64,000 nt of DNA from Desulfovibrio sp. (GCA_030145055.1 JAQYWK010000001.1:806001-870000), one strand, 5' to 3'. Shown: positions 1-64,000, numbered from the stretch's first letter. The notes: generated by a model from the letters alone, not told the origin. Numbers and translations: made by a program.

Positions 1-1310
1 TGGAGCATGCCTTCTTGTTTAGCTGTCTCTGCAGCCTCTTTGGCTTGGCGTGCTTCTTCAAGGGCTATATTCGCTGCATCTGTTTGTTTTTCCGCTTCCT
101 GAGTTTTTTCTTCAGCCGTACCGATAAGCTCCACTAGGCTTGTTACCATAGTGGACAATGCGTTGTAGAGAGTTAGGAGTTCCCCTCCAAATCTGCCACT
201 GTCAGGTTTGGAGTCAAAGTTTCCATCTGCGATGTCCTGTGCAAAGCCAACCATCAAATTAATAGGTGTGGCTACGCTACGGGCGATAAGTAGTACCACG
301 ATAAGAACTAAACATATCGCGCCGGCAGATAATAAAATACTGACTTTAAGAAATTCCTGAGACTCTGCATAAATTTTTTGCGTAGGAATAGCTAAGCCGA
401 TAGTCCAAGGGGTGCTTGTTCCAGCAATGCTAATAGGTTCGAACAGGAAGAAGTATTCTTTACCATCGAGCGGTGAGACAATATCCTTATGAAATGACTT
501 ACCATTTGCAATGTCGGCGGATATTTCAGAACGAATGTTTTCGGGGAAAGCTTCGGTTATGTTTGTCCCAACTAACTGCTTGTCGGGGTGTGCCACACAG
601 TATCCTTTATTAGAAGCAAGAAAAGCATATCCTGTTCCCATAGGGCGAATATTACTGACCATTTTTTGGAACGCTTCTAGAACAAAGTCGATTCCGACAA
701 TGCCGATAAACTTACCATTCTTTATGATTGGGACACTGACTGTGGCCATGTTGGTTTTAGCGACTTCGGTATAATATGGTTCAGTTAGGATTGGTCCACC
801 TGAGTCGCGAGGCCCCATATACCATGCACGTGTTGTGGCTGGCTTGTACTGAATTAAATCTTCAACTTTTAATGCTCCGTTTTCGCGCCAGAAATAAGGG
901 CCATATTCGCCGTTAGGGCCGTACCACTCTTTGGTTCCTTTATATTCAGCATCTCGGCCGTCAAGAGCATTCGGCTCCATTACAACTTGAGTCCCAAAAA
1001 ACATGGGGTCAGATAGTGTCAGTTTTTTTATGATATCATCTGCTAGTTCTCGGTCAAATCGATCTCCGAAGTTGCTAAATGACTGGAACACAGCTGCTCC
1101 AGCCAGAGATGCATCCAGAGCTTTTTCAATACTGTTTTTGACTTGATTTCCATATCGACTGGCCATTTCTTGGGCCATGTGGCTTGCTTGTGTTTTTGAA
1201 GCATTTCGCGTTTTAATGACTGTAATACTGGTAAAAGTTACGAAAATTAAAATCATCAGCACGCTAATGCTAATCGCAATTTTAGGTCCAATGCGCATGT
1301 TCTTCAGCAT
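1..1310 (-). CDS. Methyl-accepting chemotaxis protein, dCache sensor and HAMP region, C-terminus cut by window edge
   Basis: Manual reverse-strand reading from ATG at 1310: MLKNMRIGPKIAISISVLMILIFVTFTS..., Cache-like 'AEYKGTKEWYGPNGEYGPYFWRENG', then a TM and HAMP-like segment; the coil 'AKQEGMLQ' is shared with the next MCP. Confidence 0.88.
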   Translation of the reverse strand, partial: MLKNMRIGPKIAISISVLMILIFVTFTSITVIKTRNASKTQASHMAQEMASRYGNQVKNSIEKALDASLAGAAVFQSFSNFGDRFDRELADDIIKKLTLSDPMFFGTQVVMEPNALDGRDAEYKGTKEWYGPNGEYGPYFWRENGALKVEDLIQYKPATTRAWYMGPRDSGGPILTEPYYTEVAKTNMATVSVPIIKNGKFIGIVGIDFVLEAFQKMVSNIRPMGTGYAFLASNKGYCVAHPDKQLVGTNITEAFPENIRSEISADIANGKSFHKDIVSPLDGKEYFFLFEPISIAGTSTPWTIGLAIPTQKIYAESQEFLKVSILLSAGAICLVLIVVLLIARSVATPINLMVGFAQDIADGNFDSKPDSGRFGGELLTLYNALSTMVTSLVELIGTAEEKTQEAEKQTDAANIALEEARQAKEAAETAKQEGML

Positions 1311-1572
1311 ATCCCTCTCCTTAGAAAATAATTAAGTCTAAAACCTCGCAACTATCTTTCCTTCAATGTAAAATACGGTACAGTTAAGCAACAGTATAAT
1401 AGTTTTTCTTAATAGGCTACATGATTGTAAAAAGAAGGTACAATAACGTATCAGCTTGAGCTTGTGTTTTTGTCGTTTACGGGAAAAGTACTTTATTCCA
1501 ATAAGAAATGGTCGAACCAGATAACATCCGGTTCGACCATTGTCGTTACATACTGTTTTTCAATTATGAAGC

Positions 1573-3669
1573 TTAAGCTTTTTTGAGATCTTCAATCAAG
1601 TTTTGCAGGTCTGAAGCTAGTCTCGCTAATTCGGTTACAGCTTGTCTGGATTGGTTCATGGCTTCTGCTGTATCGGCGGCAATATTGTTAACTTCTTCAG
1701 TTCCTCGGCTGATCTGCTCGCTAGCTGCTGATTGTTCTTCGCTGGCGGTAGCAATAGCTCTTACCTGATCTGCGGTAGAATCAACAATTTCAACAATAGA
1801 ATTAAGGCTTTCACCTGCGCTATTTGCATATTCGGTGCTTTGGGCTACCATTGTCGCCGCATTATTCATTCCATCAATGTTCTTGCGAGTTCCCGCTTGG
1901 ATTGCATGTACTGCTTGGCCGACTTCATGAGTAGCCTGCATTGTTTTTTCTGCAAGCTTACGGACTTCATCTGCAACAACTGCAAATCCACGACCTGCTT
2001 CTCCTGCGCGTGCAGCTTCAATTGCCGCATTAAGAGCAAGCAAATTGGTTTGGTCTGCTATGTCAGTGATGACTGTGATAACTTGGCTGATTCCTTCAGC
2101 CTGTCCACCCAGATCGTTTAGCCCCGAAACCATGATCTCGGCAGCATCATTGATTGAGTTGATAGAGGAGACTACATTTGCGACGATTTTGCCACCGTCC
2201 TCAGCATTTTTCTTTGCATCAAGTGCACTTTCTGCTGCGTTAGAAGCATTTTGCGCTACTTCGAGAACCGAGGCGTTCATCTGTTCCATTGCAGTCGCTG
2301 ATTCAGAAGTACGCTCTCGCTGTATTTCTGTTCCTCGGCTGGATTCTTCGATTTGCGCGGCAAGCTCTTCAGATGCAGATGTTACTTGGTCTACAATTCC
2401 TTCAAGCTGGTGTGCGGCTTGGAGCATGCCTTCCTGTTTGGCTGTCTCTGCTCTGCGAGTGGCTTTTTCAGCATCAGTCAGAGCCTCCTCTGCTTGCAGC
2501 GTCTTAACTTCAGCCTCTTTAGTCTTGTCGTCTGCAAGGGAGATGGTTTTGACCAGTTCACTGGTCATTGACTGCAGACATTCCAGTAAGTTTTTGAGCT
2601 CCGCAGTGAAAGAAGCCTTTTGGGGCGTTGCTTTATAGTTGCCTGCTGCAACTTGCTTTGCAAACTCACCCATGGAGTGCATGGGTTTGATCAAGCGTGA
2701 ATTTACCAACAAAGTTCCGCCGATTCCAAAAATAATTGAGGATATAAGTCCGATGATCAAAATATTAATATTGGCAGCCTTGGATGCTGCATAAATTTCA
2801 TCGCGCTCGATAAATGCTATCAGCTTCCAGCCGGTTTGCTCTGAATTATAGACTCTTGCTGAATATTCTTTCCCATCAAAAGCGATATTGTCAATCCAGC
2901 TTTCTCTAGAATTGAAAGCCTTAGCCAAGGCAGTAGAGTCTAACTCTTTTATGTTTTTTGAATTATAATCTTGATGTTTAGGGTCTGCTAGGATTTTACC
3001 ATCACCCTGAACGAGAACAACGTATCCTGTCTCGCCGATCCTGATATCAGCTATGATCTTAGTCAGTTTACCCAGCGAAATATCAACACCTGAAACTCCT
3101 ACGAATGAACCTTTGTTATCAAAAATCTTGGTGGTAGTCGCGATATTAGGTATGCCGGAAGTGGTTGTGTAAGCAGAAAGAAGCGTTGTATCGGTTGGAG
3201 AGTTTTTACCTTCCTTATACCAAGGTCGAACGCGGGGATCAAAATCATTGTTGATGTTGTCGTAGCCGTCCTGAGTATAGCCACCATTTTCAAATGCCAT
3301 ATAGACGTATGCAAAATCTTGATTGGCCTTCATCAATCCGTTGGCAATTCTATAAACTAATTTTTCTGATGGATCTGTTGCGAATTCAGTCGGTTTGGAT
3401 GGGCTGTTCAGTTCAAAATACTTTGTCCATTCACCCTTCATAGCCTGTTTTGATTCTGGCATGTTTGCAACGAATTTGCTTACGTTCTCAGCTTTTTTTA
3501 AAATTTCAGCTATATAGTTATTAATTAGAGTAAGTTCTTCTAGAGATGATTTTTGGAAGTTTTTTTCAGCAGCATTGTTGAACTGTAATGAGACTGAAAT
3601 CGTAACGACCGCGACGGATATCAGCATAGGTACAATGATTGCTAGTATCATCCAGGTTCTGATTCTCAT
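1573..3669 (-). CDS. Methyl-accepting chemotaxis protein with dCache domain
   Basis: N-terminal TM, Cache motif '[12 protein letters not shown]', MCP signalling hairpin '[43 protein letters not shown]'. Confidence 0.97.
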
Positions 3670-3990
3670 AATTATCTCCTTCCTTATATTTAAATGACTA
3701 TTATAGTTGCAAAAAAAATCGTAACCGTAACTGTAATTAAGTTAGACTCTTATTGACCACATTTTCTCCATTTCTGCTCGAACAAACTCGCATCAAATCT
3801 GCCTTTTGAAGCGAAGCAAAGAGAGGTTTAATAACTGTTATAACATTTTGATTAAAGATGCTACATAATTAGCATAATAATGCTCAATAAAGCAGCTGCT
3901 TAGGGCGACATCGTTTGTAATAATTTAGAGAATGTGATGTGATATAATAGAAGGTCCGCGCAGCCTAACGGCTGGCTTTGTGTGAGTGAT

Positions 3991-4758
3991 TTAGGGGAAA
4001 ATTAATTCTATCCCGACAGGGCAGTGATCCGATCCTAGCACCTCAGATTCAATCCATGCGCGCTTTACATTGTCTTTTAATTCTTCTGATACGAAGAAGT
4101 AATCTATGCGCCACCCAGCATTGTTTTTGCGGGCGTTGTAGCGGTAACTCCACCATGAGTAGTTGCCGCCTTCTTTTTCAAACATGCGGAAAGTGTCTAT
4201 GTATCCGTGCTCAATGAATTTATCCAACCATGCCCGTTCGATGGGTAGGAATCCTGACTTGTCAGAGTTTGGTTTCGGATTTTTCAGGTCAATTTCTGTG
4301 TGCGCAGTGTTAAAATCACCCCCTACTACAATGGGCTTCTTTTTGCGCAATTCCTCAGCATATTCGAGGAAACAGTCATAAAATCCTAATTTGTATTCAA
4401 GTCGTTCGTCATTCATCTGCCCGTTGGGGTAGTATATATTGAATAGGTAAAAGTGTTCATATTCCATGAGCACAACACGTCCTTCGCCTTGGTATTTTTC
4501 ATCAGGCAATCCGAAAGAGTGCGAAATAACCGGTGTGCGCGAAAAGCACACTGTGCCGGAATAGCCTTTCTTTACCTTGGACCAGTTCCATGCTGATTCG
4601 TAACCTTCGTAGTCTCGGTTTTCTTCTGGAATTTGGTCGGGATGAGCTTTGGTCTCTTGAAGCATGACAACATCGGGGTCACTCTCAGTAAACCATTCTG
4701 TGAAATTCTTCTTAATTACAGCGCGGTATCCATTAACATTCCATGAATATATTTTCAT
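3991..4758 (-). CDS. xth: Exodeoxyribonuclease III
   Basis: 'MKIYSWNVNGYRAVIKK', 'MLQETKAHPDQIPEE', 'GGDFNTAHTEIDLKNPK', 'WRIDYFFVSEEL', 'SDHCPVGIEL': EEP-family exonuclease III motifs. Confidence 0.96.
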   Translation of the reverse strand: MKIYSWNVNGYRAVIKKNFTEWFTESDPDVVMLQETKAHPDQIPEENRDYEGYESAWNWSKVKKGYSGTVCFSRTPVISHSFGLPDEKYQGEGRVVLMEYEHFYLFNIYYPNGQMNDERLEYKLGFYDCFLEYAEELRKKKPIVVGGDFNTAHTEIDLKNPKPNSDKSGFLPIERAWLDKFIEHGYIDTFRMFEKEGGNYSWWSYRYNARKNNAGWRIDYFFVSEELKDNVKRAWIESEVLGSDHCPVGIELIFP

Positions 4759-4761
4759 TTT

Positions 4762-6234
4762 CTAATCCTTTTTTTCGCATTGGTAGCAAAATTGTCCAAT
4801 TGATATGGCGGTTATATTTACGAGTTTCCAGCCTGAATTCTCAATTATTTCCTCAACCCCTTTGTGGTCGAAGTCATTAAAAAAACCTGCAACCCTGCGA
4901 TCTCTTTCAGAGTTCGGACGTGCAGGGTAGTATGTGAAAATTAATTTGGTTGATGACTTGTATGCCCATTTCAGAAATTCTTCCGGCTCGTGAAGAAATT
5001 CAAGTATAAACAGCCCCATTACAACGTCATATTTCTGGTCAGGGTACTGATGTTGATTAAGATCGGCAACTATACATTTCCGGCTGCGAGAAATAATATC
5101 GAGCGGTGTGTACGTGCAACTTTCAGGAATATAATCGCGTAAGAGCATCATCCCTGCGCCCGCGTCGAGGACCGTAGAATTTTCAGTTACAAATTGTCCC
5201 GTAAGCCCCGCTCGAATGTCTGACTCCTTGTGCAGGTGTTCCCATCTGGACCATCTTCCGCAGTCTGTGGCTTTTGCCGCTATGAGCCGCTCAGTGTATG
5301 CTTTGGTCACTTCAGCAGAAATCTTGGGGCGCATGGAGGGCGACATGGAGCAATGCGCTCCCCACGGCTTTTCATAGTTCGGTAGCGGGGTTATTGAAGA
5401 ATCCAAACTTATGATGTTGCACGATTCGTGACTGATCACGTAGGGAACCAACGGCCCGCCCATATCTTCGTGCGGAAACCTGAATGAATCGTATTCTAAG
5501 TCTCGAAGGATATTCATAATATCTACAAATTCTCTCATTCCTTCTTGAGTGAGGTGGAAATGTCCTTTTTCCCATATGATAGCGGAAACGCGTCCTGTCT
5601 TGAGTAGTCCGAGAGCACCCTTTATGGTTTGCAGTTCATGCCCTTCTGTATCAATCTTCAGGATAATCCGAGTGTCAGAATCAGTGAATCCGGCTTTGGC
5701 CGCAATGTTGTCTACAGTGTCGAGGGCTACTTTGATGGGAGGTCTTTTGTCGGCTGAGTTTGCTAATGGAATAAGGCTGTGTCCCATGGAGGAATCTTGC
5801 CTGAGCATACTGTGCCCACTGCGATCAGAGGCTGCGCATTCTGCGATGGTTACGCTGTCTGAGCATTCGTTAAATTCAGTCCACATGCGAAGTCGACCTG
5901 CATTTAGAGGATGCGGTTCAATGGCGAGAACTTTTATTTTACCGGGGATTTTTTTGGCGGCGGTAAGAGTGTAGAGACCAAAATGTGCTCCGACATCAAT
6001 GAACAGATCGTCCGGTTGCAGGTGCGCGTGCAAAAAAGCTCGCGATGCGTATTCGAATCCGCCCGTTCTAGTTTCTCTGAAAATAAGCGATGAAACCCCT
6101 GGATCTTTCATTTCAGAATTAGCCAGAACCATTTCAAATTCAGGTGCACCTGATTCGTTTTTGAACACACTTGGAACTTGCATCCATTCGTCTGCATGTT
6201 CATCAAGAGCTTTTAATATTTTTTCCCGAGTCAC
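4762..6234 (-). CDS. Two-domain protein: N-terminal FkbM-family methyltransferase plus C-terminal class I SAM methyltransferase-like domain
   Basis: N-half 'DLFIDVGAHFGLYTLTAAKK...IEPHPLNAGRL...ILKIDTEGHELQTIKGA' (FkbM pattern); C-half 'STVLDAGAGMMLLRDYIPESCTYTPLDIISRSRKCIVADLN...YDVVMGLFILEFL' (methyltransferase-11-like). Confidence 0.85.
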   Translation of the reverse strand: MTREKILKALDEHADEWMQVPSVFKNESGAPEFEMVLANSEMKDPGVSSLIFRETRTGGFEYASRAFLHAHLQPDDLFIDVGAHFGLYTLTAAKKIPGKIKVLAIEPHPLNAGRLRMWTEFNECSDSVTIAECAASDRSGHSMLRQDSSMGHSLIPLANSADKRPPIKVALDTVDNIAAKAGFTDSDTRIILKIDTEGHELQTIKGALGLLKTGRVSAIIWEKGHFHLTQEGMREFVDIMNILRDLEYDSFRFPHEDMGGPLVPYVISHESCNIISLDSSITPLPNYEKPWGAHCSMSPSMRPKISAEVTKAYTERLIAAKATDCGRWSRWEHLHKESDIRAGLTGQFVTENSTVLDAGAGMMLLRDYIPESCTYTPLDIISRSRKCIVADLNQHQYPDQKYDVVMGLFILEFLHEPEEFLKWAYKSSTKLIFTYYPARPNSERDRRVAGFFNDFDHKGVEEIIENSGWKLVNITAISIGQFCYQCEKKD

Positions 6235-6275
6235 GATTTAACCGACCTGCTAAATGTTACTACGTTAATAGTCCT

Positions 6276-7559
6276 CTATAATTCATCTTTGCTGGAACCT
6301 ATGCCGGGGGTAAACATGCGGCGGAATATCTTTTCTGCATACGTGTCCGTCATTCCTGCTATATAATCACAAATTTTTCGACTGGTGGATTCGCCCTCAA
6401 GAGAAATCCAATTTGGTATGAGCTGATCAGGAGCCTGCTGATATTCATCAAAAAGGGATGAAATGATGCGTTGGCCTTTACGTTCAAGCATTTTGACTGC
6501 CGGCTTCGATACGACCAGATCGTAGGTGATCCTTTTTTTCAGGAAATTGGTAAAAGGCTCTATCTTTTCATTTATAGCGAGTCGGTAGCGCAGCAATGGA
6601 TGTTCGAATTCTTCATGTTCTTTTAAATAAATGGATGTGATCAGGACGTTAACAATTTCTCCGATGCTTTTTTTGCGTGCATAGCTATCTTCAAAGAGTG
6701 GGGTAAAACTGTCTATATTTAGCTTTTTACCATCAATCTCAATTGGTCCGTTCTCGCTGAAATAGGAGCTAAGTTCATTAAGTAATACGCCTTTTTTGAC
6801 TATTTCTCTTGCTATAATATCCTCTAAGTCATGTGTGCAATAGGCTATGTCGTCAGCGCATTCCATTACAGATGCGTCAAAAGTCATGTTGCGCGGCTTG
6901 CCTTTTGATATGGAGCGAAAAAGTTTTCTATCCTGTTCTGAAAATGGTTCTATTGCCCAATTTATAAGTTCCAACTCACTCTGATAAAAGCATTTTGGAG
7001 GATGGCTGTCGCGCTGGGCTTTGGGAGAATATTCCGAAAAACTGGCGGGGTATTTTAGTACAGAAAGCAGAACCCGTCTTGTGGGATTAATGCCCTTACC
7101 CTTATGATATTTCTCGAGTCTGGTTAAAAGCCTTACGGTTTGCGCGTTCCCTTCAAAGCCGCCGCTCTCTTTCATTTTTTCGTGTAAGGCTTGTTCGCCG
7201 CCATGACCAAAAGGAGGATGGCCGAGGTCATGTGCGTAGCAGGCAGAAGAAATAACGGGGTGCGCGGTAGTTAAGTATGGCTGCAAACTGTCGGAAACAT
7301 GTTCCTTCAAATTACCTTTTTCTACTCCTTCAAATAACCCCAGTCCTATTTGGGCTACTTCCATGGAATGAGTCAGTCTGGTCCTGTGAAAATCGCCTTC
7401 ACCCGTGCCCATTACCTGTGTTTTTCCTTGAAGACGCCTGAATGCCGCACCATGTATAATGCGGGCAAGATCTCGGCTATATTCAGATCTCCATTCTGTT
7501 GTGCGAATGGGATCAATATCCTTATGAAAGCGTTCCATGAATTTAGAATCCGGCATCAA
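6276..7559 (-). CDS. dgt: Deoxyguanosinetriphosphate triphosphohydrolase-like HD protein
   Basis: 'RDLARIIHGAAFRRLQGKTQVMGTGEGDFHRTRLTHSMEVAQIGLGL', HD motif 'CYAHDLGHPPFGHGGE', 'ECADDIAYCTHDLED'. Confidence 0.95.
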   Translation of the reverse strand: MMPDSKFMERFHKDIDPIRTTEWRSEYSRDLARIIHGAAFRRLQGKTQVMGTGEGDFHRTRLTHSMEVAQIGLGLFEGVEKGNLKEHVSDSLQPYLTTAHPVISSACYAHDLGHPPFGHGGEQALHEKMKESGGFEGNAQTVRLLTRLEKYHKGKGINPTRRVLLSVLKYPASFSEYSPKAQRDSHPPKCFYQSELELINWAIEPFSEQDRKLFRSISKGKPRNMTFDASVMECADDIAYCTHDLEDIIAREIVKKGVLLNELSSYFSENGPIEIDGKKLNIDSFTPLFEDSYARKKSIGEIVNVLITSIYLKEHEEFEHPLLRYRLAINEKIEPFTNFLKKRITYDLVVSKPAVKMLERKGQRIISSLFDEYQQAPDQLIPNWISLEGESTSRKICDYIAGMTDTYAEKIFRRMFTPGIGSSKDEL

Positions 7560-7641
7560 ATGCTCCTGAAATATGTATGAAAGAGATGTAGGACTGAACA
7601 GCGATCAAGCCACAGGGAGGGGGCCGTGTCAAAGAAAAATG

Positions 7642-7670
7642 AGAAAAGCCCGCAATATGCGGGCTTTTCT
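7642..7670. terminator. Palindromic hairpin terminator
   Basis: AGAAAAGCCCGCA-ATA-TGCGGGCTTTTCT; long stem with A/T tails, just downstream of the 29-aa ORF. Confidence 0.8.
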
Positions 7671-7709
7671 GGAAAATTTAAACGGGATTACCCGTTAAAA
7701 AAGTCGAGG

Positions 7710-7799
7710 CTATTCGTCTGTAGAACTTGTAGCCTTGATGAAACCAATGACTGCGATAGTCAACCCGAGACCAAGAAAAAACCAGAAAAAACTCATCAT
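7710..7799 (-). CDS. 29-aa single-TM small protein
   Basis: Manual reading: MMSFFWFFLGLGLTIAVIGFIKATSSTDE*; upstream on the minus strand is atGGAGGGAAGGAata-ATG (strong Shine-Dalgarno); followed by a hairpin terminator. Below the ORF-track length cutoff. Confidence 0.72.
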   Translation of the reverse strand: MMSFFWFFLGLGLTIAVIGFIKATSSTDE

Positions 7800-7919
7800 A
7801 TTCCTTCCCTCCATGTAATGCTTGTCAGTCTAGACTCAAACTCATAGCAAAAAAAAACGAACTTGAATAGTCCGTAAGGCGTGCGAATGTAGTTTTATAG
7901 GGAAATATATCAGTGAAAG

Positions 7920-8726
7920 TTAAACGGACACGTTCAGTACAGAACCCTTTGCAGGCGGTGCTAATGATCCTGAATTTTGGATATTGTCCATTAGTTCGCT
8001 TGCAGCCATCGGAGCTGTTAGCGCGGTAATGCCCGGGTTCAGCTCTTCGGCCTCAGCTAGAGCTTTATCTAGCCCTTTTTTAAAGGAGTCCAACGAATTA
8101 CCCTTTTCATTTAAAACTTGATCAATCAAATTTTCAATGGATTCAGCTGTCTGCTCACCGAATTGCTGGCTGACTTGGGCAAAGGTATTGCTCAGATTCA
8201 TTTTTGCATTTGTACCGGACTGCGCTGCGAAAAAGTGCTCTTGCAAACCGTTTTCAAAATGGTTGTTCATAGCGTTGTTCAGATTTGAATTGAAATGACT
8301 CATAACCTGATCGCCAGCGGCAAATCCGAAATTACGGTCAATAAACTGAATAGACTTAAGTAGTCCGTTACTGAGTGAATCTTCAGTAATCTGATCGCCT
8401 GAGTTTGCAATAACAAGCCCCTTAAAGGCTGTAGCGGCATCTTTGCCGAATTTATCTTCGATGAAGTTGGAAGCGTCGGACAGAGCAGAGGCCAGCTCAG
8501 AAGGATCTTTGGAAGGCTGAACAGCTTTGTCCGAATTATCAGGTACAACGGCCTTTTGAGCTATTAGATCAGCGAATTGGTCAGCAGTATTTACGGGTGG
8601 GGCCGAAACGTTAAGGCGAGCCGTTCCAACGTTGGAAGTCCGACTCTCGCTTAAAAGCGAAGCCTGACTGTTTTGCCAGCTAAGCTGACCGTATGTACTT
8701 TTTAGTGCTGATGCGTCGATTTGCAT
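7920..8726 (-). CDS. Conserved hypothetical protein, Ser/Ala/Asn rich, no signal peptide recognised
   Basis: Complete 268-aa ORF, with 'aaggaagga' RBS-like sequence upstream of the ATG on the minus strand. Confidence 0.75.
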   Translation of the reverse strand: MQIDASALKSTYGQLSWQNSQASLLSESRTSNVGTARLNVSAPPVNTADQFADLIAQKAVVPDNSDKAVQPSKDPSELASALSDASNFIEDKFGKDAATAFKGLVIANSGDQITEDSLSNGLLKSIQFIDRNFGFAAGDQVMSHFNSNLNNAMNNHFENGLQEHFFAAQSGTNAKMNLSNTFAQVSQQFGEQTAESIENLIDQVLNEKGNSLDSFKKGLDKALAEAEELNPGITALTAPMAASELMDNIQNSGSLAPPAKGSVLNVSV

Positions 8727-8818
8727 GACAGTATTCCTTCCTTAAGGATTTTATCGGACTGGTTGCCGTATTAGTTTAGGTTTCTTTACATATATATGGA
8801 ATAAATTTTCCCCTGATA

Positions 8819-9766
8819 TTGACGGACTTAACTCCTAACCGTATCTTCCATGACATGAATATTTCCCCAATTAAAGAATTTCTACTGAGTAAAAAGATAA
8901 TACTTGCCGCAATTGCAGGTGTAATCGTTGTGATAACAATCGTTATCGGTGTGCTTAAGGTGCAAAAGACCATTGCTGTTGAAGAGGCACGTGTTGCCGA
9001 GGTGGTTCGCCTTGAAGAGGTGCGAGTTCAGACTGAAAAAGAGGATCGCGCACGCGAAAAGATCGTTTTCAGCATGAAGCGGCTCATAGAAACGGGCCAT
9101 GCGGAAACAGCTTTAGCGGTAGCTGAAAAGAATAAGGATCTGATGAACGATGAGCTTAAGGCCCTTATTCATTTAGCTACAGAAAAAGATTTGTTGTTTA
9201 GGATAGAGAATACATCTAAATATAACTATTCAGAATTAGCTAAATACTATGCTCAGTTGGCTTCACTTGAGCCTGATAATTCCAAGTATAGCAAACAGCT
9301 TAAGGGGTATGATAAAAAGCTCCAGCGGAGACTTGAAAAGAAACTTTATGCGCAAGCGCAGACTCTTCCAATGCGTGATTATAAAGCCAACATGGATATC
9401 TACGCAGAACTGATGAGGCTCAATCCGGGCGAGGGTCTCTACGAGAGTAAATATGATCGTTACAAAAGTAAGTACGATAGTTTTATGAAAGATTTGGAGA
9501 AGTTTGGCGATAAACCTCAGAAGACCGCAACTGACGGTCATTATGTAGTTGTTGAAACTTATCTGAAAGAAAATTCAGAGTTTCCTGAAACTTTACAGAT
9601 GGAACGTTGCACGGATTGTTATTTCACCGATTCCGGTTGGCTGGTCGGTTGCAATTATAGCGAGCAGAATGAGATCGGCACACGGCTCAGTGAATTTTTA
9701 TGGTTCACTATCTCGAATTCTACAGTGCAGAAAGTTGAAGCTAGCGGGGCGTATACTGTTAATTAG
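8819..9766 (+). CDS. Hypothetical membrane-anchored coiled-coil protein (start may be the ATG at 8855)
   Basis: TM segment 'IILAAIAGVIVVITIVIGVLKV' followed by a charged helical region; terminator directly downstream. Track start is TTG. Confidence 0.75.
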   Translation: MTDLTPNRIFHDMNISPIKEFLLSKKIILAAIAGVIVVITIVIGVLKVQKTIAVEEARVAEVVRLEEVRVQTEKEDRAREKIVFSMKRLIETGHAETALAVAEKNKDLMNDELKALIHLATEKDLLFRIENTSKYNYSELAKYYAQLASLEPDNSKYSKQLKGYDKKLQRRLEKKLYAQAQTLPMRDYKANMDIYAELMRLNPGEGLYESKYDRYKSKYDSFMKDLEKFGDKPQKTATDGHYVVVETYLKENSEFPETLQMERCTDCYFTDSGWLVGCNYSEQNEIGTRLSEFLWFTISNSTVQKVEASGAYTVN

Positions 9767-9804
9767 TTTAGTGCGTGATCATTTAATATAGACTGCATAA
9801 ATAT

Positions 9805-9846
9805 AAAAAACTCCGCTTAGAGAATAATCTCTGAGCGGAGTTTTTT
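9805..9846. terminator. Bidirectional intrinsic terminator
   Basis: AAAAAACTCCGCTtAGAGaataatCTCTgAGCGGAGTTTTTT between convergent genes. Confidence 0.9.
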
Positions 9847-9875
9847 ATTGGCTATGGAAAATCGAAAAGGAAGAG

Positions 9876-10190
9876 CTATTCAGCAGCAGCTGCTGCTACG
9901 TCTTCTTCCTCTTTGAGCCAGACTTCCAAAGCATCAATGATCTTGCGAGCCTGCTTTGAGCTGGAAATGTTGAATTTAGATTTAGGGCGGTATTCACCGT
10001 TCTGCTTCTGGTAGCGACGAATGGTGTACATGTCTTTGCCGAAATCTTCAGTTTTGCGGTCAATCTGTTTGTAACGGAAAAGAATAGTAGTCCATGCACC
10101 CTTGGTAAGTACTTCTTTATTCAATTCTTTTATAACGATTTCGCCGTTTTCTTCATATTGTATGGTCAAGTCATCAATGGTGGAACTCAT
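9876..10190 (-). CDS. Small conserved protein, possibly PC4-like single-strand nucleic-acid-binding (tentative)
   Basis: ORF from the internal ATG at 10190 with an AGGAG Shine-Dalgarno; 'WTTILFRYKQIDRKTEDFGKDMYTIRRYQKQNGEYRPKSKFNISSSKQARKIIDALEVWLKE'. The family call is a weak resemblance only. Confidence 0.7.
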   Translation of the reverse strand: MSSTIDDLTIQYEENGEIVIKELNKEVLTKGAWTTILFRYKQIDRKTEDFGKDMYTIRRYQKQNGEYRPKSKFNISSSKQARKIIDALEVWLKEEEDVAAAAAE

Positions 10191-10280
10191 ATTATCTCCT
10201 TGAAGGTTTGTTTGTATACTATAGGAATTGCCGTAAATGCTGGGTCTTGTCAAAGGAGATCATGGGAAAGAGGGGGGATC

Positions 10281-11450
10281 TCACTCCAAAACCAAATACT
10301 CACTAAAATCCGTATGCAGCACATTTTTAAGCTCTACCATATTATCCTTCTCAACTTCCGCAAACATGAATGCGAATACTGGGAAATCTTTGTAATCAAT
10401 CTTGCGTAATTCCAAGGGTTTAGTGAAGTAAGAATTAAATGCTTCGTAGTTCACGCTTTTTATTTTTGAGCGATCAATCGACGAATCAATCTCGCCAATA
10501 ATCATGGCGCAGACTTTATCTTTATTCTTCGCAAATATCTCATCCCAGTCGGGTGTAAGTCCTTCCATGAAATATTTATACGGGTTGATTCCATATGCGA
10601 AGTAAGCAAGGTCCGTTACGCACCAACCTGCGAAGCGCATAGGGTTAACTTCAATCACGCCTAGATTGTCGTTTTCATCTCCCCTGATTTCGATGTGAAT
10701 CGGAAAATTCTTGAGGCCAGCACGTTTACCTATTTCAGTTAGCAGTGCTTCAAACTTACTATACCACTTTTGGATAATCTCAGTGGATGTGATGTATACT
10801 CTGTCACTTACGTCATCGCTTGATGCGAAAAGATGTCCTAGAATATTCAGTATTACGGGCTTTCCTTCACCGTCAAAATACACATCTACCGCGAATTCTT
10901 CACCCTCGATGCATTGCTCGATTATGAATGTATCAAGTTCCAAAACTTTTGCGGGATACATGGTCTTAATATGTACCACTTCGTTTTGGATCTTGGAAAG
11001 CGCGTCATGCCAACCTTGAATGGATTCGACCATGTGAACGCCAAGGCTGAAAAAACCTACGCTCGGCTTAATCACGCAGGGAATAGGTAGATCTTCGGGA
11101 TTGATTGAATCAAGGTCATCGAATTCAACCGTTTTGTAGAAGAAGTCTGGGTATATATCTTTTACGAGATCGCGAAAGGCGGCTTTGTCTTTAAATAAAC
11201 GAATCTTTTGCGGAAGATCACTGGAACTTAAGTTGTTGTCGATCCAGTCAATTGCGTTTTCGGAATTGGAATAGACAGGCTGTGCTGGATTCTCATTATA
11301 GTTACTAATAAATTCCTGCTCGCTAAGAAGTGCAAGCCGTGAATCCTGCATTGCACCGCGTGCAATCTCATTATCAAGAACTTTTGCATTCAGGTCGATG
11401 AGAGTCTTTTTTAGTAAATCAGACACATATGGTTTTTCGAGGATGAACAT
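10281..11450 (-). CDS. ATP-grasp domain-containing protein
   Basis: 'PCVIKPSVGFFSLGVHMV', 'FIIEQCIEGEEFAVDVYFDGEGKPVILNI', 'IHIEIRGDENDNLGVIEVNPMRFAGW' fit the ATP-grasp pattern. Confidence 0.85.
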   Translation of the reverse strand: MFILEKPYVSDLLKKTLIDLNAKVLDNEIARGAMQDSRLALLSEQEFISNYNENPAQPVYSNSENAIDWIDNNLSSSDLPQKIRLFKDKAAFRDLVKDIYPDFFYKTVEFDDLDSINPEDLPIPCVIKPSVGFFSLGVHMVESIQGWHDALSKIQNEVVHIKTMYPAKVLELDTFIIEQCIEGEEFAVDVYFDGEGKPVILNILGHLFASSDDVSDRVYITSTEIIQKWYSKFEALLTEIGKRAGLKNFPIHIEIRGDENDNLGVIEVNPMRFAGWCVTDLAYFAYGINPYKYFMEGLTPDWDEIFAKNKDKVCAMIIGEIDSSIDRSKIKSVNYEAFNSYFTKPLELRKIDYKDFPVFAFMFAEVEKDNMVELKNVLHTDFSEYLVLE

Positions 11451-11720
11451 AGTTATTCCTTAAAGATGGTGAATATATCGGAAGTTTTTCTGTAAAGGGA
11501 ATTAGTCTTTGTCAGAAGTACTTAATAAGGGAGGGCGCAATTGTATAGTGGCAGAGTCAAAAATATTGGGGATAACAGAATTTTTTAAGCCGTACTTTGT
11601 GCAACAGATAAGAGTATATAAATATAAATAAGTTCTGAAAGATGAAGAATAAGTGGGATGTAGAATAAGTGAAATTTCTTGCTGGCGAGGTTTTGATTTT
11701 TATTGTGAGAGGCCATATCG

Positions 11721-11742
11721 GAGGGGGGAGTGAGCCCCCCTC
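11721..11742. other. GC-rich hairpin in intergenic region
   Basis: GAGGGGGG-agtgag-CCCCCCTC perfect 8-bp arms. Confidence 0.6.
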
Positions 11743-11810
11743 GGAAATATGTAGCCAGCTTAAATTGCGTTTGAGTACAGCTCCACCCGAACTCATGCTT
11801 TCAAGCTAAT

Positions 11811-11867
11811 CGAACAGTCTGGGTTGCCCTTAACAAAATCCATCTCTGTGTAAGCCCTGACTGTTCG
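11811..11867. other. Long-range inverted repeat, candidate structured RNA
   Basis: CGAACAGTC-t-GGG ... CCC-t-GACTGTTCG: 9 + 3 bp arms with a single symmetric mismatch. Confidence 0.5.
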
Positions 11868-11885
11868 CTGACCGAATATCTTGAG

Positions 11886-11920
11886 CGGTAGATTCCGGCA
11901 GCGGATGCCGGAATCTACCG
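11886..11920. terminator. Strong hairpin downstream of the alcohol dehydrogenase gene (no U-tract)
   Basis: CGGTAGATTCCGGCA-gcgga-TGCCGGAATCTACCG: perfect 15-bp stem, 5-nt loop; no T-run on either side, so the terminator role is uncertain. Confidence 0.5.
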
Positions 11921-11932
11921 AAACTCATTTAA

Positions 11933-13114
11933 TTAAAGAGCTGCTTTGTAAATTGCTGCAACTGCTTCGTCTGTCATGCAACGTGGGTTAGTAAGACCAC
12001 AAGCATCTTTCTGTGCGTTAGCTGTCATAGTTCCGATATCTTTTTCAGAAACCTTCTTGCCGTAACGTTCGCCGAGAGCAATTAAGCCATCAGGGATACC
12101 TACGTCTTTTGAAAGCTGACGGATAGCTGTGAGACATGCTTCTGCGCCTTCACGTTTGGTCATTCCGGATACATCTGTTCCAAGCCATTCTGCCATGTCG
12201 CAGAAGCGGTCAAGGTTTGCAATCAGGTTGTGTGCTTCAACGTATGGGAGGAGGATAGCATTACATTCGCCATGTGGAAGGTCGTAGAAGCCGCCAAGCT
12301 GATGAGCCATAGCGTGTACATGACCGAGGCTAGCATTATTGAAAGCCATACCGCCCAAGTACTGTGCGTAACACATACCTTCGCGAGCATCGATGTCCTG
12401 TCCGTTAGCAACTGCTGCGCGCAGGTGCTTAGAAACGAGTCTGATAGATTTTTCAGCACAAGCGTCAGTGATCGGAGTGGCGATCGTAGAAACATAAGCT
12501 TCAACTGCGTGAGTCAGAGCGTCCATGCCTGTTGCTGCTGTGAGGGATGGTGGCATACCCATCATTAACAATGGATCATCAAGTGCGATGCCTGGAGTTA
12601 CACGCCAGTCAACGATTGCCATTTTAACTTTGCGGGAAGTGTCGGTGATAATACAGAAACGAGTCATTTCTGAAGCAGTACCAGCTGTTGTGTTAACTGC
12701 GAGGTAAGGAGGCATTGGGTTGGTAGATTTATCTACGCCTTCGTAATCATGAATTGTTCCGCCGTTAGCGACAACAAGACCGACACCTTTACCACAGTCA
12801 TGTGAGCTACCGCCACCGAGGGAGATAAGTGCATCACATTTGTTGTCTTTGTATACTTTTACGCCGTCAGCAACGTTTTTGTCAGTTGGGTTAGGGATAG
12901 TTTCATCATAAACAACGCAATCCATACCTTCAGCTTTCAAGATATCTACAATCTGCTGCGTCATGCCGATTGCTGTGATTCCCTTGTCAGTAACAAGTAG
13001 AGGTTTTTTGCCTCCAAGGGAGCGAATGCGAGCTGGGATTTCCTTGTGAGCGCCAATACCGATAAGGGTAACGCTAGGAATAAAGAAACCGTATACTTGT
13101 TCACGTACTGCCAT
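11933..13114 (-). CDS. Iron-containing alcohol dehydrogenase
   Basis: 'VSLGGGSSHDCGKGVGLVVANGG' type motif (ISLGGGSSHDCGK), 'TTAGTASEMTRFCII', 'GMDALTHAVEAYVS', 'HAMAHQLGGFYDLPHGECNAILLP' (Fe-binding His pattern). Confidence 0.96.
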   Translation of the reverse strand: MAVREQVYGFFIPSVTLIGIGAHKEIPARIRSLGGKKPLLVTDKGITAIGMTQQIVDILKAEGMDCVVYDETIPNPTDKNVADGVKVYKDNKCDALISLGGGSSHDCGKGVGLVVANGGTIHDYEGVDKSTNPMPPYLAVNTTAGTASEMTRFCIITDTSRKVKMAIVDWRVTPGIALDDPLLMMGMPPSLTAATGMDALTHAVEAYVSTIATPITDACAEKSIRLVSKHLRAAVANGQDIDAREGMCYAQYLGGMAFNNASLGHVHAMAHQLGGFYDLPHGECNAILLPYVEAHNLIANLDRFCDMAEWLGTDVSGMTKREGAEACLTAIRQLSKDVGIPDGLIALGERYGKKVSEKDIGTMTANAQKDACGLTNPRCMTDEAVAAIYKAAL

Positions 13115-13186
13115 GTTAAACCATCCTTTAAGCTAGAAGTTAATGAAGGTTGGGCTTGCCGAGTGCTTATTAATGAATCTCTCTTA

Positions 13187-13201
13187 GCATTATGTGTGCC
13201 A
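13187..13201 (-). promoter_or_regulatory. Candidate sigma54 (-24/-12) promoter for the alcohol dehydrogenase
   Basis: Minus strand TGGCACACATAATGC versus consensus TGGCACGnnnnTTGC, correct GG-GC spacing; lies 73-87 bp upstream of the start codon. Confidence 0.7.
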
Positions 13202-13409
13202 ATGATTAAAGTCAGTTATTTTAGGTATTTATTGCTTTTGTTGAGTGTGTCATGTGAGTCTCTTTGGTTGAGTCCATCGGGGGAGGTTATATTTTAGTGT
13301 GCTTGCTCTAAGTTGATTGGAGTCTTTAAAGCTTTGTAGAATGGGGGGTGGGGTGTGCTTGTGTCGTTTTGACTCAGTAATTGGTTGCAGTGTGTCACTC
13401 TCAAAACGA

Positions 13410-13446
13410 ACAAAGCCCCGGAGAAAAACTTCTCCGGGGCTTTGTT
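13410..13446. terminator. Intrinsic terminator of the response regulator gene
   Basis: ACAAAGCCCCGGAGaaaaaCTTCTCCGGGGCTTTGTTT. Confidence 0.85.
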
Positions 13447-13492
13447 TAGGGCATGATATTGTATCTTTTAGATCCCCTATACGTAGGTTTAA

Positions 13493-14833
13493 CTATAGGT
13501 TATATTTATCTATTTTCCGATAAAGAGTCTTGCGTCCTATTCCTAAGGCTTCCGCTGCTCGCTGACGATTATTGTTAAAGAAACTCAGTGCCTTAATGAT
13601 GTGCTCCCTCTCCATTCGTTCGAGTGAGAGCACGCCGATCTCGCTATCTCTTTCGGGTTGGTCCGCAATTTCTTTCGGAAGGCAGTTCGCGGTGATAACG
13701 TAATTGTCCGACAGGATAATACTGCGCTCAAGAACGTTGCGAAGCTCGCGAACGTTCCCGGGCCAGTAATACGAAAGCATACATTTCATAGCTTTTTCGC
13801 TGACGGTATATTCACCTTGCCCCATTTGCTGGCCAAGTTTTGTAAGGAAAAAGTCCACAAGTAACGGGACGTCTTCGCGCCTATCTTTTAGCGGCGGAAT
13901 ATTAATATTAAAAACATTTATGCGATGGAAAAGGGCTTCGTGGAATCTTCCTTCTTCAACTTCCAGAGCAAGGTTCCGGTTAGTTGCGAAAAGAAAGCGA
14001 ATGTCCACAGTTCGTTCATCCTTTTCTCCTACACGCCTGAAATTATGTGATTCGAGAACTCGTAGTAGCGAGGCCTGTACTTCCATCGGCAGTTCTCCGA
14101 TTTCGTCCAGAAAAAGAGTTCCAGTGTGGGCAAAGGTCATAAGTCCGTCGCTGTTCTCCATGGCTCCGGTAAAAGAGCCGCGTGTGTGACCGAAAAGCTC
14201 ACTTCGTGCAAGTTCCTTTTGTAGGGTAGCGCAGTTTTTAACTATAAGCGGCTTGCCACAGCGCTGGCTGGCAAGGTGAATGCTATGGGCAACAACATCT
14301 TTACCCGCTCCTGAGTCTCCTGTGATGAGAACCGGAACATTTGTAGGAGCTACTTTACCAATAAGATGGTTGATGTGTTTTACGGAGGCCGCGTTGCCTA
14401 CAAGCTGTGTTTTGTCTGTTCCGCTTTGTGAGTGTTTATAACTTCTGTTTTCTCGCTGCAAACAAACTCGCTGCCATGCGCGTTCTACTACCAGTTCAAC
14501 TCTGTCTAGCCGGAAAGGTTTTGTAATATAATCGTAAGCGCCGATGCGGATAGCTTCCACTGCGTTATCAATGTTGCCATGTCCGGTAATGAGGATGACT
14601 TCCACATCAGGTTCTATGTCTTTGAACTCTGTCAGTAAGTCTAGCCCATCTCCGTCAGGCAGTCTGATATCAGAAATGATCACGTCATATCGGTCTTTAC
14701 GGACTTGTTCTCGAGCCCTTTCCGCACAATTTGCCGTGTGGATGACTCTTTCTGGGCTCGCGAGTTCTTTGCTCAGTAATTTGAGTATGGATTCCTCATC
14801 GTCGACAACTAGGATTTTGTATGTTTCAGGCAT
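13493..14833 (-). CDS. NtrC-family sigma54-dependent response regulator
   Basis: Receiver 'VDDEES...SDIRLPDGDG...TKPF', AAA+ Walker A 'GDSGAGKD', GSFTGA loop, Walker B '[12 protein letters not shown]', C-terminal Fis-type HTH 'RQRAAEALGIGRKTLYRKIDKY'. Confidence 0.97.
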   Translation of the reverse strand: MPETYKILVVDDEESILKLLSKELASPERVIHTANCAERAREQVRKDRYDVIISDIRLPDGDGLDLLTEFKDIEPDVEVILITGHGNIDNAVEAIRIGAYDYITKPFRLDRVELVVERAWQRVCLQRENRSYKHSQSGTDKTQLVGNAASVKHINHLIGKVAPTNVPVLITGDSGAGKDVVAHSIHLASQRCGKPLIVKNCATLQKELARSELFGHTRGSFTGAMENSDGLMTFAHTGTLFLDEIGELPMEVQASLLRVLESHNFRRVGEKDERTVDIRFLFATNRNLALEVEEGRFHEALFHRINVFNINIPPLKDRREDVPLLVDFFLTKLGQQMGQGEYTVSEKAMKCMLSYYWPGNVRELRNVLERSIILSDNYVITANCLPKEIADQPERDSEIGVLSLERMEREHIIKALSFFNNNRQRAAEALGIGRKTLYRKIDKYNL

Positions 14834-14840
14834 GTATTTC

Positions 14841-16031
14841 TCATTTTATTGGTAGAAGAACTGTAAAGCAAGAGCCTTTTCCGGGATTGCTATCTACTAC
14901 TATTTCACCGTTGTGATCGCTTACTATATTATAACAGGTAGAGAGCCCGATGCCGATTCCGTGGCCAACAGATTTAGTCGTAAAAAATGGCTCAAAAAGC
15001 AAATCTATGTTTTCGGGAGGAATGCCGCAACCGGAGTCGAAGACTCTCAGTCCGACGTTGTCACCTTCGATAAATGTTTGAACCTTGATTTCGCCAGAGT
15101 CTCCCACTGCGTCAACTGCATTGGTCATCAGATTCAGAATAACCTGTTTAAGCTGAGCTTCGTCGCCGTGAACGTGTTGTATGGGCGTTATCAGTTCTGT
15201 GGTAAGTTTTATGGAATTGTTTTTCTTAAGCTGATGATCCAAAAGGCGGAGTGTATCTTTAGCCACTTGATTGATATCAACCGGCAGAAAGTCTGCGGCT
15301 ATAGGGCGGCTAAAGGATAGCAGCGTTTTAACGATCTCCTGACAGCGCAAACATTCTTTCAGGATAGTGTCGGTATAGTCGTGTAAATCGTCTGCCAAGT
15401 CTTCCGGCACAGATTCGTCAAGGCGGGCAAGCCTGCGCTGTATACCTTCTGCAAATCCGGCTACTGCTGCCATGGGGTTGTTAATTTCATGGGCAACGCC
15501 TGCGGCAAGAACTCCGATCGTTGCCATTTTCTCAGCTTGATAAAATTTTGCCTGATACTCTTTTTCTAGTGTTACATCTCTTTTAAATATGAGGATGCGG
15601 TTTTCAGTCAGATCAGGGTTTTTAAGTGGAGAAGCAACCATGTCAAATTGAAGGTTTCTGCCGTCGATACGAAATATAGCTGTTTCTTTACACACTGAAT
15701 TTGTGGAAAGAGCACGAAAAGCCGGGCATTCAGGGCAGGCTCTTTCTACATTTCTAAACAGACTGTAGCAGGTTTTTCCTATTGGATTTACACCGGGAAA
15801 AAGCTCTTCGAAAACATGGTTGACAGAAATTATTTCCAGCTTTTCCGAAAGAACCATCATTACGTCTGTTACACCATCAAGGATTGCCGCAATTTCGCGC
15901 CGCTGGTCTTCAGACTGCAAATTGATAGTGGTAAGTTCTTCAATGTTTTTTTGTAATTCCTGAAAGAAATTGAGCTTGTTATGCTCTATTCCCATAAGGT
16001 CTGTCAGGGATGTGTTTGTGCTCATTACCAT
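14841..16031 (-). CDS. PAS-domain sensor histidine kinase
   Basis: PAS with 'CPECPAF', H-box 'AAGVAHEINNPMAAVAGF', N/G boxes 'QVILNLMTNAVDAV', 'VFDSGCGIPPENIDLLFEPFFTTK'. Likely start at the third codon (16025), coupled to the upstream stop. Confidence 0.96.
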   Translation of the reverse strand: MVMSTNTSLTDLMGIEHNKLNFFQELQKNIEELTTINLQSEDQRREIAAILDGVTDVMMVLSEKLEIISVNHVFEELFPGVNPIGKTCYSLFRNVERACPECPAFRALSTNSVCKETAIFRIDGRNLQFDMVASPLKNPDLTENRILIFKRDVTLEKEYQAKFYQAEKMATIGVLAAGVAHEINNPMAAVAGFAEGIQRRLARLDESVPEDLADDLHDYTDTILKECLRCQEIVKTLLSFSRPIAADFLPVDINQVAKDTLRLLDHQLKKNNSIKLTTELITPIQHVHGDEAQLKQVILNLMTNAVDAVGDSGEIKVQTFIEGDNVGLRVFDSGCGIPPENIDLLFEPFFTTKSVGHGIGIGLSTCYNIVSDHNGEIVVDSNPGKGSCFTVLLPIK

Positions 16032-17167
16032 GCCTCTTTACATATTCCGAGTAGGTCCTGCCAATTGGCTTCTCTCGGGTTAGGAACAGCGCAGGCATCG
16101 TTTATTGCGACCTTGCAGATTTCTTCCAGATCAGTTTCGTTAGGAACAAGGTCCCTGAGGCGCATGGGAATTCCTAAGTCTTCGAACATCTTTTGCAGTG
16201 TGTCACAGACTTGTTCAGCCTGTTCATCTATGGAGCATAAACTCGCTCCATTTATAGTACGGGCGATGGTTGCTATTTTTCCCTTACAGCTTGGAATATT
16301 AAAGCGCATTACAGACGGCAGTAAAATAGGTAGGGCCATGCCGTGCATAACGTCATAACGCCCTCCAAGTGCGTGAGCTAAGGCGTGCCCGACTCCCAAT
16401 CCTGCGTTGCTGAATGACATTCCTGCGGCCGTGCTTGCAATTGCAAGTTGCGTAAGAGCTTCAGGATCTTTGCGATTCGCGGCTGCTTCAAGATTTTCGG
16501 CAATCAGTTTAATAGCATTCAATGCTTGTGGTTCTGTGAATGGAGAAGCGAGTCTTGAAATATACGATTCTATCGCATGAGCCAGAGCATCCACTCCGGA
16601 GGCTAGAATCAGTTTGCGTGACTTGGTTACGAGTAAATCTGGATCAATGATCGAAATATTGGGAACTAGCGAACGGCTGATAATTGCCATTTTAACTTCA
16701 CGCTCTTTATCACTTATGATCGCATACTGTGAAACGTCTGAACCACTGCCTGCGGTAGTTGGGATGAAAATCATAGGTGGCAGTGGATGACTTATTCGGT
16801 TTGCCCCTTCATAGTCACTGACTTTCCCCCCATTGCTGACGATGGTGGCAATTCCCTTGGCTGCATCAATCGGGCTCCCTCCGCCAAGGCCGATAATGAC
16901 GTCGGCGTTGTGTTCAAGGTAAAGCTCAGCCCCTCTATGAACTTGGGTGTCTCTGGGGTTGGCGGTTAGGTCATTAAAGTAGATGCATTCTAGTTTTGCG
17001 TCCTTGAGAAGGTCAATGACCTGCTTGACCCATCCGCAGGATTCAAGGCCTTTGTCACTGACGAGAAAAACTCTTTTAGCACCAAGTCTGAGGGCACACG
17101 AGGCAAGAAATTTAATGCTTCCGTTACCGAATATTACTTCGGGAATAGCGAATTTAGTAATTTGCAT
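16025..17167 (-). CDS. Iron-containing alcohol dehydrogenase (second paralogue)
   Basis: 'IIGLGGGSPIDAAKGIATIVSNGG', 'IPTTAGSGSDVSQYAIISD', 'GVDALAHAIESYIS', 'GHALAHALGGRYDVMHGMALPILLP'. Confidence 0.96.
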   Translation of the reverse strand: MQITKFAIPEVIFGNGSIKFLASCALRLGAKRVFLVSDKGLESCGWVKQVIDLLKDAKLECIYFNDLTANPRDTQVHRGAELYLEHNADVIIGLGGGSPIDAAKGIATIVSNGGKVSDYEGANRISHPLPPMIFIPTTAGSGSDVSQYAIISDKEREVKMAIISRSLVPNISIIDPDLLVTKSRKLILASGVDALAHAIESYISRLASPFTEPQALNAIKLIAENLEAAANRKDPEALTQLAIASTAAGMSFSNAGLGVGHALAHALGGRYDVMHGMALPILLPSVMRFNIPSCKGKIATIARTINGASLCSIDEQAEQVCDTLQKMFEDLGIPMRLRDLVPNETDLEEICKVAINDACAVPNPREANWQDLLGICKEAW

Positions 17168-17411
17168 ATGGACTCCTGCTTAGCGCGGGGATTATGTGTA
17201 ATGATGGACTTAATTGGGTAAAGATTCTCCCCGCAGGATGCGATAAAGTCAAGAAAGTCCTCTTCATAATAATTTTGGCACTAAAAAATCATACTTTTTC
17301 CAGCGGTTCGTGCGGCCAGAGGTGATGTTATAATTTAAATTTGTCCGTTGCCGCTCGCACCGAGCTATGTTATTTTAAATAAAAATTAAAACAACCAATG
17401 GAGTATAAATT

Positions 17412-17927
17412 ATGAGTGAAAGAACTGGGGTAATAACATTTCTTGGCAACCCTCTGACCCTTATAGGGGCTGAGGTTAAAATCGGTGATGATGCAGCAGA
17501 TTTCAGCGTAACCGATAACGGACTGGCTCCTAAAACTCTTGAAGATTACAAGGGTAAGGTGCTTATCTTAAGCTCAGTACCGTCTCTAGACACTCCTGTC
17601 TGTGATATGGAAACCCGCAGATTTAATACTGAGGCGGCTGGCCTCGGCGATGATATTGCCATCCTGACTCTCAGCATGGACCTTCCTTTCGCTCAGGCCC
17701 GCTGGTGCGGAGCTGCCGGAGTCGAGGCTGTCACGACTCTTTCAGATCACAAAGAAGCATCCTTCGGTGAAGCTTACGGAGTTTTGATCAAAGAACTTCG
17801 CCTGCTTAGCAGAGCCGTATTTGTTATAGGTAAAGATGGCGTTGTAGAATATGTTCAGTACTTGAAAGAGATTACTGAAGAGCCTGATTATGATGCTGCT
17901 CTGGAAGCTGCTAAGAAACTTGTTTAA
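17412..17927 (+). CDS. tpx: Thiol peroxidase
   Basis: 'VLILSSVPSLDTPVCDMETRRFN', 'FAQARWCGAAGVEAVTTLSDH': Tpx peroxidatic and resolving Cys pattern. Confidence 0.96.
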   Translation: MSERTGVITFLGNPLTLIGAEVKIGDDAADFSVTDNGLAPKTLEDYKGKVLILSSVPSLDTPVCDMETRRFNTEAAGLGDDIAILTLSMDLPFAQARWCGAAGVEAVTTLSDHKEASFGEAYGVLIKELRLLSRAVFVIGKDGVVEYVQYLKEITEEPDYDAALEAAKKLV

Positions 17928-17957
17928 ATAGAAGATCAAAATTCGACTTTGGTTTAG

Positions 17958-17993
17958 AAAAGCCCCCTTACATATAATGTAAGGGGGCTTTTG
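17958..17993. terminator. Intrinsic terminator
   Basis: AAAAGCCCCCTTACATataATGTAAGGGGGCTTTT. Confidence 0.9.
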
Positions 17994-18042
17994 TTTGTGA
18001 AAAGATGAGTGCGAGTAAATAGAGAAAATGAATTTAATATTA

Positions 18043-19461
18043 TCATATCTCAGATGTTTTTTTTAGAGGGATATTCCATTGTTTCATGCGCTTCCATACG
18101 GCTGTTCTACTTATTCCAAGTCGTCTTGCTGCTTCGGCCTTGTTCCAGTTGGACTCATGGAGTCTAAGTATTAACAAATCCCTGGTTAGTGGCTGAGACT
18201 CATTATTTGCATTCATGGAAAAAGCAGAGGGGGTAGCTGCTCCAGATAGGCATTCCCTCTGCCTGATTTCAAGAGGCAAATGATCGGGTTGGATGATGCG
18301 GGACGAGCAGAGAACAAAGGCATGTTCTACGGCATTTTCCAGTTCCCTTACATTACCAGGCCAGTCATGATCCAGAAGTCGTTGCATCGCCTTGGGTGAT
18401 ACCGCCTGAATATTTTTCCCTGTATCATTGTTTAGTCGGTCACAGAAGTGGCGAACCAGCAAGGGAATATCCGTTTTCCTTTCTCTTAATGGAGGGGTGC
18501 GGATAGGAAAAACTTTGAGACGATAGTAAAGGTCTTCCCTAAATTTTCCTTCCCTTACGAGATTGTAAAGATCCCTGTGTGTAGCTGTGATCACACGGAT
18601 ATCCAACTTCCGTTGAATAGATTCTCCTAATCGTTCTATGGTTCTTTCTTGAAGGACTCGAAGTAATTTCACTTGAACCAGAGGACTCAATTCACCGATT
18701 TCATCCAAAAATACAGTGCCGTGGTTACCCTTCTCAAGACGCCCAATGCGATCGGTGATCGCTCCAGTAAACGCTCCTTTTGCATGTCCAAAAAGCTCGC
18801 TTTCAAGGAGCGATTCTGACAATGCGGAACAATTTACAATAATGAAGGGGGCTTTGGCCCGCTCGGAGTTGTAGTGTATTGCCCCTGCCACCAACTCTTT
18901 ACCCGTACCGCTTTCACCTTGAATTAATATGGTAGCATTGCTTGCTGCCGTTGCATTAATGGCTGTGAATACGGCTTTTATGCAGTCGCTTTTCCCTATG
19001 ATTCGGTCGAGATTGTGTTTCTCTCTCAAGCGCCGGGTATTTTCATCAATAGTCCGTCGGGCTTTTTCAAGTTCAGTAAGATCGGTGATAGTCTCAATGA
19101 TGCCTATGACGTTTCCTGTTTGGTCTTTTATGGCGGTTGCGTTTTTTATTACTGGGACATCATGGCCACCCTTATGCCTAATGAAGCATTCTCGCGCGCC
19201 GGTTGAGTCCCCCTTGAGGACTCCGCATTGAATTGGGTCTCTCGTTCCTCTGATGCCAAGGCAATTGGATATTTTAAGCAGACTACAGGTTTTACCTGTG
19301 GCTTCACGGACCGTAAAGCCCGTAATCTGTTCCATGGATTTACTCCAAAAAGTAATTTCTCCGTTGGTATCCATAATAAAAACACCGTCAGCAACGGTAT
19401 CTATAAGCTGTATCAGCAAGGGATCATTTATTTCAGTGATTAAATTTTTCATATTCTTCAT
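18043..19461 (-). CDS. PAS-containing sigma54-dependent transcriptional activator
   Basis: PAS '[27 protein letters not shown]', Walker A 'GESGTGKE', 'KGAFTGA', Walker B '[11 protein letters not shown]', Fis HTH '[23 protein letters not shown]'. No receiver domain. Confidence 0.97.
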
Positions 19462-19585
19462 CCTTTTCCAATGTAAAAATAGGCCATAAAAACGTTTACT
19501 AAAAAACTATACTCTTGCTTGTTATTACACAAGTTTTTCAAATCTAATTGAATATATACTGTTGTTAGTTAACGGTTAACGGTAA

Positions 19586-19607
19586 AAACGTAAACTAAAC
19601 GTAAACT
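19586..19607. repeat. Tandem 11-bp repeat, candidate activator binding site (UAS)
   Basis: AAACGTAAACT-AAACGTAAACT, exact tandem copies in the divergent intergenic region; GTTAACG-GTTAACG lies immediately upstream at 19568-19581. Confidence 0.7.
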
Positions 19608-19701
19608 TTAGGTTTTTTAAAGTTCTGTAGTAAATATTTTTTTAGGTAAAATACGTAATTATTATAAGAGTTATATCGAAAATTATCTTGGAGGATATTT
19701 C

Positions 19702-19717
19702 TGGCGCATTTGATGCA
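19702..19717 (+). promoter_or_regulatory. Candidate sigma54 promoter for the flavodoxin/methyltransferase operon
   Basis: TGGCGCATTTGATGCA versus TGGCACGnnnnTTGCA, GG and GC at exact -24/-12 spacing, 53 bp before the flavodoxin ATG. Confidence 0.72.
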
Positions 19718-19770
19718 ACTCGAATTTGATAAATTCAAGTTTCAACAAACCCTAGAAAAAGGAAGTACTG

Positions 19771-20346
19771 ATGAAATCAATTATACTCTATGACTCTATG
19801 AGTGGAAATACTGCCGAGGTTGCAAAAGCAATCCATCGTTCTCTTACAGAAAAATTCATGACACCATCTCTGGTAAAAGTAGAAGAAGGACTTACTGTCG
19901 ACCTGTTTGATTTTGATCTTATTTTCATAGGGTCACCTGTGATTTCTTGGCTGCCCACCCAGACCTTGATGACTTTTGTAAAGAAAATGATGAAGGATTA
20001 TAACGGACAGGGGTTGATCAAACCCTCCTCGCCAGTAATACCCGGTAAATTTGGAATTAGCTTCGGAACTTTTTCCGGTCCTCATATCGGAGTAAAAGAG
20101 GCTTTACCCATGACCCTGTGGCTCAATTCGTTTATTGAACACCTTGGATATACCGTGCTTGATCAGTGGCATGTGGTGGGAAAACGTAATAACCCTCCTA
20201 AAAACTGGCCTGAAATAAACAAAAATGGTCGCCTTGGAGATATTGAAGATCGTCCTAATAAAGCAGATCTTCTATCAATTGAAAACAGAGTAAAGGGAGT
20301 AGTGGATTCCTTGAGTTCATGGAATAATATTAAGGAGCACATATGA
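19771..20346 (+). CDS. Flavodoxin-like protein
   Basis: 'MKSIILYDSMSGNTAEVAKAI' phosphate-binding loop, 'DLIFIGSPVISWLPTQTLMTFVKK', 'GTFSGPHIG'. Confidence 0.88.
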   Translation: MKSIILYDSMSGNTAEVAKAIHRSLTEKFMTPSLVKVEEGLTVDLFDFDLIFIGSPVISWLPTQTLMTFVKKMMKDYNGQGLIKPSSPVIPGKFGISFGTFSGPHIGVKEALPMTLWLNSFIEHLGYTVLDQWHVVGKRNNPPKNWPEINKNGRLGDIEDRPNKADLLSIENRVKGVVDSLSSWNNIKEHI

Positions 20347-21155
20347 AAAACGATCATTTGCGCAATGTATGGGATCAAAGAGCGGACATACATTTTGCCA
20401 AAAAATTATCCAACTCACCGGATCTATTCTCCGAATTGTACAACGAAAGTTGGTGGGGGTACATCGAAACCCTTTTGTCAGAAATTAAGAACGGCAGGAT
20501 TCTTGAGGCTGGTTGCGGTCCCGGGCGTTGGGCAGAAAGGCTAGCCCCAATGGACTTTGATATGGTTCTCTCAGACATATCTCCAAAGATGCTTCAAAAC
20601 GCCCGGCAATTTGCTGAACAAGGCGGTTTTGCTGATAAGCTATCTTTTGAGGAACTTGATGTCTGTGATATGCATTCGCTGCGAAACGATAGCTTTGATA
20701 TGGTTATATCAACAGGTGAATCAGTTACTTTGTGTGCTGACCCTCAGAAGGCCGTCAGAGAATTTTGCAGGGTCGTCCGTCCGGGGGGCATTGTAATCTG
20801 TGATGCCGGAAACAGATATCGAAAGATGTTAGATCTTTTTAATGGGAAGGATTTTTCTCAGATTATAGAGGTCTTAGAGACGGGTGAATACATTTCAGAA
20901 AACGGTTTGACCTCGCATCTCCTTGGTCCCGGAGAATTTGTTGATCTGTTTAAAGAAAACAAAATGGAAGTTCTTAATTTAGCCGGTGTAACTCCACTGT
21001 TCAATTTTCCGCCGGAGAGTGAACTGAAAAGCTCACTTGAGCGTGAAGATGTTTTCCGTGACATGTGTAAAATAAGTCAAAAGCATGCTGAACTACCCGG
21101 GGTTGTCAATATTAGCAGTCGTTTACTTGCTGTTGTCCGCAAACCGAATAATTAA
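20343..21155 (+). CDS. Class I SAM-dependent methyltransferase
   Basis: 'GRILEAGCGPGRWAERLAPMDFDMVLSDISPKMLQNA', 'DMVISTGESVTLCADPQKAVREFCRVVRPGGIVICDAGN'; 4-bp overlap with the preceding gene. Confidence 0.93.
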   Translation: MKNDHLRNVWDQRADIHFAKKLSNSPDLFSELYNESWWGYIETLLSEIKNGRILEAGCGPGRWAERLAPMDFDMVLSDISPKMLQNARQFAEQGGFADKLSFEELDVCDMHSLRNDSFDMVISTGESVTLCADPQKAVREFCRVVRPGGIVICDAGNRYRKMLDLFNGKDFSQIIEVLETGEYISENGLTSHLLGPGEFVDLFKENKMEVLNLAGVTPLFNFPPESELKSSLEREDVFRDMCKISQKHAELPGVVNISSRLLAVVRKPNN

Positions 21156-21413
21156 TAATGACATTGCCGCTCTTTTCTCGATGGTTAGGTAATCCATAAA
21201 AATATTATCCTGACTAATTGTTAAAATCGGCTTTGTTCATCAAAATGGTAAAGAAAGTAATTGCAATATTCTATAAGACATATCATGAATCGAGCTGTTC
21301 CTTCTTAGATGGAAACCTTCTAAAAAGCCCCACGAGCTACATTTCAGGCAAATTCCAACTCTCCATTTTAAATCTTTCTTTATACCTCTACTTTTTATTC
21401 AAGGATTTGCCTG

Positions 21414-22898
21414 ATGTCTTTCAAAGTCATGACTGCCGAAATTTCACATGAAACCAATTCATTCAGTCGCCGTAAAACCGGCAAAGAAGCCTTTATGGCC
21501 CGCTATGCGCTAATGGGTGACGCCGCTGTTGTCGAGCGTGGCACAGTAAATACGACGCTCGCTGGTTTCCTTGATGTTGGACGAGTTCATGACTGGCAGG
21601 TCACTCATGTTATCAGTGCCGCCGCTGGGCCAAGCGGCAAAATCAGACGCAAGGCGTTCGATTGGTTATGTGAACCGATTCTTGCCAGTATCGCTAACAA
21701 TCAATATGACGGACTGCTTCTCGGTCTACATGGGGCGATGGGGCTAGATTTCTGTGATGATGGGGAAGGTGAAATTTTGCGGCGAATTCGCCGTCTGGTG
21801 GGAACTATAATGCCGATTGCCATTACTCTTGATCCGCATGCAAATGTTGGTACGCAGATATGTGGGCTGGCTGACATCATCGTGTCATACAAAACCTACC
21901 CGCACGTCGATATGCGCGACATTGGTCAGCAAGCGGGCGAAATTTTACAGCGGACTATGACTGGCGAAATCAAGCCACGTACAGTCCGCGCCAGTCGGCC
22001 CATGCTCGAAGAAATTAATGGGGGCCGAACAGATATCGGTCCGATGATCGAGCGGATTGCCGCCGCACGTAAATATGAGGAACAACCGGATGTCTTTGCC
22101 GTAAGCGTCAATGGCGGATTTGCCAGCGCGGATGTCAGAGATGTTGGTCCAACAGTACTCGTTACTGGACAAGGGGATTTCGCAGCGCACACGGCATTCG
22201 CCGAAACCATAGCTGATGATATGTGGAAACGGCGCTTTGAAGTTATCAATGACTATCTCGAAGTGATAGATGCGGCGGAGATTGCCGCGGCCTACGAACC
22301 GAGCGAAGGGCCATTAATCATTGCCGACTATGCAGATAATCCCGGAGCTGGAGGCTATGGCGATTCAACTGATTTATTGCTTGCACTGCTAAATGCGGGA
22401 GTGACCAATGGATGTTTTGCACCCATAGTAGATGGAGAGACCGTGCGGATATTGCAGGAATGGGTTGTTGGCGAATCTATTCCGATTGCGCTTGGTGGAA
22501 AGACTGATCGTGCTTTTGGAGGCGGTCCACTGATAGTTGAGGTCGAGCTTCTTTTTCTTAGCGATGGGCACTTTATCGGTGATGGTCCAATGATTCACGG
22601 ATTGCACGGTAATTTCGGCCCAAGCGCGGTTATCCGTGTTGGCGGTATTGAAATTTTGGTGGTGACCATTCCCGGACAAATACTAGATTTACAGCAGTTT
22701 AAAGCCTTCAATATTGATCCTGAAAGCAAAAATGTCGTAGCACTAAAGTCTATGCAACATTTTCGAGCTGCGTTCGAACCGATCGCGGGACAAATAATTA
22801 TCTGCGACAGCGGCGCGCTGTGCACTCCGCGATATGACCGTCTTCCTTATAAGAACGTTCCAAGACCTATTTTTCCGCTTGATCAGTTTGAAATTTAA
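21414..22898 (+). CDS. M81 family metallopeptidase (MlrC/microcystinase-C-like)
   Basis: 'MTAEISHETNSFSRRKT', 'GLLLGLHGAMGLDFCDDGEGEILRRIR', 'ITLDPHANVGTQI...YKTYPHVDMRDIG', 'DYADNPGAGGYGDSTDLL'. Confidence 0.92.
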   Translation: MSFKVMTAEISHETNSFSRRKTGKEAFMARYALMGDAAVVERGTVNTTLAGFLDVGRVHDWQVTHVISAAAGPSGKIRRKAFDWLCEPILASIANNQYDGLLLGLHGAMGLDFCDDGEGEILRRIRRLVGTIMPIAITLDPHANVGTQICGLADIIVSYKTYPHVDMRDIGQQAGEILQRTMTGEIKPRTVRASRPMLEEINGGRTDIGPMIERIAAARKYEEQPDVFAVSVNGGFASADVRDVGPTVLVTGQGDFAAHTAFAETIADDMWKRRFEVINDYLEVIDAAEIAAAYEPSEGPLIIADYADNPGAGGYGDSTDLLLALLNAGVTNGCFAPIVDGETVRILQEWVVGESIPIALGGKTDRAFGGGPLIVEVELLFLSDGHFIGDGPMIHGLHGNFGPSAVIRVGGIEILVVTIPGQILDLQQFKAFNIDPESKNVVALKSMQHFRAAFEPIAGQIIICDSGALCTPRYDRLPYKNVPRPIFPLDQFEI

Positions 22899-22935
22899 TC
22901 TCGTTCGCAATCATCCACGCTGAACCAACTACGCC

Positions 22936-23607
22936 CTAATTATACTTACCATAGTCATTTACCAACAAGTGAATCGGCGCTTCATCCTCTTCAACTTCAG
23001 GAAAGCGTGGTAATGATTCGTGAAAGCGGTTGTCGATGTTGTCATCGTTGACCGCGCTTACTTCACCGACCATCACGTCTCCTTTTCCGTTCTCGCAGTA
23101 GAAAGAGTGATACATACCCGGCTCTAGGCAGATGCTTTCGCCTGGTTCGAGGACGATTTCTCCGCCTGGTTGAACTGTGCGAATAAACCCATCCACGCTA
23201 ACATCAAGCGGCTGGTCGGACATGGCTTCGTTTTCATCGGACCCGTATAATTTTATAACGAGATTGCCGCCAGCGCGGTTAATGATGTCTTCGCGCTTGG
23301 ACCAATGGAAATGCATGGGGCAGATCTGTCCTTCGCGCAGAATCATGATTTTTTCAGCGTACTGCTTGGGATCGTCTGTTTTGAGATTGCCGTTGCGTAT
23401 GGTGAAAAGTATCAGTCCCAGCTTTGCAAAATCACCTTTGCCGTAATCGGTCAGATCCCAGCCGAGCATGTTACGCACTACTTCGCTGTCACCTGTACCT
23501 TTCCACTCTTCCGGCCCCCAGAACGCCCACTTTGGAAGGTTGAAATGATGTTTAGCGTAAAATTCTTTTGCCTTAGTGATGAGTCCGTTTATCTCACTTC
23601 TTTTCAT
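22936..23607 (-). CDS. D-lyxose/D-mannose ketol-isomerase family protein (cupin fold)
   Basis: 'MKRSEINGLITKAKEFYAKHHFNLPKWAFWGPEEW', 'GLILFTIRNGN', 'EKIMILREGQICPMHFHWSKREDIINRAGGNLVI', 'LEPGMYHSFYCENGKGDVMVGEVSAVNDDNIDNRF': YdaE/lyxose-isomerase pattern. Confidence 0.85.
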   Translation of the reverse strand: MKRSEINGLITKAKEFYAKHHFNLPKWAFWGPEEWKGTGDSEVVRNMLGWDLTDYGKGDFAKLGLILFTIRNGNLKTDDPKQYAEKIMILREGQICPMHFHWSKREDIINRAGGNLVIKLYGSDENEAMSDQPLDVSVDGFIRTVQPGGEIVLEPGESICLEPGMYHSFYCENGKGDVMVGEVSAVNDDNIDNRFHESLPRFPEVEEDEAPIHLLVNDYGKYN

Positions 23608-23631
23608 GCTGTTTCTCCGTATATAAGAAAT

Positions 23632-24516
23632 TTATTTTATTAATTTGTACTCAGTCGGGATAGCGGGCATTGCCCCTTTGCAGGAGCAGACATAAGCGGC
23701 CAATCTATTCGCATGGTCACTGATATCTTCCAGACTGTGACCTTGAAGCAACCCGATAATGGTTGATGCGGTAAATGAATCCCCAGCGCCGATGGTATCC
23801 TGCATGTTTTGCACTTTAACGCCGCTACTTTCCACAACCTTTCCATCACCCATTATCAAACTACCGTTGCCGCCTCTTGTGAGTACTGAATATTTAAGAT
23901 CAAATTTATTGTGCAATTCGCTGAGCATATTTTGCTCGCTACCGGAAAGATTGAACATGGGAGCTACAGTTCGAATTTCATCATCATTCAGCTTAAGAAC
24001 ATGCGCCTTCTCAAGCGAAAGTCTGATGATCTCTTCGCTGTAAAAATGCTGACGCAAGTTCATGTCATAAACTTTGAGAGCCTGCGGTGCTCTATCTAGA
24101 AAGGCGTGAATTGCTGTACGCGATTTTTCACTGCGCTGAGCAAGGGTTCCAAAACATACGGCATCAACTTTCGGCGCAAGACTTAAGGCTTTGTCATTTA
24201 ATACTAAATAATCCCAAGCGATGTTGTCGGGAAAATTGTAATGAGCTACACCCTCGGCATCAATTGTCGCTTCAACAAATCCAGTAGCATGTTTACTATC
24301 AATGCTGACAGCTTCAAGGTTTAATCCGCGTCGAGTCAATTCTTTGATGGCACGTTTGCCGCGCTCGTCATCACCGATGGTTGAAATGGCAATGGAATCC
24401 GCACCAAGCAGTCCGGCGTGATATGCAAAGTTAATCGGCGCTCCGCCTATTTCCTCAGAATCAGCAAGCACATCCCAAAGAATTTCACCAAGCCCAGCAA
24501 TAAGAAAATCAGCCAT
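23632..24516 (-). CDS. PfkB-family carbohydrate kinase (fructokinase-like)
   Basis: 'GLGEILWDVLADSEEIGGAPINFAYHAGLLGADSIAISTIGDDERG', C-terminal 'DTIGAGDSFTASTIIGLLQG'. Confidence 0.92.
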   Translation of the reverse strand: MADFLIAGLGEILWDVLADSEEIGGAPINFAYHAGLLGADSIAISTIGDDERGKRAIKELTRRGLNLEAVSIDSKHATGFVEATIDAEGVAHYNFPDNIAWDYLVLNDKALSLAPKVDAVCFGTLAQRSEKSRTAIHAFLDRAPQALKVYDMNLRQHFYSEEIIRLSLEKAHVLKLNDDEIRTVAPMFNLSGSEQNMLSELHNKFDLKYSVLTRGGNGSLIMGDGKVVESSGVKVQNMQDTIGAGDSFTASTIIGLLQGHSLEDISDHANRLAAYVCSCKGAMPAIPTEYKLIK

Positions 24517-24526
24517 ATATTCGTCC

Positions 24527-25369
24527 CTATTCCTTGACAGATCCTGCCAACAACCCTCGGATGAAATAGCGTCCGAGGAAAATGTAAATTAGTAAAACAG
24601 GCGCGGCGGCCATTATGGAACCAGCCATCGGTAAGTTCCAGCTTACGGCCTGTCCTCCGGCGAGCTGAGCAAGCCCAACTGTGATGGGATTGTCTGCATG
24701 GCGGGTAAGACAAATGCCCCAGAGAAATTCATTCCAGACCTGAGTTACCTGCCATAATCCGGTGACTACAAAGCCGGGAATGGAGAGTGGAAACACAATT
24801 CTCGTGTAGACGGAAAAGAAACCTGCTCCGTCAAGCCTTGCGGATTCGATGAGGGCTGTTGGTATCTGGGAATAGAAGTTGCGGAAAATAAGTGTGGTAA
24901 TAGGAAGACCGTAAACCACGTGAGCGAGAATCAGTCCGGGCAGACCGCCGTATAAATTCATTGCTCTGAGCGTTTGGAAAAGAGGAATCAAAATTACCTG
25001 ATATGGGATGAACATACCAAACAGGAAAAGGGTGAAAATAAATTCGCTACCTTTGAATTTCCATTTTGAGAAAACATAACCGTTCAATGAGCCGAGGACC
25101 GTTGAAAGGGTGGTTGCACAGACTGTGAGTATTACAGAACTGACGATGTTTGATTTTAAGAGCGACAAAGCATCCGAAAAACTCGACCAATGAAACTTGG
25201 ACGGAAGTTCCCATGCTGTGGATAAATTAATTTCCGCAGGTGGCTTGAGAGCGGTAACTATCGCCATGTATGCGGGCATAAGGAAAAAAAGTGCCAAGAA
25301 GAATAGAGCGCCGTACATTGAAATAGTACCGATAGTTATTCTGCTTGTGGTAGTTGTAGGTTTACTCAT
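24527..25369 (-). CDS. Carbohydrate ABC transporter permease (MalG-like)
   Basis: Multiple TMs, EAA-type loop '[32 protein letters not shown]'. Confidence 0.94.
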
Positions 25370-25372
25370 TTT

Positions 25373-26500
25373 TTATCCTTTAGTCCTTTGTCTGTACTGG
25401 CTCACCACGTATGGAACTATGAACATAGCCGCAACCATGAATAGAACAATCGCGATTGCCGCGCCTCTGGCAAAATCGTTTGCGCGGAAGGTTGTCATGT
25501 ACATGTTCAGTGCGGGATGGCCTGTCTGGGCATTGTCCGGCCCGGTCATGGCGAAAATAAGATCGAACATTTTGAGTGATATATGGGAAAGAATGATTAC
25601 GGCACTGATTGTAATCGGCTTTAGCATTGGGATTGCTACATGGCGGTAGTAGGACGCATTGCTTGCACCGTCTAACATTGCCGCATCACGCAGGTCTTGA
25701 GAAATGCCGTGGAATCCGGCTAGGTAGAGAGCCATGGTATAGCCGGAATATTGCCAAATCGTTGCCATTATTATGCCCAATGTTGCGAGGTTGAAACCGT
25801 GAGTTTCTTCCATAAAAAGGGCTTCGGGGAATAGACCTCCGCCAAACCATGCGATTAAACCAACGATTATTCCCGGTCCGAGCCAGTATTTAACCGCACG
25901 TTTTTGATTGTTTTTAAGTATCCACAAACCTACGAGAATTAAGGCAAAAGATGCGATGTATAGAAATATTTGTATTAGATTCTGCCAGTTGAATTCCAGT
26001 ATAGCTTTTGTACTGGATGTCCACTGGAAGGTGAGAGGGGGCAAACCTACATAAGTAGGTAAAACGTTAACTCCGCCCTGAGGGGCTAAAAGCCAGCGCC
26101 AAATAGTACCGGATACGATAAAGGAGAGGGCCATTGGGTAAAGGAAAATTGTGCGCAAGATATCTTCGCCCTTTGGTTTCTGATCTAGCAGGATAGCGAT
26201 AAACATGCCGAGCCCTATGGCTCCGACTAGTAGCATGATTGAATAGTATACCGCGTTTACTAGGTCTTGCCTGAAACCGCTGGAAAGAAATCCAGTGAAA
26301 AGGTCACTGTAGTTTGCAAGCCCTACAAAGTTCATTGTAGGCTCAAGTGCTAAAGCGCCATCGCCGCCCCAATCTGTCATGGATATCCAGACGGTGTTTC
26401 CGATAAAGCCATAGACAAATATACCAATCAAAATGATGGAAGGCAGAAGCGTCAAAAACGCCTTTAGTCTGTCCCGTGAAGCTTCCCTCATATCCCGCAC
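25373..26500 (-). CDS. Carbohydrate ABC transporter permease (MalF-like)
   Basis: Multiple TMs, EAA loop 'ISQDLRDAAMLDGASNASYYRHVAIPMLKPI'. Confidence 0.94.
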   Translation of the reverse strand: MRDMREASRDRLKAFLTLLPSIILIGIFVYGFIGNTVWISMTDWGGDGALALEPTMNFVGLANYSDLFTGFLSSGFRQDLVNAVYYSIMLLVGAIGLGMFIAILLDQKPKGEDILRTIFLYPMALSFIVSGTIWRWLLAPQGGVNVLPTYVGLPPLTFQWTSSTKAILEFNWQNLIQIFLYIASFALILVGLWILKNNQKRAVKYWLGPGIIVGLIAWFGGGLFPEALFMEETHGFNLATLGIIMATIWQYSGYTMALYLAGFHGISQDLRDAAMLDGASNASYYRHVAIPMLKPITISAVIILSHISLKMFDLIFAMTGPDNAQTGHPALNMYMTTFRANDFARGAAIAIVLFMVAAMFIVPYVVSQYRQRTKG

Positions 26501-26577
26501 CTTTACCTTTATTGGAGCCGCACCGGATAAACCGGCGCGGCTGCCTTTTACTTAACTGAATGCTTTACAGAAGAAGC

Positions 26578-27840
26578 CTATTTACCGATTTTGGCTTTGT
26601 CAGCAAGCTGCTGGCAGGCCATAGAAACGGCTTTAGCGTTTCTGGTCTTAAGGAACATTTCCATGATCTGTGAGAATCCGCCCATGAAGGTTTCATTCGC
26701 TGCTACACCATGAGCAAGTGAACCTACAACTCTGTCTTTTCCGAAATCTGCTGATGCAGACTGTAGGTAAGCATTATACTTACTTAGGTCAGAGTCGGTA
26801 CGGGGGGAAATTGATCCCTTGAGAGGATTGAATGTGTCGCTACCTTTCTTTGATCCAAGGACTTTGAGCCAAGCGATGGCGTTGTCACGATTCGGTGCGC
26901 CCTTTGGCAGTCCGAAGGAGTCAGACAGGAACATGAATTCTCCGCCAGTATCCGGGGAAGTAGCCCATCCGAAGTCTTTGCCGGGAGACATCTTTTTGGT
27001 TGTGGACATGTAACCTGCTGCCCAGTCGCCCATAATATTGAAGGCAGCTTTGCCGTCAATCATCATATCAGTAGCCTGCTGCCAAGAAAGAGAGGAAGCG
27101 TCTTTGTTTGTGTATTTTAGGACATTGCCGAACAGTTCCCATGCTTTAACAACATCAGGGCTGTCGAATCTGAGTTTACCAGCCCAAAGAGCGTCCCATT
27201 TGTCAGCACCTAAAGATGCAAGAGCTACGGATTCCCAAAGGTGGTTAACTGTCCAGTTTTCAGCAAGAGCGAGAGGAACAATGCCTTCTTTCTGTAACTT
27301 AGGAGCGATTTTCATGAAATCAGCCCAAGATTTTGGTGCAGTAACGCCCCATTTTTTCAGATTGGCAGGAATGTACCACATCACATTGGAGCGATGAATG
27401 GTCACAGGTACGGACCAAATGCCCTTATCTGTGCCGATAAGTTTAACTAATCCTTCTGGAAATGCATCCATCCAACCCTGTTCTTTGAACAAGAATGTAA
27501 GGTCTTCCATGCGGTCAGCTTTAACCCATGTTCCGATGAGTTCCTGTCCGGAGTGAACCTGAAAGCTATCAGGAGGTTCATTGCCGAGCATGCGTGTTTT
27601 TAAAACCGCTTTAGCGTTTACGCCTGAACCTCCGGTAACGGTGGCATCAATAACATTAACATTTGGATTCTGATCTTTGTACTGCTTGATCAGAGCTTGT
27701 AAAGCAGGGCCTTCATCACCAGCCCACCAGGAAAAAATCTCAAGGTCGCCGTTCAGTTCTTTGGCCATAGAGACCTGCGGAACTGTAAGCATTAAAGCCA
27801 CGGCAAGTACCAAAAACAACTTAGCCAAGGACGTTTTCAT
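26578..27840 (-). CDS. Carbohydrate ABC transporter substrate-binding protein
   Basis: Signal peptide '[21 protein letters not shown]', '[29 protein letters not shown]', '[19 protein letters not shown]' (family 1 extracellular binding protein). Confidence 0.95.
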
Positions 27841-27914
27841 AAATTCCTCCTACAATGTTAAAAAAGACAATTTCAGACTTAACTCGCAAATAAGTTGTCG
27901 CTTTAAAGATTGTT

Positions 27915-29012
27915 CTAATAAAGCGCCATTTTCGTTTCAGGGTCGAAGAGAACCATGCGATCGAACTCAAACCCGATGCGAACCGTTTCGCCGGGATGTG
28001 CTACAATCCGTCCTTCGACTTCTGCCAATAAATCGTTCTCACCATCTATAATGATTTCAAGTAGTGAATGCGCTCCGAGAATTTCAGAAACAACCACTTC
28101 ACCGTGACACCACCAATCTTTAGGAAGGCGCTCGACATTCTGTCCCATCTTAATGGAGTCAGGGCGAATTCCGGCAAGTACTGGCGAACCGTCTACAATT
28201 TCCGCAGCTACTCCGTCCTGAATGGGAAATCTGGTTTTGCCAATGACAACAAATCTTTTGCCATCAATAACATTGCAAACACCTTCCAGAATATTCATGG
28301 GAGGGTTTCCGATAAATTTTGCGACAAATACATTATTAGGCTTCTCGAATACTTCAATAGGTGTCCCGACTTGCTGGATATATCCGTCTTTGAGAATGAC
28401 GATTCGGTCAGCAAGGGTCATAGCTTCTATCTGATCATGGGTGACATATATGGTGGTGGTTTTCAAACGCATATGCATCTTTCTAAGCTCCATACGCATT
28501 TGCGTTCTGAGCTGTGCATCAAGATTTGAGAGAGGTTCGTCAAACAGGAAAACATCTGGCTTGCGGACCATTGCTCTGCCCATGGCTACGCGCTGCCGCT
28601 GTCCACCGGAAAGTTCGGAAGGCTTGCGTTCAAGGTAAGGTTCCAGCTCTAAGATTCTAGCCGCCTCCATTACTCTTTCGTTCTGCTCTTCTTTGCTCTT
28701 TTTCCGCATTTTGAGCGAAAAACCCATGTTTTCGCGAACAGTCATATGCGGATAAAGGGCATAGTTCTGGAATACCATGGCAACGTTGCGGTCCTTGGGA
28801 GATACGTTATTGACAACGCGATCGCCGATGCTGATTTCTCCGCCGCTCAAAGTTTCCAGCCCTGCTACCATGCGTAGCAAAGTCGATTTTCCGCAGCCTG
28901 ACGGTCCGACAAGCACAATGAATTCGTTTTCATGTACAGAAAGATCAACACCATGGATAACCTCTACGGGTCCATATTTCTTGACGACTTTTTTAATCTC
29001 TACGTTTGCCAT
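27915..29012 (-). CDS. Carbohydrate ABC transporter ATP-binding protein (MsmX/UgpC-like)
   Basis: Walker A 'GPSGCGKST', signature '[36 protein letters not shown]', C-terminal TOBE-like region. Confidence 0.96.
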
Positions 29013-29035
29013 TTTTTATCTCGCCTTAATCGGTT

Positions 29036-30115
29036 TTAGTTCAGCGCGTTTAGTTCGCGAAACCTGTACTCGGTTGAGTGGACGTATGCTTCTCCGGGAT
29101 GCAGGATCACGGATGGAAAATTGGGGTGGTTTGGCGCGTCTGGGTAGCCTTCAGGCTCAAGGCAAAATCCTGAGCGGGGGCCATAGGTTGAACCACGTTT
29201 TCCAACGGTTCCCTTTGGGATATAATCTCCGCTATAAAACTGAAGACCTGGCTGGGTAGTCGCTATCTCAAGCTCTAACCCTGTGGACTCAGACTTTGCT
29301 ATAGCGCAAACAGATAATTCACCTTTTCTGGAATATAGCTCATAAAAGTGGTCATATTCTACGGGAAAATCTGAGGCCGCGCCACCAGATGTTCTACCAT
29401 TTATTGAAGAAAAATCAGTGAAATCAACATTGGAACCGGAAATGTCCAGAATGTTTCCAGTTGGAATAAGTTTGTCATCAAACTCGAGAATTTGGTGAGA
29501 GAATATTTTCAGATTATGGCCGCTAATATCTTGTCCGTTTCCGTTCAGATTAAAGTAAGGATGGGCGGTCATATTTATGGGAGTGGGCTTGTCTGTCTCG
29601 GCTCTATAATCAATGCGTAGCCCATCTTTAATGATGGTATACTCTACGGTAACTTGAACATTTCCGGGATAGCCATTCTCTCCATCTGGACTTTCATGGC
29701 AAAATCGTACGGTTGAATTTTCTGCTTTATCCGCAGAGCATTCTTCCCAAAGTTGGTTGTTAAACCCGTTAGCCCCGCCATGTAGGTGGTGCTCGCCTTC
29801 GTTCTTGTCCAAAAAGTATTTTATACCGTCTAATTCAAACTCTCCATTTGATATACGGCTGGCGACTCTGCCTATGGTAGAACCTAAATACGAGTCATCC
29901 TTAAGGTACCCGCTTAGCCTGTCAAACCCTAGAATGACGTCTATTGACCGGCCTTCCGAGATCGGAATTGTCAGCTCTGTCAGAGTTGCGCCATAGTCCG
30001 CAACACTAGCCTGAAAACCCCCTTCATTACCTATGGTGTAGAGATATGATTCTACGCCTTGCATGGTCAGGCCAAAGCTTTTTTTACTATGACTCACTTG
30101 GTTCCTCTCTTCCAA
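29036..30115 (-). CDS. galM: Aldose 1-epimerase (start may be internal, e.g. 30064)
   Basis: 'DVILGFDRLSGYLKDDSYLGSTIGRVASRISNGEFELDG', 'EGEHHLHGGANGFNNQLWE', 'NMTAHPYFNLNG', 'RSGFCLEPEGYPDAPNHPNFPSVILHPGEAY'. Confidence 0.95.
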   Translation of the reverse strand: MEERNQVSHSKKSFGLTMQGVESYLYTIGNEGGFQASVADYGATLTELTIPISEGRSIDVILGFDRLSGYLKDDSYLGSTIGRVASRISNGEFELDGIKYFLDKNEGEHHLHGGANGFNNQLWEECSADKAENSTVRFCHESPDGENGYPGNVQVTVEYTIIKDGLRIDYRAETDKPTPINMTAHPYFNLNGNGQDISGHNLKIFSHQILEFDDKLIPTGNILDISGSNVDFTDFSSINGRTSGGAASDFPVEYDHFYELYSRKGELSVCAIAKSESTGLELEIATTQPGLQFYSGDYIPKGTVGKRGSTYGPRSGFCLEPEGYPDAPNHPNFPSVILHPGEAYVHSTEYRFRELNALN

Positions 30116-31122
30116 CTTGATCCGCGTATGAGCAATTCTGTCTCCAGAATGATGGTTTTAGGAGTATATGCCTCATCTTTGCTGTCCAATTGCTTTAGTA
30201 GTAAGGAGGCCGCGGTCTTGCCCATTTCAAACGCGGGCTGAGAGATAGTTGTCAAAGCAGGTTCAATGAGAGCCGATTCCGGCGATCCCGAAAAACCTGC
30301 AAACGCGATGTCCTCGGGTATGCGAAGTCCCGCTTCGCGGCAGCGACAGAAAGCGCCAACTGCTACGGGATCATTGATGGCGAGCACTGCGTCCGGCGGA
30401 TTATCCATTTTGAGATATTCATCCGCCCCGTACCGTCCATTTTTACCTCGGCACCCTCCGATATTAATATTTAATTCGGGGTAATAGGTGGCTCCGTGGT
30501 TTTTGAGCGCTTCGAAATATCCATTGAAGCGCATTCTATTCAGAGAAATACCTTCCCGTCCGGCAAGGAATCCGATCCGTTTATAGCCGCAGTCGATGAG
30601 GTGGCTTGTTGCTTTGTAAGCTGCACGAAAGTCGTCGATGCAGACCTTTCCGGTCTCTAGTTCTTCGACCACACGGTCAAATTGAACCAGTGGGATTCCA
30701 TGTTTTATGACATTTTTAATGTGGTCGCAGGTAGTAGTCTCAAGAGATATCGCCATGAGTAAGCCTGCTACGCGGTTCGCCGTGAGGGCTTTTGTGTTAG
30801 CTATTTCACGGCTCAGAGATTCATTAGATTGGCAGACCATGATGATATAGCCAGCATCGTAAGTTACTTCCTCGATACCGCTGATGACCGTTGCAAAAAA
30901 GTTATGACGAATTTCCGGGACAATAACGCCGATGATGTTGCTGCGCTTTTTCTTTAAACTCTGTGCCATGGGATTTGGCTGGTAGCCATATTTCTCTGCT
31001 GCATCCATCGCCAATTGCTTGGTTTTTTTACTGATATCTGGATGGTCGTGCAAAGCTCTGGACACAGTTGAAGCTGATATACCTAACTTGCGAGCGAGGT
31101 CTTTGAGCGTTAGCTGGGCCAT
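30094..31122 (-). CDS. LacI-family transcriptional regulator
   Basis: N-terminal HTH 'LTLKDLARKLGISASTVSRALHDHPDISKKT', periplasmic-binding-like effector domain. Confidence 0.96.
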   Translation of the reverse strand: MAQLTLKDLARKLGISASTVSRALHDHPDISKKTKQLAMDAAEKYGYQPNPMAQSLKKKRSNIIGVIVPEIRHNFFATVISGIEEVTYDAGYIIMVCQSNESLSREIANTKALTANRVAGLLMAISLETTTCDHIKNVIKHGIPLVQFDRVVEELETGKVCIDDFRAAYKATSHLIDCGYKRIGFLAGREGISLNRMRFNGYFEALKNHGATYYPELNINIGGCRGKNGRYGADEYLKMDNPPDAVLAINDPVAVGAFCRCREAGLRIPEDIAFAGFSGSPESALIEPALTTISQPAFEMGKTAASLLLKQLDSKDEAYTPKTIILETELLIRGSSWKRGTK

Positions 31123-32435
31123 ATGATCTCCCGTCCGGGCTGGCGGACAACTAGCTCAATAACTGCGCCTGCACCAAAAAGTTTATCCATAGCGTCGCGG
31201 TATTTCTCAAAGTGAGATTCGTGGACATAAGCTTGAATGGTTCCAGCGAATCCGCCTCCGTGTACCCTGCTAACTCCGTTTGAACCAAGAAGCATCTCGG
31301 TTACGGCTAGAGCTAGAGGGATTGGCTGCTCAGAAGGAGCGTGAGTATTGTAGCAGTTTTGTAAAAAGTTTGAAGATGAGTGACCGGATTCTGCAACTTG
31401 CATCATATATTCTTTCATGTTGCCAGCTTGTAAAGATTTTACCTGCTGAACGGCACGTTCGTCTTCTCCTATGAAATGCAGAAGCCTGAGAGTTGCGCGA
31501 TCTCCAACTGTTTCCCGCAGCGGGCCAATGTGTTCCATAACCTCTGAAATGGTAATCCCCCGTGCTGCTGTGCGTCCAAAAAATTGTGCAGCCTTCAGGA
31601 TTTCTTGCGGGATGCTTGCGTATTCCGGTGTCAGGTCCGCGTGGCTTCCGCCGGTATCAATTACACAGAGCCGGTATCCGGTTCCGTAAAACCCGTCAGA
31701 ACTATTTTCAGTATTGGTAAATCCGGGAGAAACTCGTTCGACTATAGGGTTGTCAGGATCTTCGAAATCTATCCCAAGAATGCCTTCAAAAGACGAGGCC
31801 ATCTGGTCCATGAACCCGCAGGGCTTACCAAAATATAAGTTCTCAGCCCGTTTTGCTATGCGCGCTATATCTAAAGGATCGACCATAGAATTGTTGAAAA
31901 GGGCGCTGAAAATCCTCCCCACTAAAACCTCAAAAGCGGCTGAAGAACTAAGCCCTGCCCCCGATGGAATGGTGCTTGAAATGCATGCATTAAAACCGGA
32001 AGCTTTAAATCCTGTTTTGCGGAACCCGTCAGCAACTCCGCGGACGATGGATTCACTGGTTCCTTCTTCTTCTGGGCGCGGGGTAGTGTCAGATAGATCC
32101 GCCACAATGGGGTGTTCAAAATTTTCAGATAAGATGGTGACTGTCTGTTCATTTGGTCCTGAAGCCGGCGAAAATATGGACAGGCAGTCCAGATTGACCG
32201 CTGCCGCTAAAACTCTTCCATGGTTATGGTCGGTATGGTTTCCACCTAGTTCTGTTCTCCCAGGAGCGCTGGCTATCTGCGAATACTCAGGGTTGAATGA
32301 TTTTTCCATCAAATCCAGAAGCTTAGTTAAGCGGTTGTTTGATTCTTTACATCTGGAGCTGGAATGAATATCGCAAAAATCTTTATCAAAGCCGCCTTTA
32401 GCCAAATGATTTCGTATGGTTGCTATAGAATACAT
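31110..32435 (-). CDS. galK: Galactokinase (internal ATG at 32435 preferred over the track start 32492, which overlaps galT)
   Basis: 'APGRTELGGNHTDHNHGRVLAAAV' GHMP signature, 'SSTIPSGAGLSSSAAFEVLVG', 'FGKPCGFMDQMASSFEG', 'RVHGGGFAGTIQAYV'. Confidence 0.95.
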   Translation of the reverse strand: MYSIATIRNHLAKGGFDKDFCDIHSSSRCKESNNRLTKLLDLMEKSFNPEYSQIASAPGRTELGGNHTDHNHGRVLAAAVNLDCLSIFSPASGPNEQTVTILSENFEHPIVADLSDTTPRPEEEGTSESIVRGVADGFRKTGFKASGFNACISSTIPSGAGLSSSAAFEVLVGRIFSALFNNSMVDPLDIARIAKRAENLYFGKPCGFMDQMASSFEGILGIDFEDPDNPIVERVSPGFTNTENSSDGFYGTGYRLCVIDTGGSHADLTPEYASIPQEILKAAQFFGRTAARGITISEVMEHIGPLRETVGDRATLRLLHFIGEDERAVQQVKSLQAGNMKEYMMQVAESGHSSSNFLQNCYNTHAPSEQPIPLALAVTEMLLGSNGVSRVHGGGFAGTIQAYVHESHFEKYRDAMDKLFGAGAVIELVVRQPGREIIWPS

Positions 32436-32439
32436 TAAA

Positions 32440-33486
32440 TTAGCCCCGGTCCTGAAAGTGTATTTTCGGTAGATCTCGGAGCTGTTTTGCACTTTGTTCG
32501 GCAGTAATGTCGCGTTGCGGCATACCCATCATTTCAAAGCCAACCATGAACTTACGCACAGTGGCAGAGCGTAGAAGCGGCGGATAATAGTGGATGTGCC
32601 AGTGCCAGTGGTCGCCACCCTTTTCATGCACCGGACGCTGATGAATTCCCATGGAGTAGGGAAAGGATGTTTCGAATAGATTGTCGTAACGTATTCCCAT
32701 GCTTACCAGAGCTTCCGCGAGATCCTCTTTCTGGCTACCATTCATGTCGGTTATAGCGCCCATGTGGGCTTTGGGAAGTAGCATGATTTCAAAGGGCCAG
32801 ACTGCCCAAAATGGGACCAGCGCCACAAATGAATCGTTTTCAAAAACAACCCGCTCGCCGGATTCAAGCTCACGCTCCGCATAGCGGCAGAGCATGCATT
32901 GTCCTTTTTCTTGCCGATATTCTTTTTGTCGGGAATCTTCTAGAGCGGGGATTACTGGGATGGAGCTGGTTGCCCATATCTGACCGTGGGGATGGGGATT
33001 GGAACAGCCCATGATATCACCACGGTTTTCAAAAATTTGTACATAGCTGATGTCTTCGCGATCTTCCAGTTCTCTGAACTGATCACACCAAACATCTACA
33101 ACTTTGCGAACCGCTTTCGGTTTCATGCGCGAAATGCTCAAGTCGTGTCTTGGAGAGAAGCAAACAACTCGGCAGACACCGCTTTCAGGTTCAACTTTGA
33201 AAAGTTCATCCTGATCACAGGAGCCATTTATGGATTCTTCAAGCAGGGCGGGGAAGTCGTTATCGAAAACGAAGATGTCTTTATAGTCGGGGTTGATAAC
33301 TCCCTGATTTCGGATATTGCCCGCGCACAGATAGCATTTCGGATCATGTCCTGGAAGCATGTCCGTTTGGTTCTTTTCCTGCAGTCCCTGCCACGGACGT
33401 TTTGTCCGATGCGGAGAAACCAGAACCCATTCCCCAGTCAAGGGATTGAAGCGTTTATGTGGGCAATCCTGAAGATTATTGCTCAT
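32440..33486 (-). CDS. galT: Galactose-1-phosphate uridylyltransferase
   Basis: 'RFNPLTGEWVLVSPHRTKRPWQG', 'CYLCAGN', 'FENRGDIMGCSNPHPHGQIWA', 'GIHQRPVHEKGGDHWHWHIHYYPPLLRSATVRKFMVGFEMM'. Confidence 0.96.
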   Translation of the reverse strand: MSNNLQDCPHKRFNPLTGEWVLVSPHRTKRPWQGLQEKNQTDMLPGHDPKCYLCAGNIRNQGVINPDYKDIFVFDNDFPALLEESINGSCDQDELFKVEPESGVCRVVCFSPRHDLSISRMKPKAVRKVVDVWCDQFRELEDREDISYVQIFENRGDIMGCSNPHPHGQIWATSSIPVIPALEDSRQKEYRQEKGQCMLCRYAERELESGERVVFENDSFVALVPFWAVWPFEIMLLPKAHMGAITDMNGSQKEDLAEALVSMGIRYDNLFETSFPYSMGIHQRPVHEKGGDHWHWHIHYYPPLLRSATVRKFMVGFEMMGMPQRDITAEQSAKQLRDLPKIHFQDRG

Positions 33487-33566
33487 ATCTACCTGTTTCG
33501 GTATTTAGCGTATAATTACAGCGTCTTATATGTGTTTAAGTGCGTTTTGTGTTTTTTGCAAACGAC

Positions 33567-33584
33567 ACCGCAAACGTTTTCGGT
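33567..33584. promoter_or_regulatory. Candidate LacI-family operator upstream of galT
   Basis: ACCGcAAACGTTTtCGGT, 18-bp palindrome with a central CG and one mismatched pair, typical of LacI/GalR-type operators; 81 bp upstream of galT and the operon encodes a LacI regulator. Confidence 0.7.
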
Positions 33585-33782
33585 AGTATTGTATGAATAA
33601 TTAAACTTGTCAATAAGGTCTGCGGAAAAAAACGTGCAGTTGCAATATAAAGCTCGTTTTCAGGGAATAAATACTGCGGTATCAATGTGATGCATGCGTA
33701 GCAGAACTTATTAATTTTGCTTGTTCTTAAAATGCATGTTAAATTGAGAAGGACTAAAAACTTAAATTCTTAGGGGTCTACA

Positions 33783-34028
33783 ATGCATGGATTAATTTGG
33801 TTTGTATTGATAGGGCTGGTCGCCGGTTGGTTGGCTGGAGTCCTTATGAAGGGTGGAGGTTTCGGCCTCATAGGTGATATCGTCGTAGGTATTATCGGAG
33901 CTGTGATTGGTGGATACGTCTTTGGATTTCTTGGCGTCGGAACTCATGGATTTATCGGGCAAGTGTTCGTCGCTACAGTAGGTGCAGTGATTCTTATTTT
34001 CCTCTTACGGCTGATTAAACGGATTTGA
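33783..34028 (+). CDS. GlsB/YeaQ/YmgE family membrane protein
   Basis: 81 aa, 'LIWFVLIGLVAGWLAGVLMKGGGFGLIGDIVVGIIGAVIGGYVFGFLG'. Confidence 0.94.
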   Translation: MHGLIWFVLIGLVAGWLAGVLMKGGGFGLIGDIVVGIIGAVIGGYVFGFLGVGTHGFIGQVFVATVGAVILIFLLRLIKRI

Positions 34029-34041
34029 CCGTTGGTTTACA

Positions 34042-34089
34042 ACCAAAAAAAGGGTTACTCTTAAATTTAAGAGTAACCCTTTTTTTGGT
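34042..34089. terminator. 48-bp perfect palindrome, bidirectional terminator
   Basis: ACCAAAAAAAGGGTTACTCTTAAATTTAAGAGTAACCCTTTTTTTGGT between convergent genes. Confidence 0.93.
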
Positions 34090-34119
34090 CGTGTTAATTA
34101 GTCGTACTGGGGAGTCTTA

Positions 34120-35199
34120 TTACTTATCGAGTTCCATTGAAGTCTTGATGTAATTGTACTCAGATATTGCCGTCCATGCGCGGGCTTTCTTCATGTAGCT
34201 GCGCTGTGATTTCAGCACTTTCTTGAAGAATACGTTTTCAGCTGCGTAGCTGTCATAGATTTTGTTGGCTGCATTTTTCATCGCTTGTAGTACTGGCTTA
34301 GGGAATTCTTTAACTTTGATGTTAGGGTATTCGATTTTCATCTTGTCCCAAGCTTCAATGCTCATTGCGTAGTTATCAATGAACATGTCCATGGAACACG
34401 CTTTCATGGCAGTTTTGAGGATAGCTTTGTATTCAGTTGGAAGCTTTTCGTATTCTTCTTTGTTGATGATGTACTGAAGCTCGGATGCTGGCTCATGCCA
34501 ACCTGTATAGTAGTAAGGTGCGATCTTGTGGAAACCCATTTTGATGTCCATAGAAGGAGCAACCCATTCAAGAGCATCTATAGTTCCGCGATCAAGTGAA
34601 GTGTATAGTTCACCGGAAGGAATGTTCGTTACGTTAACGCCGAGCTTTGCAAAAACTTCACCTGCAAGTCCCGGAATACGCATTTTGAGACCCTTAAGGT
34701 CTTCGAGGGAATTGATTTCTTTTTTGAACCAGCCGCCCATCTGAACGCCTGTGTTACCGCCCGGGAAGCTAAGTACATTATACTTATCAAAAACTTCCTG
34801 CATGAGCTCCATGCCGCCGCCGTAGTATAACCAAGCGTACTGCTCATTCATATTCATGCCGAAAGGTACTGTGCAGAAAAATACTGTTCCGATATCTTTA
34901 CCTTTCCAGTAATATGATGCGCTGTGGCCCATATCATACTGACCGCCTTTGACCATATCAAGGATGCCGAGCGGAGCTTTATGTTTTTCAGAACCTTCAA
35001 CGCGGATAACAAAGTTCCCGCCGCTCATCTCGCTGACCATTTTGGATAATTGAAGTGGAGCCGTAGAAAGCGGGGTAAGCGTTGTAGACCATGTCATGGC
35101 CAGCTTCCATTTAACTTTCTTAGCTGCGAATGCCGGTGTTGCCAGCAGGGTTAGCAGAACAAAAAACGTAAAGACTTTAATTGTAGATTTCACTCTCAA
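34120..35199 (-). CDS. TRAP transporter substrate-binding protein, DctP-like
   Basis: Signal peptide '...LLTLLATPAFAAKK', 'GGWFKKEINSLEDLKGLKMRIPGLAGEVFAKLGVNVTNIPSGELYTSLDRGTIDALEWV'. Confidence 0.95.
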   Translation of the reverse strand: MRVKSTIKVFTFFVLLTLLATPAFAAKKVKWKLAMTWSTTLTPLSTAPLQLSKMVSEMSGGNFVIRVEGSEKHKAPLGILDMVKGGQYDMGHSASYYWKGKDIGTVFFCTVPFGMNMNEQYAWLYYGGGMELMQEVFDKYNVLSFPGGNTGVQMGGWFKKEINSLEDLKGLKMRIPGLAGEVFAKLGVNVTNIPSGELYTSLDRGTIDALEWVAPSMDIKMGFHKIAPYYYTGWHEPASELQYIINKEEYEKLPTEYKAILKTAMKACSMDMFIDNYAMSIEAWDKMKIEYPNIKVKEFPKPVLQAMKNAANKIYDSYAAENVFFKKVLKSQRSYMKKARAWTAISEYNYIKTSMELDK

Positions 35200-35397
35200 T
35201 CTCCTTGTATGGAAAGGTATAACTTTCCTTCTTTTGGCAAAAAAATATAATTATATTTGTAGTTTTGGGCGGCAATAGACAACGTTGTCACTGTTCTCAA
35301 CTACAAAGCGCTCTGTTTTATTGCATTCAATTAGGCCCTTTTCAAGTCTTAAAAGATGAATATTGGCAGAATAGAGGTTCTTACTGCTCCGATCTTT

Positions 35398-37824
35398 TTA
35401 CCATTTAAATTTCATTTCAAATATTTCAGAAACGCGGTGGTAGCGATAAAGGTCGAAAATGCCTGCTTCTACCGGATCTTCTTTTAAGAATTTTTGATTA
35501 TGCCAGTCAGATTCTATCCAGAAATTGGGGCTTGTTCTTCTTGCCACGTATTTTGAAGCTAAGTTGAAGTACCCAATTTTATCTCTTAATTTCACTAGTT
35601 CATCCGCAAAGTCATCAACTCCATTAATATCAACTTTTACAAAAGAGTTCGGATAGCTGCCTATGTAGCCTTTTACAACAGTTAAGGTATCATCCTCAAT
35701 GACTCTTCTCCGTTCTTCATCAAATAAAAACGAGTTGTTACTAAGGGCCTTGTTGCGAATGACAGTATAAATAAGATCTGTTTTGTCATTGCCTGTGTCC
35801 ACATGAACAAAAGCTACATCGGGAATAAGTTGCACCTGCTTTCCACGAAGTTGTGCAATTTTCCAGAAAGCTTTGTCGGCTCTGCGCTCAAAAGGATTAG
35901 ATGTCGTGTCGGAACATTGTCCATCCGGGCAGCCACCAAGGGAGATATGCTCTTTTATTGGAATCCCTACATGTTTATTTATCATGCTGAAGAATTCAAT
36001 CTTTGGGTCGTCGGTGGAGAATGTTACATTGGTTTCGAGCTTCATGCCGTGAAGACCCATTTCAAATTCTTTTTGATATTCGTCCTTAGTGTCTTGGTAC
36101 CAATCGCTACGGATTGCTATGCGTTTGTTCTGCGGGAGGAATTTTAGCAGGTTATTTTCTCCCTCAATTCGCAGGTAGTCCATATAAAGGCGAGTTTGTA
36201 ACTGGTGACCAACATTTCCAAAGATATTAAAGCCTGCGACCAGCAGGTAATGTATTCTTTCAAGCATTGGGTAGTCGATGACCCAACCTGTTTTTGGGTT
36301 CTCCCCGACAAATCCTTTTACCACACTTGCGCTGTCGAAGTGTCTGAATACGGTCAGCAGAGCGTTGTTATTTTTGTGTCCGTCGCCATCCCAGATGTAC
36401 GAGAGATCCCATCCCTTATTGTCAGGGAAGAGGGCTTGTTCGTACTTTTCTTTGGCGGTTAGGTACTCTTGCTGCTTGCCGTTGAATTCGTACCAGAGCG
36501 TAACGAGTCTAATGGTGCTTTCTACGGACGTTGGCAAAGCTAGATTGTCGCTGACTCTGTCTAAAAAAGCGGTGTCATCGCTGACGGTAACTTTATCCGG
36601 GTTAATAAATGATACGAAGAAATGGTCGTTTATAACGTTCAGCGCAATCTGCCCACGGCAGACAGGACCTTTAATGAATCCTTCGATGGTATATTTTGCA
36701 TTTTCGAGCATGAATTTATAGCGCGATTTCGCCGGAATTTCTCGGAACACTTTAAAAGGGTTTGAAGCATAACCTATCTCGTATCCGGGTAGTGATGTTA
36801 CTTGGTATTCTGTTTCGAAAAATAGTTCGTTGTATTTGTCCATAGTTGTTTCATCAATTGGATAAACCGTATGGTTTTTTGCAACAACAGTGCTGACAAC
36901 AGGTCTTAAGCGGTAGTAAAATTTATCAGGGCCGGGATCGTCGTAGGGCCTGTCAGTACTTAGCTCAATAATAGGTTCTCCGGATGGTGTTTTGGATCTG
37001 ACCATGCGGTAAAATTCGCGTTCGTCCAGGCTTTTGAAATGAATGTGCGCCATGAATAAATGTTCATAAATATATCTGGAAACAAGCTGTTCTTTAAGCG
37101 AATCTTTGTTGAAATAGTCCTCCCATTTAGTAATGATATTTAGCGCTTTTTGGGACGGTTCAGGGCGCGCTGTTATTTTAGATCCCTGCTCAATCCAATC
37201 TGTTAGGACTTTGTGCTCATCTGCATTTAGTCCGGGAAGCGCGTAAGGCATTCCCCACAAAGGATATTTTTCTTTGTAGTCAACAAAATCTTCAGTTGTT
37301 GTGCAGGCTCCTTCTTTATCCAGTCCGATATCAAAGGTTGCGGGTAGTAAATCTGAAATCGGTTGAGGGTTGTTCTTTTTTAATTCCAACATGAGGCTGA
37401 TCAGTGAATTCTGAACATTCGCTTTCGGAGTTTGATTACGCTCATTCAGAATTGGATGAAATTCAAGTGCACGCCATTCTCTAGTTGAGGTCGCATCAAT
37501 AAAGATCCGCGTTGGTGTGGCCCGTAAGATCCTGGATCCATCGTAGATCATATTTTTGCTGCCGCCCCGGTCAATCCCCTCAAAACTGGTCAGTTTCACC
37601 TGACACGGGGCATCATAGCAACTGTGGCAAACGTCGCAGCGTCTTTCTAAAATAGGTCGTACGTCATTATAAAAGGATATGTCGCCTGGAGGAATAGCCG
37701 TTACCCTGCGGTCTATCGCCGTAACCGGACCATATGCTTTGTTGAATTGGGAATCGCGGTAGTATGATGTACAGCCCACAAGTAGGGCTATCAGTAGAAA
37801 AGATAAGGGGATTAATTTGTTCAT
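35398..37824 (-). CDS. cti: Fatty acid cis/trans isomerase (periplasmic, haem-binding lipoprotein-like)
   Basis: Lipobox 'LVGC', c-type haem motif 'CDVCHSCYDAPCQVKLTSFEGIDRGGSK', 'WGMPYALPGLNADEHKVLTDWIEQGS', 'DPGPDKFYYRLRPVVSTVVAKNH', 'WDLSYIWDGDGHKNNNALLTVFRHFDSASVVKG': Cti family. Confidence 0.92.
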   Translation of the reverse strand: MNKLIPLSFLLIALLVGCTSYYRDSQFNKAYGPVTAIDRRVTAIPPGDISFYNDVRPILERRCDVCHSCYDAPCQVKLTSFEGIDRGGSKNMIYDGSRILRATPTRIFIDATSTREWRALEFHPILNERNQTPKANVQNSLISLMLELKKNNPQPISDLLPATFDIGLDKEGACTTTEDFVDYKEKYPLWGMPYALPGLNADEHKVLTDWIEQGSKITARPEPSQKALNIITKWEDYFNKDSLKEQLVSRYIYEHLFMAHIHFKSLDEREFYRMVRSKTPSGEPIIELSTDRPYDDPGPDKFYYRLRPVVSTVVAKNHTVYPIDETTMDKYNELFFETEYQVTSLPGYEIGYASNPFKVFREIPAKSRYKFMLENAKYTIEGFIKGPVCRGQIALNVINDHFFVSFINPDKVTVSDDTAFLDRVSDNLALPTSVESTIRLVTLWYEFNGKQQEYLTAKEKYEQALFPDNKGWDLSYIWDGDGHKNNNALLTVFRHFDSASVVKGFVGENPKTGWVIDYPMLERIHYLLVAGFNIFGNVGHQLQTRLYMDYLRIEGENNLLKFLPQNKRIAIRSDWYQDTKDEYQKEFEMGLHGMKLETNVTFSTDDPKIEFFSMINKHVGIPIKEHISLGGCPDGQCSDTTSNPFERRADKAFWKIAQLRGKQVQLIPDVAFVHVDTGNDKTDLIYTVIRNKALSNNSFLFDEERRRVIEDDTLTVVKGYIGSYPNSFVKVDINGVDDFADELVKLRDKIGYFNLASKYVARRTSPNFWIESDWHNQKFLKEDPVEAGIFDLYRYHRVSEIFEMKFKW

Positions 37825-37850
37825 TATTTGCCCGTTTGTTAAGCGGTTGA

Positions 37851-39470
37851 TCAGTTATGGTTGTTAACGTGTATATTTTTAATCGCATCCGGCCTGATAT
37901 TTAAAAATTCAGGAAGATTTGCTGCATATTCTTTACTGCTGAAGCGCGAGAGAAGAACAGGCGGACTATCTGTGCCGTCCTCATCTATATGAGTCAGGAA
38001 AATTTCGGTATATTTTGAATTTGTCTTGGAACTGAAAATCATCCATTTCCCGTTTGGTGAAAAGCTATGCCAAGAGTTGAAGGATGCGCGATTGCAGTTC
38101 ATTTTTCTCGGGGCTCCACCTTTTGCGGGGACTATAAATAATTCGCTATCAGGCTGAAGCATAATTCCAGTTTTACTTTGTGTAAATACTATCCATTTGC
38201 CATCTGGGGAGTACCTTGGGAAGTAGTTGCTTTTTCCATTGCTACTACCCCCTTTAAGCGGCTTAGGTTGTCCGCCGTTTCCTTCATTGAAAGGTACTGT
38301 ATATAAATCATATTGAATAGGAAATTGCTCGTTCAGTTCATGAATGTTTTTATTTTCGAAGTTGGTTTTTATTTTGAAAACATCTTCATGGTAACTATTC
38401 ATGGTTTCGGACCGCGCAAAAGTAATGGTCTTCTCGTCGGGACTCCAAGCAGGGTTGGTTTGCACATAGTCTAGGCTGTCTGCGCCGGGGATGAGTTTTA
38501 TCTTTTTCGTCTCAGCGGAGTAGCAGGCTAGAACTCCGTATGTGGGGAAAAAAAGTTGGCTGTATTTGTCGGAATTAGTCACTGCTGAATATGAAATTTC
38601 GTTAACTGTACTGGCTAAATATTTGCCGGAGGGCGAGAGTCTGGCGAAGAGTCCGCGTGTTTTCGGCAAGACTACGGATTTTGGTAAATCTGTCCATGTC
38701 ATAAAATCTTTATCTGTAAGAAAAATATTCTCACTCACTTTTGCAACAAACTGAGCACCGCTATCGCCCTTATAGTTTAATTCCATACTGATCAAACTTC
38801 CGTCTTTTGATCCCTGATGACAGTTTGCGCAGGTATTCAAGTTTTCCAAAATAACAGGGGGTTCATCATATGATGATATATCGCCGAGTCGCCATTTTAA
38901 CTTGCGAAATGTTTTAACCTCTACCTTAAAAGGAAGCGGAACCTGTCTATATAAAATAGCTCCGTCAACTTGGTCTGTTGATGTACTTATCTTCAAGCTT
39001 GAGGCAGCGGTTATGACTTTTTTCCCCTCGTGACTCTTGAACCCGTATATAGAAATGGTTGCGGTCCCTTTGACCGAATTCGCTTTAATTGTTTCCCATA
39101 AATTCCGATTCGGCTCATATGATGATTTGGAGCTGTATGCGTAAATCGGAGCTCGTCCGTTACTGAAAGTAAAAGCAATGAACCAACCGTTTGAGCCTGA
39201 CCCCTTGTCCTTCCAGATTATTTGCGTTGCGGCTATTTTTGGCGGGAAAATAGCACCATTGACTGGGCGCGTTATCTCCAATTTTGGAAATATATAAGGT
39301 ATACCTTCTATTACGAGCTTTTGCAGAAAGGATTTTGTATCCTCTCGCATTGATTCAGGAGGACGTCGGTGGCTGTCCCATACCCATTTTTTTTGGGCGC
39401 ACCCAGCTATAGCCATGGTCATTATTGCAATAAAGAGCGTCGTTAATATTATTTTTGCGTTGTTTTTCAT
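37851..39470 (-). CDS. Lipoprotein with CxxCH motif and PD40/TolB-like beta-propeller repeats
   Basis: Lipobox 'AIAGC'; 'NTCANCHQGSKDGSLISMELNYKGDSG'; propeller repeats 'NPAWSPDEKTITFARS', 'FPRYSPDGKWIVFTQS', 'WHSFSPNGKWMIFSSKT'. Confidence 0.85.
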   Translation of the reverse strand: MKNNAKIILTTLFIAIMTMAIAGCAQKKWVWDSHRRPPESMREDTKSFLQKLVIEGIPYIFPKLEITRPVNGAIFPPKIAATQIIWKDKGSGSNGWFIAFTFSNGRAPIYAYSSKSSYEPNRNLWETIKANSVKGTATISIYGFKSHEGKKVITAASSLKISTSTDQVDGAILYRQVPLPFKVEVKTFRKLKWRLGDISSYDEPPVILENLNTCANCHQGSKDGSLISMELNYKGDSGAQFVAKVSENIFLTDKDFMTWTDLPKSVVLPKTRGLFARLSPSGKYLASTVNEISYSAVTNSDKYSQLFFPTYGVLACYSAETKKIKLIPGADSLDYVQTNPAWSPDEKTITFARSETMNSYHEDVFKIKTNFENKNIHELNEQFPIQYDLYTVPFNEGNGGQPKPLKGGSSNGKSNYFPRYSPDGKWIVFTQSKTGIMLQPDSELFIVPAKGGAPRKMNCNRASFNSWHSFSPNGKWMIFSSKTNSKYTEIFLTHIDEDGTDSPPVLLSRFSSKEYAANLPEFLNIRPDAIKNIHVNNHN

Positions 39471-39597
39471 TATTTATTTTTGATAGTATCACGCCGTTAT
39501 TTGGTGTTCAATCCACAGATTAAGGCTTTTAATTATAAGTTTACATGTTTTCCTTTAGCATACCGAGTGGACAAAAGAATCGTATAAATTTAGATTA

Positions 39598-40914
39598 GTG
39601 GTTATGTATACACTGATAATAAGAAAAAGTAATATTCATATTTTATTTATGCTTGTCATGCTTTCCTTTGTTGCAGGCTGTTCAAGCAGTGGTCCCTCTA
39701 CGTTAAATTTGATGCCTGCTCCTTCGATATACAACCCAGAGATCGAAGAGGCATTGAATATAACCAAGGGTGTTCTGGTTCCTCCCACTGAGATTTTCTA
39801 TGCGACCAACCGTGCCCCAGCTGTTGCCAATTCTACTCAATACAGCGGAGATCGTGGTGGTGTGCTGCGTTTTGGAGAGGCTAGGATTATGATGGGAAAA
39901 GGTGAACATACTTTTGAAGAAGTTCGCGAAATTTCACTGCTTAAAAATCGTTCTGAAGAATATCCACTTAGTGTTACAGATGTGCATGAATACGGCCTAT
40001 TCAGTAAAAGTTTGAATTCGTTCTATGCAGAGGAAGTTTTAAAAAGTGGGCGAACTGCTCAAGATGACCAGTTTGCGAAGCGTATAAATGAAACACTCGC
40101 GAATTCGTCTCGCAAAGATGTATATATATATGTGCATGGATACAAAGTTGATTTTGATAATCCGATCTTAGTTGCTTCAGAGCTGTGGCATTTTCTTGGG
40201 TATGAGGGGGCCTTTGTGGCCTTTTCATGGCCTTCAACTCCCCGCACTATGGCCTACCTTGCCGATTTAGAAACGGCAGAAATATCATCTTACCAGCTTC
40301 GAAGGTTGATATCATTTTTATCAGAGAATACAGACGCGGAGCGGATTCACATTATGGGGTATAGTGTCGGAGCTCGTATAGTTGTTAAGAGTTTATCTCA
40401 GCTCAGTCTTACTCGCAGGTATGGCGGTGAAAAATTAAGGATTGGTCATGTAATGCTTTTCGGGAGTGATCTCGATGCAGATATGTTCGGAGCGAATATC
40501 AATGAGGGATTGCTTGATATCGTAGATGATATAACTTTGTATATTTCAGAGAATGATCAGGCTCTTGCTTTTTCCGGGTGGATCTTCAGTCGTTCAAGAC
40601 TTGGGCAGTTGGCTAGTGAAATCACTTTAACCGTGAAACGATTTCTTGAGGGTAACCCAAAGCTGAGTGTCGTGGATGTGACCAAAGCATCTGCCTCCGA
40701 TACTGGAAACGGGCATGCATATTTTCGGAAAAGCCCGTGGGTCAGCAGTGATGTTCTAATGAGCCTGAAATATAATCTTAAACCGGGGGAGCGCGGTTTG
40801 AAGAGAGAGGATTATGGCCCTATCTGGACATTTCCAGAAGGCTATATGGAAAAGCTGCATGAAAGGATAATGCGGAGGCTTGCCATGAAAAGGGCTAAGG
40901 GTGTGAATCCATAA
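39598..40914 (+). CDS. Alpha/beta hydrolase lipoprotein (DUF900-like)
   Basis: Lipobox 'FVAGC'; 'EIFYATNRAP'; 'DVYIYVHGYKVDFDNPILVASELWHFLGYEGAFVAFSWPS'; nucleophile elbow 'IHIMGYSVGARIV'. Confidence 0.87.
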   Translation: MVMYTLIIRKSNIHILFMLVMLSFVAGCSSSGPSTLNLMPAPSIYNPEIEEALNITKGVLVPPTEIFYATNRAPAVANSTQYSGDRGGVLRFGEARIMMGKGEHTFEEVREISLLKNRSEEYPLSVTDVHEYGLFSKSLNSFYAEEVLKSGRTAQDDQFAKRINETLANSSRKDVYIYVHGYKVDFDNPILVASELWHFLGYEGAFVAFSWPSTPRTMAYLADLETAEISSYQLRRLISFLSENTDAERIHIMGYSVGARIVVKSLSQLSLTRRYGGEKLRIGHVMLFGSDLDADMFGANINEGLLDIVDDITLYISENDQALAFSGWIFSRSRLGQLASEITLTVKRFLEGNPKLSVVDVTKASASDTGNGHAYFRKSPWVSSDVLMSLKYNLKPGERGLKREDYGPIWTFPEGYMEKLHERIMRRLAMKRAKGVNP

Positions 40915-41548
40915 CCTTTGCTATTTGTCGATCTATATATTTTTTTATCAGGTAAGCGACAATCGGGTATGACAGCCATGAAATTTCCCATGCAATTGTT
41001 CCTACAAAGGCAAACGGGATGGAGATACATGCGGCGATTGGTTCAGGTAGAATCGTAACTTTCATATATGGAATATTGTTTTTTGGCATATCACTGTCGA
41101 TCAGGTCTTTTTTGATTGAAGCATAATGCCAGCCCCACATAGAGGTGAAACCGACCAGTGCAAGGGATACCGATTGCATCAGTAGCGCTGACGGGTCGTT
41201 GTTAAATCTAAGCCCCATGCTCATGAAATGAAAGTACGTAAGCAGCAGAAATAGCTGAACCACTGATATAGCTGTATGTTTGTTATCTGTCGAAACCAGA
41301 TGGCTAAATAGTCGATTATTTTGGCCCCAGTATATGACTATAAAAATCAATCCAATAACGAATGTCGCTAAATCGTCTAAATTTACAGTCAAAAGTTCCC
41401 AGACAGTCTTTACTTCGGGATAATTTTTTACATCAGGCAGCATCATAAAAATTTGCCAAAGTAAAATCGCAAAAACAACGTCCATGAATACTTTCAACCG
41501 CGGTAGCTGTCTTGCGTGCCGTTTCTTTAGATACTCTTCCTGATTCAT
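40895..41548 (-). CDS. Membrane protein, divergent TMEM175/DUF1211-like
   Basis: Six hydrophobic segments; 'LKVFMDVVFAILLWQIFMMLP' and 'FVIGLIFIVIYWGQNNRLF' resemble TMEM175 motifs. Family call tentative. Confidence 0.65.
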   Translation of the reverse strand: MNQEEYLKKRHARQLPRLKVFMDVVFAILLWQIFMMLPDVKNYPEVKTVWELLTVNLDDLATFVIGLIFIVIYWGQNNRLFSHLVSTDNKHTAISVVQLFLLLTYFHFMSMGLRFNNDPSALLMQSVSLALVGFTSMWGWHYASIKKDLIDSDMPKNNIPYMKVTILPEPIAACISIPFAFVGTIAWEISWLSYPIVAYLIKKYIDRQIAKVMDSHP

Positions 41549-41867
41549 AATGCCTCTCCAATTATATTTACTGCTGTTCTGACTTATATCATATTAAATG
41601 TGGTGATTTGGTTGTTTTATTAACTCAAGGATTCATTTCCTGACCGTGTTAGATAATAGGTTAGTTTTTATGTGTGTGCAAAGTTTTAAAACTTACAGGT
41701 GAAAGAGTTAAAACAAAACTTTAAATGCTTACGATGAACGGCTCAGAATAGTTTGTGTAATTTCTTTGTTTTGTTTTCTATGTTTTGGAAAAGGTGTATA
41801 ACGAAAGTACGAGGACGATAGTTCTCTTATTTTGATAATTAAGATTTAATATAAAAAAGGAGCAATC

Positions 41868-42245
41868 ATGGCTGATCCAAACTTTCTCAAAAAAGTGCCA
41901 AATCCTGTTATTATTAAGAATATTGATCATGGAAAAGTTGTAAGTCTAGTTGATCTTGTCACATATCAAGAAGGGCAGGTTGTTAGTAGAACCCTGTCTC
42001 AGCATAAAACAGTGACCCTGACCCTATTCGCTTTTGATGTGGGTGAAGGTATCAGCACTCATACTACTCCGGGGGATGCGATGGTTCAGGTGCTTGATGG
42101 CACAGCTGAAGTCACAATCGGAGATGAGGTGTTCACTGTTAAAGCAGGCGAGTCAATTGTAATGCCTGCAAACGTTGCTCATGGACTCAAGTCTAAGGAG
42201 AGGTTTAAAATGCTTTTGACTCTGATTAAAGAAAAAAAAGTATAG
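41868..42245 (+). CDS. Cupin domain-containing protein
   Basis: 'GEGISTHTTPGDAMVQVLDGTAEVTIGDEVFTVKAGESIVMPANVAHGLKS' matches cupin motifs 1 and 2. Confidence 0.92.
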   Translation: MADPNFLKKVPNPVIIKNIDHGKVVSLVDLVTYQEGQVVSRTLSQHKTVTLTLFAFDVGEGISTHTTPGDAMVQVLDGTAEVTIGDEVFTVKAGESIVMPANVAHGLKSKERFKMLLTLIKEKKV

Positions 42246-42264
42246 TTATAAATTGAGATTAAGT

Positions 42265-42297
42265 GGGAGAAAGCCTTTGTAGGCTTTCTCCCTTTTT
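42265..42297 (+). terminator. Intrinsic terminator
   Basis: GGGAGAAAGCCTttgtAGGCTTTCTCCCTTTTT. Confidence 0.9.
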
Positions 42298-42329
42298 ATT
42301 TGTTATTTTGAGGTTTCTGGAGATTTTAA

Positions 42330-43490
42330 ATGCGTAAAAAATGTTTCTTGGTTGGTGGTAGCGGAGTAGGCCTTACCTTGCTGATTCTATGGTTGGCAGG
42401 TGCTTTTAATTCAGGTGTTATTCAGCAGGGAAGAATCGTTCCTACAAGATCTGCGGAAGAACCCGCTTTGACCGTGGAGGCGCAGCTTGTCACTGTACCT
42501 GTTATGTATGAAGCTGTAGGTACCGTACGTCCGAAAACCGAGACAAATATTGAATCGCAAGTTACCGGAAAAGTATTGAAAGTGCTTGTCCGTGCAGGGG
42601 ATAAAGTAAACAAGGATGATGAGCTTATTGTGCTTGATAGCAGGGGTTTTCAAACCCGTCTTGAAAGTGCAGAGCAGGGACTGAAATCTGCTGAAGCTTT
42701 ACGCAGGCAGGCTGCTGAATCTATTAATGCAGCGAGAGCGGCATCCTCCAAAGCTACTTCAACATGGAAGCGAATCAAAATTCTGCATGAAGATAAGGTG
42801 GCAACACTTGATGAGCTTGATCGCATGGAGTCAGACTATTTACAGGCGAAAGCATACCTAGCGCAGGCTGATGACGGTTTTACCGCTGCATCCGCGAGAG
42901 TAAAGCAAGCCCTTAAAGGAGTTGAAGAAGCTCGAATTAATCTCGGCTACACAAAAATTTTAGCTCACACTGACGGAGAGGTCGCCAGACGTAAGGTAGA
43001 GCCGGGCGACATCGCTTTTCCCGGTAAGAGTCTCATGCTTATTCAGACGAGTGAATCTCTCAGGCTCGAAGCTCTAGTTCGTGAAGGAGTCATCGGAAAG
43101 GTTCGGCCCGGAGTAAAGCTGACAGTAGAGATCGGTGCCCTAGGTGAGAGATGTGAGGGCATTGTCGAAGAAGTTGTGCCGTCTGCGGACCCATCAACAC
43201 GAACTTTTCTTGTTAAGGTTGGGCTTGAGCAGTTGCCCGGTTTATATCCCGGAATGTTCGGCCGGTTGCTTGTTCCCATCAGAGAAAAGGAAATCGTAGT
43301 TGTGCCTGAACGCGCTGTTTCCAGAGTGGGCCAGCTTGAGACCGTTTTGCTTAATACGAGTGAAATTTGGGAACCTGTGTATGTTCAGACAGGGCTGATA
43401 TATGACGGCAACATTGAAATTATGTCCGGCCTGCGAGGCAATGAGACTGTCGGTATGACAGCTCTGGAACCGGGCGGAGAACTGAAATGA
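42330..43490 (+). CDS. RND efflux periplasmic adaptor subunit
   Basis: 'GTVRPKTETNIESQVTGKVLKVLVRAGDKVNKDDELIVLDSRGFQTRLESAEQGL', 'GYTKILAHTDGEVARRKVEPGDIAFPGKSLMLIQ'. Confidence 0.95.
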   Translation: MRKKCFLVGGSGVGLTLLILWLAGAFNSGVIQQGRIVPTRSAEEPALTVEAQLVTVPVMYEAVGTVRPKTETNIESQVTGKVLKVLVRAGDKVNKDDELIVLDSRGFQTRLESAEQGLKSAEALRRQAAESINAARAASSKATSTWKRIKILHEDKVATLDELDRMESDYLQAKAYLAQADDGFTAASARVKQALKGVEEARINLGYTKILAHTDGEVARRKVEPGDIAFPGKSLMLIQTSESLRLEALVREGVIGKVRPGVKLTVEIGALGERCEGIVEEVVPSADPSTRTFLVKVGLEQLPGLYPGMFGRLLVPIREKEIVVVPERAVSRVGQLETVLLNTSEIWEPVYVQTGLIYDGNIEIMSGLRGNETVGMTALEPGGELK

Positions 43491-46400
43491 GTGGGTTCGA
43501 TGAAAAGTCTAAAGGGCTGATATCTTCCGCTGTAAGGTTTTTTCTGCATTCTAAATTGACAATCATTTTAGTGATTGCGTCTCTACTTCTCGGCGTTGCG
43601 GCAATTCAGCTTACTCCAAGAGAGGAAGAGCCACAGATCGTTGTGCCTATGGCAGATATTGTGGTTCAGGCGCCTGGTGCGGGAGTGGAGGAAGTTGAAA
43701 AGCTTATAACCACTCCCCTTGAACGTGCCTTGTGGCAGATTGACGGAGTTGAGTATGTTTATTCTGTATCCCACCGTGACACTGCCATGGTTACGGTCAG
43801 ATTCTTTGTGGGTGAAAACCGTGAGAAATCACTGATTAAGCTTCATAATGCCATTACTAAAAATACTGAAAAAGTACCCGGTATTGTAACTGGATGGGTT
43901 GTTAAACCCGTTGAGATTGATGACGTCCCGATCGTTGCATTGACCTTGTTTCCATCGGCTGATCATCCTGAAATTTCTGATTTTGAACTGCGGCGCGTGG
44001 CGGAAGAGCTGTCATCACGGCTTGCGGAAGTGGAGAATCTGTCCCGTGTTTCCCTTGTTTCGGGAAGGTCCCGCGAAATCAGGGTGGAGCTGTTGCCGGA
44101 ACGTATGTCCGGCCTTAGTGTCTCGCCTATGAATATTGTGAATGCCTTGAAAGGAGCTGATCAGTCAGCCGTCGCGGGGACCGTGCTGTCCGGCAACAAA
44201 GAGATTACGATATCTGCTAATTCTTTCTTGGAATCAGCTTCCGATGTGGGGAATTTGATTGTAGGTGTTTTTGATTTCAAGCCCGTATATTTGCGCGACG
44301 TCGCGGTGGTGGTGGATGGCCCCGAAGAGTCTTCGTCTTATTCGCGCATTGGATTTTCGCGGCTCTATCTAACTAGAACGGGACAACCGTCAGAAGAGAT
44401 GTCTCGCCCTGCCGTGACAATTGCTCTTTCCAAGAAGAAAGGAACTAATGCAGTCAAAGTTGCCGAAGCAGTTCTTGCTCGCCTTGATCAGCTAAAAGCC
44501 ACCGTGCTCCCCGCTGGAATTGAGGTAGAAGTAACTCGAGACTACGGAAAAACTGCTGATGCTAAAGTCAGTGATTTGCTGAATTCCCTAGGCTTTGCGG
44601 TGCTTACTGTAGTTCTTTTGTTGGCTTTCACTTTGGGATGGCGCGAGGCGTCCATCGTTGCACTGGCTGTTCCCGTCAGTTTTTCTCTAGCACTTTTTGT
44701 AAATTATCTGCTGGGTTATACCATTAACAGGGTAACTCTTTTTGCTCTCATATTATCGCTTGGGTTAGTTGTGGACGATCCAATTACCAATGTGGATAAC
44801 ATTCAGCGCCATATTCTTATGAAAAAAAAGAAGGCGGCTGAGGCAACTCTCGATGCTGTTTCGGAAGTTCTTCCTCCTGTCATCATGTCCACTTTGGCGA
44901 TTATTGTTTCGTTTGTTCCGCTATTCTTCATTACGGGCATGATGGGCCCATATATGGCGCCCATGGCGGCGAATGTCCCGCTTACCGTGGTCTTTTCAAC
45001 TGTTTGCGCATTAACTATTGTGCCTTGGCTGGCCTTTCGCCTTCTTAAAAATATCAAGCCGAAGCCCGGTTCAGAGCTTAACTCTGGCCCTGGTAAAATA
45101 GAGATATTTTATTCGCGCCTCATCACTCCATTTCTAGAATCGAGAACCAAACGTTGGATGCTCGTGAGTGTGATTATTTTGGGGTTGATTTCTTCAATGG
45201 CGCTTGCGGGCTTGCGCATGGTTCCGCTTAAGATGCTGCCTTTCGATAATAAAAATGAGTTTCAGATTGTAATCGATATGGACGAAGGAACTCCCCTCGA
45301 GCAGACGGACAGGGTTGTTCGCGAGTTTGAACGGGTATTGCGCGGTGTGCCGGAAGTAACGAATTTTGTGACTTATACGGGTGAGCCGTCTCCCATGGAT
45401 TTCAATGGCCTTGTGCGTCATTACTATTGGAGAAACGGCGGACATATGGCGGATATCCGCATTAATTTGGCGGACAAATCACAACGCAGTGAGCAGAGTC
45501 ACGCGATTGTGCTCAGGCTCAGGCGGGAACTTGAATCTATTGCCGAGCGTAATGGTGCGAGCATTAAAATTATTGAATCGCCACCGGGACCACCTGTAAT
45601 TTCGACTATTACCACAGAAATTTATGGAGCAGAGGACCGTCCGTACTCCGCTTTAATAGACGGGGCGCGTCAGGTGAAATCCGTCATGGCTACCGAGTCG
45701 GGGGTTGTCGACATAGACGATTCTACCGAGGCGGATCGCATTATGGTGGATTTTGTTCTCGATAAAGAAAAATCCGCCTTGCACGGAGTTACGGCTAGAA
45801 GCGTTGTTGCAACTTTGCAGATGGCCTTGTCCGGTATGGTTCCGGCAACTGTGCATGTTCAAGGGGAAAGAAACCCGTTGCCCGTGAAACTTATTTTGCC
45901 GCGGGTTCGCCGTTCGGACGCAGGAACTCTTTCACAGCTTAAAGTTAAGTCGACCGCTGGAAAATCAGTGCCTCTGGCTGAGCTTGGAGAGCTGGTGGAA
46001 ATTGATCAACAGCAGCCTATTTACCATAAGAATCTAAAACGCGTTGTTTATGTCTTTGCTGAAATGGCAGGACGAGCACCGGGTGAAGCGATTCTGGATA
46101 TGCAGTCTGGACTGAAAAAAGATCCGCTTCCACCTTTCATCTGGTCAGAGTGGGCGGGAGAAGGTGAGTGGCAGATAACTCTTGATGTGTTCCGTGATTT
46201 GGGGATTGCTTTTGCCGCTGCCCTGCTCGGAATTTACATTTTGCTGGTGGTAGAAACAGGCTCATTTGGTATGCCGCTCTTAATTATGAGCGCGATTCCA
46301 CTTACCCTGCTGGGCATTATGCCCGGATTTTGGTTGCTTAATGTGATCGGGGCAGGTGAAGTGGCAGGGATGGTGGGCGAAGCATTTGCCGATCCGATAT

Positions 46401-46717
46401 TCTTTACCGCGACCAGTATGATCGGGATGATAGCGCTTGGCGGGATTGTTATCCGTAATTCTTTGGTGCTTATTGATTTTATCCGGCAATCACTGGCGGA
46501 GGGAATGGCGCTGAAAGATGCTATTATCCGCTCAGGATCAGTTCGACTCAGGCCCATTGCATTAACAGCAGCTACAACCGCACTTGGCGCGTGGCCTATT
46601 ACTTTAGACCCGATTTTTTCCGGTCTCGCATGGGCTTTAATCTTTGGCTTGTTAGCGTCAACTTTGTTTACTTTGGTTGTTATCCCCGTTGGTTACTATG
46701 CCCTCGAGAAAGATTAG
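43487..46717 (+). CDS. RND efflux transporter permease
   Basis: 1076 aa, 'PGAGVEEVEKLITTPLERALWQIDGVEYVYS', 'LGLVVDDPITNVDNIQRH', 'RLRPIALTAATTALG'; 4-bp overlap with the adaptor gene. Confidence 0.97.
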   Translation: MSGFDEKSKGLISSAVRFFLHSKLTIILVIASLLLGVAAIQLTPREEEPQIVVPMADIVVQAPGAGVEEVEKLITTPLERALWQIDGVEYVYSVSHRDTAMVTVRFFVGENREKSLIKLHNAITKNTEKVPGIVTGWVVKPVEIDDVPIVALTLFPSADHPEISDFELRRVAEELSSRLAEVENLSRVSLVSGRSREIRVELLPERMSGLSVSPMNIVNALKGADQSAVAGTVLSGNKEITISANSFLESASDVGNLIVGVFDFKPVYLRDVAVVVDGPEESSSYSRIGFSRLYLTRTGQPSEEMSRPAVTIALSKKKGTNAVKVAEAVLARLDQLKATVLPAGIEVEVTRDYGKTADAKVSDLLNSLGFAVLTVVLLLAFTLGWREASIVALAVPVSFSLALFVNYLLGYTINRVTLFALILSLGLVVDDPITNVDNIQRHILMKKKKAAEATLDAVSEVLPPVIMSTLAIIVSFVPLFFITGMMGPYMAPMAANVPLTVVFSTVCALTIVPWLAFRLLKNIKPKPGSELNSGPGKIEIFYSRLITPFLESRTKRWMLVSVIILGLISSMALAGLRMVPLKMLPFDNKNEFQIVIDMDEGTPLEQTDRVVREFERVLRGVPEVTNFVTYTGEPSPMDFNGLVRHYYWRNGGHMADIRINLADKSQRSEQSHAIVLRLRRELESIAERNGASIKIIESPPGPPVISTITTEIYGAEDRPYSALIDGARQVKSVMATESGVVDIDDSTEADRIMVDFVLDKEKSALHGVTARSVVATLQMALSGMVPATVHVQGERNPLPVKLILPRVRRSDAGTLSQLKVKSTAGKSVPLAELGELVEIDQQQPIYHKNLKRVVYVFAEMAGRAPGEAILDMQSGLKKDPLPPFIWSEWAGEGEWQITLDVFRDLGIAFAAALLGIYILLVVETGSFGMPLLIMSAIPLTLLGIMPGFWLLNVIGAGEVAGMVGEAFADPIFFTATSMIGMIALGGIVIRNSLVLIDFIRQSLAEGMALKDAIIRSGSVRLRPIALTAATTALGAWPITLDPIFSGLAWALIFGLLASTLFTLVVIPVGYYALEKD

Positions 46718-46730
46718 GATCAGTCTTAGT

Positions 46731-47090
46731 TTAGCCCCCTGCAAGCTTTGCCTTGTAGCCGAGCTTTTCGAGTTCTAGCTTCAGCGTATCCCGATGGTCG
46801 CCCTGAACTTCGATGATGCCATCTTTGATGGTTCCACCTGTTCCGCATTTTTGCTTAAGGGTCTTGCCTAGTTTTTTGAGCTCGTCTCCATCAAGAGGTA
46901 GTCCCGTTATGATTGAGACTCCTTTGCCTTTGCGCCCCTTTGTGTGGCGCTCAATTCGCACAACTCCATCATTTTTTTGGACGGATTTTTTACCGCAACT
47001 GCATTTATCTTTTGGGCGATTGCATGCTGGGCATATGGTTCCATGATCAGTTGAATAAACTATTCCCGCAAATTTTTTATTATTAAGCAT
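46731..47090 (-). CDS. yciH: SUI1/YciH-family translation initiation factor
   Basis: 'RIERHTKGRKGKGVSIITGLPLDGDELKKLGKTLKQKCGTGGTIKDGIIEVQGDHRDTLKLELEKLGYKAKLAGG'. Confidence 0.95.
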   Translation of the reverse strand: MLNNKKFAGIVYSTDHGTICPACNRPKDKCSCGKKSVQKNDGVVRIERHTKGRKGKGVSIITGLPLDGDELKKLGKTLKQKCGTGGTIKDGIIEVQGDHRDTLKLELEKLGYKAKLAGG

Positions 47091-47321
47091 GTGCTGAACT
47101 CGGTTTGTATGTTTTTAGTCCGTAATAATGAGCGTGTCTTTGTGAGATTATTTCATAATGTCACAAAGAGGAAGTCGTTTTCCGTTATTGTTTTAATAAT
47201 ATTTTGTAGCCTATTTTCAAAAATATGATTTTATATTGCTGAACAGGGTTGAAAGGGATCAAAGATTTTTGTAAAGCATCATGACCTTGTTTTAATCAAT
47301 GCATAGTACAGGAGAAACATC

Positions 47322-47705
47322 ATGGGCCAATATACCGATATTTTTACCGAGCAAAAGCTTGAATCTCTTTTCCCCGCGAGTCTCTCCGATGACTTCTTTG
47401 AAGCTCTCTTTGGAGATGCCGAAGAAGGTAGTTACGATATTTCTCTTGGTTACACTGGAGATTCCGGTGACACCTTAAATTTTGAACTTCGTCTTAAGCA
47501 ACGTCCCGGGCGATGTCTTGTTTGTAATCTTACATATGGATTGCCGCAGGTTTTTTCGCGTCATCCTCTTATCAATATACAGGGTCTTGCGGAAAAAATC
47601 GGGGACGTTGTCGGCAAAAGTGAAAATGTAACATGGAAACTTGGATCTACTAAGGAACACAGCAGCCAGATGCATGTAATCCCCTTAGTGGTCTCTCTCG
47701 CATAG
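47322..47705 (+). CDS. Conserved hypothetical protein
   Basis: 127-aa ORF with 'caggagaaacatc' RBS before the ATG and a terminator downstream; no family recognised. Confidence 0.75.
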   Translation: MGQYTDIFTEQKLESLFPASLSDDFFEALFGDAEEGSYDISLGYTGDSGDTLNFELRLKQRPGRCLVCNLTYGLPQVFSRHPLINIQGLAEKIGDVVGKSENVTWKLGSTKEHSSQMHVIPLVVSLA

Positions 47706-47760
47706 ATTTGGTTAAGAGAGCTTTCTCTCTATAATCTAAAATATACATCCCGCATTTATT

Positions 47761-47793
47761 AAGGATACAGTCATTTGGCTGTATCCTTTTTTT
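47761..47793 (+). terminator. Intrinsic terminator
   Basis: AAGGATACAGtcatttggCTGTATCCTTTTTTT. Confidence 0.88.
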
Positions 47794-47940
47794 GTTTATA
47801 TAAAGTGAGACAACGTGGTATGTAAGAATTTACTTTTGGCGTATAATATATTCTAGTGAAAGAGGTCGGGCCAAAGTACTCGATGTGTATTTTTATTTTG
47901 TCGTAGAGAGTTGATCAATATTCTGTTTATGGATGTGATT

Positions 47941-50190
47941 ATGAATTTTTTTAAAAAATGGGCTTTAGCTGCGGGCTTTACTTTTCTAATCGTTGTTTTT
48001 GCCTCTATTATTATTATCTCTTCGTCTCTGACCTTTCGTAAGACCTTAACCGGGCTCGCTCACAATATTATGGAGAATATAGCTTCATACACGCTTGATA
48101 AGTCAGAAGACTATTTGCGTCCCGCAGAGAAGGCCGCAGAATTAACGAAGTTCTTGGCTGATAGTAATATTGTTACAAGCGAAGATCCTTCTTCGATGAT
48201 TAGCTATTTTTATCAGCAGATATCCCTATATCCTCAGTTTACATCCGTCTATTACGGAAATACAAAGGGTGAGTTTTTTATGGCTTCCCGCTCAAACTCT
48301 ATAGTTGAGGGCGGATATTATACGAAAGTGCTCCGTAAAGATGGTGAGAAAATAACTGGTGAACTTTTGTGGACGGATCAAAATTTCAAAGTGATCAAAG
48401 AAGAGATTGATGACACGCAAAGCTACGATCCTCGCACCAGGCCGTGGTATAACGCCGCCGTTAGGCATAACGATGTGATCTGGACTGATCCATATGTGTT
48501 TTTCACTGGTAAAAAGCCCGGTATAACGACAGCAAGTCCTGTTTATGATGCAAACGGGATATTGCTTGGGGTGGTCGGGGTTGATATTACAATAGATGAA
48601 CTTTCCACTTTTCTTTCAAAGACTAAGGTCGGGAAAACAGGCAAAGCTTTTATCGTAAATCGTAATGGTGATGTTGTTGCATTTCCTGATATTTCCAAGT
48701 TGAGGCGCAGTGTTGGAGCAAATAATAAAATTCGTCTTAGCAGGATGAGTGAACTGGATGATGAAACCAGTCGCTTGGCTTATGAATCTTTGCCTCACGG
48801 GCGATTGCCATCAAAGCAAATCTTTACGACTTTTACTCATAATGGGTCCAAATATAATGCGATGTTTACTCCCTTTAAAGGAACTCAGTGGCCTTGGACC
48901 ATTGGCATTTATATGCCGGAAGATGACTATCTCGGCGAGGTCAAGGCGAACCGAAATGTTAATATTTTAATCTCTATTTTTGTAGTTCTGTTAGCCGGTC
49001 TTGCTGGGCTCGTTGTAGCTAAACGTATTGAAAAATCTAGGCAGGAAGCTGTTGCAGCGAATGTTGCAAAAAGTCGCTTCCTAGCTGTTATGAGTCATGA
49101 AATTCGAACTCCTATGAATGTCATTTTAGGCACAACTGATTTGTTGAAGGCTACCGGTTTGAGTGAAGAACAGCAGAAATTGGTTGATCTACTCGGTAAT
49201 GCCGGTGAAGGGCTTACCGATCTGATTAATGATATTTTGGATATGTCCAAGGTTGAAGCTGGATTGCTCGATTTGGAACACGTTCCTTTTGATCCGCGAG
49301 AAGTGGTAGAGCGGGTATGCAGTGTTTTTGTTATTGCAGCTTCGGCGAAAGGGATAGGTTTTAGCTGGAATATAGATCCTGAAATCCCGGCCAGCGTACT
49401 CGGTGATCCCGGTAGAACCAGGCAGGTGCTGATTAATCTCATCGGTAATGCCGTGAAATTTACAAACGAAGGGCAAGTTCAGGTTAAGGTAACTTTCGAA
49501 AAGGGAGATGTCGAGGGCATGGTGCGTCTTCACTTTGCCATTCAGGATTCAGGTCCCGGTATTCCTAAAGAACGGATGGAATCCATCTTTGAGTCATTTA
49601 CTCAGGCGGATGCCACTGTTTCCCGTAATTATGGTGGAACCGGATTGGGCTTAACTATAAGTAAAAAATTGAGCCGTATGATGGGTGGGGATATTTACGT
49701 TGAAAGTAGGCTTTCTGAAGGAAGTACATTTACCTTTACGGCTCCTTTTGAGGAATTTGTGAGTAGTGCTGATTTTCGTGAGAAAGGGTTGATTGAAAGG
49801 GCTGATCCTTTAAGCCCTCTAACTATTTTGCTTGTGGAAGATAATGCCAGTAACCGCATGCTGTTTCAGCATTACCTAGAAGATTCCGGTCACAACGTCG
49901 AGATGGCTGCAGATGGTAAGGCTGGTTTTGAGATGTATAAATCTATACGGCCCGATATTGTTTTCATGGATATTGAGATGCCAATTATGGATGGCTATGA
50001 GTCAACACTGGCAATTCGCCAATGGGAAAAATATTCCAGTGTTCAAGCTGTACCGATTGTTGCTCTTTCTGCACACGCTCTTAAGGGAATGGAAGAGTCC
50101 GTTCGCGACGCGGGCTGTACTGGATATGCAACAAAGCCTTTTTCCAAGAAGCAACTAATAGAACAGCTGGAAAAACATTTTCGTAGTTAG
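47941..50190 (+). CDS. Hybrid sensor histidine kinase/response regulator with dCache sensor
   Basis: Start chosen by alignment with the downstream paralogue (track start 47911). 'YDPRTRPWYNAAV' Cache, 'MSHEIRTPMNVILGTTDLL' H-box, 'DSGPGIPKERMESIFESFTQAD', C-terminal receiver 'LLVEDNASN...VFMDIEMPIMDG...TKPF'. Confidence 0.95.
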   Translation: MNFFKKWALAAGFTFLIVVFASIIIISSSLTFRKTLTGLAHNIMENIASYTLDKSEDYLRPAEKAAELTKFLADSNIVTSEDPSSMISYFYQQISLYPQFTSVYYGNTKGEFFMASRSNSIVEGGYYTKVLRKDGEKITGELLWTDQNFKVIKEEIDDTQSYDPRTRPWYNAAVRHNDVIWTDPYVFFTGKKPGITTASPVYDANGILLGVVGVDITIDELSTFLSKTKVGKTGKAFIVNRNGDVVAFPDISKLRRSVGANNKIRLSRMSELDDETSRLAYESLPHGRLPSKQIFTTFTHNGSKYNAMFTPFKGTQWPWTIGIYMPEDDYLGEVKANRNVNILISIFVVLLAGLAGLVVAKRIEKSRQEAVAANVAKSRFLAVMSHEIRTPMNVILGTTDLLKATGLSEEQQKLVDLLGNAGEGLTDLINDILDMSKVEAGLLDLEHVPFDPREVVERVCSVFVIAASAKGIGFSWNIDPEIPASVLGDPGRTRQVLINLIGNAVKFTNEGQVQVKVTFEKGDVEGMVRLHFAIQDSGPGIPKERMESIFESFTQADATVSRNYGGTGLGLTISKKLSRMMGGDIYVESRLSEGSTFTFTAPFEEFVSSADFREKGLIERADPLSPLTILLVEDNASNRMLFQHYLEDSGHNVEMAADGKAGFEMYKSIRPDIVFMDIEMPIMDGYESTLAIRQWEKYSSVQAVPIVALSAHALKGMEESVRDAGCTGYATKPFSKKQLIEQLEKHFRS

Positions 50191-50384
50191 TTAACACTTA
50201 ATTCTGTTGAGTTTTTTTTTTCTAAAAAGACGTGTTATTGAATATAATATTGATACTAATTGCTTTCCGTATTGCTGGTTTCAGTGTAGAAAATAAAATT
50301 AAATCAGGTAAACTAGCTTTTCTGTATGGAGTTCTGTAACTGTAAAAATAGTGTTTTTGTTAAATATATATAGATTGGGTTCTT

Positions 50385-52640
50385 ATGAAAATTTTTAGTA
50401 AATGGGGTTTAGCCGCAGGCTTTACCTCTTTGGTTTGCGTTTTTGCTGCAGTAATCATCATTTCTTCCTCCCTGACCTTTAGAAGAACGCTCACAGGGCT
50501 TTCCCATAATATAATGGAGAATATTGCTTCTTATACTCTTGATAAGTCTGAGGCATATTTGCGCCCTGCTGAAAAAGCAGCAGAACTGACCACCTTTTTG
50601 GCCGACAGCAATATCGTGAGCAGTGAAAATCCATACTCCATGATTAGCTATTTTTATCAGCAGATTGAACTTTATCCGCAGTTTACGGCTATCTATTATG
50701 GAAATATTGAAGGCGAGTTTTTTATGGCTTCGCGGTCAGATTCTATTGTGAAGAATGGATATTTTTCCAAAATAATCAGAAAATCTAAAGAAAGCCAGAA
50801 GGTTGAGCTGCTATGGACAACCCCTGGACATAAGGTTCTGGAAAAGAAGTTTGATCCGACCCATACATATGACCCCCGTTCCCGTCCGTGGTTCGTCTCT
50901 GCAGTCGAAAGCAGCGAAGTCATATGGACAGATCCATATGTGTTTTTTACCGCGCAAAAGCCGGGCATAACTACTGCTTGCCCGGTGTATGACAACGCAG
51001 GGAAGCTGCAGGGTGTCGTCGGGGTGGATATTACTATTGATGAGTTATCCACTTTTTTGAAGAAGTTAAAGATCGGTGAATCTGGCAAGGCTTTTATTGC
51101 CAACCGAAATGGTGATGTTGTGGCTTTCCCAGATTTATCCAAAGTTCAGGGTACTGTTGGCGAAGAGAATAAAGTCAGCCTCAGTAGAATGAGTGAACTT
51201 GATGATGAGGTTAGTCGTAAGGCCTATAACTCAATGCCTTCAGGGCAATTGTCCTCTACTCCGGTATATACTTCTTTCAGTCATAACGGTGAAACTTACA
51301 ATTCTATGTTTGTTCCCTTCACGGACCCTAGATGGCCTTGGATTATTGGGATTTATGTTCGTGAGGATGACTTTTTGGGTGACGTGATTGCCAATCGAAA
51401 CCAGAATATTGTTATTTCACTGTTTGTTGTTTTGCTTGCTGGGCTTGCTGGGTTGGTTGTGGCCAGACGTATTGAAAAGTCAAGAAAGGAAGCCGTAGCA
51501 GCTACGGATGCAAAGAGTCAGTTTTTAGCAAGCATGAGCCATGAAATTCGTACTCCGATGAATGTTATCCTTGGAACTTCTGATTTGCTCCAAGGAACTG
51601 AGCTTAGTGAAGAACAGCTTGAACTGGTTTCGCTTCTTGGAAATGCAGGAGACGGATTACTGAACTTGATCAATGATATTTTGGATATGTCAAAAGTTGA
51701 GTCCGGGCTTTTAGAATTAGAAAGTATAGATTTTAGTCCTCGTGAAGTTGTGCAGCAGACAGCTAAAATATTTGAGGTGGCCGCTTTACATAAAGGAATT
51801 CAAGTTGTTTGCAATATTTCGCCTGATGTTCCCAATTATGTTAAGGGCGATCCTTGCAGGCTTCGTCAGATATTGATCAACCTTATTGGTAACTCACTTA
51901 AATTCACAGTAAGCGGTGGTATCTATATTGATGTAAAACTCTTAAGTGATGCTAGTTCTGCTAAGAAACATATTGAGTTTGTTGTGCGTGATACAGGGCC
52001 GGGGATGGACAAGAGCGTAGTGGACAACATTTTTGAATCCTTTGTTCAAGCTGATTCTTCTGTTGCCCGTAAGCACGGAGGAACAGGTCTAGGGCTGGCG
52101 ATAAGCAAGCGTCTCAGCAATATGATGGATGGTGATATTTGCGCCCGGAGCGAGCTAGGTAAGGGCAGCTCATTTCTTGTAGATGCGTACTTTGATACGA
52201 GCAAGGTTGTTTCTGTATACTCGAAGGAAGTTGATGGTTCCGTTGAAAAAAACGTTGAGGTTCGGCCGCTGACCATCCTTTTGGTTGAAGATAGCGAAGA
52301 CAACCAGATGCTGTTTAAACACTACACTAAGAAAAGTCCTCATACAGTTGAAATTGCAGAAAATGGTAAAGTCGGAGTGGAGATGTTTAAAACAATCCGG
52401 CCGGATATCGTTTTTATGGATATAGAAATGCCAGTGATGGATGGTTATGAGGCAACAAAGGAAATCAGGCAATGGGAACGTGATTCCTGTCTTGTTCCAA
52501 CTGCAATTGTCGCTCTTTCGGCCCATGCACTGACGGGTGTGGAAGATTCTGTTCGAGCAGCCGGTTGTACTGGCTATATGACAAAGCCCTTTTCAAAGAA
52601 AAACCTTATGGAAGAACTCCAAGCTATTTTTCGGGCTTAA
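50385..52640 (+). CDS. Hybrid sensor histidine kinase/response regulator, tandem paralogue of the preceding gene
   Basis: Same architecture: 'YDPRSRPWFVSAV', 'MSHEIRTPMNVILGTSDLL', 'DTGPGMDKSVVDNIFESFVQAD', receiver 'LLVEDSEDN...VFMDIEMPVMDG...TKPF'. Confidence 0.96.
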   Translation: MKIFSKWGLAAGFTSLVCVFAAVIIISSSLTFRRTLTGLSHNIMENIASYTLDKSEAYLRPAEKAAELTTFLADSNIVSSENPYSMISYFYQQIELYPQFTAIYYGNIEGEFFMASRSDSIVKNGYFSKIIRKSKESQKVELLWTTPGHKVLEKKFDPTHTYDPRSRPWFVSAVESSEVIWTDPYVFFTAQKPGITTACPVYDNAGKLQGVVGVDITIDELSTFLKKLKIGESGKAFIANRNGDVVAFPDLSKVQGTVGEENKVSLSRMSELDDEVSRKAYNSMPSGQLSSTPVYTSFSHNGETYNSMFVPFTDPRWPWIIGIYVREDDFLGDVIANRNQNIVISLFVVLLAGLAGLVVARRIEKSRKEAVAATDAKSQFLASMSHEIRTPMNVILGTSDLLQGTELSEEQLELVSLLGNAGDGLLNLINDILDMSKVESGLLELESIDFSPREVVQQTAKIFEVAALHKGIQVVCNISPDVPNYVKGDPCRLRQILINLIGNSLKFTVSGGIYIDVKLLSDASSAKKHIEFVVRDTGPGMDKSVVDNIFESFVQADSSVARKHGGTGLGLAISKRLSNMMDGDICARSELGKGSSFLVDAYFDTSKVVSVYSKEVDGSVEKNVEVRPLTILLVEDSEDNQMLFKHYTKKSPHTVEIAENGKVGVEMFKTIRPDIVFMDIEMPVMDGYEATKEIRQWERDSCLVPTAIVALSAHALTGVEDSVRAAGCTGYMTKPFSKKNLMEELQAIFRA

Positions 52641-52649
52641 AGGGTCCCT

Positions 52650-55418
52650 CTACGTTTGCGGGGAATCTTTCTCTTCAATTGAGAAGCATAGAGTGAAGCG
52701 AGTCCAAAGTCCTGGTTCGGATTCAACTTCCATTGTGCCGTTGTGCTGATCTGTGACAATAAAGTACGATACTGATAGCCCTAGGCCTGTTCCTTTTCCA
52801 ACTTTCTTGGTTGTGTAGAACGGCTCAAATATACGAAGGCGTGTTTTTTCATCCATGCCCGGGCCGTTGTCTTCTATTTCAACTTCCACTGTGCTGCCTT
52901 TTTTCCTTATCCGGAGGATGAATTTAGGATTGTCGTCGTGGTAGTCTTTCTCAGCCATGGCTTCAGCCCCGTTTTTCAACAGATTCAAGAAAACTTGCTG
53001 AATTTCATTTCCCTCACAACGCACGTTCGGGATCGCGTATTCGTATCGGCGAACAATTTCAATTTTGCGAAAATCATATTGGTTTTTTAAATCGTATTCA
53101 TTTGAGGCTAGCTCTAATGTTTTGTCTAGTAGTTCAGCTAGATTGAAGGAGCCAATTGACTTTTCACTTTTTCTGCTGAAGTTAAGCATATTACTGACGA
53201 TTGTAGCAGCTCTTTGGCCTGATTCCTGAATTGAATTCAGCATTTTTAGTATGTCCCGCTCAGTCAGGTATTTCCGGACATCTTCTAGAGATATATTGCA
53301 TTTCGCAGCTGTGATTTCATTTTGTTTAAGATCGCCAAAAATGCGCCGGTTTATATTGTGGCTGTGTCCAAGAATGGCGGCAAGTGGATTGTTAATTTCA
53401 TGTGCCATGCCTGCTGCAAGCCCCCCTACAGACATCATCTTTTCGGACTGTACCATCACTTGCTCGAGTCTTACTCGCTCTGTCACATCATCGACGCGAA
53501 TTACCGCGCCTTCAACTCCATCCTCTATGAGGGGGTATATTGTGATGTCTTCGTAATGGATATCCCTGTAATCCGGTGTGTGGGTTTGTTTTAGGTTCGT
53601 TTGCTTCTGTTTTGTCGAAATTGCAATATTGACTCGGCTCATTTCATTCGCCAGATGCGGAATTACATCTTTTAGGTGCGTCCCTATTGCTTCTTCAATA
53701 GAGCATCCTGTGACTTTTTCAGCTTCAAGGTTCCACTGAGTGATAATCCCACTCGGGCTGACTCCTATGAGCATGGATGGCATAGAATTAATGATATTTG
53801 CGAGATAGTTTCTTAAATCCCGAAGATTTTTTTCGCTCTGGATAAGGGTTTGATGTTCTCGTATACGATTTACAGCTACAGCAAGCAGGTCAGCAATAAC
53901 TTGGATCGTGGACAAGTCCTGATGCGTGTATCCTTGGGGGGAATTGGCTACAACGATTTGTCCCATTAGTTCGGTTTGATACGTGGCTGAAACTGATAAA
54001 AAATTCTTTAAAGATATGTGCCCTTCCGGCAGGCTATTTGCCTCGAAATATTTTTCAGGGTCGTTTGAATAAAAGTTCGGCTCGGTATTGAGTGTATGGT
54101 CCCAGAGCATGCCGTGACTTATTTCCTTTCCTGAATAAATCGGATTGTTGCCGTATGTAAGAGGGCAGATACGTTTTTTTGTGGAAGATTTGTTGATTTC
54201 TGGCTGTGTTTGCGGGTCGTATATGATTGGATCAATGGTGTTTATGAAAGCATACTCACTCATGGTCAGTTCGAGGACCCACTCATGCACAACTTTTGAT
54301 AAAGCCCTGATTGATGTTTTTTCTGTAAGTGTACGGACTATTTCAGCTTGAGCTTTATTAATTTGAGCTTCGTGAAAAATTTCATCTTCGCGGATGCCGA
54401 TGGCTTCTGCCATATCGTTGAAGCTGGCGGCTAGGGCTCCGAATTCCTTATATTCCGGTTTAATTCTAACGTCATACTCCCCCAAAGAAACAGCTTCAGT
54501 CCGTTCAGTGAGAGTTTGTATTGGTTTGAACAGCATCTTTCGGAAATATGCGATAGCTACGAGCCCTGAAAGCGTGATGAGTAAGACTGCAACAAGTGCG
54601 AACGAGCGTAGGTAGTGTACTGGACCCAATGTCTCATCTTTGGGTTGGAAGACTAGAACAAGCCATTTGGTGCCTTTAATCTGAGCAACACTGGCAATTC
54701 CCTGTTCTGAATTAAATTCGGAGTTATATGTCCCTTCATTGCCGGATAAACCTAATTTTACCGCAGGCATGTTGAGTAGATTTATTCCTCTAAGAGTTAA
54801 TGAAGCGTTCGAGTGCCCTATAATAATGCCTTTTTTGTCCAGTATGGAAATAAACCCTTTTGCGGACGGGTGAGTTACTTGGGTAATTTCACTTAGTACT
54901 TTCAGATTGACGTGCCCAGAAATTACCCCGCCAGGAAAAGCCAGAGAAATCGTAACCATCGGAGTGGCGGTTTGTCCTGATATAAAAGAGTCGGTCCATT
55001 GTACTCCATTGGATTCTTGTGCTTTTATAAAGAAAGGTTGGCGAGAAAGATCAATTCCTATCAAGTCATTATTTTCAGGCGCAACCGCAATAACGTGCCC
55101 TGAGTCGTCGAGAACTTGAACTTTTTGAAAGATCCTACCGAATTCTTGTAAGGCTTTCAGTCGTGAGGTCAGTTGTTCTTTTGTTGGATTCGTTTCGGCA
55201 TATTTACTGACGTCTATTAAGTCTTGAGTGGGCTCTTTAAGTATATACCATGTCTGTATGTTTATGGATTCAGCCAGATTCATATTGCGCTGAGATATGT
55301 CGTCAATTATTTGCGAGCCAAGGTATGACGAGCCTATAAAGATAAGAGACGCTGTGAACAACGATAGAATCACAAGCCCGAAAACGACTCGTCTATGTAA
55401 ACTTGTATTTTTTTTCAT
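52650..55418 (-). CDS. Multidomain sensor histidine kinase (periplasmic Cache-like, HAMP, GAF-like, PAS, HisKA/HATPase)
   Basis: HAMP 'KPIQTLTERTEAVSLGEYDVRI', PAS 'NIINSMPSMLIGVSPSGIITQWNLEAEKVTGCSIEE', H-box 'GMAHEINNPLAAILGH', 'DNGPGMDEKTRLRIFEPFYTTKKVGKGTGLGLS'. Confidence 0.95.
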   Translation of the reverse strand: MKKNTSLHRRVVFGLVILSLFTASLIFIGSSYLGSQIIDDISQRNMNLAESINIQTWYILKEPTQDLIDVSKYAETNPTKEQLTSRLKALQEFGRIFQKVQVLDDSGHVIAVAPENNDLIGIDLSRQPFFIKAQESNGVQWTDSFISGQTATPMVTISLAFPGGVISGHVNLKVLSEITQVTHPSAKGFISILDKKGIIIGHSNASLTLRGINLLNMPAVKLGLSGNEGTYNSEFNSEQGIASVAQIKGTKWLVLVFQPKDETLGPVHYLRSFALVAVLLITLSGLVAIAYFRKMLFKPIQTLTERTEAVSLGEYDVRIKPEYKEFGALAASFNDMAEAIGIREDEIFHEAQINKAQAEIVRTLTEKTSIRALSKVVHEWVLELTMSEYAFINTIDPIIYDPQTQPEINKSSTKKRICPLTYGNNPIYSGKEISHGMLWDHTLNTEPNFYSNDPEKYFEANSLPEGHISLKNFLSVSATYQTELMGQIVVANSPQGYTHQDLSTIQVIADLLAVAVNRIREHQTLIQSEKNLRDLRNYLANIINSMPSMLIGVSPSGIITQWNLEAEKVTGCSIEEAIGTHLKDVIPHLANEMSRVNIAISTKQKQTNLKQTHTPDYRDIHYEDITIYPLIEDGVEGAVIRVDDVTERVRLEQVMVQSEKMMSVGGLAAGMAHEINNPLAAILGHSHNINRRIFGDLKQNEITAAKCNISLEDVRKYLTERDILKMLNSIQESGQRAATIVSNMLNFSRKSEKSIGSFNLAELLDKTLELASNEYDLKNQYDFRKIEIVRRYEYAIPNVRCEGNEIQQVFLNLLKNGAEAMAEKDYHDDNPKFILRIRKKGSTVEVEIEDNGPGMDEKTRLRIFEPFYTTKKVGKGTGLGLSVSYFIVTDQHNGTMEVESEPGLWTRFTLCFSIEEKDSPQT

Positions 55419-56551
55419 GGAGTATCAATTATGATAAACTTACCATCTTTGATGGTTTGTAAAAAAAGATCGCCCGAGATATCTCCGTTTTTGTCCACAT
55501 CAAACTCTCCCTGAATGCCTTTATAAGGGCTGCCTTCAATAATTAATTCATTGAGTTTTTTTTGTGAACCTTTAGATGCTTCCTTAAGGGCTTCGGCTAA
55601 CATAAATACGGCATCATGATTAAATGAAGAGCAATAGTTTGGGGCTTTTGCGAATCTAGCTTTGTAGTTGTTTATAAATTGTGTATGGCTAGGCAGTGTG
55701 GATTTTGAATTGAATGCGATATAAAGAAGTAAACCTTCAACGGCAGAGCCTCCTTCAGTAATAAGCTCTTTTGAGGCAGCCCATGAAGAGGAAAAACATT
55801 GTATGTTGCTACCTTTTAGGCGTAACTGCTGAAGAATCATAGCCGTTGCCAAAGGGGCTGTAACCATAAGCAAGCCGTCTGGATTGCTCGCAATAATTTC
55901 ATCTGCCAGTTTTGAAAACGAAAGATTGTTTTGCGAGTTGAAATGAATCGACTCGACTACTTCTCCGCCGAACTCATTTACTTTTTTTTCGAAGCTAGTG
56001 GCAATGGGAGCTGTGTAAGCTAAGTTGTCGTCGTCAGAGATTATCGCGAGTCGCTTGAGACCTTTGTCCGATGCAGCTAATTCACCCATTTTACTTCCGA
56101 AGATCGAAGTTGACGTGTACATTTTTATGAAAAAATCTTCTTTTTTTGCCATGAAATCGCCAGCAATAACTGGCCCAATAGTCAGGATTTCATTATCATT
56201 AATAAGGTCTAAAATTTCTTTTGCGGACGCAGATGTAAGCGGCCCGATGATTGCTTGAACATTTTGAGCAATAAGTTGTTTTGTAACGGTTAGCGCCATG
56301 TCTGAAGATGACTGGTCATCTCTTACCACGAGTTGTAGTTTTCTGCCGTTTATGCCGTTGCTCGCATTTATTTCCTCGACAGCCATTAGGGCTCCATCCC
56401 TGCATGTTGTTCCTAAATCAGAAAATTTACCGGTTAAACTACCGATATATCCAATGCGGATCGGTGGCTCGGGCTGTGAAAAATGAAACCATGCGAAAAT
56501 AAAAATACCTGCAAACAATATAATAAATAAAGCGGTAAGTTTTTTGTTCAT
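55415..56551 (-). CDS. Type 1 periplasmic binding protein (LivJ/branched-chain-like)
   Basis: 'RIGYIGSLTGKFSDLGTTCRDGALMAVEEINASNGINGRKLQLVVRDDQSSSDMALTVTKQLIAQNVQAIIGPLTSASAKEI'; 4-bp overlap with the kinase. Confidence 0.93.
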   Translation of the reverse strand: MNKKLTALFIILFAGIFIFAWFHFSQPEPPIRIGYIGSLTGKFSDLGTTCRDGALMAVEEINASNGINGRKLQLVVRDDQSSSDMALTVTKQLIAQNVQAIIGPLTSASAKEILDLINDNEILTIGPVIAGDFMAKKEDFFIKMYTSTSIFGSKMGELAASDKGLKRLAIISDDDNLAYTAPIATSFEKKVNEFGGEVVESIHFNSQNNLSFSKLADEIIASNPDGLLMVTAPLATAMILQQLRLKGSNIQCFSSSWAASKELITEGGSAVEGLLLYIAFNSKSTLPSHTQFINNYKARFAKAPNYCSSFNHDAVFMLAEALKEASKGSQKKLNELIIEGSPYKGIQGEFDVDKNGDISGDLFLQTIKDGKFIIIDTP

Positions 56552-56998
56552 AAGTGCTCTTCTTAAAAAGTATTTCTTATAAGTGTAGTTCGATTAAGTT
56601 GGGCGAATATAAATAAAAGGTCTTTCAATAATCATAGCATACTTAGTTGGCATTGTTAACTTAATATTGGGTGATCTACCGTCTAGAGTAGAGAGGGGCC
56701 TGATGTGAGCAAGGATAGCCTTACGGAGGCAAGTAGGAAGTTTGAGAATTGTTTAAGTCATAGAAACTCTCAAAGTAAATTTAGAGTGTTCGCATAATAC
56801 AAGATGGTTTGGTGTTTTAAAACTGGTAAAAATCCCTAAAAGACCCTATTCATTTCTTTAGAATAAATTACGAGAATTAGAGATAGTTCGTTTCGAGAAT
56901 GGGTATGTTCTAAAATTTCTCTGTTCTTAGGATTATGGTGCAAAACCTGCTCTCGGGGAAGTGAATTGCTGTTGGGGCAGACTCTATGACGTGGATGA

Positions 56999-58177
56999 AT
57001 GGATTTTTTATATGCGAGTGTTAGTGGAGTTAAAGTGAAAGTATTTAAGCCTTTTATTGATTACTACGGTGAGAACGAAATTTCTCCAGTAGCGCAAGAT
57101 ATATCAAATATTACAAAGCATTTTGAAATGAGGAATTCCCTCTATATGGCTTTGGGCATCCCTTCTCGTTTAATCGAGGGACGCAGTGTTATAGAATTTG
57201 GCCCGGGCAGCGGGTATAATGCTTTGTTTACTTTATCACTATCGCCTGCAAAGTACTTGCTCGTAGAAGGTAATCCTACAGGGCTCAAGAATATAGGGCA
57301 GCTTTTTGCCGGTAGGGATAATGTTGAGAATCTGCATGTTGTTGAATCATATATAGAGGAATTTAATACTGCAGAAAAATTTGACCTTGTTATCTGTGAA
57401 GGGGTTATCTCAAATCAGCTTAATCCTTCTGAGTTTTTGAAACATGTTGCCTCTTTTTCCGCTTCCTCAGGACTTGTCGTAATTAATTGTATGGATAGTG
57501 TCTCTTTTTTAAGTGAAAATCTTAGAAGGTTTGTTTCATTTTATATGACAGATGCGGACCTTCCTGTTCGTGATAATGTGGAAAAGCTTCTTCCCGTATG
57601 GAAGGATCATCTCGATAGTATAAAGGATATGACCCGCCCCCACGAAGATTGGATTCTTGATAATATGTTGCAACCCCTTAATGGGGCAATGTTGTCAATT
57701 TCTGATGCGGTTAAGGCTTTAAGGGATGACTTTTATGTGTATAAAGCCTCTCCTGATTTTTTTACTGATTGGAGATGGTTTAAGAAAATTCATGGGGACG
57801 AGCGCGATAAAACTAATGATATTGTACTAAATGAATATGAAAGAAGTGTTCATAATCTTTTAGATTATAAGAAAGAATTTAGCCCACGTGATCCTAAAGA
57901 AAATCTCCAGCTTCTTGAATTATGTGAGAGGGTAAACTCCGATGTTACACAATTTATGGTTTCTCGTGACCCTAAATATGTGGAGCTAATATTAGAGCTA
58001 ACCAAGCAGATAGAGTGTAATTTGAAAAGTGTTGATAGTGATTTTAGTAAAATATTTGAGGACTATAGAAACGGGCTTAATCAGGTGGTTTCTGGCGTTA
58101 CCGATATTGACTTTGGACACTTTACTTCTTTCTTTGGCCGAGGGCAGCAGTATTTATCATTTGTCAGACATGAGTAG
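56999..58177 (+). CDS. Class I SAM methyltransferase
   Basis: 'SVIEFGPGSGYNALFTLSLSPAKYLLVEGNPTGLKNI', 'KFDLVICEGVISNQLNPSEFLKHVASFSASSGLVVINCMD'. Confidence 0.8.
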   Translation: MDFLYASVSGVKVKVFKPFIDYYGENEISPVAQDISNITKHFEMRNSLYMALGIPSRLIEGRSVIEFGPGSGYNALFTLSLSPAKYLLVEGNPTGLKNIGQLFAGRDNVENLHVVESYIEEFNTAEKFDLVICEGVISNQLNPSEFLKHVASFSASSGLVVINCMDSVSFLSENLRRFVSFYMTDADLPVRDNVEKLLPVWKDHLDSIKDMTRPHEDWILDNMLQPLNGAMLSISDAVKALRDDFYVYKASPDFFTDWRWFKKIHGDERDKTNDIVLNEYERSVHNLLDYKKEFSPRDPKENLQLLELCERVNSDVTQFMVSRDPKYVELILELTKQIECNLKSVDSDFSKIFEDYRNGLNQVVSGVTDIDFGHFTSFFGRGQQYLSFVRHE

Positions 58178-58219
58178 TGTGCAAAGAGTGATTTAATTAC
58201 TCTTATTTCAGGGGTTTAA

Positions 58220-59086
58220 ATGAAATTTCCCGTATTCATTTCAGAAGTCTCCAGTAATCATGATTGTGATTTAAACCGCTGTTATGAATTTATTGATACA
58301 TCGGCGCGTATTGGGTGCGGCGCAGTGAAATTTCAACTGTTTAAAGTTGATGAATTATTCGCTCCGGAAATACTTGAAAATAGCGAAGAGCATAGAAACA
58401 GAAAGCAGTGGGAACTTCCAGAATCCTTTATTCCAAAACTCTCGATCCGCTGCAAAAATGCAGATATCGCCTTTTCCTGCACGCCTTTTTATTTAGATGC
58501 TGTTGATATTCTCGCGCCATATGTAGATTTTTTTAAAATAGCTTCATACGAGTTGCTTTGGGATGACTTGCTCCACGCGTCTGCATCGACCGGAAAGCCT
58601 GTGGTTCTTTCAACCGGCATGGCGAATATGGATGAGATAGCGCATGCCGTGACTGTTCTTCGTAAAGCGGGTTGTTCTGATTTGACTTTGCTTCACTGCG
58701 TATCGGGCTATCCCACCCCTCCTGAACAGGCAAATTTGTCCGCGATTGATACTTTACGGAATGCATTCGGCTGTGACATCGGCTGGTCAGATCATACTGT
58801 TGAAGAAGGGGTTGTAGCACGGGCTGTTCATAAGTACGGCGCTAGCATGATTGAATTTCATCTTGATCTTGATGAGAAAGGGGCGGAGTATTCGGGGGGG
58901 CATTGCTGGCTTCCTGAACCTGCTGAAAATCTAATCAAAAATGTTCGTATTGGTCTAACCGCTGACGGTAATGGTATTAAAGAATCTGCCGCGGCAGAGT
59001 TGCCGGACCGAGATTGGCGTGCTGATCCTAAAGATGGTTTGCGCCCGTTAACAAATTTACGAAAAAGCTTCATTGGGCGTGATTAA
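58220..59086 (+). CDS. NeuB/SpsE-family sialic-acid-synthase-like protein without C-terminal SAF domain
   Basis: 'FISEVSSNHDCDLNRCYEFIDTSARIGCGAVKFQLFKVDELFAP', 'FSCTPFYLDAVDIL', 'FFKIASYELLWDDLLHASASTGKPVVLSTGMANMDEI', 'LLHCVSGYPTPPEQANLSAIDTLRNAFGCDIGWSDHT'. Confidence 0.92.
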   Translation: MKFPVFISEVSSNHDCDLNRCYEFIDTSARIGCGAVKFQLFKVDELFAPEILENSEEHRNRKQWELPESFIPKLSIRCKNADIAFSCTPFYLDAVDILAPYVDFFKIASYELLWDDLLHASASTGKPVVLSTGMANMDEIAHAVTVLRKAGCSDLTLLHCVSGYPTPPEQANLSAIDTLRNAFGCDIGWSDHTVEEGVVARAVHKYGASMIEFHLDLDEKGAEYSGGHCWLPEPAENLIKNVRIGLTADGNGIKESAAAELPDRDWRADPKDGLRPLTNLRKSFIGRD

Positions 59087-59149
59087 ATATTCGCGGTTTA
59101 TGGGTATTCAGCTTTAAATGGTATCTTTTTTTGAGAGTAAAAAGGAAAT

Positions 59150-60682
59150 ATGATGACCAGCCTTGATAATAAAATTAAGACAGTTTCTGAGCTTTCAGAA
59201 ATAGCTGCCGAGCTGAAAGAGCAAGGCAAAAAGATAGTGCTTTGTCACGGCGTTTTCGATCTTTTGCATATTGGGCATATCCGCTACCTGAATCAGGCTA
59301 AAGAACATGGCGATATCTTAATAGTAAGTCTCACCCCTGATCGCTTCGTGGACAAAGGGCCTGACCGGCCGGCTTTTACAGAGGTTTTGCGCGCTGAGGC
59401 TCTGGCATCTCTTGGTGAAGCTGATTATGTGACAATTAATGAATGGCCCACAGCAGAAGAGACCCTTCGTTTAATTCGCCCGGACGTTTATGCTAAAGGG
59501 GATGAATTTAAGGATGTTGACAGTGACCCCGCTGGCAAGATTGGTGGCGAGGCTGATGTCGTAAAAGAAATCGGGGCAAAGCTTGTATTTACTTCAGATA
59601 TTGTTTTCAGCTCATCTAATCTCATCAATCGTTATTTGACGCAGAATAGTGAAGAAATGAATGAGTATCTACAGATGTTTAGAGCTCGCTACGAGTTGAA
59701 CGATATTCTGTCCATGCTTGATAAAATGAGTGAATTAAAGGTGCTGGTCGTAGGTGATACGATTCTTGATGAGTACCAGATAGCCGCAACTTTGGGGAAA
59801 TCCTCAAAAGACCCGATCCTTGCTCTGAAGTATCAATCTCATGAGCTATACGCAGGCGGTGGACTCGCTGTTGCCAACCACGTTGCTAATTTTGCAGGTG
59901 AGGTCACTTTGCTTTCAATGCTTGGTGATACTGATAGGTATGAAGATTTTATTCGCGAGAAACTGAACCCTAAAATTGAGCCGTATTTTTTCACCCGCCC
60001 TAATTCTCCGACTACATTAAAACGAAGATTTATTGATGGCTATTCGCTTAGCAAAGTGATGGAAATGTACATCATGAATGATGATCCTTTGCCAAGTAAT
60101 GTAGATTCTGCTCTCTGTGATCAGTTGGAACAGTTGCTCGGAGGTTATGACGTTGTTATTGTCGCTGATTTTGGGCACGGTCTCGTTACTCCGAATATGG
60201 TTGAACTGTTGTCTTCGAAAGCTCCATATTTGGCTGTAAATACGCAAGCCAATGCCGGAAACAGGGGTTTTAATACTATAGGAAAGTATCCAAGCGTTGA
60301 TTTTTTCTCTCTTGCTGAGCATGAATTACGTCTTGAGACTAGAGATCAGGTAAACGATCTTCGTCCTTTGCTCATCGAAGTAGGCAAGAAGCTTGATGTG
60401 AAATTAGCAATGGTGACTCAGGGGAGTCGCGGTTGCTCATTATGGAATCCTGAAAGTGAATTCGTTAAGATCCCGTCATTTATTTCAAATGTTGTAGATA
60501 GAGTCGGGGCCGGAGATGCTCTGTTTTCAGTTTCCGCCATGGCAGGATCCATGGGCCTTCATGAAGAACTTGTCGGCTTTTTTGGTAATGTAGCTGGTTC
60601 TCTAGCTGTGCAGATTATGGGTAATGATAAGTCTATCAATAAAGAGGCCATGAAAAAGTACATAACTGCAACTCTCAAATAA
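59150..60682 (+). CDS. Bifunctional nucleotidyltransferase/PfkB sugar kinase (HldE-like, domains in swapped order)
   Basis: N-terminal 'KIVLCHGVFDLLHIGHIRYLNQAKEHGDILIVSLTPDRFV' (cytidylyltransferase-like); C-terminal 'VLVVGDTILDEYQ...YAGGGLAVANHVANFAGEVTLLSMLGD...DRVGAGDALFSVSAM' (PfkB/RfaE kinase). Confidence 0.92.
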   Translation: MMTSLDNKIKTVSELSEIAAELKEQGKKIVLCHGVFDLLHIGHIRYLNQAKEHGDILIVSLTPDRFVDKGPDRPAFTEVLRAEALASLGEADYVTINEWPTAEETLRLIRPDVYAKGDEFKDVDSDPAGKIGGEADVVKEIGAKLVFTSDIVFSSSNLINRYLTQNSEEMNEYLQMFRARYELNDILSMLDKMSELKVLVVGDTILDEYQIAATLGKSSKDPILALKYQSHELYAGGGLAVANHVANFAGEVTLLSMLGDTDRYEDFIREKLNPKIEPYFFTRPNSPTTLKRRFIDGYSLSKVMEMYIMNDDPLPSNVDSALCDQLEQLLGGYDVVIVADFGHGLVTPNMVELLSSKAPYLAVNTQANAGNRGFNTIGKYPSVDFFSLAEHELRLETRDQVNDLRPLLIEVGKKLDVKLAMVTQGSRGCSLWNPESEFVKIPSFISNVVDRVGAGDALFSVSAMAGSMGLHEELVGFFGNVAGSLAVQIMGNDKSINKEAMKKYITATLK

Positions 60683-60692
60683 AGATTAGGTT

Positions 60693-61688
60693 ATGCCCAG
60701 TAAATACAGGTTGTTTGATCGTTCTAAGCTAACGTTACTTCCCTTGGAGAAGAGGAAAAGTCTTCTCAGTATAGATATTATGCAAGAGCCTGCTCTTCGT
60801 AGTGAATTTAATCCTTCTTTCGCGAAGGTCGCAGAAGATTTAAAGGCTGCAAAAGAATCCGGCAGTGCACGCATTCTCATGCTAGGAGCACACGTGCTTC
60901 GTTCCGGTATGCAGAAATATTTATTCAGCCTTATGGAAGAAGGGCTAATCAGTTGCATCGCGGTAAATGGTGCATGCGCAATACATGATTTCGAATTAGC
61001 CTATCACGGTAGCACCACTGAGTGCGTTTCCACATATATTTCAAATGGACAGTTTGGTCTTTGGCAGGAAACTGGGCTGTTAAATGATATTGTTACTGAT
61101 GGCGTTAAAGCCGGACTTGGTTTTGGTGAAGCTGTAGGTAAGTATATTGTAGATAAAAAGCTTTCTTCAGCGGATATCAGCCTTTTTGCTAAAGCATACG
61201 AGCTTGAGATTCCTATTACCGTTCATGTTGGAATCGGCTACGATATTGTGCATGAGCATCCCAATTGTGATGGCGGTACGATAGGTCAGGCCAGCTATAC
61301 TGATTTTTTAATTTTTGCGGCGCAACTTCAGTCCCTCGAGGGAGGAGTTGTGATGAATTTCGGAAGTGCGATCATGGCACCTGAAATATATTTGAAAGCT
61401 TTATCAATGGTTCGTAATGCTGCTCATAATTCTGAGTCTGCCGTGCAGAAATCTATTTGCCATTTCACCAGCTTGGTGTGTGATTTGCACGACCTTCCTG
61501 AAGAGGTGAATGCTGAACCTCCTAAAACCAATGCAGCGTATTATTTCAGGCCTTGGAAAACCATGTTAGTCAGGACTGTCGCAGATGGCGGCAGAGGCTA
61601 TTATGTCCGTGGGTTCCACGGCGACACGATTCCTGAACTATGGACAGCAGTAAGAAAATGTTGTTCCAACAGTAACTCGGAAGGGTAA
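60693..61688 (+). CDS. Uncharacterised protein, possible deoxyhypusine-synthase-like/Rossmann fold (tentative)
   Basis: 331 aa; 'ARILMLGAHVLRSGMQKYLFSLMEEGLISCIAVNGACAIHDFELAYHGSTTECV', 'VHVGIGYDIVHEHPNCDGGTIGQASYTDFLIFAAQLQSLEGGVVMNFGSAIMAPEIYLKAL'. ORF solid; family is a guess. Confidence 0.7.
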   Translation: MPSKYRLFDRSKLTLLPLEKRKSLLSIDIMQEPALRSEFNPSFAKVAEDLKAAKESGSARILMLGAHVLRSGMQKYLFSLMEEGLISCIAVNGACAIHDFELAYHGSTTECVSTYISNGQFGLWQETGLLNDIVTDGVKAGLGFGEAVGKYIVDKKLSSADISLFAKAYELEIPITVHVGIGYDIVHEHPNCDGGTIGQASYTDFLIFAAQLQSLEGGVVMNFGSAIMAPEIYLKALSMVRNAAHNSESAVQKSICHFTSLVCDLHDLPEEVNAEPPKTNAAYYFRPWKTMLVRTVADGGRGYYVRGFHGDTIPELWTAVRKCCSNSNSEG

Positions 61689-61692
61689 TGAT

Positions 61693-62250
61693 TTGTGGCT
61701 TAACCATACTGATTCTTTACAGAACTGCCTCGGATCATTAGAAGTTAGCTGTGATTCAAAAGATATTAATGTCTGCGATCACGCTTTTGACTATTGGAAA
61801 CAGATGACAGTTGAGCTTCGGGAAAAAGGCCACATTATTTATATGGTGGGGAACGGAGCGAGCGCGTCAATGGCGAGTCATTTTTCCGCCGATCTTGCAA
61901 AAAATGCCCATGTTCACACTCAGGTTTTTACTGATCTGGCACTTATTACCGCCATTGCCAATGACCTTTCATTTGATCAAATTTTCGTCGAACCGCTTCG
62001 ACGCAGACTAACTCCCAATGACATGCTTGTTGCTATCAGCAGTTCCGGGGATTCTCCGAATGTTGTAAATGCTTGTCGTTTTGCTTCTGAGGTGGGCGCT
62101 TCGGTGATCACTGTTACCGCTATGGGGGCAGAAAATAAAATGCGCCAGATTGGAGATCTTAATTTTTGGATTCCCGCAGATACTTACGGTATGGCCGAAA
62201 CAGGTCATGCGTGTATTCTTCATTACTGGATGGACTCAGTTTCTATATAA
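61693..62250 (+). CDS. SIS-domain sugar-phosphate isomerase (GmhA-like)
   Basis: 'IIYMVGNGASASMASHFSADLAKNA', 'ITAIANDLSFDQIFVEPLRRRLTPNDMLVAISSSGDSPNVVNACRFASEVGASVITVTAMG'. Track ATG/alternative start at 61693. Confidence 0.9.
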   Translation: MWLNHTDSLQNCLGSLEVSCDSKDINVCDHAFDYWKQMTVELREKGHIIYMVGNGASASMASHFSADLAKNAHVHTQVFTDLALITAIANDLSFDQIFVEPLRRRLTPNDMLVAISSSGDSPNVVNACRFASEVGASVITVTAMGAENKMRQIGDLNFWIPADTYGMAETGHACILHYWMDSVSI

Positions 62251-62272
62251 ATTTTAGAAGGATAGAGGGATT

Positions 62273-63346
62273 ATGTCTAACGATGAATTTCGTATAGATT
62301 CTCATAAGTTACTGTTTCATCCACAAAGAGTCGCCAATTGGATGAATGGTGAAAATATTTATCCATTGTACATGGAACTTAGCCCCGCTGGAGCGTGCAA
62401 TCACCGATGCCGTTTTTGCGGGCTTGATTTTGCGGGCTACAAACCTGTTTTTATGGACGGAGAGAAGCTTGGCGTCCGGCTCGATGAGATGGGTAAACTT
62501 GGTGTTAAGAGCATCATGTATGCAGGTGAGGGTGAGCCTTTTCTGAACAAGAAGATGACAGATATTATTTTACGCACTAAAAATGCGGGGATTGATGTTG
62601 CTTTGACCACAAATGGTGTGCTTATGACCCCTGAAATAAGCGAAAAAATATTGAAGGCTATGAGCTGGATTAAAGTTAGTCTTAATGCAGGAACGCCTGA
62701 AACTTATGCTAAAATTCACGGGACAGACTCGGCTGATTTTGAAAAAGTGATGAAGAATCTTGAGGCCGCCGTTGCTATTCGCAAAAAGTTGAATGCAAAC
62801 TGTGCTCTTGGTGCTCAGATTTTATTACTCCCTGAAAATTCAGGAGAAATAGAAACCCTTGCCGTGAGATGTAGAGATATCGGTTTGGACTATTTAGTTG
62901 TGAAGCCATATTCGCACCATCCTCAGTCTGAAGGTCAGGAATATGCTGACATAGTCTATGAGGATTACACCGAACTTGCTGCGAAAGTTAACAGCTACAG
63001 CACAGAATATTTTAATGTCGTTTTCCGTCTTGATTCCATGAAATCATGGGATGAAAAAAAGCATACGTACAATCGCTGTCATGCACTGCCGTTCTGGTCC
63101 TATGTTGATTCATATGGAAATATCTGGGGTTGCAGTGTTTATTTGCAGGATGAGCGCTTTCTTTACGGAAATGTTTTCGAACAAAGTTTCGAAGATATTT
63201 GGACGGGCGAAAAACGAGCCGAGTCCATGAAGTGGTGTGCTGATAATCTTGATCCTCATAATTGCCGAGTTAATTGCCGTATGGATAAAATTAATACCTA
63301 TTTATGGGAGCTTGTTAATCCGAAAGCTCATGTCAATTTTATATAG
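62273..63346 (+). CDS. Radical SAM protein with SPASM-like C-terminus
   Basis: 'LYMELSPAGACNHRCRFCGLDFAGYK' (CxxxCxxC), 'SIMYAGEGEPFLNKKMTDIILRTKNAGIDVALTTNGVLM', C-terminal Cys set 'RCHALPFWSYVDSYGNIWGCSVYLQDERFLYGNVFEQSFEDIW...CADNLDPHNCRVNC'. Confidence 0.93.
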   Translation: MSNDEFRIDSHKLLFHPQRVANWMNGENIYPLYMELSPAGACNHRCRFCGLDFAGYKPVFMDGEKLGVRLDEMGKLGVKSIMYAGEGEPFLNKKMTDIILRTKNAGIDVALTTNGVLMTPEISEKILKAMSWIKVSLNAGTPETYAKIHGTDSADFEKVMKNLEAAVAIRKKLNANCALGAQILLLPENSGEIETLAVRCRDIGLDYLVVKPYSHHPQSEGQEYADIVYEDYTELAAKVNSYSTEYFNVVFRLDSMKSWDEKKHTYNRCHALPFWSYVDSYGNIWGCSVYLQDERFLYGNVFEQSFEDIWTGEKRAESMKWCADNLDPHNCRVNCRMDKINTYLWELVNPKAHVNFI

Positions 63347-63388
63347 TATGTTTGCCGCTATTTATTTGAATACATATTTGAGGATGCC

Positions 63389-64000
63389 ATGATTTTAGGA
63401 TCAGATTTCGACAATACTATGGTTGATTATAATGCGCTATTTTATCAAGCTGCGTTAGGAATCGGCTTAGTTGATGGTTCCGTAGCCGCGAATAAAACCG
63501 CAGTACGTGACCATATACGGAAATCTGATGGCGGGGAGATTCTATGGCAAAAGTTGCAAGCGGAAGTTTATGGACCTCGCATTAATGAGGCTGTTCTGTT
63601 TTTAGGTTTGTGTGACTTTTTGACCCTTTGTATCAAAAATAAAATCCCTGTGTATGTGGTGAGTCACAAAACCCGTTTTGCCTGCCGCGGAGATGTTGAT
63701 TTGCGCGAGGCTGCTCTCAGTTTTATGGAAAAGAACGATCTTTTCAATTCGTCTCCTTATGGGCTGAGTCTTGAGCGCGTTTTTTTTGTAGACTCCAGAT
63801 ATGAGAAGGGCGAAATTATAAAATCACTCAATTGTGATGTGTTTGTAGATGACTTGATTGAAGTCTTTTGTGAGTCTTCTTTTCCCGCTGATATTTCTAA
63901 ATTTATGTTTGCGCCGCAAGTAATAGAGACTCCGCTAGAAGTAGATAGTCTGCTTGAAATTGAGATGGTCAAAACATGGGACGAGCTGTCAGAGATTATT
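63389..64000 (+). CDS. HAD-like hydrolase, partial (runs off window)
   Basis: Manual reading: MILGSDFDNTMVDYNALFYQAALGIGL...; DxDxT motif, 'VYVVSHKT', 'VFVDD'; RBS 'ttgagga' upstream. Confidence 0.8.
   Translation, partial: MILGSDFDNTMVDYNALFYQAALGIGLVDGSVAANKTAVRDHIRKSDGGEILWQKLQAEVYGPRINEAVLFLGLCDFLTLCIKNKIPVYVVSHKTRFACRGDVDLREAALSFMEKNDLFNSSPYGLSLERVFFVDSRYEKGEIIKSLNCDVFVDDLIEVFCESSFPADISKFMFAPQVIETPLEVDSLLEIEMVKTWDELSEII

Follow-up and report, generated by a model that had tools for sequence, protein, structure and literature searches.

The question raised by this locus is what is made by a run of genes in which enzymes reminiscent of ADP-heptose synthesis stand beside a NeuB-family gene and a radical-SAM enzyme. 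The genes lie at the end of the window, as we call the whole 64,000-nucleotide stretch of Desulfovibrio sp. that was analysed (G000:C1:806001-870000, JAQYWK010000001.1; G000 is the source genome). The original prediction had placed seven consecutive genes on the plus strand there, and all of them are present, as judged from their open reading frames and, except for G, from Pfam or NCBIfam families (Table 1). It had also proposed to extend the sequence past 64 kb. This extension added six genes of the same operon downstream of HAD gene G, as well as a pseudaminic-acid cluster on the opposite strand, both of which had been missed in the first reading.

Table 1. Genes of the operon, given by window position or by position in L002, a fetched locus extending past the window (window position = L002 position + 56499). 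H designates the APH-type kinase after G, and I and J the halves of the split transketolase.
Gene	Position	Strand	Size and basis
A, class I SAM-dependent methyltransferase	56999..58177	+	392 aa; Pfam Methyltransf_23/31
B, short NeuB-family PEP-condensing enzyme without SAF	58220..59086	+	288 aa; Pfam
C, nucleotidyltransferase-PfkB kinase fusion	59150..60682	+	510 aa; Pfam CTP_transf_like and PfkB
D, GSU2086-family protein (NF052581)	60693..61688	+	331 aa; NCBIfam
E, GmhA-like SIS sugar-phosphate isomerase	61693..62250	+	185 aa; TTG start; Pfam SIS
F, radical SAM/SPASM enzyme	62273..63346	+	357 aa; Pfam Radical_SAM and SPASM
G, HAD-superfamily phosphatase-like	63389..64000 in the window; end at L002 7549 (= window-equivalent 64048)	+	motifs and fold
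APH-type kinase, after G	L002 7539-8579		
Transketolase N half	L002 8560-9393		
Transketolase C half	L002 9393-10319		
TylF-type methyltransferase	L002 10342-11115		
Second SPASM radical-SAM enzyme	L002 11131-12234		
B12-binding radical-SAM enzyme	L002 12365-14251		

The complete operon comprises 13 genes and reaches window-equivalent ~ 70750, with opposite-strand genes downstream of the B12-binding radical-SAM gene. The ORFs of the set are all intact and closely spaced, either overlapping or separated by 4-130 bp, which speaks for a single transcription unit. C, E, F, G, H, I and J all retain conserved catalytic motifs. With a G+C content of 42.6% versus 43.8% in the remaining window, the base composition of the operon gives no sign of a recent foreign origin. 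No RNA families or riboswitches were found in window positions 40000-64000, and a search for a tRNA-linked island revealed no tRNA in L002. Promoter and terminator scans gave counts near the shuffled expectation and were left out of the argument.

To define which genes belong together, we used a sample of 80 loci with relatives of D, drawn from species genomes, on which the gene families of the window were mapped by profile searches. Counts for each neighbour include only loci with enough flanking sequence (testable loci). A PfkB gene is located within 4.5 kb of the D-type gene in 66 of 69 testable loci, and a nucleotidyltransferase near D in 68 of 72. A SIS gene is near D in 44/63 testable loci; a radical-SAM gene of type F was counted up to 6 kb away (32/50), and the transketolase C half up to 9 kb away (38/52). 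A HAD gene is found near D in 16 of 44 testable loci, which implies that the other loci need another phosphatase. NeuB occurs within 4 kb of D in only 6 of 52 testable loci, and the A type of methyltransferase in only 2 of the 80 related loci (L100 and L105). These counts define a core of C, D and E, usually accompanied by F and transketolase, to which NeuB and the leading methyltransferase are accessory; co-occurrence led us to reject NeuB as a core gene. Judged by their record titles, the loci span Desulfobacterota, Nitrospirota, Nitrospinota, Planctomycetota, Omnitrophota, Verrucomicrobiota, Acidobacteriota, Magnetococcales and candidate phyla. Conservation of the neighbourhood, proposed in the original prediction as a check on its claim, was thus borne out, the C-D-E triad recurring in at least seven phyla. 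The predicted product, a modified heptose or nonulosonic-acid-like sugar, fared unevenly: its heptose-like logic stands, as detailed below, but NeuB as a defining part is not supported.

Protein C carries an HxGH nucleotidyltransferase domain at its N-terminus and a PfkB kinase domain with a GAGD motif at its C-terminus. These are the domains of HldE in reversed order, since HldE has the kinase first, and against the HldE model PRK11316 the protein scores 161 bits, below the cut-off of 521. At least 97% of 41 loci share residues H40, G42 and H43 of HxGH and G453, G455 and D456 of GAGD. The second histidine of the fused HxGH is lost (HPGI/V/M) in 19 loci that also carry a stand-alone nucleotidyltransferase, and intact in none of this kind; in loci without the stand-alone gene, the fused motif is intact in 37 (a few of which are duplicate fetches of the window) and lost in two. 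This pattern of loss and retention suggests that one active nucleotidyltransferase is required. The best PDB matches of protein E are phosphoheptose isomerases (E 1.8e-15), while its score of 67 bits against the GmhA model TIGR00441 is below the cut-off of 209. Residues H63, D67, E169 and H177 of E are invariant in 42 homologues; we take them to align with the metal-site positions of GmhA, with residues altered in comparison to that enzyme.

Protein F exceeds the Pfam cut-offs for both Radical_SAM and SPASM. Its cysteines C42-x3-C46-x2-C49, together with C269, C287, C331 and C335, are invariant in 31 homologues, and it bears a C-terminal HVNFI motif. Protein G has no match in Pfam or NCBIfam, including GmhB (TIGR00213). 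Its original assignment as HAD-like is nevertheless upheld by an alignment of 16 homologues, in which the HAD motifs D6-x-D8-x-T10, S92, K140 and D154-D155 are invariant, and by an AF2 model (pLDDT 92.3) that matches HAD phosphatases (best E 1.9e-6). Protein B matches Pfam NeuB (E 6.5e-61) and lacks a SAF match. Its scores are below the cut-offs of both the NeuB model TIGR03569 (180 bits, cut-off 400) and the PseI model TIGR03586 (168 bits, cut-off 340). A close relative of this short SAF-less form was found only in one Desulfovibrio MAG (L034, 69% identity), where it directly precedes C.

Protein D belongs to the GSU2086 family, scoring 368.5 bits against NF052581 (cut-off 250). Its AF2 model (pLDDT 88.9) was compared with known structures by Foldseek, and the matches were AgrE, ArgZ, a LOR/SDH protein and deoxyhypusine synthases (DHS), with E values between 6e-8 (AgrE) and 1e-5 (DHS ~ 1e-6); the probability is 1.00, with a TM-score of only ~ 0.5. 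The sequence profile adds a weak match to the AgrE/ArgZ domain (E 3e-4), and no DHS family match was obtained in Pfam or NCBIfam. As modelled, D has an NAD fold like that of deoxyhypusine synthase and ornithine cyclodeaminase.

The family of D consists of two branches, the window type, with the motif FRPWKTM, and a paralogue, D', with YRPxxNVV. In 26 of the 30 best-scoring D' loci, D' adjoins a gmhA-type gene, and the isomerases tested beside it score at or just under the GmhA cut-off. The order gmhA-D'-hldE, with the normal domain order of HldE, was observed in four genomes of three families (L120, L121, L122 and L125), and a fifth (L124) has D' followed by hldE. In at least three genomes (G325, G344 and G287), gmhB lies ~ 1.5 kb from D', and in any case within ~ 2.5 kb; HldD over the cut-off is absent in these three and present in G153 and G363. 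The location of D' within gmhA-hldE operons ties the GSU2086 family to heptose metabolism, and so the ADP-heptose-like logic initially read from the SIS, kinase/nucleotidyltransferase and HAD genes has gained a footing in real gmhA-hldE operons. In Geobacter sulfurreducens, GSU2085 (hldE), GSU2086 and GSU2087 (gmhA) show similar Tn-seq defects on electrodes, all three being required for electrode growth (PMC5585712).

Among 99 genomes of the same phylum, HldE kinase is over the cut-off in 79. HldD was detected in 7 of the 65 genomes with D or D' and in 12 of the 34 without (Fisher p 0.006, uncorrected for phylogeny). We rejected D as a full replacement of HldD; this anti-correlation is moderate and suggestive only. 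It is possible, if rather doubtful, that the GSU2086 family is an unrecognised class of NAD-dependent heptose-metabolism enzymes replacing HldD in part of Desulfobacterota, the branch in the window, together with the reversed HldE, transketolase and radical-SAM enzymes, making a new NDP-heptose or NDP-octose for surface glycans in many phyla.

The source genome has a canonical HldE kinase elsewhere (C1:540190). The only HldD over the cut-off is at G000:C1:916471, ~ 50 kb away and outside the operon, and the only GmhB-like match in the genome, on another contig, reaches 126 bits against a cut-off of 150. Having its own HldE kinase and HldD at other sites, the genome carries the window set as a second, dedicated one.

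On balance, we consider that the operon probably makes a nucleotide-activated long-chain aldose of heptose or octose type for a surface glycan. The split transketolase would make or supply a 7- or 8-carbon ketose phosphate, which the SIS protein E would convert to an aldose phosphate. The PfkB domain of C would then phosphorylate C1, the HAD protein G would take off the terminal phosphate, and the nucleotidyltransferase domain of C would yield the NDP-sugar. D, as an NAD-type enzyme, may perform a redox or epimerising step at the place that HldD occupies in the classical route, and the radical-SAM enzymes and methyltransferases may tailor the sugar. Judged by its sequences, the set most likely works in the manner of heptose or octose activation, but on the tests applied it falls outside the ADP-heptose pathway.

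A different destination for the product is suggested by the neighbouring genes. The adjacent convergent cluster on the other strand encodes PseB, PseC and PseF, all above cut-offs, and a PseG-like protein, with no PseI and no PseH at the cut-off, and the sole other NeuB of the genome lies in a separate legionaminic-type O-antigen locus, ~ 500 kb away. The NeuB of the window may therefore serve a pseudaminic-like pathway as its missing PEP-condensing enzyme, and the rest of the operon could supply a rare substituent; NeuB or NeuA genes also flank D in several other phyla. We regard this as unlikely for the operon as a whole, considering that the window NeuB lacks SAF and falls well short of the PseI cut-off, that NeuB is absent from the vicinity of D in 46 of 52 loci, and that L034 carries the same short NeuB with no PseB or PseC seen within 20.7 kb.

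The fold of D opens another route, in which D would make or load an amine or a group resembling spermidine, in the manner of deoxyhypusine or homospermidine synthases, giving a glycan with polyamine. The nearest folds (DHS and AgrE/ArgZ) indeed use NAD on amines, and window-type D keeps an invariant Trp-Lys pair (W288-K289 in FRPWKTM), which, in our by-eye alignment, may correspond to the catalytic lysine of DHS. This lysine is missing from the gmhA/hldE-linked D' (RPxTNVV), however, and no polyamine gene recurs among the neighbours, making such a function quite improbable. Finally, the genes could form a mosaic of glycan functions with no single joint pathway. Gene order and content differ among loci, and only two of 16 sampled genomes of the same family have D, the source genome and G040, whose gene order (L126) differs from that of the window. 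Such patchiness is as expected for exchangeable surface-glycan islands, and the intact ORFs, the invariant catalytic residues and the retention of the triad across phyla render a mosaic the least credible explanation, with very little probability. The activation of a heptose- or octose-type aldose is the reading we retain.

On this reading, the operon represents a sugar-activation module of sulfate reducers, Nitrospirota, anammox planctomycetes, Omnitrophota and others, in which the genes have generic annotation or none. The identity of the product would reveal unusual surface sugars of these mostly uncultured groups. The GSU2086 family may prove to be a new class of heptose-pathway enzymes, and its link to heptose genes makes it a testable candidate to take the place of the heptose epimerase missing from HldE-positive genomes without HldD. 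A search of open-access literature, with few subscription journals and preprints, turned up no description of the module. The original prediction had named a gene-for-gene match to a known pathway as grounds for refutation, and none was found.

Filing the operon under ADP-heptose or under sialic or pseudaminic acid synthesis was rejected on cut-offs and domain order. With the ADP-heptose pathway it shares the logic of SIS isomerase, PfkB kinase, HxGH nucleotidyltransferase and HAD phosphatase, as well as the D family, members of which sit in genuine gmhA-hldE operons, in some cases together with gmhB. It differs in the reversed domains of C, in the altered metal ligands of E and in scores that all lie below the equivalog cut-offs of that pathway; furthermore, it has no HldD and includes an additional transketolase, an APH-type kinase and radical-SAM enzymes. 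In the pathway to the GDP-octose of lincosamides, the steps are those of LmbR, LmbN, LmbP, LmbK and LmbO, LmbR being of the transaldolase type. There too, a dedicated carbon-chain-transfer enzyme feeds a SIS isomerase, a kinase, a phosphatase and a nucleotidyltransferase, but the transaldolase-type LmbR stands in place of the transketolase of the window, the kinase and nucleotidyltransferase are of other families, and we know of no D-family protein in it. GDP-octose in lincosamide antibiotics is described in PMC12945683. The nonulosonic acid pathways (pseudaminic, legionaminic and sialic) have in common with the locus a NeuB-family gene, with Pse genes adjacent, whereas the window NeuB has no SAF domain, misses the cut-offs and is an accessory gene, and the core enzymes are of other families. 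Geobacter GSU2085-GSU2086-GSU2087 likewise holds hldE-like, GSU2086-family and gmhA-like genes contiguously; by order and annotation only, it most resembles the D' operons, while the window carries the other D subfamily.

Among the closest solved relatives of the NeuB encoded in the window is 6ncs, deposited as a sialic acid synthetase and comparably short (290 aa). Where a separate nucleotidyltransferase gene adjoins the PfkB fusion, the fused nucleotidyltransferase domain is without the second histidine of its HxGH motif.

The pseudaminic-acid-like cluster also encodes a PseG-like protein, while neither PseH nor PseI was found in it. An ATP-grasp protein resembling L-amino-acid ligases is encoded there as well, and so are a second split transketolase, a CDP-glycerol-type transferase and two other proteins, one GH57-like and one with BNR repeats. 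Elsewhere on the contig, the O-antigen locus comprises genes for a full-length NeuB, a CBS-nucleotidyltransferase, an aminotransferase and a NeuA-like protein, together with a WbpG-like amidotransferase adjoined by HisH/HisF-like genes.

The two neighbouring hybrid histidine kinases in the window are much alike, evidently a duplication.

Some genomes whose gmhA/hldE operons hold the GSU2086-family paralogue lack HldD altogether, and this paralogue is a candidate for the missing heptose epimerase.

Positions of the features discussed (G000, source genome; C1, contig; L, fetched loci)
Feature	Location	Strand	Remarks
NeuB without SAF domain	window 58220-59086		288 aa
PfkB fusions without second HxGH histidine	L048, L050, L054, L073, L102, L107 and similar loci
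Pseudaminic-acid-like cluster	L002:14255-18965 and L003:1-12055 (G000:C1, a short way beyond the window)	-	PseB, PseC, PseF over cut-offs
O-antigen locus	L141 (G000:C1:355001-374900)		legionaminic-type genes
Hybrid histidine kinases	window 47911-50190 and 50385-52640		two, tandem
gmhA/hldE operons with GSU2086-family paralogue	L120, L121, L122, L124, L125
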